Source of the DNA: Arcobacter sp.
GTDB taxonomy: Bacteria > Campylobacterota > Campylobacteria > Campylobacterales > Arcobacteraceae
Assembly: GCA_002685075.1 (NCBI GenBank)
Contig: NYWO01000087.1
Coordinates: 1 to 41,697 of the forward strand
Length of the DNA stretch: 41,697 bases
Direction of reading: 5' to 3'
Position numbers and translations under genes: made by a program. Positions within the stretch are counted from its first letter, which is position 1. Each line of letters opens with the position of its first letter. Shown here piece after piece: positions 1 through 41,697 of the stretch. The notes under the pieces were generated by a model. It worked only from the letters and a program-made list of their open reading frames with translations. It had not been told where the DNA came from and did not search any database.

Positions 1-37
1 CATTTAAAAGCGTTTTAATAGTTTCTAATCTATTCAA
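1..37 (-). CDS. rsfS: Ribosomal silencing factor RsfS, N-terminal start only (runs off the left edge)
   Basis: Twelve codons are visible on the minus strand, starting with TTG at 37 and reading M-N-R-L-E-T-I-K-T-L-L-N. This resembles the N-terminus of epsilonproteobacterial RsfS (DUF143 family), which binds ribosomal protein L14 and blocks subunit joining in starved cells. The likely ribosome binding site AAAGG lies inside the last codons of nadD, so the two genes are probably translationally coupled. nadD-rsfS is a common gene order. Only the start is present, so the call rests on this short match plus context. Confidence 0.6.
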   Translation of the reverse strand, partial: MNRLETIKTLLN

Positions 38-40
38 GAA

Positions 41-589
41 TTAACCTTTTTCTTTTCTTTGAAGATTTATTATATCTTCTTTTATTTGTATTGGTATAAA
101 ATCTAAATCAATTTTATCTCTTAACATTGTAGAACTAATGTTAATATCAATTTTCAAGTTCTTAAACTTAATAAAATCATTACTAACAAAACCATCTCTT
201 GAAGCAACAACAAAATGAACTAAGGATTTTAATTCATCAATTGAGTCCCATTTATTTAAATCTTTCATATTATCTGCACCAATAATTAAATAAATTTTCG
301 ACGCTTTATATAAGTTTTTTAAATATTTGATAGTTTCAATGGAGTAAACTGCTCTGTTTTGTTTTATCTCATAATCACTAATATCAACTTTAGGATTATT
401 AGAAAAAACTTTTTTTAAAAGTTTTTCTCTGATTCTAGGTTCTAACTGAAAGCTATTTTTAAAAGGATTTAAATATGTAGGAACTACAACTATTTTATCA
501 ATATCTAGCTTTTTTATTGCCTCATTTACAATTGCTTCATGAGCTATATGTACGGGGTCAAAACTACCACCAAATACTGCAAGTTGCAC
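41..589 (-). CDS. nadD: Nicotinate-nucleotide adenylyltransferase
   Basis: Joins ATP and nicotinate mononucleotide to make deamido-NAD in cytoplasmic NAD synthesis. The 182-residue protein begins with the nucleotidyltransferase motif GGSFDPVHIAH (residues 8-18) and has the C-terminal ISSTMLR motif expected of the family; length is normal for NadD. The start is GTG at 589, because an in-frame stop lies just upstream of it and only other frames or blocked positions offer ATG. An AAAGG ribosome binding site sits about 8-13 nt upstream. It is divergent from gap and followed at once by rsfS. Confidence 0.93.
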   Translation of the reverse strand: MQLAVFGGSFDPVHIAHEAIVNEAIKKLDIDKIVVVPTYLNPFKNSFQLEPRIREKLLKKVFSNNPKVDISDYEIKQNRAVYSIETIKYLKNLYKASKIYLIIGADNMKDLNKWDSIDELKSLVHFVVASRDGFVSNDFIKFKNLKIDINISSTMLRDKIDLDFIPIQIKEDIINLQRKEKG

Positions 590-622
590 TTAATTCATAC
601 CTTTGTTATATACTTAAATAAT

Positions 623-628
623 ATTATA
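623..628 (-). promoter_or_regulatory. -10 box of the nadD-rsfS promoter
   Basis: The minus strand reads TTGCTATAATATTATT here, with a perfect TATAAT. The predicted transcription start is near 616, giving a leader of about 27 nt before the nadD GTG. No clear -35 box is seen, as is usual for the sigma-70 of this phylum. Confidence 0.6.
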
Positions 629-667
629 GCAATTTTTCGATAAAATATCTACACTTAAGATTTACAC

Positions 668-674
668 AAGGGGA
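668..674 (+). promoter_or_regulatory. Ribosome binding site of gap
   Basis: AAGGGGA lies four bases before the ATG at 679 and is one of the stronger Shine-Dalgarno sequences in the window. A weak -10-like TAAAAT at 641-646 may be the gap promoter. Confidence 0.6.
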
Positions 675-678
675 AAAT

Positions 679-1674
679 ATGGCTATTAAAGTTGCGATTA
701 ATGGATTAGGAAGAATTGGAAGATGTGTAGCAAAGATAGTTGCTTCAAGAAATGATGTTGAATTAGTAGCAGTAAATGCTAGTGGTAGTGAAGAAATGAT
801 TCAATACAACTTAAGATATGATACAGTTCATGGAAACAATCAAGATATTAAAGTTGAAGATGGGTTTATTACTATTGGAAATGATAAAGCAAAGTTATTA
901 GCGGAACGTGATCCTGCAAAATTAGATTTTGCATCATATGGTGCTGATGTAGTTCTTGAATGTACTGGTGCCTTTTTAACTCAAGAAGCATGCCAAGCAT
1001 ACGTTGATAGTGGTGTTAAAAAAGTTGTAATGTCTGCACCTGCTAAAGATGATACTCCAACTTTTGTAATGGGAGCAAATGAGAAAACATATGCAGGTCA
1101 AGCTATTGTTTCAAATGCTTCTTGTACAACAAATGGTTTAGCACCAGTTGCTAAAGTACTTGATGATACTTATGGAATTGAGAAAGGTTTAATGACTACA
1201 ATTCATTCATACACTTCATCTCAGCCAATTTTAGATGCTAAAGATAAAAAAGACCCAAGAAAAGGAAGAGCGGGTGCAACTAACTTAATTCCTGCATCAA
1301 CAGGTGCTGCAAAAGCCATTGGAAAAGTTATGCCACACTTAAATGGAAAATTAAATGGTCAAGCAATTAGAGTTCCAACTCCAAATGTTTCAATGGTTGA
1401 TTTAACTGTTACATTAAAAAAAGACACTACTTTAGAAGAAATTCAAGCTGCATTTACAGAAGCTTCAAATGGATATTTAAAAGGTATTTTAGGTGTTGAT
1501 GTTGAATGTAGAGTTAGTTCAGATTTCAATGGTGAGACTTTATCTACAGTTGTTCCTTTAGATACTATTCAAGTTATTGAAAATAATATGGTAAAAATAC
1601 TTTCATGGTATGACAATGAGTGGGGTTATTCAACTAGACTTGTTGACATGGGTGTACACGTAGCAACAAACTAA
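679..1674 (+). CDS. gap: Glyceraldehyde-3-phosphate dehydrogenase, type I
   Basis: Interconverts glyceraldehyde 3-phosphate and 1,3-bisphosphoglycerate with a nicotinamide cofactor in glycolysis/gluconeogenesis. The 331-residue protein opens with the Rossmann motif INGLGRIGR (about residues 7-15), carries the active site SNASCTTN with catalytic Cys149, and ends with the conserved WYDNEWGYS. Length is normal. It is first in a same-strand cluster with pgk, tpiA and fabI; pgk follows after 21 nt with its own AAAGG ribosome binding site. Confidence 0.96.
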   Translation: MAIKVAINGLGRIGRCVAKIVASRNDVELVAVNASGSEEMIQYNLRYDTVHGNNQDIKVEDGFITIGNDKAKLLAERDPAKLDFASYGADVVLECTGAFLTQEACQAYVDSGVKKVVMSAPAKDDTPTFVMGANEKTYAGQAIVSNASCTTNGLAPVAKVLDDTYGIEKGLMTTIHSYTSSQPILDAKDKKDPRKGRAGATNLIPASTGAAKAIGKVMPHLNGKLNGQAIRVPTPNVSMVDLTVTLKKDTTLEEIQAAFTEASNGYLKGILGVDVECRVSSDFNGETLSTVVPLDTIQVIENNMVKILSWYDNEWGYSTRLVDMGVHVATN

Positions 1675-1695
1675 TTTTAATAAAGGCAAATACAA

Positions 1696-2892
1696 ATGAA
1701 ATTACAAGAACTTAAGAATATTGATATCGCTGGGAAAAGAGTATTTATTAGATGTGACTTTAACGTACCAATGGATGAATATAATAACATCACTGATGAC
1801 AGAAGAATTAGATCTGCATTAAATACAATTAGATATTGTATTGATAATGATTGTTCAATTATTTTAGCATCGCATTTTGGTAGACCAAAAGAAAAATTTG
1901 ACCCTGAGTTTTCATTAAAGCCTGTTGCAAAAAGATTGCATACACTTTTAAAACAAGATATTAAAATGGCAGATCATATTGTAAGACAAGAGACTCTTGA
2001 TAGAGCTAAAAATCTTAAATCTGGTGAAATATTATTATTAGAAAATCTTAGATATAACGATGGTGAAAAAGAAAATAACCCTGAATTTGCTGCAAAATTA
2101 GCTTCAATGGCAGAAGTATTTATTAACGATGCTTTTGGGGTTTCACATAGAGCTCATGCATCTGTAGAAGGTATTGCAAAACATTTTGATATTGAACATA
2201 AAGCAGCAGGATTCTTACTTGCAAAAGAGATTAAATTTTTCCATCATATAGTTCATGAACCTAAACGTCCTTTTGTTTCTATTGTTGGTGGTTCAAAAGT
2301 ATCTGGAAAACTGGAAGCCTTATATAATCTTGTACCAAAAGTTGATAAGATAATTATTGGTGGAGGAATGGCCTTTACTTTCTTAAAAGCTCTAGGACAT
2401 GAAGTTGGAAATTCATTAGTTGAAGAAGATTTAATTCCTGAAGCTAAAAGAATTATGGAAGAAGCAAAAAATAGAGGTGTTAAACTTTATTTACCTGTAG
2501 ATGTAGTTGCAGCTGAAGCTTTTGATGCTGAAGCAATAGCAAAACACGTAACAGTTCAAGAAATACCAAAAAATTGGATGGGACTTGATATTGGACCTGC
2601 AACTGCTCAATTATTCTCTTTAGCTTTAAGAGATGCTAATACTATTTTATGGAATGGCCCAATGGGTGTTTATGAAATGGATAAATTTGCAAAAGGTAGT
2701 ACAAAAGTATCTCATGCAGTTGCATCTTCTTTTGCTACAACTGTTGTAGGTGGTGGTGATACTGCTGACTTAGTTAGAGTAACTGGTGATGAAGATGAAA
2801 TGACTTTTATTTCTACTGGTGGTGGAGCTTCTTTAGAATTAATTGAAGGAAAAATTTTACCAGGTGTTAAAGCACTTTTAATTGAGGAATAG
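1696..2892 (+). CDS. pgk: Phosphoglycerate kinase
   Basis: Transfers phosphate from 1,3-bisphosphoglycerate to ADP, the step after GAPDH. The 398-residue protein has the N-terminal RCDFNVP substrate motif (about 19-25), the SHFGRP segment (about 59-64), the hinge GGSKVSGK, the nucleotide-side WNGPMGVYE and the C-terminal GGGDT and STGGGASLE motifs. Length is typical for bacterial Pgk. It ends with TAG, showing that amber is an ordinary stop in this genome. tpiA starts two bases later and uses the GAGGAA at the pgk end as its ribosome binding site. Confidence 0.96.
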
Positions 2893-2894
2893 TA

Positions 2895-3605
2895 ATGGCA
2901 ATTATTGCTTCAAATTTTAAAACAAATCATACAAGAAAATCTACAAATGATTTTATAGAAAATGTAAATAATTTTCTACTTTCAAATGATATTAAAGAAG
3001 AAGTATATGTTTTCCCAACAGCTACTTCTCTTGATTACTTTAAAACTGTTTCAAATTTTACTCTAGGAGCACAAAATGCGTATGCAACTACTAATGGCTC
3101 GTTTACAGGTGAAATTGGAACAGAACAGTTAGATGAATTTGGAATAAAAACTATTTTAATAGGGCATTCTGAAAGAAGACATATTCTTGGTGAATCACAA
3201 GAAGAAATTGCAAAAAAGTTTTCTTTTTACAGTGAACTTGGATATAAAATAATTTATTGTATTGGAGAACCTTTAGAAGTAAAAGAGCAAGGTTTAGAAA
3301 AAACTTTAGAATATGTTTATGAGCAGTTTGTTGGAATTGATACAAATTACGAAAATCTAATTTTAGCTTATGAACCTGTTTGGGCAATTGGTACTGGTGT
3401 TACTGCAACTAACACTGATATAACTTCTGTTCATTCAGCAATCAAATCTAAAATAGCAAAGCCACTATTATATGGTGGAAGTGTAAAAGTAGCAAACGCT
3501 CATGAAATTTGTGCTCTTGATGGTGTTGATGGTGCATTAATAGGAACTGCTTCATGGAAAGTAGAAGATTTTAAACAAATTATTGAAAATACAAAGGATT
3601 TATAG
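2895..3605 (+). CDS. tpiA: Triosephosphate isomerase
   Basis: Interconverts dihydroxyacetone phosphate and glyceraldehyde 3-phosphate. The 236-residue TIM barrel has the N-terminal SNFKTN (the catalytic-lysine segment), the catalytic-histidine motif IGHSERR, the catalytic-glutamate motif YEPVWAIGTG and the phosphate-binding LYGGSV. The protein is slightly shorter than the usual 245-255 residues, as in Campylobacter relatives. It sits two bases after pgk, and fabI begins immediately after its TAG stop. Confidence 0.95.
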   Translation: MAIIASNFKTNHTRKSTNDFIENVNNFLLSNDIKEEVYVFPTATSLDYFKTVSNFTLGAQNAYATTNGSFTGEIGTEQLDEFGIKTILIGHSERRHILGESQEEIAKKFSFYSELGYKIIYCIGEPLEVKEQGLEKTLEYVYEQFVGIDTNYENLILAYEPVWAIGTGVTATNTDITSVHSAIKSKIAKPLLYGGSVKVANAHEICALDGVDGALIGTASWKVEDFKQIIENTKDL

Positions 3606-4430
3606 ATGTTTATGAAAGGTAAAAAAGGGGTAATTCTAGGAGTTGCAAATAATAAGTCAATAGCTTATGGAATTGCAAAAGCATGTGCAGACCAAGGTGC
3701 ACAAATTGCATTTACTTACTTAAATGATTCTTTAAAGAAAAGAGTTGAACCAATCGCAGCAGAATTTGGAAGTGAAGATAAAGTATATCCATGTGATGTA
3801 TCAAATCCTGATGAAATTAAAGCTTTAAAAGAATCTTTAGAAAAAGACATGGGTCAAATTGATTTTATTGTTCATTCAATTGCTTTTGCTCCAAAAGATG
3901 GATTAACTGGAAGATTTTATGATATTCCAAAAGCATCTTTTGATATAGCTATGGATGTTTCTGTTTACTCATTAATTGAAGTTGTACGTGAACTTAAGCC
4001 AATTATGAGTGATAATTGTTCAGTGTTAACACTTTCTTATTATGGTGGAGTTAAATATATTCCAAACTATAATTTAATGGGTGTTGCAAAAGCAGCTTTA
4101 GAAATGACTACAAAATATCTTGCAGAAGACCTTGGACGTGATGGAATTAGAGTAAATGCTATTTCTGCAGGTCCTATTAAAACACTAGCAGCTGCTGGAA
4201 TTGGTGAATTTAGATTTATGCTTAAATGGAATGAAGCTCACTCACCACTTAAAAAGAATGTAACAACAACTGAAGTTGGGAACTCAGGTATGTATTTACT
4301 TTCTGATTTAAGCTCAGCAGTAACTGGTGAAATTCACTATGTTGATTGTGGATTTAATATTATGGGTATGCCAGCAACTACATTTGATGAAAATGGGAAA
4401 CAGCAGATTGCATGGAATGGTGAAAATTAA
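3606..4430 (+). CDS. fabI: Enoyl-[acyl-carrier-protein] reductase (NADH), FabI type
   Basis: Reduces trans-2-enoyl-ACP in the last step of fatty acid elongation; it is the target of triclosan-type inhibitors. This 274-residue short-chain dehydrogenase has a divergent cofactor loop with NNKSIAYGIA (about 16-25) and the FabI-type active site Y-x6-K in NYNLMGVAKAALE. The start at 3606 directly follows the tpiA stop and has AAAGGA at 3593-3598, seven bases upstream; a second in-frame ATG at 3612 is possible but worse spaced. It is probably co-transcribed with the glycolytic genes. Confidence 0.94.
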   Translation: MFMKGKKGVILGVANNKSIAYGIAKACADQGAQIAFTYLNDSLKKRVEPIAAEFGSEDKVYPCDVSNPDEIKALKESLEKDMGQIDFIVHSIAFAPKDGLTGRFYDIPKASFDIAMDVSVYSLIEVVRELKPIMSDNCSVLTLSYYGGVKYIPNYNLMGVAKAALEMTTKYLAEDLGRDGIRVNAISAGPIKTLAAAGIGEFRFMLKWNEAHSPLKKNVTTTEVGNSGMYLLSDLSSAVTGEIHYVDCGFNIMGMPATTFDENGKQQIAWNGEN

Positions 4431-4431
4431 A

Positions 4432-4559
4432 TATAAAGCTTAAGTTTTCGTACAATACCTGCGTTGTCTAAAAAAATTCAAAACAGTCACATACTTAAGT
4501 ATGCTCCTGCTTTGAATTTTCTCTCCGCCTTGGTCTTGTACAAAATCTTACACTTTATA
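4432..4559. repeat. 128-nt imperfect inverted repeat (possible dispersed element or structured RNA)
   Basis: The two halves fold on each other over almost the whole length. The outer arm TATAAAG (4432-4438) pairs with CTTTATA (4553-4559); GTACAA (4450-4455) pairs with TTGTAC (4536-4541); AAAATTCAAA (4473-4482) pairs with TTTGAATTTT (4511-4520); the centre is the perfect palindrome CATACTTAAGTATG (4490-4503). Interior mismatches are spread between the arms. It has no coding potential that I trust, and it is less AT-rich than the flanking gap. It resembles repetitive extragenic hairpins found in several proteobacteria, but I cannot confirm other copies. Confidence 0.65.
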
Positions 4560-4659
4560 ATATTTATTTTAAACAAAAGAAAAGAAGAAGTTTTAATTTA
4601 GTATTTTTGAATTTTAAATTAAAATTTTAATGAATAAAGAAATAGGATAATTATAAAAA

Positions 4660-5838
4660 ATGAATATAGATTTTAAAGAATTAGCGAATAAATATCAAAC
4701 TCCATACTATGTATATGATTTTGATCATATTACTTCTCAATATGAAGAATTAAAAGGTGCCTTTAAAGCAAGAAAATCAATTTTAGCATATGCTGTAAAA
4801 GCAAACTCGAACCTTTCAGTTATTAAACATTTAGTGGAATTAGGTGCTGGTGCTGATTGTGTATCAATTGGTGAAGTAAAAAGAGCTTTAAAAGTTGGAA
4901 TTGCTCCTTATAAAATCATTTTTTCAGGTGTTGGGAAAATAGATACAGAAATTGAAGAAGCTTTAGGTCTTGGTATTTTAATGATAAACGTTGAAAGTGC
5001 TGCAGAACTTAGTAGAGTTGAAACAATTGCAAAAAAATTAGATGTAATTGCAAGAATTTCTATTAGAGTTAATCCTAATATTGATCCTCAAACACATCCA
5101 TATATTTCAACTGGATTACATGAAAATAAATTTGGAGTTGATATTGATACTGCAAAAAGAATGTATATTCAGTGTAAAAACTCTAAAAACTTAGAACCAA
5201 CTGGAATTCATTGTCATATTGGTTCTCAACTTACTCAACTTGAACCTATTAAAGAGTCTGTAAAAATCGTATCTGATTTAGTAAGAAACTTACAAGCTAT
5301 TAAAATTGAACTTTCATTTTTTGATGTTGGTGGTGGTTTAGGTATTGTTTATGATGATGAAAAACTAATTGATACAAATGAATATGCACAAGCTATTTTA
5401 GAGTGTTTATTTGGTTTAGATATTACAATAGTTTGTGAACCAGGAAGATTTTTAGTTGGAAACTCTGGAGTATTTGTATCAAAAGTACTTTATGAAAAAG
5501 TAAATGGAAACAAAAGATTTGTTATTGTTGATGGAGCTATGAATGACTTAATTAGACCAGCTTTATACGATGCTTATCATAAAGTTGAAGTATTAAATGA
5601 CAATGAAGAATTAAGTGATTGTAATCTTGTAGGTCCTGTTTGTGAAAGTGGAGATTTCTTTGCAAAGAATATTAATTTACCTCAAACACAACATAATGAT
5701 TTAGTTGCAATTTATTCTGCTGGAGCTTATTGTTTTACAATGGCATCAAACTATAATACAAGAAATAAAGTAGCAGAAATTGCAGTAGAAAATGGTGAAG
5801 ATAGACTTATTAGAAGAAGAGAAACTTTGATGATTTAA
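4660..5838 (+). CDS. lysA: Diaminopimelate decarboxylase, C-terminal tail apparently lost by frameshift
   Basis: Removes CO2 from meso-diaminopimelate to give L-lysine, using pyridoxal phosphate. The 392-residue protein has the PLP-lysine motif YAVKANSN (about residues 44-51), the HCHIGSQ segment, the GGGLGI and EPGRFLV phosphate/substrate motifs and the CESGDFF active-site motif near the C-terminus. It ends abruptly as RRRETLMI. In the next frame the DNA continues as F-D-D-L-I-A-H-E-E-E-F-L-K and stops at 5865-5867, matching the usual tail after RRRET. One T missing from the run at 5826-5828 would explain this. The catalytic core is complete. pheA follows. Confidence 0.92.
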   Translation: MNIDFKELANKYQTPYYVYDFDHITSQYEELKGAFKARKSILAYAVKANSNLSVIKHLVELGAGADCVSIGEVKRALKVGIAPYKIIFSGVGKIDTEIEEALGLGILMINVESAAELSRVETIAKKLDVIARISIRVNPNIDPQTHPYISTGLHENKFGVDIDTAKRMYIQCKNSKNLEPTGIHCHIGSQLTQLEPIKESVKIVSDLVRNLQAIKIELSFFDVGGGLGIVYDDEKLIDTNEYAQAILECLFGLDITIVCEPGRFLVGNSGVFVSKVLYEKVNGNKRFVIVDGAMNDLIRPALYDAYHKVEVLNDNEELSDCNLVGPVCESGDFFAKNINLPQTQHNDLVAIYSAGAYCFTMASNYNTRNKVAEIAVENGEDRLIRRRETLMI

Positions 5839-5896
5839 TTGCACATGAAGAAGAATTTTTAAAATAATTATTTAGTCAAAAGAAGAAAGGGTACTT

Positions 5897-6964
5897 ATGA
5901 GTGAAACAGGATTATTAGAATTAAGAAATAAACTTGATAATATAGATGATCAATTATTAAAACTAATTAATCAAAGAATGGAAGTTGTTCATCAAGTAGG
6001 AGTACTAAAAGCACACAGTGGTGGAGCTATTTATAGACCTGAGAGAGAAAAAGCAATTATTGATAGATTAGAGTCTTTAAATGAAGGAAAATTAAATAGA
6101 GCGGCTATTGAAGCACTATTTTTAGAAATATTTGCAATATCAAGAAACCTTGAACTTCCTGAAAATGTTGCATATTTAGGACCTGAAGGAAGCTTTACTC
6201 ATCAAGCAGCTGAAGGAAGATTTGGAGCAATGAGTTCTTATGTTTCAATTGCATCTATAAAAGGAATTTTTAGAGAAGTTGATACAAAAAAAGCTAGATT
6301 TGGAGTTGTTCCAATTGAAAATTCATCAAATGGAATAGTTACAGATACTATTAACTGCTTAAATAAATATAATTTAAAAATTATTGCAGAAGTAGTGTTG
6401 GATATTCATCATACTTTAGCCTCAACTTGTGATAAAGTTGAAGATATTAAAAGAATTTATTCTAAAGATATTGCTTTTGAACAATGTAGAAAATTTTTAG
6501 CAAACTTTGGATTAGATGAAGTTGAACAAATACCAATTGAATCTACTACTAAAGCTGCAAAAATTGCGATTAATGAACCAGGAAGTGCAGCTATTTGTCC
6601 TCATGTTGGTGCAAAACTAAACAATCTTCCTATTTTATTTGAAAATATTGAAGATAAAGATAATAATAGAACAAGATTTTTTATAATCAGTGACTTTGAA
6701 AATGGACAAAGTGGAAATGATAAAACATCAATCTTAGTAGAACTTTCAGATAAACAAGGTGCACTTGTTGATTTTTTAATAGATTTTAAAAATGCTGGAG
6801 TTAACTTCACTAAGATTAAATCACATATTGCTGAAGGAACTTCAATATTTTTTATTGATTTTGATGGGCATAAAGATGATGATGGTATAAAAGAAATATT
6901 AGAAAAACATAAAGATTCTGTAAAAATTTTAGGATCATATGTAAAAGAAATACACGATATTTAA
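5897..6964 (+). CDS. pheA: Bifunctional chorismate mutase / prephenate dehydratase
   Basis: Converts chorismate to prephenate and then to phenylpyruvate for phenylalanine synthesis. The 355 residues divide into an AroQ-type helical chorismate mutase (about 5-90), a prephenate dehydratase domain starting at YLGPEGSFTHQAA (about 97-109) with the NRTRFFII segment, and a C-terminal ACT domain (about 275-350, GALVDFLIDFKNAGVNFTKI) that would bind phenylalanine for feedback control. AGAAAGG lies upstream of the ATG. hisC follows after 24 nt, whose product could act on aromatic as well as histidine intermediates. Confidence 0.95.
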   Translation: MSETGLLELRNKLDNIDDQLLKLINQRMEVVHQVGVLKAHSGGAIYRPEREKAIIDRLESLNEGKLNRAAIEALFLEIFAISRNLELPENVAYLGPEGSFTHQAAEGRFGAMSSYVSIASIKGIFREVDTKKARFGVVPIENSSNGIVTDTINCLNKYNLKIIAEVVLDIHHTLASTCDKVEDIKRIYSKDIAFEQCRKFLANFGLDEVEQIPIESTTKAAKIAINEPGSAAICPHVGAKLNNLPILFENIEDKDNNRTRFFIISDFENGQSGNDKTSILVELSDKQGALVDFLIDFKNAGVNFTKIKSHIAEGTSIFFIDFDGHKDDDGIKEILEKHKDSVKILGSYVKEIHDI

Positions 6965-6988
6965 TAGTAATAAAAATTAGGAATAAAT

Positions 6989-8095
6989 ATGAATTTTAAT
7001 AAAGTATTAGACAATGTTACAATTTATGAAGCTGGGAAACCAATTGAATTAGTAGTTCGAGAGTATGGAATTGATCCAAAAGATATTATAAAACTTGCTT
7101 CAAATGAAAACCCATATGGTACATCTCCTAAAGTAACTTCAAAAGTTAAAGAAATCGCTGGAAATATGTTTGTATATCCAGATGATTCAATGTATGAATT
7201 AAAAGAAGCTTTAGCAAATAAATTTGAAGTAAATGAATCAAATATTATTGTTGGCTCAGGAAGTGATCAAATTTTAGAGTTTTGTGTACATGCAAAATGT
7301 GATAGTGATTCTAAAATTTTAATGAGCAAAACTACATTTGCAATGTATGAAATTTATGGAAAACAAACGGGCTCAAAAATTTTAAAAACAAAAGATGATG
7401 AACATAATTTAGAACAATTTGCTTCTATGTATAAAGAACATGGTGCTGATATTATTTTTCTTTGTTTACCAAACAATCCTTTAGGTGAATGTTTAGATAA
7501 AGATGATGTTTATGAATTTTTAGAAACTATTGATAAAGATACTTTAGTAGTAATTGATGGCGCTTATCAAGAATATGCTTCTTTTAAAGATGAAAAGAAA
7601 AAAATTAATCCAAAAGATTTAATTAATACATTCCCTAATTGTATTTATTTAGGAACTTTCTCTAAAGCTTATGCCTTAGGTGGAATGAGAGTTGGTTATG
7701 GAATTGCTCAAGAAGATATTATTAAAACTTTATATAAACTTCGTGCACCTTTTAACATCACGACTTTAACACTTGCAGCTGCTATTGAAGCACTTAAAGA
7801 TGAAGAGTTTGTTACTTCTTGTATTGCTAAAAATTTTGATGAAATGAAAAGGTATGAAGAGTATGCACAAAAGAAAGGTTTTGATTATATTGATTCATAT
7901 ACAAATTTTATAACACTAAAATTTGGTGATTTATACTCTTCAAAAGAAGTAGCTCAAAACTTATTAGAACTTGGTGTAATTGTAAGAGATTTAACAGGTT
8001 ATGGAGTTAATGCAATTAGAATTACAATTGGTTCTATGAGTCAGAATACAAGAGTATTTAAAGTTCTAGATAGTGTATTTGAAAAACTAAAATAA
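6989..8095 (+). CDS. hisC: Histidinol-phosphate aminotransferase
   Basis: PLP-dependent class I/II aminotransferase of histidine synthesis. The 368-residue protein has the SNENPYG N-terminal motif (about 38-44), CLPNNPLG, the VIDGAYQEY aspartate segment and the PLP-lysine motif [16 protein letters not shown]. Enzymes of this subgroup often also transaminate phenylpyruvate and 4-hydroxyphenylpyruvate, and the position directly after pheA fits that broader use; this is inference. A TAGGAA ribosome binding site precedes the ATG. Confidence 0.92.
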
Positions 8096-8110
8096 GCTTT
8101 GGGAGAAATT

Positions 8111-9913
8111 ATGAATATAAAAGATAAATCACTCGAAGAATTAGAAAAAGTATCCCAAGATATTAGAGATAGAATTATTGATGTAGTATCAAGAAAAGGT
8201 GGGCATTTTTCTTCTACTTTAGGGGCAGTTGAATTAACTGTAGGAATGCACAAAGTATTTGACGCTTTTAGTGATCCTTTTATATTCGACGTTTCTCACC
8301 AATGTTATCCTCATAAACTATTAACAGGAAGATGGGAAGAGTTTGAAACAATTAGACAGTTTGGTGGTCTTAGTGGTTTTACAAAACCAAATGAGTCTGA
8401 TGCAGATTATTTTGTAGCTGGACATAGTTCAACTTCTATTTCACTAGCTGTTGGAGCTGCTAAATCAATTAAACTTAAAAAAGAAGATAGAATACCGGTT
8501 GTTATGATTGGTGATGGTTCAATGACTGCAGGAATGGTATATGAAGCTTTAAATGAACTAGGAGATATTAAATTACCTGTAGTAATTATTCTAAATGATA
8601 ATGAAATGTCAATTGCAAAGCCAATTGGAGCAATTTCAAAGCATCTTTCAAAACTTCTTGCTGGTAAAACTTATCAAGGTTTTAAAGGTAGAATTGATAC
8701 ATTTATTAAAAATAATATGCCAGAAGGTACTACATATATTGCTAAAAGAATGGAAGAAGCTATGAAGCTTATTACTCCTGGTATTTTATTTGAAGAGATG
8801 GGTATTGATTATATTGGTCCTATTGATGGACATAATTTAGAAGAAGTAATTGATACTTTAGAACTTGCAAAAAATATGAATAAACCAGTAATTGTTCATG
8901 CTCGAACTGTAAAAGGAAAAGGTTATGAAATTGCGGAAGGCCAACATGAACATTGGCATGGAGTTGGACCGTTTAATGTAAGTGATGGTGCTTTTATAAA
9001 AAAAACTGCGCCAAAAGCTGCAACGGCAGTATTTGCAGATGCATTATCAAATCTTGCATGTAAGTATGATAATATTGTAGGAGTTACTGCTGCAATGCCA
9101 AGTGGTACAGGTATAAATAAATTAATGGAAAAATTTCCTGAAAGATTTTGGGATGTTGCAATTGCAGAACAACATGCTGTTACTTCAATGGCTGCAATGG
9201 CTAAAGAAGGTTTTAAACCATATATTACAATTTATTCAACTTTTTTACAAAGAGGTTTTGACCAGATAATTCACGATGTCTGTATTATGGATTTACCTGT
9301 AGTTTTTGCAATAGATAGAGCAGGGACTGTTGGAAATGATGGAGAAACACATCAAGGTGCATTTGATATTTCGTATTTAAGATTTATACCAAATATGATT
9401 GTATTTGCTCCACGTGATAATGGAACTTTAGAACAAGGATTGGCCTTTGCATATACTTTAAATTCACCTAGTGCGATAAGATATCCAAGAGGTGCTTTTA
9501 TTGAAGTTGATTATCCTATTGTTCCTTTTGAACTTGGAAAAGCACAAGTTCTAAAAGAGGGTAAGAGTAATAAACTATTTATTGGATATGGAGCTGCGGT
9601 AGGACGTGCTTGTCAAACACAAGAACTTCATAATGAAGATATTGCTATTGTAGATCTAAGATTTGTTAAACCTTTAGATGAAGAGTGTTTAAAAGATTTA
9701 GCTACAAGATATGATGATTGGTATGTCTTCTCTGATTCACAAAAACAAGGTGGAGTAGCAAGTGCTATTTTAGAGTTTTTAAATGATGCAAATATAAATG
9801 TAAAACTTACTACTTTTGAGTATGAAGATAAGTTTATAGACCATGGAGATACAAAACTAATAGAAAAAAGTTTAGGTTTAGCTGCTGAAGATTTGGTAGA
9901 AAGAATAAAATGA
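8111..9913 (+). CDS. dxs: 1-Deoxy-D-xylulose-5-phosphate synthase
   Basis: Condenses pyruvate with glyceraldehyde 3-phosphate, the first step of the MEP isoprenoid pathway; ispE of the same pathway is at 38219. The 600-residue protein has the thiamine-diphosphate motif GDGSMTAGMVYEALN followed by the NDNEMSIA segment, DVSHQCYPHKL near the N-terminus, the transketolase central domain (AEQHAVT, DRAGTVGNDGETHQG) and a C-terminal domain. The ATG at 8111 is chosen over an upstream in-frame TTG at 8099 because GGGAGA at 8101-8106 is correctly spaced for it. The next gene overlaps the stop by four bases. Confidence 0.95.
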   Translation: MNIKDKSLEELEKVSQDIRDRIIDVVSRKGGHFSSTLGAVELTVGMHKVFDAFSDPFIFDVSHQCYPHKLLTGRWEEFETIRQFGGLSGFTKPNESDADYFVAGHSSTSISLAVGAAKSIKLKKEDRIPVVMIGDGSMTAGMVYEALNELGDIKLPVVIILNDNEMSIAKPIGAISKHLSKLLAGKTYQGFKGRIDTFIKNNMPEGTTYIAKRMEEAMKLITPGILFEEMGIDYIGPIDGHNLEEVIDTLELAKNMNKPVIVHARTVKGKGYEIAEGQHEHWHGVGPFNVSDGAFIKKTAPKAATAVFADALSNLACKYDNIVGVTAAMPSGTGINKLMEKFPERFWDVAIAEQHAVTSMAAMAKEGFKPYITIYSTFLQRGFDQIIHDVCIMDLPVVFAIDRAGTVGNDGETHQGAFDISYLRFIPNMIVFAPRDNGTLEQGLAFAYTLNSPSAIRYPRGAFIEVDYPIVPFELGKAQVLKEGKSNKLFIGYGAAVGRACQTQELHNEDIAIVDLRFVKPLDEECLKDLATRYDDWYVFSDSQKQGGVASAILEFLNDANINVKLTTFEYEDKFIDHGDTKLIEKSLGLAAEDLVERIK

Positions 9914-10377
9914 GTGATAAATTAAGCGAACTTTTACAAAATAATACAAAAGTAGAGATACTAAAGTATATAGAGAATGCTTTAGAAAAAAGTGATGAAG
10001 CACCTTTTTGGAAAGAGAAAATTGTACCTTTCATAGATGCGATTTTATCTGTTTTATTGCCTTTAAAAAAGCAAAATCTTTTATTTACACCTGAGGGTAA
10101 AATAAAACAAAATTTGGATTCTACACTATTTTATGAATGGACTGATTTAATTTCTTTGAGAACACTTGCTTTTACTTTAGAGTTAAGTAATGCCCAAAAT
10201 AAGTTATTAAGAACTTCATATAAAGATGTTGAGTATAAAAAAATTGATTTAGAAGTTTTAGGAAGATATCTTAGTTCTTATAAAGTAAATTTAGTAGATG
10301 AAGACCATCTTGATTTTCCTGTAGGAAATTATAATTTGCATATTGGAATGGTAACTATTATAAAATCACTATTTTAA
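9910..10377 (+). CDS. Hypothetical protein translationally coupled to dxs
   Basis: I do not recognise this 155-residue protein. It starts at the ATGA overlap with the dxs stop, so it is very likely co-translated. It has no signal peptide; residues about 30-55 contain a moderately hydrophobic stretch (VPFIDAILSVLLPL) that could be a buried helix rather than a membrane segment. The rest looks mixed helical and charged, with few conserved-looking motifs. Its stop overlaps that of the convergent patatin gene by three bases. A soluble accessory protein is the most I can say. Confidence 0.7.
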   Translation: MSDKLSELLQNNTKVEILKYIENALEKSDEAPFWKEKIVPFIDAILSVLLPLKKQNLLFTPEGKIKQNLDSTLFYEWTDLISLRTLAFTLELSNAQNKLLRTSYKDVEYKKIDLEVLGRYLSSYKVNLVDEDHLDFPVGNYNLHIGMVTIIKSLF

Positions 10378-11231
10378 TCTTTATTTTTTAAAGTTTCTTT
10401 TGTAATAATAGAGCCATATTCTATTAATTCTTTGGCTTTATGAAAATCATAAAATTCACAAGCTTTATTTGAAATATTTATCATAATATCAGGCTGATGA
10501 GAAGCTAATTGATGTCTTGATATTACTTCTTGCATAGTTTCTATTGATTTATTAATAATCTCAAAATAACCAAGACTCTCTTTCTTTTTAATATTCTTTT
10601 GGAAAAAATTTGTAATATTTTCTTTAATACTTTTTTCTTGTTTTTCAAATAAATATTGATGTTCTTTTTTTATATTTATAGAACTATTTAAATCAACTGC
10701 AATTATTAAATCAGTAAACTCAGAAATTGTAGGTATTAAAGGTAGTGGATTTAAAATACCACCATCAAAAAGTTCTCTTTTATTTATTTTTATTGGAGTA
10801 AAAACTGTTGGAATAGAAATAGAAGCTCTTATTGCATCTTTAAGTGAGCCTTTTTGGAGCCAAACTTCTTTTCTATTTATTATATCAGTTGCAGTTGCGG
10901 TAAAAGATATAGGAAGGTCTTCAATTTTAATATCACCAATCATTCCTTCAATTTTTTTAAAAACTTTATCTGCTTTTATCATGCCATTTGTACTAAATGA
11001 AAAATCAACTAATTTTAACACATCGAAAATATCAAAGTTTAATATCCATTCTTCATATTCATCAAGTTTTCCTGCTGCATATAATCCACCAATTAAAGCA
11101 CCAATAGAAGAACCTGAAATGGATTTTATTTTATAACCATTCTTTATAAGCTCTTTAATAACCCCAATATGTGCATAACCTCGTGCGCCCCCACTTCCTA
11201 AAACTAAAGATACAGATTTTTGATTATTCAT
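10374..11231 (-). CDS. Patatin-like phospholipase, RssA/YchK type
   Basis: Predicted serine lipid acyl hydrolase with a Ser-Asp dyad. The 285-residue protein has the glycine-rich oxyanion segment GSGGARGYAHIGV (about 12-24), the nucleophile elbow GSSIG with Ser42, and the catalytic-aspartate motif DGG at Asp156. The C-terminal third is lysine-rich and helical. There is no signal peptide, so a cytoplasmic or membrane-face role is likely. It follows the L,D-transpeptidase gene after five bases, suggesting one transcript; substrate unknown. Confidence 0.88.
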   Translation of the reverse strand: MNNQKSVSLVLGSGGARGYAHIGVIKELIKNGYKIKSISGSSIGALIGGLYAAGKLDEYEEWILNFDIFDVLKLVDFSFSTNGMIKADKVFKKIEGMIGDIKIEDLPISFTATATDIINRKEVWLQKGSLKDAIRASISIPTVFTPIKINKRELFDGGILNPLPLIPTISEFTDLIIAVDLNSSINIKKEHQYLFEKQEKSIKENITNFFQKNIKKKESLGYFEIINKSIETMQEVISRHQLASHQPDIMINISNKACEFYDFHKAKELIEYGSIITKETLKNKD

Positions 11232-11236
11232 AAAAT

Positions 11237-12580
11237 TTAGAAGTTTAACTTTTGAATTTTGTCATATCCATAAATATCATTGTGAAATGATAACTTGTCA
11301 TTTTTAACTTCTACGGTTTGATATGTTAAATGAATAGGTAATTTTTTGTTTAGTCTAATAGTATTTGTTCTTTGACTATCAAAAATGTTTCTTACTTTTG
11401 TATATGAATATTTTGTATAATTTTCAGATAAGTATTTCATTAGACTAATTGGATGTTCTAATCTAATACATCCATGACTTACAAATCTTATCTTTTCTCT
11501 ACTTGACTTAAATCTCCAAGTCCCAATAGTATCATGCATATAAACAGCATAATCATTTGGAAAAATAAATTTCATTCTACCCATTCCATTTGTTCTTGAT
11601 GGAAGTTGAATAAATTTATATGGAATATATCTGACATTTTTCTTTAAATACTTTTTCCAATTTACCTCTTTCCATTTTATTTCTTTTGAGCTAAGTTTAT
11701 AGTTTTTTCTGATAACTATATTTTTCTTTTTTAAATAGTTTTTATCTTTTAATGCTTTTGGGATAATACTACTTTTTGCAATAGAATCAGGAATATTCCA
11801 AGTAGGATTTACTATAAAATAAGCTAATTTACTTGAAAGTATTGGAGTTTGTGTATCTGTTGCACCAACAACTGTTCCAAATCTTTTTGTTTCCTTTCCT
11901 TGTTTATAAAAAGTAAAATCATGAGTTGGTACATTTAATTGAATAAAATCTTCACTATTAGAATATTTAAGAAGTTTAAGTCTTTCAATATTTAACTTTA
12001 ATTTATCTCGTTTTTTTTGTGAAAGTGAAGTGTTCTGAAGCTTTTTTATAAGTGGAAAGAATTGAGGATGCTTTGGTGTATATGTGTTTAATATATCTTT
12101 GATTGAAGTATCAGAACGATATTTCTTTAATAGTTCATTTTTATTTATATTTAAATTATAAACTTCATAATGTTGATTAACTTTTTTGTATTTATTTTTT
12201 TTCAGTTCTTTTTTAAATGAACTTTGGTCAATACATGAATTACTTAAATTCTTAGTATAAGTATAAAAAAGATCTTCTAATTTCTTAGATTTTTCCATTG
12301 TATTTGCTAGGTTTAGAATATTAAAGTATTCATTTTTACTTCCACATAATGATGAGTAAGTGTCATCTTTTAGTATTTCTAAAAATATAACTTCTTTATA
12401 AGTTAAGCCAGCAAATTCATCAAAAGTATCTTCTTTTATTCTCTTTTGAGGTGTTATAATTTCTTCAAGTTTATTTTCAGTATTAATTGTAGTAGGTACA
12501 ACTTTTTGGGCTGTTTTACTTGAACAAGCACTTAATAGTACAAGAATTGTAATAGAGAATAAAATATTTGATATTTTCAT
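11237..12580 (-). CDS. L,D-transpeptidase of the YcbB/LdtD type, putative lipoprotein
   Basis: Predicted to form 3-3 cross-links in, or otherwise trim, peptidoglycan. The 447-residue protein has a lipoprotein signal with lipobox LSAC (Cys19), a charged alpha-helical region to about residue 200, the YcbB-type segment NPTWNIPDSIAKSSIIP, and the YkuD active site SHGCIRLEHP with nucleophile Cys371 and an upstream histidine in MHDTIGTW. The protein is shorter than E. coli YcbB (about 615), lacking some N-terminal sequence. A TATACT -10-like box lies upstream. The patatin gene follows downstream. Confidence 0.88.
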   Translation of the reverse strand: MKISNILFSITILVLLSACSSKTAQKVVPTTINTENKLEEIITPQKRIKEDTFDEFAGLTYKEVIFLEILKDDTYSSLCGSKNEYFNILNLANTMEKSKKLEDLFYTYTKNLSNSCIDQSSFKKELKKNKYKKVNQHYEVYNLNINKNELLKKYRSDTSIKDILNTYTPKHPQFFPLIKKLQNTSLSQKKRDKLKLNIERLKLLKYSNSEDFIQLNVPTHDFTFYKQGKETKRFGTVVGATDTQTPILSSKLAYFIVNPTWNIPDSIAKSSIIPKALKDKNYLKKKNIVIRKNYKLSSKEIKWKEVNWKKYLKKNVRYIPYKFIQLPSRTNGMGRMKFIFPNDYAVYMHDTIGTWRFKSSREKIRFVSHGCIRLEHPISLMKYLSENYTKYSYTKVRNIFDSQRTNTIRLNKKLPIHLTYQTVEVKNDKLSFHNDIYGYDKIQKLNF

Positions 12581-12665
12581 TAGTAGTCCATAATTTGTTA
12601 TTTAGATTGTAGTATATACTAAAAAAGTAAACAGTTTTCTCATTAAGATAATAAAAATAATTATT

Positions 12666-13214
12666 TTAATCCATGAAAGCTTTCAATTTCTCTATACAAA
12701 GTCCCATAGCTGTACTTTCATATCCTTTAACCTTTTTGATATAAGGTTTACAAAACCCTTCAACCATAATAGCTCCTGCTTTTCCAAAGCATTCACCTGA
12801 ATTTATATATTCATTCATGTTTTTTTCATCAAATTTCTCAAATTCATACGTAGTAATTGATATATCAATAATTTCTTTATCTTTTGATTTATAAATCATA
12901 CAAGTAATAACAGAAGTTTCTCTTCCACTTTGAAGTTCAAGCATATATCTAGCATCATCTTCATCTTTGGCTTTTCTTAAAAGTAAACCTTTTGTTGTTA
13001 CTACGCTATCTGCTACTAATAAAGGCATATCTTCAATACCGTATTTTTTATAAAGCTCATTAAATTTTCCTTTTGTAGCTTCATAACAAAATGATTTAGG
13101 GTTTATAGTTTTTATAGAATCTTCATCAAAATCTCCACCATTTTGAATAAACTCTATTTTGGCATTATTTAGTAATAAAGCTCTAGTTTGAGAATTTGAA
13201 CCAAGTCTTATCAA
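12666..13214 (-). CDS. maf: Maf-like nucleoside triphosphate pyrophosphatase
   Basis: Maf proteins hydrolyse non-canonical or pyrimidine nucleotides and were first linked to septum formation. The 182-residue product starts M-I-R-L-G-S-N-S-Q-T-R, matching the family's N-terminal phosphate-binding motif, then has LVADSVV and FGKAGA motifs. An upstream TTG at 13259 would lengthen it by 15 residues, but I choose TTG at 13214: it has AAAAGGA five bases before it, gives the family N-terminus, and the likely promoter TATAAT (13233-13238) lies inside the longer version. It is divergent from the PanE-like gene. Confidence 0.88.
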   Translation of the reverse strand: MIRLGSNSQTRALLLNNAKIEFIQNGGDFDEDSIKTINPKSFCYEATKGKFNELYKKYGIEDMPLLVADSVVTTKGLLLRKAKDEDDARYMLELQSGRETSVITCMIYKSKDKEIIDISITTYEFEKFDEKNMNEYINSGECFGKAGAIMVEGFCKPYIKKVKGYESTAMGLCIEKLKAFMD

Positions 13215-13232
13215 AGCAATCCTTTTATTGGA

Positions 13233-13238
13233 ATTATA
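13233..13238 (-). promoter_or_regulatory. -10 box of maf
   Basis: Perfect TATAAT on the minus strand. The predicted start near 13226 leaves a leader of about 12 nt before the TTG at 13214, which supports the shorter maf start. Confidence 0.55.
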
Positions 13239-13244
13239 CTTAAT

Positions 13245-13259
13245 TTGTATATAATACAA
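13245..13259. promoter_or_regulatory. Palindrome TTGTAT-ATA-ATACAA in the maf/panE-like divergent promoter
   Basis: Six-base perfect inverted arms separated by three bases. It contains a plus-strand TATAAT (13250-13255) that could serve the PanE-like gene and lies just upstream of the minus-strand maf -10 box. It may be an operator, but AT-rich palindromes arise easily in this genome. Confidence 0.3.
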
Positions 13260-13316
13260 ATTTAATAATTATAATTAAAATATAAAAATTGATATAAATA
13301 GAATTAGGATTTAAAT

Positions 13317-14279
13317 ATGAATATTGTAGTAATTGGTGCTGGTGGAATTGGAGCTTACTATGGAATGATTTTACATGAAGTTGGATGTAATATTACATTT
13401 ATAGCAAGAGGTGAAAACTTAGCCTATTTAAAAGAAAATAAGTTAAAAATGACTCATCCAAATTATATTATAGAAGATAAAATAAATACTTTAAGTATAG
13501 AAGAACTTACAAAATTAAACCCAGAAGATTTTGATGCTGTTATAATTGCTACAAAAGCTATGAGTACAAAGACTATTTCAAAGTCTTTATCTACATGGAT
13601 TAAGGACTCTAGTAAAATACCATATTATATTTCATTACAAAATGGTGTTGAAAATGAAGATGTAATGTGTGAGTATTATCCAAGTGAATATGTAATAGGT
13701 GGACTTACAAGACTAATCGTATCTCATACTGTATCATTAGGACATGTTCACTGTTCAGGTGAGGTTCAAACTCTAATAGGTGCAATAAAACACACAAAAG
13801 AGAATAAGAATTTCTTAGAAAAATTAAAAACTATTTTAGATAAAACACAAACAACTACTTTTATATGTGAAGATATAAAGTTAGAACTTTGGAATAAACT
13901 GATTATAAACAATGGTGTAAATGCCATTTGTGCACTTATTGAAGAAGAATCAGGTCCTTTATTAGCAAATGAAAAAACAGCAAAGCTTATATATGGACTT
14001 ATGAGTGAAGCAGCAAGTGCATCAAATGCAGTTGGAGTAAATTTATCACAAGATGATGCAGATAAAATGTTTGAATTAATGAAAACATTTCAATCCGTAA
14101 AACCATCTATGTGGGTTGATACACAAAATAATAGAGATTTGGAACTTGATGAGATTTGTGGAGTTGTTATAAAAAATTGTGAAAAACTTGGACTTGATGC
14201 TCCATATACGCGAACAATAGCTACTATACTAGAGTATACATATAATAGGAAAAGAACTAATCTTCTTAAAGCTATATAG
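13317..14279 (+). CDS. 2-Dehydropantoate 2-reductase family protein (ApbA/PanE)
   Basis: NADPH-dependent ketopantoate reductase family, needed for pantothenate synthesis in its best-known members. The 320-residue protein starts with the Rossmann motif IGAGGIGAYYG (about 6-16), has the family lysine segment ATKAMSTK, QNGVENED, and the C-terminal helical domain with KLIINNGVNAICAL. Length is typical. The next gene starts right after its TAG stop, so it forms a unit with a DMT permease and a further membrane protein; that context leaves open a different 2-oxoacid substrate. Confidence 0.85.
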   Translation: MNIVVIGAGGIGAYYGMILHEVGCNITFIARGENLAYLKENKLKMTHPNYIIEDKINTLSIEELTKLNPEDFDAVIIATKAMSTKTISKSLSTWIKDSSKIPYYISLQNGVENEDVMCEYYPSEYVIGGLTRLIVSHTVSLGHVHCSGEVQTLIGAIKHTKENKNFLEKLKTILDKTQTTTFICEDIKLELWNKLIINNGVNAICALIEEESGPLLANEKTAKLIYGLMSEAASASNAVGVNLSQDDADKMFELMKTFQSVKPSMWVDTQNNRDLELDEICGVVIKNCEKLGLDAPYTRTIATILEYTYNRKRTNLLKAI

Positions 14280-15161
14280 ATGAAATATTATGTGTTTTTA
14301 ACGCTTACTGTTTTATTTTGGTCAGGAAATTTTGTCTTTGGAAGATTGATTTCACCAGAAGTAGAACCTGTAGAGCTAGCTTTTTTTAGATGGTTTTTTG
14401 TTGCATTGATTTTATTACCATATTTTATTTATAGATTTAAGTATATTATGCAGGTTTTAAAAAAAGAGTATTTTATAATTATCACATTTTCTATTTTAGG
14501 TATTTCTTGTTTTAATACACTATTATATATAGGTCTTCAAACAACAACTGCTACGAATGCCTTATTAATAAATTCCAGCATACCTATTATGATTATTGTG
14601 TTATCTGCGATTATTTTAAATAAAAAGATTACTAAAATGCAAAGTGTTGGAATTGTTCTTTCGACTTTGGGCGTAATATTTTTAATATTAAAAGGTGATA
14701 TAGATAATTTTATTACTTTAGAGTTTACAAGTGGAGACTTGTGGATACTTGTTGCTTGTGTTACTTGGGCTTTATATACGGTACTTTTAAAATATAAACC
14801 AAAAGAGTTAAATGCTTTTGATTTTTTGAGTATTACTGTATTTATAGGAATAGTTCTACTTGCTTTTGTATATTTCTCTTTAGGTTATAGTTTTGAGTTA
14901 GATTTTATACATAAAGAGGAGGTTTTATATTCACTAATTTATATAGTTGTTTTTCCTTCGCTACTTTCATTTTATTTTTGGAATATGTCAATTGTAGAAA
15001 TTGGAGCAAATAAAGCTGGACAATTTACACATCTAATGCCAATTTTTGGAGCTATTTTAGCTTATATCTTTTTAGGTGAAACATTAGAGTTTTATCATTT
15101 AGTTGGTATTTTATTTATAGGAATTGGGATTTATTTATCAATATTCCTAAAAAAGGCATAA
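14280..15161 (+). CDS. EamA/DMT-superfamily permease
   Basis: Inner-membrane transporter of the drug/metabolite superfamily. The 293 residues form about ten hydrophobic segments in two EamA repeats (about 5-135 and 150-288), with the typical FWSGNFVFGR start and the second-repeat pattern FLGETLEFYHLVGILFIGIGIYL. Substrate cannot be read from sequence; relatives export amino acids or related metabolites. Its ATG abuts the stop of the PanE-like gene, and the next gene follows after six bases. Confidence 0.87.
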   Translation: MKYYVFLTLTVLFWSGNFVFGRLISPEVEPVELAFFRWFFVALILLPYFIYRFKYIMQVLKKEYFIIITFSILGISCFNTLLYIGLQTTTATNALLINSSIPIMIIVLSAIILNKKITKMQSVGIVLSTLGVIFLILKGDIDNFITLEFTSGDLWILVACVTWALYTVLLKYKPKELNAFDFLSITVFIGIVLLAFVYFSLGYSFELDFIHKEEVLYSLIYIVVFPSLLSFYFWNMSIVEIGANKAGQFTHLMPIFGAILAYIFLGETLEFYHLVGILFIGIGIYLSIFLKKA

Positions 15162-15167
15162 GTTTTA

Positions 15168-16463
15168 ATGAATAGTATTATAGGTTCCTCTGGAATATTA
15201 ATATTCTTATCTTTCATTGTTACGCTTTTTGCATATTTTTTTAATACAGAATTATTAGTATATGCAGGGGCCTTAGCTTGGGGGTCACTTCTGATTTTAT
15301 TTTCTACAATTAAGAAAAAGAAGATGTTATTAATTCTTTTTGCATTGAGTTTTGTAGCTTTTCTTATTTCCTATATAAATGATTTTGATGTAAATATAGT
15401 AAAAGTATTTACAGTAAATCAATACTTATTAACTCTTTTAATAGGTGTTGGATTTTTAAGACTTATTGCTATTCCAAAGCAAGAGCAGATAAGTCAAAAT
15501 ATATTGCCAAAAGGTAAAAACTCTTTTTTTAAAACATATTTAAGTGTTCACTTATTTGGCTCAGTAATAAACCTATCTTCATTAATTTTAGTTGCTGATA
15601 AACTATATAAAAAAGCTCCTTTGACAAATATACAAATAATTCTACTTACAAGAGCTTTTGCTTCTGATGCTTATTGGTCCCCATTTTTTGTAGCTTTTGC
15701 TGCTGCTATTACTTATGCACCAAATTTATCTACATCAACAATACTTGTAAATGGAACCTTTTTAGCGCTAGTTACATTTGTTATTTCTTATTATGAGATT
15801 ATTAGAAATAAAGATTTAGATATAGACGAGTTTAGAGGTTATCCTTTATCTTTTAATAGTTTGTACTTACCAATTTGCTTGGCATTTTTAGTTTTAATTA
15901 CAAATCATTTTTATCCTGATATAAAAGTAATTATCTTAGTTGCTGCATTTGCAATATTATTAACATTAATTGTTCTACCAATAAAAAAAGGTTTTAAAAG
16001 AGCAAAAGAAAAGTTTATAAATCATATAAATAACGACCTTCCAAATATGAAAATGGAAATGTCACTTTTTTTAGTAGCAGGAATGTTTGGTATTTCTATA
16101 GGTTCAATTTTAATTGGACTTGATATTGCTTTACCTTTTGAAAAGTTTGATTGGTTTATTGCTTCAATACTTTTAGCTATTTTTATTATTCTAGCATTTG
16201 TTGGAATTCATCCAATTATTACAATAGCAATTATTGGTGATCTTTTAACAAATGTAAATCATACTTTATTAGCTGCAACATTTTTAATGGCATGGTCTAC
16301 AACAGTTTCGACATCTCCTTTTAGTGGATTGAACCTTACAATTGTTGCTAGATATAAAATTGAAGGAAAAAGAATATTCAAATTAAATATTCTTTATGCT
16401 TTAAAAATGTACATTATTTGTGTGCTTTGTCTATATTTTTTATCTAGATATTTAAATTTGTAA
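15168..16463 (+). CDS. Polytopic membrane protein, possibly an ion-transporter-superfamily permease
   Basis: I do not firmly recognise this 431-residue protein. It has about ten to twelve hydrophobic segments, a central charged loop (about 275-305, KKGFKRAKEKFINHINNDLP), and two similar re-entrant-like stretches: LLTRAFASDAYWSPFFVAFAAA (positions about 160-182) and a late FLMAWSTTVSTSPFSGLN. Polar serine/threonine-proline hairpins repeated in both halves recall ion-transporter families such as ArsB/NhaD/DctM. It is last in the PanE-like/DMT unit. A hairpin with a T-run follows at 16507-16583. Confidence 0.8.
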   Translation: MNSIIGSSGILIFLSFIVTLFAYFFNTELLVYAGALAWGSLLILFSTIKKKKMLLILFALSFVAFLISYINDFDVNIVKVFTVNQYLLTLLIGVGFLRLIAIPKQEQISQNILPKGKNSFFKTYLSVHLFGSVINLSSLILVADKLYKKAPLTNIQIILLTRAFASDAYWSPFFVAFAAAITYAPNLSTSTILVNGTFLALVTFVISYYEIIRNKDLDIDEFRGYPLSFNSLYLPICLAFLVLITNHFYPDIKVIILVAAFAILLTLIVLPIKKGFKRAKEKFINHINNDLPNMKMEMSLFLVAGMFGISIGSILIGLDIALPFEKFDWFIASILLAIFIILAFVGIHPIITIAIIGDLLTNVNHTLLAATFLMAWSTTVSTSPFSGLNLTIVARYKIEGKRIFKLNILYALKMYIICVLCLYFLSRYLNL

Positions 16464-16492
16464 AAAATCATACAATTATCATATTACTAATG

Positions 16493-16498
16493 TATAAT
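16493..16498 (+). promoter_or_regulatory. -10 box directly upstream of a stem-loop
   Basis: Perfect TATAAT within AATGTATAATTTTC. The predicted transcription start near 16505 is two bases before the left arm of the stem at 16507, so the RNA would begin with the hairpin. Confidence 0.45.
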
Positions 16499-16506
16499 TT
16501 TCATAT

Positions 16507-16583
16507 AAAAAAGGTAGATGCAGACTCATTTGTATCCTTTCTGCTTCCTAAATTATAAATAATTTGCATTTACCCTTTTTTTT
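16507..16583 (+). terminator. Long stem-loop with T-run: terminator, attenuator or small RNA
   Basis: The left arm 16507-16522 (six A, then GGTAGATGCA) pairs with the right arm 16565-16583 (TGCATTTACCC plus eight T) with one bulge and one G-U pair. The 42-nt loop can form an alternative pairing, GCAGA (16520-16524) with TCTGC (16540-16544), which would use bases of the terminator stem. As a plain terminator it would end the 13317-16463 unit; with the promoter at 16493 it could be an attenuator for the next gene or a roughly 78-nt RNA. Confidence 0.6.
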
Positions 16584-16631
16584 ACTTACATTGGTTACAA
16601 TTATCTAACTCTTACAGAAAGTGACTATTAC

Positions 16632-17558
16632 ATGAATTTATTTCTAATTTTATTATCAAAAATTTCACCTTTATATTTAAATATTGTACTTGGATATATT
16701 CTAACAAAATATTTAAAAGTTAGAAGAGATTATGTTGCTTTTATTCTTATATATATTTTAGGACCAATTGTAATATTCTTTGCAACATTATCAATTAATA
16801 TTAATATGCAACTTTTGTTTTTACCTGTATTTGTATTTATTTTTGGTTCAAGTATTGCCTTTTTTGTCCTTTATAGATATAAAAATGAATGGAAAGATGC
16901 TAGTATAAATACTCTTGCTTTTACATGTGGAACTGGAAATACAGGTTATTTTGGTATTCCTCTTGCTATGATTTTATTAAGTCCCGAAAATGCTAATATA
17001 TTTATTTTTGCTACCTTAGCTTCTTTATTTTATGAAAATACTACAGGCTTTTATGTAACAGCAAAAGGCTCTTTCACTGCACGTCAATCAATAGTTAAAA
17101 TTATAAGATTACCTCTTCTTTATGCTTTTATTGCTGGACTTTCTTTAAATATAATTGGTGTTGATGTACCTTCATTTGTAGTGCCATATTTTGAAATAAT
17201 AAAATGGGGATATGGAATACTTGGAATGATGATGCTTGGTATGGGGATGAAAGGCTTTAATTTAGCAGAAGATATGGATAAAAAATTTATAAAAATTGCA
17301 TATTTCTTTAAATTTTTCTTTTGGCCAGCTGTAATACTCTTAATCATTTTTATAGATAAAAACTTCTTTGGTTTATTAAGTGAAGATATTTATGATGTTT
17401 TATTTTTATTCTCAATTGTACCACTTGCAGGAAATACAATAACACTTGCAGTTTTATTAAATGCAAAACCACAAAAGGCATCTTTTACAGTATTACTAAG
17501 TAATTTAATATCAGTAATTTACATACCAATTATGTTGTATTTATATGGTGGTGTCTAG
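16632..17558 (+). CDS. AEC-family (auxin efflux carrier-like) transporter
   Basis: Inner-membrane permease of the AEC family, whose bacterial members carry malate, malonate or other organic anions. The 308 residues form about ten membrane helices in two halves, with the family-typical CGTGNTGYFGIPLA (about 98-111) and a matching late segment PLAGNTITLAVLLNA. The ribosome binding site is weak (AGAAAG, far from the ATG). It is separated from the upstream unit by the hairpin element at 16507-16583 and converges on an NlpC/P60 gene. Confidence 0.87.
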   Translation: MNLFLILLSKISPLYLNIVLGYILTKYLKVRRDYVAFILIYILGPIVIFFATLSININMQLLFLPVFVFIFGSSIAFFVLYRYKNEWKDASINTLAFTCGTGNTGYFGIPLAMILLSPENANIFIFATLASLFYENTTGFYVTAKGSFTARQSIVKIIRLPLLYAFIAGLSLNIIGVDVPSFVVPYFEIIKWGYGILGMMMLGMGMKGFNLAEDMDKKFIKIAYFFKFFFWPAVILLIIFIDKNFFGLLSEDIYDVLFLFSIVPLAGNTITLAVLLNAKPQKASFTVLLSNLISVIYIPIMLYLYGGV

Positions 17559-17586
17559 AAGAAATTAATCTATAATTCTTCTAGAC
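17553..17586. terminator. Bidirectional terminator between convergent genes
   Basis: Perfect 11-bp inverted repeat GTCTAGAAGAA / TTCTTCTAGAC with a 12-nt loop. It includes the TAG stop of the AEC gene and the stop of the minus-strand NlpC/P60 gene, so both coding ends are built into the stem. Confidence 0.6.
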
Positions 17587-18170
17587 GTCCAGTAAGCTTT
17601 TTTATAAAAAGGCTTATCTACTTTTGAGAATTTCACACCTTTAATTGAAGCATGCATAAAGTCTCCATTACCCATATATACACCAACGTGTCTATCAACC
17701 TTTCCAGTTTTAAAGAAAATTAAATCTCCTAATTCAAGTTCAGATTTAGCTACTTCTGTACCTACTTTAACTTGAGTTCTAGTGCTTCTTGGAATTTTTA
17801 TATCGAATTTCTCTTTATAAATTCTTTGTGTAAAAGCAGAACAATCAATACCTTTTTTAGAGTTTCCTCCAAATCTGTATTTTACATTCTTCCATTCATT
17901 ATAAAAGTCCATAAATTGCTTATTCATATTTATTGCATCATTCTTTGATACAGTATCATCTTCTTTTAATAATTTCTTATATTCTTCTGGAGTTATAATT
18001 GGTTCATACTCTATAGTAGCTTCTTTTTCTACTTGTACGTGATCTATTTTATCTGCTTTAATCTCACCATTATTTTTGTGTAAAGTATTCTCTACATAAA
18101 CATTAGGTTTGTTTTGACAGCCAATAAAAAATAAAAATAAAGGTAACGCTAAATAAGTTTTTCTAATCAT
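17565..18170 (-). CDS. NlpC/P60-family lipoprotein, peptidoglycan endopeptidase
   Basis: Predicted cysteine hydrolase cutting peptide stems of peptidoglycan. The 201-residue protein has a lipoprotein signal with FIGC (Cys18), a charged linker to about residue 85, and an NlpC/P60 domain with the nucleophile motif KGIDCSAFTQ, the histidine motif DRHVGVYMGNGDFMHAS and the preceding LGDLIFFK. It resembles E. coli Spr/MepS in layout. A second, clearly related copy lies just upstream (18221-18739); the 50-nt gap between them suggests tandem duplication. Confidence 0.9.
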   Translation of the reverse strand: MIRKTYLALPLFLFFIGCQNKPNVYVENTLHKNNGEIKADKIDHVQVEKEATIEYEPIITPEEYKKLLKEDDTVSKNDAINMNKQFMDFYNEWKNVKYRFGGNSKKGIDCSAFTQRIYKEKFDIKIPRSTRTQVKVGTEVAKSELELGDLIFFKTGKVDRHVGVYMGNGDFMHASIKGVKFSKVDKPFYKKAYWTSRRIID

Positions 18171-18220
18171 TTATACTCCTTGTATTAATTCTTATATACT
18201 CTATTATAACGTTTATTCAC

Positions 18221-18739
18221 TTAATGAAGAATCCTTTGAGATTTCCAATAGTGCTTACTAAAGTATACATTGTCAAGTCGTGATATGGTTACACCTTTCT
18301 TTGTAGAGGCATGCATAAACTTTCCATTCTCAATATATATGCCTACATGACGTGAATTCCTTCCTGTTTTAAAAAAGACTAAATCTCCTAATTTTAACTC
18401 AGACTTTTTAATACGTTTACCTTTTTTTGACTGGAGTATAGTTGTTCTTGGAATTTTAATATTATGTGTTTTCTTATATGCTTTTTGGATAAATGCAGAG
18501 CAATCAATACCATTTTTAGAGTTTCCTCCAAATTTATATCTTACTCCCTTCCACTCTTTATAGAATTTAGAAAATTTTTTATTCTTATTTATCTTTACTT
18601 GTTTCTTTTGGATAATAGTTTTTTGTAATGAAGCACTTGCATAAGGCAAGTTTGTTTGAATTGGTTCTGGGTCTTTTTTAGAACAACCAATAAAAAGAAA
18701 TATAAGTAGTGCAAATAATATTATTTTTTGTATTTTCAT
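18221..18739 (-). CDS. NlpC/P60-family lipoprotein, second tandem copy
   Basis: Paralogue of the adjacent downstream gene: both share FYKEWK/NEWK...VRYKFGGNSK, GIDCSAF, KxPRxT, KSELxLGDLxFFKTGxxxRHVG and the FMHAS histidine motif. The 172-residue protein has a lipoprotein signal with FIGC (Cys19) and a shorter, very basic linker. The catalytic Cys and His are present, so it should be active. Predicted location is the periplasmic face of the inner or outer membrane. It is divergent from the lipoprotein gene at 18828. Confidence 0.9.
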   Translation of the reverse strand: MKIQKIILFALLIFLFIGCSKKDPEPIQTNLPYASASLQKTIIQKKQVKINKNKKFSKFYKEWKGVRYKFGGNSKNGIDCSAFIQKAYKKTHNIKIPRTTILQSKKGKRIKKSELKLGDLVFFKTGRNSRHVGIYIENGKFMHASTKKGVTISRLDNVYFSKHYWKSQRILH

Positions 18740-18792
18740 ATAAACATAATAATTTAAATTTTAAATTATGTCAAGCGATATCTTTATAGTGC

Positions 18793-18798
18793 TATAAT
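18793..18798 (+). promoter_or_regulatory. Extended -10 box of the lipoprotein gene at 18828
   Basis: GTGCTATAATAA contains the extended -10 form TGC-TATAAT. The predicted start near 18805 is followed by AAAGGA upstream of the ATG. Confidence 0.6.
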
Positions 18799-18827
18799 AA
18801 TAGATAAAATTTTTTAAAGGATAGAAG

Positions 18828-19400
18828 ATGTTAAAATTAATTAATTTACTTTTTATTGCTTCAATGGCTTTATTTTTTACAGCATGTACTTCAACAAAGT
18901 ATAACAATGTAAATAACTATATAGATTTATCAAAGATAAATAAACAATATACAAGTGATAGTTGTACGTTTAGTTCTTATATCTTAAACACTTCAAGTGC
19001 TGAGTATGGAGATATATTTATTGAACAAGTTAATTTAAATAACAATTGTGAATGGAATGGTTTTCAAAGATCATATTTTGACGACTTATTTAAAGAAAAA
19101 AATTCTATTAAAACAATGGTAGCAATTGAAAGATTAGATTTTCAAGGATATGAATTTTCTACTTATTTAATCAATGATAAATATATAATGAATTTAATAT
19201 ATAAGTTTTCAGGAAATGAAAATAAATTCATCATAGATTATAATGGTAAACTTTTTACAAAAATGATTAGACAGTTTGATAAAACTTATGAAAATAAATA
19301 TTTGAAAAAACCAAGATTTTCATCAAATTATAATAGCAGTTTAGTAAATCAAAATATATTAAAAAACTATTTTAATGAAGAATTTGAAGCTTTAGATTAA
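18828..19400 (+). CDS. Putative lipoprotein of unknown function
   Basis: The 190-residue protein has a lipoprotein signal with FTAC (Cys20) and no further membrane segment, so it should be an anchored periplasmic protein. After the lipobox come Asn/Tyr-rich sequence and about 110 residues with alternating hydrophobic/polar pattern suggesting a beta-rich fold (FSSYILNTSSAEYGDIFIEQ). Two cysteines beyond the lipobox (in SCTF and NNCEW) could form a disulfide. I do not recognise the family. It has its own promoter (TATAAT at 18793-18798) and AAAGGA ribosome binding site. Confidence 0.78.
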   Translation: MLKLINLLFIASMALFFTACTSTKYNNVNNYIDLSKINKQYTSDSCTFSSYILNTSSAEYGDIFIEQVNLNNNCEWNGFQRSYFDDLFKEKNSIKTMVAIERLDFQGYEFSTYLINDKYIMNLIYKFSGNENKFIIDYNGKLFTKMIRQFDKTYENKYLKKPRFSSNYNSSLVNQNILKNYFNEEFEALD

Positions 19401-19463
19401 AGCTTCAATAGATATTTAAAATATATACAATTTATGCACAATCTTTACTAATAATGTATCTAT

Positions 19464-19469
19464 TATAAT
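19464..19469 (+). promoter_or_regulatory. -10 box of the small lipoprotein gene at 19487
   Basis: TATAAT within TCTATTATAATTTAGC. The predicted start near 19476 runs directly into the strong AAAGGAG ribosome binding site, giving a leader of about 11 nt. Confidence 0.55.
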
Positions 19470-19486
19470 TTAGCAAAGGAGTCAAA

Positions 19487-19675
19487 ATGCTAAAAAGTAT
19501 ATTTTTATTAATTACAACAGTCATACTTTTTTCAGGCTGTCATAGGTATCATCATAATGTAAGAACTGTAGTTAGCCCTGCAATAATTTTTAAACCCTTT
19601 CATTTTAAGAGTAAATATCATCATAATTACAGAGGACATTATAATTCATATTATAAAAGAGGAAGAGGTCATTAA
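19487..19675 (+). CDS. Small His/Tyr/Arg-rich lipoprotein
   Basis: A 62-residue protein with a clear lipoprotein signal (FSGC, Cys18) and a mature part of only 45 residues, of which eight are His, six Tyr and nine Lys/Arg. Histidines cluster as HRYHH just after the lipid anchor and as YHHNYRGHY further on. Such composition suggests metal or polyanion binding at a membrane surface, which is inference. The strong AAAGGAG ribosome binding site and its own -10 box support a real gene. I do not recognise the family. Confidence 0.75.
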   Translation: MLKSIFLLITTVILFSGCHRYHHNVRTVVSPAIIFKPFHFKSKYHHNYRGHYNSYYKRGRGH

Positions 19676-19683
19676 GGTTTTGC

Positions 19684-19689
19684 TATAAT
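19684..19689 (+). promoter_or_regulatory. Extended -10 box placed for a leaderless MFS transcript
   Basis: TTGCTATAATC: TATAAT ends six bases before the ATG at 19696, so transcription would begin at or beside the first base of the start codon. No Shine-Dalgarno sequence is present between them. Confidence 0.55.
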
Positions 19690-19695
19690 CTATAA

Positions 19696-20844
19696 ATGAA
19701 AAAAATTAATCTATTTAAAGTTATCTATTCAATTATTATCATTTTATCAGTTATGTATGCAACACAACCTTTACAACCTTTACTTGCTGATAAATTTGAT
19801 ATCTCAATTATAAAAGCATCACAATTTACAGCTATTATTATGCTTTTTTTAGCTATTTCTCCTATTATCTATGGATATATTTTAGAAAAAGTATGTGCAA
19901 AAAAAATGCTCTTACTTGCTACTTTTACCTTGCTAATTACAAATATATTCTTAGGATTCTCAACTACATATGAAAGTTTTTTGTTTTTTAGAGTTTGTGA
20001 AGCTATTGTAACTCCGGCAATTTTAACCGCTCTAATGTCAATTTTAGCAAATATTGATAAAGAAAATATAAAGTTTAATATGTCTATTTATGTAGCTTCT
20101 ACAGTTTTTGGTGGTCTACTTGGACGACTTTTTTCTGGGTTTATTGCTACGAACTTTTCTTATGAGTATGTTTTTTATTCTTTAAGTTTTGCACTTTTTA
20201 TATCACTATTTTTAATTCAAAAATTAAACTATGAAGGTGAAGCAAAGATTGTAAAACCAAAACTAAAAGATATAAGTAATATTTTAAAAGACAAGCGTTT
20301 TACTCTTGTTTATCTTTTAATGTTTTGTATGTTCTATGTGTTTGCAGGTGTTTTAAATGTCTTGCCTTTTAGAGTAAAAGATATTTCTGCTAATGTAACT
20401 GAGTTTCAAATAAGCTTATTATATTTAGGATATGGAATGGGAATACTTGTTTCTTTATTCTCAAAAAGAATAATAAAACTATTTAAAAGTGAACATAATA
20501 CTATAATGTATTCATTACTTTTTTTCTGTTTTATTGCATGTTTTCTTTTAACTACTAATCTAATTGCTTTATTTATTATGCTTTTTTTATTCTGTATTGG
20601 GATGTTTACAATTCATACAGTTAGTACTGGCTTAGCGAACTCTATGAAGTCATCACAAAAAGCTTTAACATCTGGAATGTATTTGAGTTTTTATTATTTT
20701 GGAGGAGCTAGTGGTTCTTTTATTCCTTCAATTATATATGAAAAGTTTGGTTGGGATATGATGATTTACAGTTTTATAGGAATTTTAATTTTAATATTTT
20801 TTATAGTGGTTAAAGCTAAGAATTTATTTTTAAAAAAAGGCTAG
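19696..20844 (+). CDS. Major facilitator superfamily transporter
   Basis: The 382-residue protein has twelve hydrophobic segments in two halves separated by a charged loop near 185-200, as in MFS permeases. The N-terminus includes YATQPLQPLLADKFDIS, a pattern of the AraJ/YnfM-like drug-efflux branch, and the second half carries GGASGSFIPSIIYEKFGW. The substrate cannot be told. No ribosome binding site precedes the ATG; the promoter spacing suggests a leaderless mRNA. It converges on the CopD-like gene across a hairpin terminator. Confidence 0.87.
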   Translation: MKKINLFKVIYSIIIILSVMYATQPLQPLLADKFDISIIKASQFTAIIMLFLAISPIIYGYILEKVCAKKMLLLATFTLLITNIFLGFSTTYESFLFFRVCEAIVTPAILTALMSILANIDKENIKFNMSIYVASTVFGGLLGRLFSGFIATNFSYEYVFYSLSFALFISLFLIQKLNYEGEAKIVKPKLKDISNILKDKRFTLVYLLMFCMFYVFAGVLNVLPFRVKDISANVTEFQISLLYLGYGMGILVSLFSKRIIKLFKSEHNTIMYSLLFFCFIACFLLTTNLIALFIMLFLFCIGMFTIHTVSTGLANSMKSSQKALTSGMYLSFYYFGGASGSFIPSIIYEKFGWDMMIYSFIGILILIFFIVVKAKNLFLKKG

Positions 20845-20862
20845 TTTAAAACTAGTCCTTTT
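20835..20862. terminator. Bidirectional terminator between MFS and CopD-like genes
   Basis: AAAAGG-CTAGT pairs with ACTAG-T-CCTTTT around a short AT loop. The stem spans the MFS stop codon and reaches the stop of the minus-strand gene, with A-runs on one side and T-runs on the other. Confidence 0.65.
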
Positions 20863-21340
20863 AGAATCCTCTTAAAGTAACACCTAAATAAATAGCTACA
20901 ATTCCTAAGATAATATTTGCAGGAATATAGTATTTTGCAATTGGTGCTAAATTATTTTTAGCAGCTAAAAAGTCACCTTCAATAAAAGCTTTTTCAGCTT
21001 TATTTCTTTTAATATAGATAATTATAAAAACAACAGTCATAATAGTCCATATAGCTTCTTTAGCAATTACGAAACTATATAAAGGTGTACCTTTAAAGCC
21101 TAGAGCAATTATCATAATAATAGCAGTTATAAGTAAGATTAAAATTGCTGGAATTACCATATTAAAAAATCTTTTTAAATTTTCTAGTGTTCGCTCAATT
21201 TTTATTTTTGGTTCTGCTATATTTTGAATAGAGTAATGAACTGCAAATCTAATTGCAATCATTCCCCCAACCCATAATACTGCTGATATTACATGTAAAA
21301 AAACTATTAATGAAGAAAAACTATTAAATAATTCACTCAT
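20861..21340 (-). CDS. Four-helix membrane protein, CopD-like
   Basis: The 159-residue protein has four predicted membrane helices (about 8-30, 58-78, 85-105 and 135-155) and the motif HVISAVLWVGGMIAIRFAVHYS in the first (conserved His, Trp-x-Gly-Gly), typical of CopD-like domains that may bind heme or copper. The link to copper is from family knowledge only. It starts two bases after the alaS stop and is probably co-transcribed with it. Confidence 0.75.
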   Translation of the reverse strand: MSELFNSFSSLIVFLHVISAVLWVGGMIAIRFAVHYSIQNIAEPKIKIERTLENLKRFFNMVIPAILILLITAIIMIIALGFKGTPLYSFVIAKEAIWTIMTVVFIIIYIKRNKAEKAFIEGDFLAAKNNLAPIAKYYIPANIILGIVAIYLGVTLRGF

Positions 21341-21342
21341 TA

Positions 21343-23898
21343 TTAGATATTCTCTTTAGCATATGCAAGTGCTTGAGCTTTTGCATCATTTATTTTACTT
21401 ACATCTTTTCCACCAGCTTGTGCAAAGTCAGGACGACCTCCACCACCACCAACAACGATTGGTGCAATAGTTTTAATCCAGTCACCAGCTTTTACACTTG
21501 TGTTTTTACTACCAGCTACAAGCATAACTTTTTCGCCTTTTGCTTGAAGTAATAATACTGCTAATTTTTCATTTGCATTTTTTAAATCATCAACAATTTT
21601 TTTAATATCACCGTTTTCTACAATATCAACAACAACTTTTGTATCTCCAATCATCTCTTCATAAACTGGTGCTGCTGTTTGACTTTGCGCAAGCTCAACT
21701 TCTTTTTTAAGCTCTTTTACTTGCTCTTTTAATTTTTTAATTCCAGAAATTGCATCTTTATTTTTAAGTTCAGCTTGTACGTCTTGATATTTTTTAATAA
21801 TAGAGTTTGTATATTCAATTGCAGCTAATCCACAAACAGCTTCAATTCTTCGTACACCTGCGCTTACTCCTGATTCTTTAGTTATATAAATTGAACCAAT
21901 ATCATGAGTGTTTTTTACATGAGTTCCACCACAGAATTCTACAGAAACATCTCCAAAACTTACAACTCTTACACTATCGCCATATTTTTCACCAAACATA
22001 GCAATTGCGCCTTTATTTTTAGCTTCTTCAATTGGTAACTCCTCAACATCTCCAGAAATTCCTCTAGCAATCATTGAGTTAACTAAATCTTCAACTTCAT
22101 TAATCTGAGCTTCAGTCATAGCTTTTGGATATGTAAAATCAAATCTTAATTTAGAAGTATCATTTAATGATCCTGCTTGTGCTACAGTATCCCCTAAAAC
22201 CATTTTAAGAGCAGATTGTAAAAGGTGAGTTGCACTATGGTGTTTTTCAATTTCATTTCTATTTACTACAATAGCTTGGATTTTTTGACCTTGTTTAACT
22301 GTAGAGTTTTCAACTACAATTTTTGAAAGATTAATATCATAGAATTTTGAAGTCTCTTTAACAATAGCAATATGCTCATTATCTTCTAAAGCCCCAGTAT
22401 CTCCACTTTGTCCACCTGATGTTGCATAAAATGGAGTTTTGTCTAGCATAACCCATCCAGTTTGACCAGCATTTAAAGTATCAACTTCTTGGAACTTATC
22501 ATCAAGTAAAAATACAACAGTAGAGTTTTCAAATGTTTTTTCATATCCAACAAAGTTGTTTTTACCATATTTTTCTAAAAGTGTTTTAAAATCACCCTAA
22601 CTTGCAACATCTCCACTACCTTTCCAAGCAGCTTTTGCTTTTGTTTTTTGCTCATCCATTAACTCATCAAACTTAGCGTTATCAATTTTTAAATCTTTAT
22701 CTCTTAACATATCTTCTGTTAAATCTAATGGGAAACCATAAGTATCATAAAGTTTAAAAGCAACATCTCCTGAGAATATCTCTTTTGTTTTTGCTAATTC
22801 TTCATTAAAAATACTCATACCTAACTCAATAGTTTTAAAGAATCTTTCTTCTTCAAGGGTTAATTGTTCTTTTATATAATCTGCTTTTTCATTTAAATCA
22901 GTATAGTGAGAGCCTAAAATATTACATAAAGTATCATAAACTTTTGCTAAGAATGGTTTTCTAAATCCTAATAAATATCCATGTCTTACTGCTCGTCTTA
23001 AAATTCTTCTAGAAACATAAGGTCTTCCTTCATTTCCAAATAAAATTCCTTGAGATAACATAAATGATGTTGCTCTTAAGTGATCTGCAATTACTCTGTA
23101 TGAACCAATAGTTTCTTCATTAGCAGTTTTACCAGCCAACTCTTCAATTTTTTTGATAATTGGTTGGAAGTTTGATGAATCAAAGTTATTTAAAACACCT
23201 TCTTTAATAGCAATAACTCGCTCTAATCCCATTCCTGTATCAATTGAAGGTTTTGGAAGTGGAACTAGTGTTCCATCTTTTTGTCTGTCATATTGCATAA
23301 ATACTAGGTTCCAGATTTCTAAGAATCTATCACCTTCTCCACCTAAGTAATCTTCATCTGAATTGAAGTGTTCAGAACCTTGGTCATAGAATATTTCACT
23401 ACAAGGACCACAAGCTCCCGTATCACCCATAGACCAGAAATTATCTTTATCGCCAAATCTTTTTATTCTAGAAGCATCAATATGTTCTTGCCATAATTCA
23501 TATGCTTCATCATCACTTTCATGAATTGTTACCCATAGTTTATCTACAGGAAGTTCAAGATTAACAGTTATGAATTCCCATGCATATGCAATAGCTTCTT
23601 TTTTAAAATAATCTCCAAAAGAGAAATTTCCTAACATTTCAAAAAGTGTATGATGCCGTGCTGTATAACCAACATTTTCTAAGTCATTATGTTTTCCTCC
23701 AGCTCTTATACATAATTGACAAGAAGTTGCTGTTGGGTTTGCAGGTCTAGGAATTGCTCCAGTAAAAATATCTTTAAACTGTACCATTCCAGCATTTGTA
23801 AACATAAGTGTTGGGTCATCAGGAACTAATGGCATTGAAGAAACAATGTCATGCCCTTTATTTTTAAAAAACTCTAAATACTCTTTTCTAATATCCAT
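21343..23898 (-). pseudogene. alaS: Alanyl-tRNA synthetase gene interrupted by an in-frame amber codon
   Basis: AlaRS charges tRNA-Ala and edits Ser/Gly errors. One reading frame of 852 codons is intact except for TAG at 22597-22599 (codon 434). Before it lie the class II catalytic domain ([11 protein letters not shown] start, [30 protein letters not shown]) and the tRNA-binding domain; after it come 50 family-like codons and then the editing motifs HHSATHLL and CGGTH and the C-terminal GGGGGRPDFAQAGG. The start is placed at the ATG at 23898; an in-frame ATG at 23907 is less typical. An ATG at 22449 could restart the C-terminal half. Mutation, read-through, a split enzyme or sequence error remain possible. 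Confidence 0.9.
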
Positions 23899-24005
23899 GT
23901 GAATCATCCGTGTTAAATTTTTAGATATGTTATCAAAAAATTGATTTATAAAAGATTAGTGAACTATTAATATAGAGATAAAACTTATTTTAAGTTATTT
24001 AGGGC

Positions 24006-24061
24006 TATAATCAATGAGTTTAATTTATAATTAACTTAAATAAACGGAAATTAACTATAAT
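24006..24061 (+). promoter_or_regulatory. Promoter region of trxA with three TATAAT boxes
   Basis: TATAAT occurs at 24006-24011, 24026-24031 and 24056-24061. The first, in GGGCTATAATC, gives a normal leader; the last would start transcription right at the AAGGA ribosome binding site. Which are used cannot be told from sequence. Confidence 0.4.
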
Positions 24062-24078
24062 AATAAAAAGGAAATAAA

Positions 24079-24396
24079 ATGGCAAAATATACAGAATTAA
24101 CTCCATCAAACTTTGAAGAAATTACTAATAGTGGTGTATCTATGGTTGACTTTTGGGCTCCATGGTGTGGACCTTGTAGAATGATTGCTCCTGTGATTGA
24201 AGAATTAGCAGAAGAGTTCGAAGGTAAAGCTAATATTTGTAAAGTAAATACAGATGAAGAGCAAGACTTAGCAGTAAAATATGGAATCAGATCTATTCCA
24301 ACTATCATTTTCATGAAAGATGGTGAAGTTGTTGATCAAATGGTTGGTGCTTCTTCTAAACAAGCATTCACGGACAAAATTAATTCTTTAATTTAA
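24079..24396 (+). CDS. trxA: Thioredoxin
   Basis: Small cytoplasmic disulfide reductase recycled by TrxB (gene at 29057). The 105-residue protein has the active site FWAPWCGPCRM (WCGPC, about residues 30-34), the cis-proline segment SIPTIIFMKDG and normal length. AAAAAGGA precedes the ATG. It is divergent from alaS and followed by a strong intrinsic terminator, so it is probably a single-gene transcript. Confidence 0.96.
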   Translation: MAKYTELTPSNFEEITNSGVSMVDFWAPWCGPCRMIAPVIEELAEEFEGKANICKVNTDEEQDLAVKYGIRSIPTIIFMKDGEVVDQMVGASSKQAFTDKINSLI

Positions 24397-24415
24397 TAAA
24401 TACTATCAATTTTTT

Positions 24416-24451
24416 AAAAAAGGTAAGACTTTTATAGTCTTACCTTTTTTT
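24416..24451 (+). terminator. Intrinsic terminator of trxA
   Basis: Perfect 15-bp stem (AAAAAAGGTAAGACT with AGTCTTACCTTTTTT) around a five-base loop TTTAT, ending in a T-run. This is the clearest rho-independent terminator in the window. Confidence 0.88.
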
Positions 24452-24498
24452 ATGTCTAAAAACTAGCAAAATAACAAAATAAAAAATATTTTACAAAA

Positions 24499-24514
24499 GT
24501 CATATTAAGGTCAT
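24499..24514 (+). promoter_or_regulatory. Direct repeat GTCAT-N6-GTCAT upstream of the DASS transporter
   Basis: Two GTCAT half-sites start 11 bases apart (24499 and 24510), within AAGTCATATT and AAGGTCATTT. This spacing is typical for OmpR-family regulators binding as head-to-tail dimers. A TATAAA -10 box follows at 24536-24541, placing the repeat over the -35 region. Confidence 0.4.
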
Positions 24515-24567
24515 TTATCTTCTTTATCATTTCAGTATAAATAAATTGAAAAAAAAAGGAGTTTATT

Positions 24568-25980
24568 ATGACACTAAGTAATAATATGAAAATGGCACTA
24601 CCAATTATAATTGCAATTGTAGTTGCTATTTTACCAACACCTGAAGGGTTAAGTGTAAATGCTCACTATTTCTTTGCAGTATTTTTAGGAGTAATTGTAG
24701 GCTTAATTTTAGAACCAATTCCCGCAGCTTTAATAGGTTTAACAGGAGTCTCATTTGCTGCTGTATTTGGTCTTGTAGGTGAAACTGCAAAAGCTAGTCG
24801 TTCTTGGGCTTTAAGTGGTTTTTCAAATGGTGTAATTTGGTTAATCTTTGCAGCATTTATGTTCGCTCTTGGTTATAGAAAATCAGGCTTAGGAAAAAGA
24901 ATAGCTTTACTTTTAGTAAAATTACTTGGAAAAACTACACTGGGACTTGGATATGCAGTTGCTTTTGCAGATGGAATTTTAGCTCCATTTATGCCTTCAA
25001 ATACTGCAAGAAGTGCAGGGACTATTTTCCCAATTGCTATTAATATTCCACAAATGTTTAACTCTACTCCAGATGAGAACCCGCGAAAAATTGGTTCTTA
25101 TATTTCATGGGTAGCAATTGCAGCAACTTGTGTGACTAGTTCTATGTTCTTAACAGCACTAGCTCCAAATTTATTAGCAGTATCTTTAGTGGAAAAAAGT
25201 ACAGGTATTGCAATTGAATGGGGACAATGGTTTAGTACATTAGCAATTATAATGATTCCACTATTTTTACTTGTACCTTATTTAACTTATATAGTTTACC
25301 CTCCTGAACAAAAAAAATCTCCAGAAGCACCAGCTTGGGCTGCTAAAGAGTTAGTTTCAATGGGACCTATTAGTAAAAAAGAGCTAATAATGTTAGGACT
25401 TGGATTACTTGCACTTGTTATGTGGATATTTGGTAAACAAATTGGAGTAAATGGTACAACAGCAGCACTTGCAGTATTATGTTTACTAGTTTTAACAGAT
25501 GTAATTACATGGGAAGATGTTATTACTAATAAAGCTGCTATAAATGTATTTATCTGGTTTGCTACTTTAGTTGCAATGGCATCAGGTTTAAAACAAGTTG
25601 GTTTCTTAAAATGGGCGGCAGGCTTAATTGCAGGTGGTTTAGTTGGAATGGATCCAGTTTTAATAGTAATACTTTTAGTTGTATTATTTTTTGTGTTCCA
25701 TTATTTCTTTGCAAGTGTTACAGCACATACTGTGGCACTTTTACCACTATTTTTAGGAGTTGCGGCAAATTTATTGCCTGGTGAAATGATTCAACCTTTA
25801 GCTTTACTTCTTGTAGGTTCTTTAGGTCTTATGGGAATTTTAACACCATATGCAACTGGACCATCACCAATTTGGTATGGAGCAGGATATATTTCACAAG
25901 CAACATGGTGGAAATTAGGAGCAATTTTTGGTGCTATTTATCTAGGAGCATTAGTATTCCTTGGATTTGCTATTCTTTAA
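24568..25980 (+). CDS. DASS-family (SLC13) anion transporter
   Basis: Inner-membrane carrier of di/tricarboxylates, related to CitT/TtdT/YbhI and 2-oxoglutarate/malate translocators. The 470-residue protein has about twelve helices and the two family SNT-like hairpins: FMPSNTARSAGTIFPIAINI in the first half and LTPYATGPSPIWYGAGYI in the second. AAGGAG precedes the ATG. The next two genes form a two-component system with an extracytoplasmic sensor, a common arrangement for substrate-induced carboxylate uptake. A terminator follows at 26015-26046. Confidence 0.92.
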   Translation: MTLSNNMKMALPIIIAIVVAILPTPEGLSVNAHYFFAVFLGVIVGLILEPIPAALIGLTGVSFAAVFGLVGETAKASRSWALSGFSNGVIWLIFAAFMFALGYRKSGLGKRIALLLVKLLGKTTLGLGYAVAFADGILAPFMPSNTARSAGTIFPIAINIPQMFNSTPDENPRKIGSYISWVAIAATCVTSSMFLTALAPNLLAVSLVEKSTGIAIEWGQWFSTLAIIMIPLFLLVPYLTYIVYPPEQKKSPEAPAWAAKELVSMGPISKKELIMLGLGLLALVMWIFGKQIGVNGTTAALAVLCLLVLTDVITWEDVITNKAAINVFIWFATLVAMASGLKQVGFLKWAAGLIAGGLVGMDPVLIVILLVVLFFVFHYFFASVTAHTVALLPLFLGVAANLLPGEMIQPLALLLVGSLGLMGILTPYATGPSPIWYGAGYISQATWWKLGAIFGAIYLGALVFLGFAIL

Positions 25981-26014
25981 ACTATTTATACATTTTAGAA
26001 AATATATTCAATAT

Positions 26015-26046
26015 AAAAGGTATCACGTTATTCTTGGTACCTTTTT
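26015..26046 (+). terminator. Intrinsic terminator of the DASS transporter
   Basis: AAAAGGTATCA pairs with TTGGTACCTTTT (one T-G pair) around an eight-base loop, followed by T residues. It separates the transporter from the two-component genes. Confidence 0.75.
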
Positions 26047-26073
26047 TATATCTAATAGTTAGCAATAATCTAC

Positions 26074-26079
26074 TATAAT
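26074..26079 (+). promoter_or_regulatory. -10 box placed for a leaderless histidine kinase transcript
   Basis: TATAAT ends six bases before the ATG at 26086, the same spacing as at 19684-19696, and no Shine-Dalgarno sequence lies between. Transcription would start at the A of the start codon. Confidence 0.55.
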
Positions 26080-26085
26080 TGCTAA

Positions 26086-28254
26086 ATGAAAAAACTACTA
26101 ATTATTTATTTCCTCTTATCAACTTTTCTTTTCGCAAATAGTTCTATTTTAATTATTAGTTCTTATCATAAAGGCTATGAATTTAGTGATAATATAATTT
26201 CAGGATTAGAAAAAGAGTTATATAAACATCAAGATATTGATTTTAATTTGTTATATATGGATGCAAAAAGAATTACATCTGATGAATACTTTAAAAACTT
26301 AAAAAACCTTTATAAGGTTCAACTACAAAGTCGTAATTATGATTTAGTAATAGCAATAGATAGATTTGCATATGATTTTGTTTTACAAAATTATCATGAA
26401 TTCTTTTTAGATGAAGCTGTTTTAGCTGTTGGTATTGAGAATTTTTCATCAATAAAAGCTAAAAAATATGGCGTAGAAAATAAAGTATCTGCATTAATCG
26501 AAAAAAGAGATTTATCCTCAAATGTTAAACTAATAGAAATGATAATTCCTACAGTTAAAAAACTATATGTGCTAAATGACAAAAGTATAAATGCAAAACA
26601 TACAGAACCTTTAATAAAAGAGTTATTTGATGAGTTTGATAATAAATATAAACTAATTTATTTAAGAGAAAATAGTTTAGAAGATTTAGAAGAACGATTT
26701 TCAAAGTATGAAGAGAATAGTGCAATTTTATTTATTCGGTTCTATAAAAATAATGATGGAAAATTAAATAAAAACCAAGCAATACAAAAGTTTATTAATA
26801 ACTCAAAAGTACCAGTATTTATTACAGATTCAATTTTTAATAAAAAAGGTGCAGTTGGTGGGAAAATAGTAGATCTGGAGAAGTTTGGAAATAAAGCAGG
26901 TTTAATGGCTTTAGATATATTGGAAAATAAAAACTATGAAATTAAAAGTTTTGATGATTTAAATTATGTATTTGATGCTAAAAAATTAGATCAGTTTACA
27001 CTTGCTGTAAATCAAGTTCCTTATAAATATGAAATAGTAAATAGAAGACTAACCTTTTATGATAAAAATAGAGGCTTAATAGATTTCGTTTTTACTATAT
27101 CTCCTATACTAGTTCTTTTAATAATTGGATTGTTTCATAATATATATTTGAGAAAAAAAACAGAAAAGATGCTACTTCAAAGAATAGAGTTTGACTCAGT
27201 ACTTTTAAATGCAATAGAAAGCCCAATCTTTTGGCAAAATAAAGATGGAAAGATTATTGACTCAAATAAAAAATTTTGTAATTTTCTTTCTTTACAAAGT
27301 GAAGATATTTATGGCAAGAAGTTAGGTGATTTTAAAAATAATGAAAATGCATTAAAGCTTTTATCTATTTTAGATAAATATAAAGAAAATAAAAAACAAA
27401 ATACTGTTTTTAAATTTCAAACTTCAAAGAATGAAAAGAAAATATATTTTATAAAACAAACTTTGTATTGTGATAGCAAGACTAAAGAGACAGGAACGGT
27501 TACCATTTTCACAGATATTACAAAAGAAAAAGAGTATGAAGTTGAAAGAGAAAAAAATCAAGAGTTTGTTATTCAACAGTCAAAGTTAGCTGAAATAGGG
27601 GAAATATTTTCTTCAATTGCACATCAATGGAAATCACCACTAGTTGAGATTACAACAATAGCACAAGAAAGTTTTTATTCTTCAAATACTAATAAAAATG
27701 AAGATGAATCTTATGTAAAAGATATAATGACACAAGTTGATTATATGAATAAAACAATTAATGATTTTCAAAATTTTATAGTGCCTTCTAATAAAAAGAA
27801 AGTGTTTGATGCAAAAGAATCACTTGATTCAATTTTACAAATCGTAAATCATAATATTAAATATAACTATATAGATGTAAGTATAAAAGTTCTTGAAAAT
27901 ACTAACACAAATATTTATGGATATAGAAATGAGTTTATGCAATCAACTCTAAATATAATTAATAATGCAAAAGATGAACTTTTAAAAAATGATTTAAAAA
28001 ACAGAAAAATAGATATAGAGTTTTATAATAAAGAGAATAAACTTTTTATAACAATCCAAGATAATGCAGGTGGAATTGAAACATCTAAATTAAAAAAGAT
28101 TTTCAAGCCATATTATTCTACAAAAAAAGATGGACATGGAATTGGTTTATATATGGCAAAAATGATTATTGAAGATAAAATGAATGGTAAAATAGAAGTA
28201 GAGAATATAAAAGATGGAGCATGTTTTAAAATGATTTTAGGAAATGTAGAATGA
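26086..28254 (+). CDS. Sensor histidine kinase with ABC-substrate-binding-like periplasmic domain
   Basis: Predicted membrane sensor kinase of 722 residues. In order: signal peptide (1-17), a periplasmic domain with the look of the ABC_sub_bind family (about 19-320, ILIISSYHKGYEFSDNI), one membrane helix (about 332-352), a PAS domain (about 370-480), a short coiled coil, the dimerisation H-box SSIAHQWKSPLVEI with phospho-acceptor His513, and an ATPase domain with N-box IINNAKDEL, DNAGGI and HGIGLYMAK. The response regulator overlaps by four bases. The upstream DASS gene suggests that it senses carboxylates; that is inference. Confidence 0.9.
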   Translation: MKKLLIIYFLLSTFLFANSSILIISSYHKGYEFSDNIISGLEKELYKHQDIDFNLLYMDAKRITSDEYFKNLKNLYKVQLQSRNYDLVIAIDRFAYDFVLQNYHEFFLDEAVLAVGIENFSSIKAKKYGVENKVSALIEKRDLSSNVKLIEMIIPTVKKLYVLNDKSINAKHTEPLIKELFDEFDNKYKLIYLRENSLEDLEERFSKYEENSAILFIRFYKNNDGKLNKNQAIQKFINNSKVPVFITDSIFNKKGAVGGKIVDLEKFGNKAGLMALDILENKNYEIKSFDDLNYVFDAKKLDQFTLAVNQVPYKYEIVNRRLTFYDKNRGLIDFVFTISPILVLLIIGLFHNIYLRKKTEKMLLQRIEFDSVLLNAIESPIFWQNKDGKIIDSNKKFCNFLSLQSEDIYGKKLGDFKNNENALKLLSILDKYKENKKQNTVFKFQTSKNEKKIYFIKQTLYCDSKTKETGTVTIFTDITKEKEYEVEREKNQEFVIQQSKLAEIGEIFSSIAHQWKSPLVEITTIAQESFYSSNTNKNEDESYVKDIMTQVDYMNKTINDFQNFIVPSNKKKVFDAKESLDSILQIVNHNIKYNYIDVSIKVLENTNTNIYGYRNEFMQSTLNIINNAKDELLKNDLKNRKIDIEFYNKENKLFITIQDNAGGIETSKLKKIFKPYYSTKKDGHGIGLYMAKMIIEDKMNGKIEVENIKDGACFKMILGNVE

Positions 28255-28907
28255 AGGTATTAATATTAGAAGATAATGAAAGATTATTAAATGTAATGAA
28301 AATGGCCTTAGAAAAAGAAAGCTATAAAGTTGACACTTTTATCGATGGAGATTTAGCTTTAAATGTTCTTGATAATGGATATAACTGTTTTATTTTAGAT
28401 ATTAATGTTCCTAATATTGATGGTATCTCTTTACTTGAACTATTAAGAATTAATCATAAAGAAACTCCTGTGATTATAATTAGTTCAAATCATGACTTGG
28501 AAAAAATTCAAAAATCTTATGAATTAGGTTGTAGTGATTATATAAAAAAACCTTTTTACATTTTAGAACTAGTTCAAAAAGTAAAAAAACTGTGTGTAAT
28601 ACAAAAAAGATTTTTAAAATTTGATGAGGTTTATGAATTTGATTTTATAAATCATATTTTATATGAAAATAATAAAGAGATTGAATTAACTAAAAAAGAG
28701 ATACTTTTTTTAGAACTTTTTTCAAAAAACTTACATCATGTAGCAACTTATGAAGAGATTGGTGAATATGTATGGGAAGGTGACGATACAAATCTTACAA
28801 ATATAAGAGCTATGATAAAAAGATTAAGAAAGAAAATACCAAATGATGCAATTGTTATAACAAAAGGGATGGGATACTCCTTAAATAAGGATGTAAAACT
28901 GGTATAA
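28251..28907 (+). CDS. OmpR/PhoB-family response regulator
   Basis: The 218-residue protein has a receiver domain (about 1-115) with the acidic pair Glu7/Asp8, phospho-acceptor Asp50 (CFILDINVPN), the Ser in IISS and the lysine in YIKKPF, then a winged-helix DNA-binding domain (about 125-216; LTKKEILFLELF, TNIRAMIKRLRKKI, ITKGMGYSL). Its ATG overlaps the kinase stop as ATGA, so the two are translationally coupled and certainly partners. A candidate target is the 11-bp-spaced direct repeat at 24499-24514. Confidence 0.93.
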   Translation: MKVLILEDNERLLNVMKMALEKESYKVDTFIDGDLALNVLDNGYNCFILDINVPNIDGISLLELLRINHKETPVIIISSNHDLEKIQKSYELGCSDYIKKPFYILELVQKVKKLCVIQKRFLKFDEVYEFDFINHILYENNKEIELTKKEILFLELFSKNLHHVATYEEIGEYVWEGDDTNLTNIRAMIKRLRKKIPNDAIVITKGMGYSLNKDVKLV

Positions 28908-28934
28908 AACCACCTAAATAAGATATATATTATT

Positions 28935-28978
28935 ATAAGATAAAATTTATCTTATAGTTTAAGGTTTGATTAAACTAT
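28935..28978 (+). terminator. Two adjoining hairpins after the response regulator
   Basis: ATAAGATAAA / TTTATCTTAT (28935-28955) is followed at once by ATAGTTTAA / TTAAACTAT with a seven-base loop (28954-28978); they share two bases. There is no T-run, so this is only a weak terminator candidate. The rest of the 149-nt gap is AT-rich and holds the trxB ribosome binding site AAAAGGAA. Confidence 0.4.
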
Positions 28979-29056
28979 AACTTACAAATATTTTAGTATT
29001 ATTAGCTTTTTAATAAATACTATAAATTATAAATAATAGAATAAAAGGAAATTGAT

Positions 29057-29986
29057 ATGTTAGATTTAGCGATTATTGGAGGAGGACCTGCAGGATTAAC
29101 AGCTGGTCTTTATGCAACTAGAGGTGGTTTAAATAATGTTACTATGTTTGAAATGGGTATGCCAGGGGGACAAATTACTGGTTCTTCTGAAATAGAAAAC
29201 TACCCAGGACAAAGTGAAATTGTATCTGGAATGGATTTAATGGAAAATTGGCCAGAACAATGTAAAAGATTTGGTTTAAAACATGAAATGAACCAAATTA
29301 CTACAGTAAAAAAAGATGGTGATATTTTTAAACTTACTACAGTAGATGGTAAAGAGTATGAAGCAAAAACTGTTTTAATGGCAACAGGTTCTGTTCCTAG
29401 ACGTGCTGGTTTTAAGGGTGAAGATGAATTATTTGGTAGAGGTATTTCTACTTGTGCTACTTGTGATGGTTTTTTCTATAAAGGAAAAGAAGTTGCAGTT
29501 GTAGGTGGTGGTGATTCAGCTTTAGAAGAAGCAGTTTATTTATCAAAAATGTGTTCAAAAGTTTATTTAGTACATAGACGTGATACTTATAGAGCCGCGC
29601 CTTCAACAATTGCACATATGAAAGCAGCAGAAAATATTGAAGAAGTTACAAATGTTGATATTGAAGAAGTATTTGGTGATGTTTCTGGGGTATTAGGATT
29701 AAAAGTTAAATCAAAAGTAACTGGTGAAATTAGAGATTTACCAACACCTGGTGTATTTGTATTTGTTGGTAGAAATGTACTAAATGATCCATTAAAACAA
29801 GAAGACGGATCATTTTTATGTGAGACAAATGAAGCTGGAGAAGTTATTGTTGATTTAAGAATGAGAACAAATATACCAGGTTTATATGCAGCTGGTGATA
29901 TTAGAATTGAAGCATCAAAACAAGTTGTTTGTGCAGCAGGTGATGGTGCTACAGCAGCAGTAAATATTATTGAATATATTGGATAA
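29057..29986 (+). CDS. trxB: Thioredoxin reductase
   Basis: FAD/NADPH enzyme that reduces thioredoxin (trxA at 24079). The 309-residue protein has the N-terminal FAD motif [13 protein letters not shown] (about 8-20), the redox-active CATC in [11 protein letters not shown], the NADPH motif [12 protein letters not shown] with the HRR segment, and the C-terminal FAD motif GLYAAGDI. Length is typical. dapB follows after 17 nt with its own AAAGGGAA site; the functional link between the two is not obvious. Confidence 0.95.
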
Positions 29987-30003
29987 AAGGGAAACTATAA
30001 AAT

Positions 30004-30777
30004 ATGATTAAAGTAGGAATTCTAGGAAGTACAGGAAGAGTTGGTTCATTATTAATTGATGATTTAGAACATGACGAGCAAGCAAGAGTTGCTGCTGTTC
30101 ATGTTTTTGATAAATTAACAAAGCAATTACCAGAAGATACAGTTGTTACAAATGATATGAAAGTATTATTTGATTCTTCAGATGTAATTATTGATTTTTC
30201 AGCTCCTGGTGCGACTGAAGCTTTATTAACAGAAGTTGTTGAAAATGGTGCTAGAAAGCCTTTGGTAATTGCTACTACTGGATTTACTAAGCATCAACAA
30301 AATTTATTAATTGAAGCTAGTAAACTAGTTCCTATTCTTTATGCAACTAATATGAGTTTAGGAGTAGCTGTTTTAAATAAATTAGTTGCTCTTGCCTCTG
30401 CTACATTAAGAGATTTTGATATTGAAATTGTTGAACAACATCACAAACATAAAGTAGATTCACCTTCAGGAACTGCTTTAACACTTGCAGAGCATGCAGC
30501 TGATGCTAGAGCATTAGATCTTGATGAAGTTAGAGTTTCAGGACGTGATGGACAAATTGGTGCTAGAACTAAAGATGAGATTGCAGTTATGGCACTAAGA
30601 GGTGGAGACATCGTAGGACGTCATACTGTTGGTTTATATAATGATGGTGAATTTTTAGAATTAAATCATACAGCAACATCAAGAAACACTTTTTCAAAAG
30701 GTGCTATAAAAGTTGCTAAATGGATTATTGGAAAAGAACCAAAATTATACTCAATCAACGACGCTTTAGGTCTATAA
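30004..30777 (+). CDS. dapB: 4-Hydroxy-tetrahydrodipicolinate reductase
   Basis: NAD(P)H reductase in the diaminopimelate/lysine pathway; its pathway product is the substrate chain for lysA at 4660. The 257-residue protein has the Rossmann motif [13 protein letters not shown] (about 5-17), the catalytic [14 protein letters not shown] with the conserved His and Lys, and the C-terminal substrate/tetramer segment [20 protein letters not shown]. Length is close to normal. A terminator separates it from purF. Confidence 0.95.
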
Positions 30778-30805
30778 AAATTAAACAATAAAATAAAATA
30801 AAACT

Positions 30806-30846
30806 AAAAGAAAAAAGATATTTTCACTTTCACTTTTTTCTTTTTT
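30806..30846 (+). terminator. A/T stem terminator between dapB and purF
   Basis: AAAAGAAAAAAG (30806-30817) pairs with CTTTTTTCTTTT in 30833-30846, ending in a T-run. The stem has almost only A-T pairs, so its strength is uncertain. Confidence 0.5.
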
Positions 30847-30860
30847 ATAAGGTTAAATAA

Positions 30861-32210
30861 ATGTGCGCAATAGTTGGAATTTATGGTAATGATAATGCTG
30901 CTAGACTAGCTTCTTTAGCTTTGTTTTCAATGCAACACAGAGGTCAAGAAGCAACAGGTATTTCATCATCATGTGATGGAAAGATTCATACGATTAAAAA
31001 CAGAGGTCTAGTTTCAGATGTATTTAGAGAGTCTGCATTAAAAGTACTAAAAGGTAATATGGCTATTGGTCATAACAGATACTCAACAGCTGGTGGAGAT
31101 TCTATTTTAGATGCACAACCAGTTTTTGCTAAATATAAACTTGGTGAAATATCTATTGTTCACAATGGTAACTTAATCAATAAAGACGAGGTAAGAAAAG
31201 ACCTAATTGATAAAGGTGCTATTTTCCAAACAGGAATGGATACTGAAAATTTAATTCATCTAATTGCTAAAAATACAAAAGATAGATTAAGATATAGAAT
31301 TAAAGAAGCTTTAGAGAGAACTGTTGGAGCATATTGTTTTATTGTTCAATCACGTTCAAAACAATTTGTAATTAGAGATAAACATGGTATTAGACCATTA
31401 TCTTTAGGAAAATTAAAATCAGGTGGTTATATAGTAGCTTCTGAAACTTGTGCTTTTGATTTAGTAGATGCTACATTTATAAGAGATGTTAGACCAGGTG
31501 AAATGCTAATTTTTAGTGAAGATTATGATGAGCCAGAGTCAATCCAACTTTTTGAACCTGAATTTAGACCATGTGCATTTGAATATGTATATTTTGCACG
31601 TCCTGATTCTGAAATTGATGGTAAAAATGTATATAAAACTAGAGAAAATATGGGTAGAGCATTAGCAAAAAATGATTCTACATCAGAAGCTAAATATGAT
31701 ATGGTTATACCAGTTCCAGATTCAGGAGTTCCAGCAGCACTTGGATATGCGGCACAAAGTGGAATTCCTTTTGAATATGGAATAATTAGAAATCACTATG
31801 TTGGTAGAACATTTATTGAACCAACACAAGAGATGAGAAACTTAAAAGTACGAATGAAACTTTCACCTATGAAATCTTTAATTGCAGGAAAATCACTACT
31901 TGTTATTGATGATTCAATTGTTCGAGGTACTACATCTAAAAGAATTGTAAAAATGCTTAAAGATGCAGGTGCAAAAGAAGTACATTTTAGAGTTGCCTCT
32001 CCTGAAATTAAATTCCCTTGTTATTATGGTATTGATACACCTAATAAAGAAGAGCTTATTTCTAATAATATGCTAAAAGATGAAGTGAAAGATTATATTG
32101 AGGCTGATTCTTTAGAATACTTATCAGTTGATGATTTAGTAAATGCAATAGGTAATGACAGAAATTATGCACTTGAAAGTTTTGACGGAGATTATTTCGT
32201 AAAGAACTAA
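30861..32210 (+). CDS. purF: Amidophosphoribosyltransferase
   Basis: First committed step of purine synthesis: transfers glutamine amide nitrogen to PRPP. The 449-residue protein begins M-C-A-I-V-G-I-Y-G; removal of Met exposes the catalytic N-terminal Cys of the Ntn glutaminase domain (about 2-230, MQHRGQEATGIS, HNRYST). The phosphoribosyltransferase domain has the PRPP motif LLVIDDSIVRGTTSK. There is almost no propeptide. A TAAGG site precedes the ATG. A hairpin (32228-32255) follows. Confidence 0.95.
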   Translation: MCAIVGIYGNDNAARLASLALFSMQHRGQEATGISSSCDGKIHTIKNRGLVSDVFRESALKVLKGNMAIGHNRYSTAGGDSILDAQPVFAKYKLGEISIVHNGNLINKDEVRKDLIDKGAIFQTGMDTENLIHLIAKNTKDRLRYRIKEALERTVGAYCFIVQSRSKQFVIRDKHGIRPLSLGKLKSGGYIVASETCAFDLVDATFIRDVRPGEMLIFSEDYDEPESIQLFEPEFRPCAFEYVYFARPDSEIDGKNVYKTRENMGRALAKNDSTSEAKYDMVIPVPDSGVPAALGYAAQSGIPFEYGIIRNHYVGRTFIEPTQEMRNLKVRMKLSPMKSLIAGKSLLVIDDSIVRGTTSKRIVKMLKDAGAKEVHFRVASPEIKFPCYYGIDTPNKEELISNNMLKDEVKDYIEADSLEYLSVDDLVNAIGNDRNYALESFDGDYFVKN

Positions 32211-32227
32211 AATGAGTATATACTTAT

Positions 32228-32255
32228 CAATAGATAAAACTTAATTTATCTATTG
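32228..32255 (+). terminator. Hairpin after purF
   Basis: Perfect 11-bp stem CAATAGATAAA / TTTATCTATTG with a six-base loop ACTTAA. The following bases (TTGTAGGAG) lead directly into the ribosome binding site of the next gene, so the stem could end purF transcripts or modulate the next gene's leader. Confidence 0.5.
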
Positions 32256-32270
32256 TTGTAGGAGTAGATA

Positions 32271-33410
32271 ATGAAAGAAGTTTTTGATGGTAATTTATAT
32301 TTATTCTTTACATATAATAAGTTAAATAAAAAAGATATTCAAACAGAAAAGAAAAATGATTTTTCAGAAAAATACTTAACTCTTTTAAATAAACAGTTTG
32401 ATTTAGAAATCACTAATAATATAGGAAAAGAAATCCAAAGAACTTATTTAGATTCCTTGGACTTTTATTATTTAGATGATAATGAATCTTTAGATATAAA
32501 TAAAACTGAAAAAGCACATATATTTATAAGTAGTGATAAGATAACAGGTCTAACAATAGTTACTATTGTTTTTTTTAAAACAAAAATAGAAATATCACAG
32601 ATACTAGATAGACTTTCTCAAAATAATATTAAAATATGTATTGATAATAAAGATATTTCTTTAGAAGAGTACTTAAAAAGTGAATATGATTTAGAATACT
32701 TAGGTAGTAGTAAGGCCTGTATCTCAACAAACAAAGAAATAGATGATAAGTTATATCCAAATTACTTTGCAAATGAAACATTTGATTCTCAAACAATGAA
32801 CGCTTCACTAAAACAAGATAAATATTTCAAAAATACAAACGATAATATTGCACAATACAACAGTAGTGATCTATATGCTGCCAAAAATACAGTAATAAGA
32901 ATCGATAAAAGAGAGAATTATCCAAATAAACTAAAAAGTGATATTATCTTTTTATTTATAATGGAAGTTTTAATGTTTAAAGAGTGTGCTATAAATAGGG
33001 CAAATAATAAGATGCTAAAACAGTTAACTAAAAAAGAAAAAATTGATATAAATGAATTAGATGTTTTATATGATGAGTTTAGTAAAACTGTTGCTTTTTG
33101 GGATATTAGCATTTTCAAATACGTCTCTGCACAGAATCTTGCTAATGAACTAGAAATAAAATTTGAAACAAAAGAAAAATATAATCAATATAAACAGTAT
33201 CAAGATTTTATAAATAATAAAATTAATGTAAAGCAAACGATTGAACTACAACGGGAAAATATGATTTTATTTAGTATTGCGCTTATAGTTTTTATTTTTG
33301 AAGTATATGGTTTTTTAAAAGATTTTTCAACAAAAAGTTATTCTTTATCTATCTCCTTTTTTGTATTAATTACTATAATCTTCCTTAAAAATTGGAAAAG
33401 AAAAACATGA
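32271..33410 (+). CDS. Unknown protein with C-terminal two-helix membrane anchor
   Basis: I do not recognise this 379-residue protein. Residues 1-155 look like a mixed alpha/beta domain (HIFISSDKITGLTIVTIVFF), followed by a low-complexity Asn/Lys-rich part and a long charged helical region (about 225-325). The end holds two hydrophobic helices (about 331-349 and 358-374) and a basic tail. Soluble domain, long helix and two terminal helices recall the layout of CorA-type channels, but no GMN motif is present. It overlaps the next gene as ATGA, so the two are a coupled unit. GTAGGAG precedes the ATG. Confidence 0.75.
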   Translation: MKEVFDGNLYLFFTYNKLNKKDIQTEKKNDFSEKYLTLLNKQFDLEITNNIGKEIQRTYLDSLDFYYLDDNESLDINKTEKAHIFISSDKITGLTIVTIVFFKTKIEISQILDRLSQNNIKICIDNKDISLEEYLKSEYDLEYLGSSKACISTNKEIDDKLYPNYFANETFDSQTMNASLKQDKYFKNTNDNIAQYNSSDLYAAKNTVIRIDKRENYPNKLKSDIIFLFIMEVLMFKECAINRANNKMLKQLTKKEKIDINELDVLYDEFSKTVAFWDISIFKYVSAQNLANELEIKFETKEKYNQYKQYQDFINNKINVKQTIELQRENMILFSIALIVFIFEVYGFLKDFSTKSYSLSISFFVLITIIFLKNWKRKT

Positions 33411-34267
33411 TAAAGGAAGAGGTATTATTAAGTATAATTGAAAATAAGAACTTTCAAAACAATAAAAAACTTTTACTTGAAGTTATAGATAAAATACTTG
33501 ATGAAGATACATCTAACTATAAAATAGATCGACTAGTATTTATTAAAAATAAAATTATAAAAGATGATGAAGTTGTTAGTAAAGAAATTGAAATTGAAAT
33601 TATTTATACATATTTCTTGCTTAATGATTTAAAAATGTTTGAATATTTTTTTAATCATTTAAATACTTTGTATTTAAAAAATATGAATAAAGCTTACTTG
33701 TATACTATCAAAGATTTTGAAAAAAATCATTGGAGCATTTATGATGTTGTACTTGATTCTGTTCGTTTATCTGCTAAGTTAATTGAAAATTATGAAATAG
33801 ATAATGATGAAATTAAACATTGGGTTAATATTAGAAAAAAAAATAAAGAGTTATATTTAGCTTTTGTAATTTCAGGAATAATTGTTGCACATATTGGTGG
33901 CATTGCTATTAATATTTCAGAATATAAATTAATGAAAAAAGGCACTCTAAATGAAGTAGATCTAAAAAATGGAACTTATAATATTAATAATATTAAATAC
34001 ATATATATTCCTACAATTGTTATTGAAAAAGAGTTTAGAAAACCACAATTATTAAAAAAGTTATTATCTTCATTTTTTGAAATTCTACTAAAATATAAGA
34101 ACTTAGAATCAATTATTATTAATGTATATTCTCTTGAGGGTAAAAAGTTATCAGAAAGATTAGGATTTAAATTTGTTACTTCTCATAATGATGGTGGAAA
34201 AGTATATATATTAGATAAATCAAAAATAGATGATTTAAAAGTTTTTAATAAAAAATTATCTAGATAA
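33407..34267 (+). CDS. GNAT-like acetyltransferase domain protein of unknown role
   Basis: The 286-residue protein has an unrecognised N-terminal region (about 1-120) and a C-terminal part resembling a GNAT fold: a beta strand YLAFVISGIIVAHIGGIAI, the strand-helix segment IYIPTIVIEKEFRKPQLLKKLLSSFFEILLK (positions about 198-228, in the place of the acetyl-CoA motif but without a clear R-x-x-G-x-G/A) and NVYSLEGKKLSERLGFKFV (about 239-257). The ATG at 33407 overlaps the stop of the upstream gene; an earlier TTG at 33392 is less likely. Substrate unknown; catalysis uncertain given the degenerate acetyl-CoA motif. Confidence 0.72.
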   Translation: MIKEEVLLSIIENKNFQNNKKLLLEVIDKILDEDTSNYKIDRLVFIKNKIIKDDEVVSKEIEIEIIYTYFLLNDLKMFEYFFNHLNTLYLKNMNKAYLYTIKDFEKNHWSIYDVVLDSVRLSAKLIENYEIDNDEIKHWVNIRKKNKELYLAFVISGIIVAHIGGIAINISEYKLMKKGTLNEVDLKNGTYNINNIKYIYIPTIVIEKEFRKPQLLKKLLSSFFEILLKYKNLESIIINVYSLEGKKLSERLGFKFVTSHNDGGKVYILDKSKIDDLKVFNKKLSR

Positions 34268-34290
34268 TTATTAGGAATAAATCCCAATAA
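34268..34290. terminator. Bidirectional hairpin between convergent genes
   Basis: TTATTAGGA pairs with TCCCAATAA (one A-C mismatch) around a five-base loop, filling the whole gap between the GNAT-like gene and the LysR gene. Confidence 0.5.
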
Positions 34291-35187
34291 CTATTTGATT
34301 TTAAGAAGATAATCAACTACATTATCAATAAATGCATCATGTTTTCTATCTTTTCTGTATGCAATATATAGTTTTCTTACCATTTTTTGATTACTAATTC
34401 TTGATTCATATAATGCGCCAGATTTTAATAATGAATCAATTGCATTTCTTGAAACAATTGAAACTGTTGGTGTAATACTTTTATCTGAGTGTAAAACTGT
34501 TTGAACAATAGTAGTAGCACTTGTAACTTCACTTGTAACATCAAAAGTATCACAGTCAGGGAAATTCGCCTTATCAAGATTCTCTTTAAATAATAATCTT
34601 GTATTTGATTCAGGATTTCTGCAAACCCATTTATATGATAATAAATCTTCAGCTTTTGCTTTTGCAGGTAATTTTTGGTTAGAGAATATTACTATTTCAT
34701 CTTCCATCCATTCTCTATAAATAATATCATCATTAGGCACATAGTTTTCAACTAGTGCTATGTCTATTTTTTTATCTAATAGATCTTCTATTGCTTCATG
34801 TGAAACCGAAACATTTATTGAAACTTCATTATTAATATTCTCTTTTAAATTATTTAAAAATCTTGGTAAAATATAATTTCCAATAATAAACGATGCTCCA
34901 AATATAAAAGTAACATCTTTATTCATAATCTTAAGTAATTCTTTTTCCCCATTAGTTACACATTTTTCTATTTTTAAGGCAATAGAATAAAGCATTTGAC
35001 CTTCTTTTGTAAGTCTTATACCATTTTTCTTTCTATCAACTACTTGAACATCAAGATAGTCTTCAATAAATCGCATTTGTTGTGTTACTGCAGGTTGTGA
35101 AATACCAAGTTTTGCTGAAGCTTTTGAAAAAGATTTTTCTCTAACTACTGTTAGAAATGTCTGTAATTTTGCAAAATCTGTTAGCAT
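34291..35187 (-). CDS. LysR-family transcriptional regulator
   Basis: The 298-residue protein has an N-terminal winged helix-turn-helix (about 5-65; FSKASAKLGISQPAVTQQMRFIED) and a C-terminal periplasmic-binding-like effector domain (about 90-295). The ATG at 35187 is chosen over an in-frame ATG 33 bases upstream because a near-perfect GGAGG (35192-35196) lies six bases before it, and the protein then begins just ahead of the HTH as usual. It is divergent from the helicase gene; its targets and effector are unknown. Confidence 0.92.
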   Translation of the reverse strand: MLTDFAKLQTFLTVVREKSFSKASAKLGISQPAVTQQMRFIEDYLDVQVVDRKKNGIRLTKEGQMLYSIALKIEKCVTNGEKELLKIMNKDVTFIFGASFIIGNYILPRFLNNLKENINNEVSINVSVSHEAIEDLLDKKIDIALVENYVPNDDIIYREWMEDEIVIFSNQKLPAKAKAEDLLSYKWVCRNPESNTRLLFKENLDKANFPDCDTFDVTSEVTSATTIVQTVLHSDKSITPTVSIVSRNAIDSLLKSGALYESRISNQKMVRKLYIAYRKDRKHDAFIDNVVDYLLKIK

Positions 35188-35274
35188 TATTTCCTCCGTA
35201 TAAAAATTTATATTTATCATAACATTTATTTATACATAGAATAATTAAGAATAATGAATTTATTTAATATATGC

Positions 35275-35280
35275 TATAAT
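35275..35280 (+). promoter_or_regulatory. Extended -10 box of the helicase operon
   Basis: ATGCTATAAT holds the extended form TGC-TATAAT. The predicted start near 35287 precedes the GGGAGAAG ribosome binding site and the ATG at 35303. The gap to lysR is only 115 nt, so both promoters overlap here. Confidence 0.6.
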
Positions 35281-35302
35281 ATTTATATTAACGGGAGAAG
35301 AA

Positions 35303-37357
35303 ATGTCTGAAAATTTATTATCATTATTAAATGATTCGCAAAAAAGTGCAGCTGAACATATAGATGGTTCACTACTTATACTTGCAGGTGCTGGTTCTGG
35401 AAAAACAAAAACTATTACTACAAGATTAGCTTATTTAATTTCAATAGGAATAGATCCAAGTTCAATATTAACACTGACTTTTACAAATAAAGCCGCTTCT
35501 GAAATGAGAGAAAGAGCTTATAGTTTAATAGATCAATCATCATTAAATACTCCCCCATTATTGTGTACTTTTCATAAGTTTGGATTATTGTTTCTAAAAT
35601 TTCATATGAGTGAACTTGGAAGAAAAAACAATTTTATTATAATTGATACAGATGATAAAAAAAGAATTATAAAGTCAATTGATAAAGAAATCACAACGGC
35701 ACTTTTAGTTTCAGAAATCTCTAAATATAAAAATACATTAATTTCCCCAACTGAGGCAATAGCAGCAGCTCAATTAAAACTATATCAACAAATAGCACTT
35801 GTATATCAAAAATATCAAGAGTATTTACTAAAAAACAATTTAGTAGATTTTGATGATTTATTATTATTACCTTATGAAATATTAAAAAAGAATGAAAAAT
35901 TAGCAGAGCAAACTAGCCAAAGATATCAATATATTATGGTTGATGAGTACCAAGATACAAATGAACTTCAATATAGACTATTAAGATTGTTATGTGCAAC
36001 ACACAATAATCTTTGTGTAGTTGGAGATGATGACCAAAGTATTTATGGTTGGAGAGGTGCTACTATTAAAAATATTTTGAATTTTTCAAAAGATTTTGAT
36101 GATACAAAAGTAGTAAAACTAGAAAAGAACTATCGTTCAACTGATACTATCTTAAATCATGCCAATCAACTAATTGAACACAATCGAGATAGATTAGGTA
36201 AAAAACTGGTGGGTACAAGAAAAAAAGGTGATTCTATAAAAGTTTATGAATCACATGATGAAAATGAAGAAACTAGAAAATTAATTGATGATATTAAATC
36301 TTTATTAGATAATGGAACTAGTGCAAAAGATATTGCTGTATTATTTAGAGTAAATGCACTTTCAAGATCACTTGAAGAAGGTTTTAATAAAGCTGGATTA
36401 AACTATAAACTTGTAGGTGGAATGAAATTTTATGAAAGAGCTGAAATAAAAGATTTAATAGCTTTTTTTAGAATACTTACAAATGCAAATGATAACTTCT
36501 CTTTAAAAAGAATTGTAAATAAGCCAAAACGTGGTATTGGTAAAACAACAATTGATAAACTTGAAGCAAAATCAATAGAAACACAGAAACCTATTTTCCA
36601 ACTTATTCAAGAGTTAAATCCTGATGAATTATCAGGTATTGTTGGCAAGAAGAATTCAAGAACATTAAAGGTATTTGAAGCTTCAATAATGGATTTAAAA
36701 GATATTTTAAATGAATCAAAAATGAAATTCTTAGACTCTTTTGAAGATACTTTTGATTATAGAGCATCATATGATAATGTTCCTGATGGTTTTGAGAGAC
36801 AAGGAAATGTTGATGAATTCTATGGATATATTAGAGATTACTTTATGCAAAATCCTCATTTAGAATTAAAAGACTTTTTAAATGAAATAGCATTAGAGAG
36901 TGAAAATGGTGAATATAATAGTGAAGCTATTTCTATGATGAGTATTCATGCTTCGAAAGGTTTAGAATTTAGGAATTTATTTATTATAGGACTAGAAGAA
37001 GGCTTTTTCCCTTTAACAGGGGATGGTTCTGATATTGAAGAAGAAAGAAGACTTGGATATGTTGCAGTTACAAGAGCTATGGATACATTAACGTTGTCAT
37101 TTGTTCATTCAAGATTTTATAAAGGTAAACGGGCACTTTTACAAAAAAGTAGATTTTTAAGTGAATCTGGACTTATAAAAGGTTCTTTAACAATTGAAAA
37201 GCATTCAGCTTATAGAAAAGGTGATTTAGTACAACACAAGATTTTTGGTATGGGAAGAGTACAAAAAGCAAATAAGGCTGGTAAAGACTATAAACTTACT
37301 ATAAACTTTGGCGGAACATCAAGAGATATCTTATCATCTTTTGTTGAGAAAATATAA
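35303..37357 (+). CDS. uvrD: UvrD/Rep-family superfamily 1 DNA helicase
   Basis: ATP-dependent 3'-5' DNA helicase for repair or replication restart. The 684-residue protein has all SF1A motifs in order: Q-like LNDSQKSAA, Walker A AGAGSGKTKTI (about 29-39), LTFTNKAA, Walker B VDEYQDTN, GDDDQSIYGWRGA, NYRST, the late MSIHASKGLEF and VAVTRAMDTL. The C-terminus (KGDLVQHKIFGMGRVQ) matches the small Tudor-like end domain of UvrD/PcrA. Whether it is UvrD or Rep by orthology I cannot say. truB follows after 16 nt. Confidence 0.92.
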   Translation: MSENLLSLLNDSQKSAAEHIDGSLLILAGAGSGKTKTITTRLAYLISIGIDPSSILTLTFTNKAASEMRERAYSLIDQSSLNTPPLLCTFHKFGLLFLKFHMSELGRKNNFIIIDTDDKKRIIKSIDKEITTALLVSEISKYKNTLISPTEAIAAAQLKLYQQIALVYQKYQEYLLKNNLVDFDDLLLLPYEILKKNEKLAEQTSQRYQYIMVDEYQDTNELQYRLLRLLCATHNNLCVVGDDDQSIYGWRGATIKNILNFSKDFDDTKVVKLEKNYRSTDTILNHANQLIEHNRDRLGKKLVGTRKKGDSIKVYESHDENEETRKLIDDIKSLLDNGTSAKDIAVLFRVNALSRSLEEGFNKAGLNYKLVGGMKFYERAEIKDLIAFFRILTNANDNFSLKRIVNKPKRGIGKTTIDKLEAKSIETQKPIFQLIQELNPDELSGIVGKKNSRTLKVFEASIMDLKDILNESKMKFLDSFEDTFDYRASYDNVPDGFERQGNVDEFYGYIRDYFMQNPHLELKDFLNEIALESENGEYNSEAISMMSIHASKGLEFRNLFIIGLEEGFFPLTGDGSDIEEERRLGYVAVTRAMDTLTLSFVHSRFYKGKRALLQKSRFLSESGLIKGSLTIEKHSAYRKGDLVQHKIFGMGRVQKANKAGKDYKLTINFGGTSRDILSSFVEKI

Positions 37358-37373
37358 AGTAAACTAGTTAATA

Positions 37374-38222
37374 ATGCAAAAGAGATTATATAATAAAGAA
37401 CCATTAAATAAATTAGTGGTTGTTAAAAAACCCATTTTTACAAGTTCTAATTCATATTTAAATAAAATTAAAAGAAAATACAAAAATAAAAAAGCAGGAT
37501 TTAGTGGTACGCTTGATCCCTTTGCTTGTGGATGTTTAATAATAGCTTTTGGACAATATTCAAAGCTATTTAAATACTTTTCAAAAACTCCAAAAACATA
37601 TAAAGCAGTTATTTGGTTAGGTGTTGAGTCTGATTCTTTTGATATAGAAAATGTAACAAGTATAAATGAAACAAGAACTTTAGATAAGCAAAGTATTATA
37701 AAAGAGATTGAAAAGCTAAAAGGTGAAATAGAATATACACCTCCAAAATTTTCAGCAAAAAAAATTGATGGAAAAAGAGCTTATAATTTAGCAAGAGAAG
37801 GTGTTGAGTTTGAAATGAAAAAATCTATTATGAATATAGTAGATACAAAATTCATAAACTATAATCACCCCTTTTTAACATTTGAAGCAAGTGTTAGTGA
37901 GGGTTCATATATTAGGTCTTTGGCACAAATATTATGTGATAGATTAAATACAAAAGGAACACTGTCTTATTTAGAGAGATTAAATGAAGGTAAGTTTTTT
38001 TATGAAAATGAAAAAGATTTAAATCCATTAGATTATCTAGATATTCCAACTATAAGTTATCTAGGGACAAAACAGTGGCTATTTGATGGAAAAAAAATTT
38101 CAATTGATTATTTAGAAACAAAAGAAGATGGAAAATATTTAATTGTTTTTGATGATTTCTTTAGTATTGTTGAAATTATTGACAAAGAAGTTAATTACTT
38201 ATTAAATAAGGTACTTAGATGA
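37374..38222 (+). CDS. truB: tRNA pseudouridine(55) synthase
   Basis: Makes pseudouridine 55 in the T-loop of tRNAs. The 282-residue protein has the catalytic-aspartate motif GFSGTLDPFACGCLIIAFG (about 41-59), the YKAVIWLG segment, and the PPKFSAKKIDGKRAYNLAREG motif. The GFSGTLDP wording, instead of GHTGTLDP, is usual in Campylobacterota. The ribosome binding site is weak. Its last bases overlap the ispE start (ATGA), with no csrA gene between them. Confidence 0.93.
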   Translation: MQKRLYNKEPLNKLVVVKKPIFTSSNSYLNKIKRKYKNKKAGFSGTLDPFACGCLIIAFGQYSKLFKYFSKTPKTYKAVIWLGVESDSFDIENVTSINETRTLDKQSIIKEIEKLKGEIEYTPPKFSAKKIDGKRAYNLAREGVEFEMKKSIMNIVDTKFINYNHPFLTFEASVSEGSYIRSLAQILCDRLNTKGTLSYLERLNEGKFFYENEKDLNPLDYLDIPTISYLGTKQWLFDGKKISIDYLETKEDGKYLIVFDDFFSIVEIIDKEVNYLLNKVLR

Positions 38223-38983
38223 ATACTTTTAAATCATATGCAAAAGTAAATATTTTTTTAAAAATTTCTGATAAGAGAGATACATATCATGAACTCGTAT
38301 CACGGTTTGTACGAGTTCATAATCTGTATGATTGTATGTCGTTTGTTAAAACTAATAAGAAGGCATTTAAAATTATAGGTAATTTTGGATGTAAATTAGA
38401 ATCAAATACTGTATATAAAGCATACAATTTATTAAAAAAATACAAAGGTGTTGAAGAATTCTTCAATATATATAGTGTAAAAGTGAAAAAAAATATACCA
38501 GAATTTGCAGGTTTAGGAGGAGGTAGTTCAAATGCTGCTACTTTCTTAATTATGGTAAATAAATATTGTGAATTAGACTTATCAAAAGATGAACTTTGTA
38601 AAATGGCAGTACAAATTGGAGCGGATGTTCCTTTTTTTGTTTATGAATATGATAGTGCAAATGTAACAGGAATTGGTGAAATTGTAGAAAAGTTTGAAGA
38701 AGAAGTTTTAGATATAGAAACTATTACACCTAAAATAGAGTGTAATACTGGAGAAATATTTAAAGTTTTTAGAGAGAAGTTTTATAAACAAGTTTCAAAA
38801 GAAGAAGAAAAACGCTTATTATCTATGAACTCTTTAGATATTTTAAAAGAGTTTGATATATATAAAGCAAATGATTTATACGAACCAGCAATTACTACAA
38901 AACCAGAATTAAAAGAATATGCAAAAAAAGATTGGTATTTTAGTGGTAGTGGAAGTTCATTTTTTAAGGTAAATAATGGCTAA
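38219..38983 (+). CDS. ispE: 4-Diphosphocytidyl-2-C-methyl-D-erythritol kinase
   Basis: GHMP kinase of the MEP isoprenoid pathway, which begins with Dxs (8111-9913). The 254-residue protein starts [11 protein letters not shown] (about 5-15), has the ATP-binding glycine-rich loop [17 protein letters not shown] (about 96-112) and QIGADVPFF, and ends GSGSSFFKV. Length is normal. It overlaps truB by four bases and smpB by eight, so the helicase-truB-ispE-smpB group is tightly coupled. A perfect 11-bp inverted repeat lies inside it (38289-38320). Confidence 0.94.
38289..38320. repeat. Perfect inverted repeat inside ispE
   Basis: ATGAACTCGTA and TACGAGTTCAT are exact 11-base complements around a ten-base loop, 70 nt after the ispE start. 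The repeat encodes H-E-L-V and V-R-V-H-N parts of the protein, so coding need alone may explain some of it. It could also form a hairpin in the mRNA near the ispE start. Confidence 0.7.
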
Positions 38984-39452
38984 GAAAAAAGAAGAAAAAA
39001 AGAATTTAGTATTTAAAAATAAAAAAGCTTTTCATGATTTTACAATTCTTGAATCAATGGAAGCTGGTATTGTTCTTGAAGGTAGTGAAGTAAAAGCATT
39101 AAGAGAAGGTAGAGCTAATCTAAAAGATTCCTTTATTCGTATTGTAAAAGGTGAAGTTTTCTTATTTAATATGCATATTTCTCACTTAAGTACAGCTCAT
39201 ACTACTTATAGACCTGATGAAAGAAGAGAAAGAAAGCTTTTATTACATAATAAACAAATAGCAAAACTTTTTGTAAAAGTTACAAAAGATGGTATTTCTA
39301 TTGTTCCTTTAAAGATGTATTTCAATGATAGAAATAAAGTAAAGGTACAAATAGCAACAGCTGAAGGTAAAAAACTTCATGACAAAAGAGAAGATTTAAA
39401 GAAAAAAAGTATGCAAAGAGAGACTCAAATTGCTCTTAAGAATTGGAAGTAA
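38976..39452 (+). CDS. smpB: SsrA-binding protein SmpB
   Basis: Binds tmRNA and delivers it to stalled ribosomes for trans-translation. The 158-residue protein has the typical core: [30 protein letters not shown] (positions about 15-44), [16 protein letters not shown] and a lysine-rich C-terminal tail ([18 protein letters not shown]) that folds in the mRNA channel. The start overlaps ispE by eight bases and has AAGG upstream. No tmRNA gene is seen in the following gap. Confidence 0.95.
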
Positions 39453-39472
39453 TTAAGTAAAATTATTACTTC
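39446..39472 (+). terminator. Weak hairpin across the smpB stop
   Basis: GAAGTAAT pairs exactly with ATTACTTC around an 11-base loop and includes the TAA stop. Only an interrupted T-run (TTCTTTAA) follows, so termination is uncertain. Confidence 0.4.
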
Positions 39473-39915
39473 TTCTTTAATAGCTTTAACAAGACAAAAA
39501 ATAATTATTTTTTTTAAAGAAAATTTGAAAAGATTTAATTTAAACTCAAAAATTCAAAATTATATTCAAAAAATAAAAATTATCAACTTTTTTAAATCAT
39601 TTTAGTTTTGATAATTATTATGATTATAGAATATGCCCTAAATACCTAAACAGGACAAAAAGTATCTCTTTTAAAAAAACTCTTTTTTAAACATATTATA
39701 AGTTAAAATTATAATTCTTAGAATAAGCCCAAATGATAGTATGAAATTTAATTTTATAATTAAAATCATTATCTTATTTGAACTTAATATTATTTTTAAT
39801 CAAATATTATTCTTAAATTGTACTAAAATTAAGTAAAAATTTAGAGCACTTTAGTTAATATCAATCCATAAGTGACGTATTGTGACTTGTATATAAAATT
39901 AGTAGGAGGAGATTG
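39473..39915. other. AT-rich gap upstream of ccoN with no gene seen
   Basis: About 440 bases with frequent stops in all frames and long A/T runs. I see no tRNA, tmRNA or convincing small ORF. The last 75 bases hold the likely ccoN promoter with a GTGAC direct repeat and a strong ribosome binding site. The size of the gap is unusual for this window and suggests a large regulatory region for the oxidase operon. Confidence 0.6.
39872..39897 (+). promoter_or_regulatory. Candidate ccoN promoter with GTGAC direct repeat
   Basis: GTGAC at 39872-39876 and 39882-39886 are ten bases apart, one helical turn, just upstream of a TATAAA -10-like box (39892-39897). Start would be near 39904. An FNR-like half-site (ATCAA, preceded by TTAGT-TAAT) lies at about 39851-39864; I give it low weight. 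Confidence 0.35.
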
Positions 39916-41382
39916 ATGCAAAACGGTGCACAAATTGAGTACGATTACTCAGTTGCAAAAGCCTTTACATTTGCAACAATTTTGTTTGGTATCATAGGTA
40001 TGACAATTGGTGTTGTACTTGCGTTTCAATTGGCGTTTCCTGAGTTAAATAACTTAGCTGGGGAGTATGGTACATTTAGTAGATTAAGACCTTTACACAC
40101 TAATGGTGTTGCATTTGGTTTTACTTTAAGTGGTGTTTTTGCTGGATGGTATTACATTGGGCAAAGAGTATTAAAAGTTTCTTTAAAAGAATCTCCATTT
40201 TTAATGGGTGTTGCAAAATTACATTTTGCACTTTATTTTATCACTATTCTTTTAGCAGTAGTAACTCTATTTATGGGTTATACTACATCTAAAGAGTATG
40301 CTGAATTAGAATGGCCATTAGATATCTTAGTTGTTGTATGGTGGGTTTTATGGGGAGTATCAATCTTTGGACTAATTGGAATTAGAAGAGAAAGAACTCT
40401 ATATATTTCATTATGGTACTTCATTGCTACTTTTATTGCAATTGCAATGTTATATTTATTTAATAACATGGAAGTTCCAACTGCATTAGTATCAGGATAT
40501 GGTTCATGGATGCATTCTGTTTCTATGTATGCAGGTACAAATGATGCCTTAGTACAATGGTGGTATGGACACAATGCTGTTGCATTCGTTTTCACAACTC
40601 CAATTATTGCATTAATTTATTATTTCCTACCAAAAGAATCTGGTCAAAATGTTTATTCATATAAACTTTCGATCTTAGCTTTCTGGGGATTAATGTTTGT
40701 TTATTTATGGGCTGGTGGTCACCACCTTCTTTATTCAACTGTTCCTGACTGGATGCAAACTATGGGTTCTGTAATGTCAGTTGTATTAATCTTACCATCA
40801 TGGGGATCTGCTATTAATATGCTTTTAACTATGAAAGGTGAATGGCAACAGTTACAAACTAATACACTAATTAAGTTTATGGTATTAGCATCAACATTCT
40901 ATATGTTATCAACTATTGAAGGTCCTATTCAAGCGATCAAATCAGTAAATGCAATTGCGCACTTTACAGATTGGATTCCAGGTCACGTTCATGATGGTGT
41001 TTTAGGATGGGTTGTATTTATGATTATGGCTTCATTATTCCATATGGTTCCAAGAATGTATAAAAGAGAACTTTATTCTAAATCATTAATGGATACACAA
41101 TTCTGGTTACAAACTACAGGTATCGTTTTATACTTTACTTCTATGTGGATTGCAGGTATTACTCAAGGTATGATGTGGAGAGCATATGATGAATATGGTT
41201 CTTTAGTTTATTCATTCATTGATACAGTAACTGTATTACAACCATATTACACAATTAGAGCAGTTGGTGGGTTATTGTACCTTATTGGATTCTTTATGTT
41301 CGCGTTTAATATTTATAAAACTATTAAATGTGGAAGAGTATTAGATAAAGAACCTACAAACACTACACCTGTAGCTGCGTAA
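39916..41382 (+). CDS. ccoN: cbb3-type cytochrome c oxidase subunit I
   Basis: Catalytic heme-copper subunit of the high-affinity oxidase used in microaerobic growth. The 488-residue membrane protein has about twelve helices and the expected histidine ligands: RPLHTNGVAF (heme), WWYGHNAVAF (copper site), GGHHLLYSTVPDW and GHVHDGVLGW. The ATG at 39916 is chosen over a TTG one codon upstream; AGGAGGAG lies five bases before it. ccoO follows after 14 nt, the start of the usual ccoNOQP operon. Confidence 0.95.
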   Translation: MQNGAQIEYDYSVAKAFTFATILFGIIGMTIGVVLAFQLAFPELNNLAGEYGTFSRLRPLHTNGVAFGFTLSGVFAGWYYIGQRVLKVSLKESPFLMGVAKLHFALYFITILLAVVTLFMGYTTSKEYAELEWPLDILVVVWWVLWGVSIFGLIGIRRERTLYISLWYFIATFIAIAMLYLFNNMEVPTALVSGYGSWMHSVSMYAGTNDALVQWWYGHNAVAFVFTTPIIALIYYFLPKESGQNVYSYKLSILAFWGLMFVYLWAGGHHLLYSTVPDWMQTMGSVMSVVLILPSWGSAINMLLTMKGEWQQLQTNTLIKFMVLASTFYMLSTIEGPIQAIKSVNAIAHFTDWIPGHVHDGVLGWVVFMIMASLFHMVPRMYKRELYSKSLMDTQFWLQTTGIVLYFTSMWIAGITQGMMWRAYDEYGSLVYSFIDTVTVLQPYYTIRAVGGLLYLIGFFMFAFNIYKTIKCGRVLDKEPTNTTPVAA

Positions 41383-41396
41383 GAAAAGGAGAAAAT

Positions 41397-41697
41397 ATGT
41401 TTCATTGGTTTGAACAAAGACCGTTTTTCTTTGCGGTTCTAGTATTCGTGTTTGTTGCATTTGCAGGTATTATTGAAATAATTCCAGATTTTGCAAAACA
41501 AAGTAGACCTACTGTTGGTACTAAACCTTATTCAGTTTTAGAATTAGCTGGTAGACAAGTTTATATTAAAGATAGTTGTAATGCGTGTCATTCACAACTA
41601 ATTAGACCATTTAAATCAGAAACTGATAGATATGGTATGTATTCATTATCTGGTGAGTATGCTTATGATAGACCATTCTTATGGGGATCAAAAAGAA
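41397..41697 (+). CDS. ccoO: cbb3-type cytochrome c oxidase subunit II, N-terminal part (runs off the right edge)
   Basis: Membrane-anchored monoheme cytochrome c that passes electrons to CcoN. The 100 visible codons show an N-terminal membrane helix (about 10-30, FFFAVLVFVFVAFAGIIEII), the conserved region KPYSVLELAGRQVYIKDSC, and the heme c site CNACH (about 65-69) followed by HSQLIRPFKSETDRYG. AAAAGGAG precedes the ATG. About half of the gene is missing beyond the window. Confidence 0.95.
   Translation, partial: MFHWFEQRPFFFAVLVFVFVAFAGIIEIIPDFAKQSRPTVGTKPYSVLELAGRQVYIKDSCNACHSQLIRPFKSETDRYGMYSLSGEYAYDRPFLWGSKR

Follow-up and report, generated by a model that had tools for sequence, protein, structure and literature searches.

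A probable trans-acting small RNA in part of the Arcobacter family, with the acetate-uptake genes yjcH-actP as its predicted target

The intergenic gap between a permease-like gene and an AEC-type transporter gene of an Arcobacter sp. carries a conserved hairpin (Table 1), which is probably a trans-acting, independently transcribed small RNA directed against yjcH-actP. The case, built by computational comparison of genomes, is strong for the RNA and good for yjcH-actP as its target, and it points by inference to repression. All positions refer to the window, i.e. the whole stretch of DNA analyzed, which is 41,697 nucleotides of contig NYWO01000087.1.

Results

Structure of the hairpin

The preliminary description of this DNA had read TATAAT, a hairpin and a run of eight T in succession, and all three are present where it had placed them. 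The hairpin has a folding energy of -18.7 kcal/mol while the mean of its shuffles is -7.3 kcal/mol (z = -5.1, with none of 200 shuffles as good). It consists of an outer helix of 18 pairs with one base bulged and an inner helix of seven pairs, the latter paired in 94.9% of cells across the 26 sequences described below, and of a 19-nt hairpin loop (16535-16553). The C/U-rich loop reads 5'-UCCUUUCUGCUUCC-3'. The hairpin was not listed by the terminator scan, which accepts loops of 3-8 nt only. That no known riboswitch class can be recognized here, as already stated in the preliminary description, agrees with the complete lack of Rfam 15 matches at gathering thresholds across the whole window. 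Below threshold seven weak matches were found in 16440-16700, the best of them mir-1252 on the minus strand, which scores 23.8 bits where 70 are required. A known Rfam family was thus rejected for the hairpin, and so was a repeat element, as the hairpin is found at one place per genome.

Table 1. Features of the RNA locus and its neighbors, with positions in the window.
Feature	Position	Strand	Basis
Permease-like membrane protein gene, 431 aa	15168..16463	+	constant neighbor; "permease-like" by eye
Promoter box ATCATACAATTATCATA upstream, with ATCATA twice, 11 bp apart	16467..16483	+	conserved upstream of RNA loci
-10 element TATAAT	16493..16498	+	conserved hexamer
Predicted small RNA hairpin and terminator-like T-run	16507..16583	+	shuffle z -5.1; covariance-model match
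Outer helix, 5' arm	16507..16524	+	fold; inner ten pairs covary
Inner helix, 5' arm	16528..16534	+	fold; pairs with 16554-16560
Near-invariant motif UAUCCUUUCUGCUUCCUA, contains proposed target-binding loop	16533..16550	+	conservation; complementary to yjcH ribosome-binding site and start
Inner helix, 3' arm	16554..16560	+	fold
Outer helix, 3' arm, merges into T-run	16563..16581	+	fold
T-run (eight T) of predicted intrinsic terminator	16576..16583	+	read in sequence
AEC-type transporter gene	16632..17558	+	Pfam Mem_trans PF03547, E 1.7e-8

Conservation and covariation

A covariance model built from 15 sequences matches the window at 16503-16587 on the plus strand with 98.1 bits, and 26 of 104 genomes of the family, in 4 of 20 genera, contain a match, always at a single place. 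A model of this kind across relatives had been proposed as a check in the preliminary description, and by it the stem is both conserved and covarying. The search of 397 sampled genomes of the phylum, family members included, used stricter filters that lose weak matches and gave ten matches, all already among the 26. For the 121 bases around the hairpin, matches exist in all ten genomes of the genus, in nine across the hairpin and in one (G007) in the tail only. No model match was obtained at the G007 locus, nor in 20 regions following the permease gene, which were drawn from 45 RNA-negative genomes with a permease match (the permease being broken in G017). Eighteen named contigs possess the loop motif and 12 of these score at least 62.9 bits; the six from other phyla reach at most 26.6 bits or nothing and were taken as chance matches.

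Conservation of the loop far exceeds that of the stem letters, with UAUCCUUUCUGCUUCCUA exact in 18 of the 26 sequences and GCUUCC present in all of them. Evidence of covariation rests on 15 chosen rows, in which 5 of 17 pairs are changed on both sides, and on the 26-sequence alignment fitted to the model, in which 8 of 17 are. The latter alignment contains 29 cells with both-side changes, compared with a shuffled mean of 8.6 and with 0-8 in slid controls. RNAalifold predicted no pairs from a plain MAFFT alignment of 25 loci, as its 5' arm is not in register. This plain alignment comprises 25 of the 26 loci L002-L027, without L011, in which the loop is missing, and without L028-L031, which were left out as chance matches; the 15 rows are those of the 25 loci whose arms aligned.

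Promoter signals and strand

With up to three mismatches, a 16-mer of the promoter box, ATCATACAATTATCAT, is present upstream in all 26 RNA loci, and the exact 17-mer occurs once in the genome of the window, at the RNA locus. The box is probably the site of a regulator, the regulator itself being inferred. As a marker of a regulon it was set aside as weak, since with up to two mismatches it is matched 66 times in the ten genus genomes and its reversed control 41 times, and among the eight loci inspected several resemble coding sequence by eye. A box-like repeat, ATCATAAAAATATCATA, was also observed before a lactate permease gene (Lactate_perm, PF02652) of the same genome (G000:C89:8673-8689). 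This string is found in five of the ten genus genomes, two of these loci having been inspected, and it could be the mark of a shared regulator.

In all 26 loci a hexamer resembling TANAAT or TATANT begins 37-45 nt ahead of the loop motif, a permissive pattern in AT-rich DNA that was counted with no null, and the same holds for the presence of at least five T among the eight bases after the stem, likewise an AT-rich signal, in 23 of 26 loci. The promoter scan does not list TATAAT (16493-16498) on the plus strand, and its 21 promoter-like sites are no more than the 23.2 obtained in shuffles, so the promoter call rests on conservation. Transcription would start near 16505. The intergenic gap thus holds, as signals read in the sequence, the putative promoter and terminator of its own that one expects of a small-RNA gene.

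It is hardly credible that the RNA is instead made from the minus strand, to serve as a CsrA sponge through the two GGA motifs of the minus-strand loop AGGAAGCAGAAAGGAUA. The minus strand does fold better in 4 of the 26 loci, but in the other 22 the plus strand does (mean -16.3 vs -12.1 kcal/mol on the minus), and G-U pairs, which are common in the stem across loci, turn into mismatches on the minus strand. The -10-like hexamer and the T-run are on the plus strand, and at the same place in the genome of the window the model scores 35.5 bits on the minus strand against the 98.1 bits on the plus. Strand folding and model scores are the grounds on which a minus-strand RNA was rejected.

Neighboring genes

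At every one of the 26 loci the permease-like gene lies directly upstream of the RNA and in the same orientation. Neither Pfam (at E 0.001) nor NCBIfam (at E 1) gave a match to the 431-aa protein. In G093 this gene is apparently frameshifted (tblastn splits it into two pieces that differ in frame, with internal stops) and the RNA is kept. Such a constant neighbor raises the question of whether the hairpin could be the intrinsic terminator of the permease gene with no regulatory role, which we regard as unlikely. The model match begins about 40-56 nt past the last permease codon wherever compared, a T-run follows the stem in most loci, and the hairpin may well also terminate the permease transcript. 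A terminator, however, needs neither a near-invariant 18-nt loop nor a conserved promoter ahead of the stem, and the 20 regions examined after the permease in RNA-negative genomes contain no model match. The "simple terminator of the upstream unit", named in the preliminary description as the fallback, therefore leaves the near-invariant single-stranded loop unexplained.

The downstream side is far less constant. AEC follows downstream, intact and in the same orientation, at 16 of the 26 loci; one locus (G028) has a remnant, and at nine AEC is missing from the 1.5 kb examined. The remnant in G028 is 35% identical, covers the first 88 residues and lies 101-292 bases past the loop of an intact RNA. 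At loci without AEC, relatives of NlpC/P60 genes face the RNA; in the window two adjacent paralogous NlpC/P60 genes are found on the minus strand, at 17565-18170 and 18221-18739. Since the RNA is kept without an intact AEC gene in 10 of 26 genomes, it is independent of AEC, which is a neighbor and stands outside the RNA system.

This bears on the other proposal of the preliminary description, an attenuator or riboswitch that would control AEC through a competing pairing of GCAGA with TCTGC. Both motifs are indeed present in the window (16520-16524 and 16540-16544), and TCTGC is found in 25 of 26 loci, but GCAGA in only one. A switch of this kind is expected to have two exclusive conserved pairings and to be linked to the gene that it controls; for the GCAGA arm, which is the pairing examined, the former was not found, and the linkage fails at the ten loci without intact AEC. 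A connection through the loop is not apparent either, because the start region of AEC pairs with it weakly (-9.5 kcal/mol, which ranks tenth among 50 mechanically called ORFs). A GTTACAATTA-like stretch that recurs just ahead of AEC resembles, by eye, AEC's own promoter. With the permease in all loci, AEC in 16 and GCAGA in one, we consider an AEC attenuator very improbable. The independent RNA of about 78 nt, also suggested in the preliminary description, is in turn favored by its presence in 26 genomes with both the -10-like hexamer and the box and by its persistence where AEC is not intact.

In two RNA-negative relatives, G041 and G043, AEC is preceded, by eye, by a -10-like hexamer and by an ATCATA/TTCATA repeat similar to the box. 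The promoter may therefore once have served AEC, and it may be older than the RNA.

Predicted target

To find targets of the small RNA, the complement of the loop, as a 14-mer with up to two mismatches, was searched for in the ten genus genomes. The genome of the window contains 12 such sites, the RNA itself included, vs eight for the reversed control, therefore the number of sites is unremarkable and what stands out is the location of one of them. All 11 non-self sites were inspected, and a single one covers the ribosome-binding site and start of an ORF longer than 60 codons. This site, GGGAAGCAGAATGAAGGA, lies ahead of a 104-aa gene whose product is a DUF485 protein (PF04341, 98.8 bits) and which we take to be the gene called yjcH (YjcH). 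It is followed by the gene for ActP (NF006903, 875.8 bits, cut-off 750). Two tandem DUF485-actP pairs are present in this genome (G000:C117:9000-16000), and ackA together with a second ackA-like gene is situated near them on the same contig. A loop-complement match at the start of yjcH was found in seven of the ten genus genomes, that of the window included.

We compared yjcH in 60 genomes (all 26 RNA-bearing and 34 selected RNA-lacking) of the 84 with a match. GGAAGC precedes the downstream copy in 22 of 24 RNA-bearing genomes and in none of the 32 RNA-lacking ones examined. G028, which fits neither yjcH copy, is contained in this count, and without its doubtful row the share is 22 of 23; it was left out of the site trait on the tree and of the run and energy comparisons. 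If wobble is allowed, the downstream-copy site is present in 24 of 24 genomes with the RNA vs 1 of 32 without it. The mean longest Watson-Crick run at this copy is 9.3 nt with the RNA (23 genes) vs 4.8 nt without it (32 genes). GGAAGC was found before the upstream copy in no genome, and the wobble form in 9 of 24 with the RNA vs 0 of 31 without; the longest exact run is here shorter in the presence of the RNA (5.7 vs 6.8 nt, p 0.0006), which counts against the proposed pairing. Two RNA carriers, G001 and G011, have no downstream-type yjcH that we could find; the remaining copy of G011 is without the site and that of G001 has the wobble site only.

Duplex energies at the downstream copy differ on average but overlap (-18.8 to -12.9 kcal/mol with the RNA vs -18.8 to -7.1 kcal/mol without it), since any purine-rich ribosome-binding site offers pairing to a C/U-rich loop. 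In the genome of the window the yjcH duplex of -21.8 kcal/mol is the best of 50 ORFs (next -15.5, mean of the 50 including yjcH -7.6), a rank that is no independent test since yjcH was preselected by the search.

The association of RNA and site also has to be seen against the phylogeny. In a tree of the Pta genes from 69 genomes, five changes are needed for the RNA label and five for the site. Fifteen RNA-lacking species group there in a single starred clade that lies within the RNA carriers, and the site is absent in all 15. Starred branches yield three independent pairs, with a median p of 0.25 in the sign test. With so few independent changes, shared ancestry could explain much of the association, and yjcH as a target is well supported, short of proven. 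The conserved and predictedly single-stranded seed is complementary to the translation start of its candidate target, as expected of a trans-acting RNA, though with weak phylogenetic independence.

Other candidate targets

A small RNA of the same anatomy could have other main targets, either pta or, through an anti-Shine-Dalgarno-like loop, ribosome-binding sites generally. We checked ackA and pta, identified through the Pfam acetate kinase and phosphate acetyltransferase families, in 70 of 89 genomes, with G067 left out of the ackA counts because of a contig edge. The pta site AGAAAGGATA, complementary to the 5' half of the loop, is found in 14 of 26 genomes with the RNA vs 2 of 43 without it, and GGAAGC precedes ackA in 5 of 26 vs 0 of 43. 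We also take UCCUUUCU to resemble the 3' tail of 16S rRNA, which would fit the more general of these readings. However, the exact pta site is missing in 12 of the 26 RNA carriers, the genome of the window among them. Among the four genes compared (downstream and upstream yjcH, ackA and pta), a site near-universal with the RNA and absent from the examined genomes without it was found for the downstream yjcH alone. That other genes are the main targets thus seems improbable.

The small share of RNA carriers with GGAAGC before ackA indicates that this hexamer is not simply the usual ribosome-binding site of the clade. Before pta it was found in none of 26 genomes with the RNA vs 5 of 43 without it (G063, G064, G069, G070 and G076), and RNA-lacking G044 has GCAGAAAGGATA there, a perfect complement to part of the loop motif, so complementarity by itself is no proof. 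A pattern search for the ribosome-binding site gave 128 matches in 12 genomes. Among the approximately 70 loci inspected there are other genes with the motif before their start, and none was seen, in this unsystematic follow-up, to be as conserved as yjcH.

Discussion

The small RNA directed against yjcH-actP would act as follows. An RNA of about 79 nt would start near 16505 from a promoter in the gap that separates the permease gene from AEC, under whatever signal is its trigger, and the RNA's own hairpin would terminate transcription while keeping the C/U-rich 19-nt loop open. Once expressed, the RNA would pair in the cell, through this loop, with the yjcH-like DUF485 gene, at its ribosome-binding site and start codon; this gene is the first of the yjcH-actP pair for acetate uptake. 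Such pairing would block translation of yjcH, and less of the acetate importer would be made.

Helicobacter pylori belongs to the same phylum as the Arcobacter family. Its RNA RepG, encoded between hp1043 and hp1044, uses the C/U-rich loop of its terminator hairpin to pair with a homopolymeric G-repeat of the tlpB leader; homologues were reported as not found outside Helicobacter, Arcobacter genomes being among those searched (PMC8295292). The two RNAs share the principle, predicted in our case, of a C/U-rich terminator-hairpin loop set against a purine-rich stretch of a target leader. Unlike RepG, the RNA described here has permease, AEC or NlpC/P60 genes as neighbors and GGAAGCA, not a G-repeat, as its predicted site; neither the hp1043-hp1044 location nor pairing with a G-repeat was found for it.

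Another comparison is offered by SdhX (RybD) of enteric bacteria, a small RNA that comes from the 3' end of a metabolic gene and represses ackA; RNase E releases it from the sdh-suc mRNA by cleavage, and it needs Hfq (PMC6393394, PMC9438474). Both RNAs are sited at the 3' end of a gene and act on acetate metabolism by pairing, which is a prediction in our case. The differences are that the RNA described here possesses conserved promoter elements of its own, so release from the upstream mRNA by RNase E is unlikely to be its only route, and that yjcH-actP, not ackA, is its main predicted target. From both RepG and SdhX it is set apart by neighbors, predicted target and promoter rather than by sequence alignment.

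It has been reported that non-coding RNAs are not conserved between Campylobacter jejuni and Helicobacter pylori, with the exception of stable RNAs such as 6S (PMC3847290). A screen of Arcobacter sp. L yielded unnamed conserved intergenic motifs confined to Arcobacter (PMC6429828). These motifs are like the present RNA in being conserved, intergenic and from the same bacterial group, and it may be one of them. Otherwise a literature search on small RNAs of Arcobacter, Aliarcobacter and Poseidonibacter, on dRNA-seq and on actP or acetate small RNAs gave no report of this RNA.

A more extensive model can be put forward tentatively, and as a whole it is rather less probable than its core. The RNA may represent a new family, present in part of the Arcobacter family, in which one loop would serve a small acetate regulon. 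The 3' half of the loop would block the yjcH-actP start in nearly all carriers, while in some lineages the 5' half would act on pta and the 3' half on ackA. Site and RNA would have been lost together in one large clade, and the loop would double as an anti-Shine-Dalgarno mimic, working free of Hfq.

The presence of the RNA across four genera, its covarying stem and its predicted conserved target would mean that the Arcobacter family has a testable way of controlling acetate uptake after transcription, and the predicted site is precise enough to be tested by one matched mutation pair.
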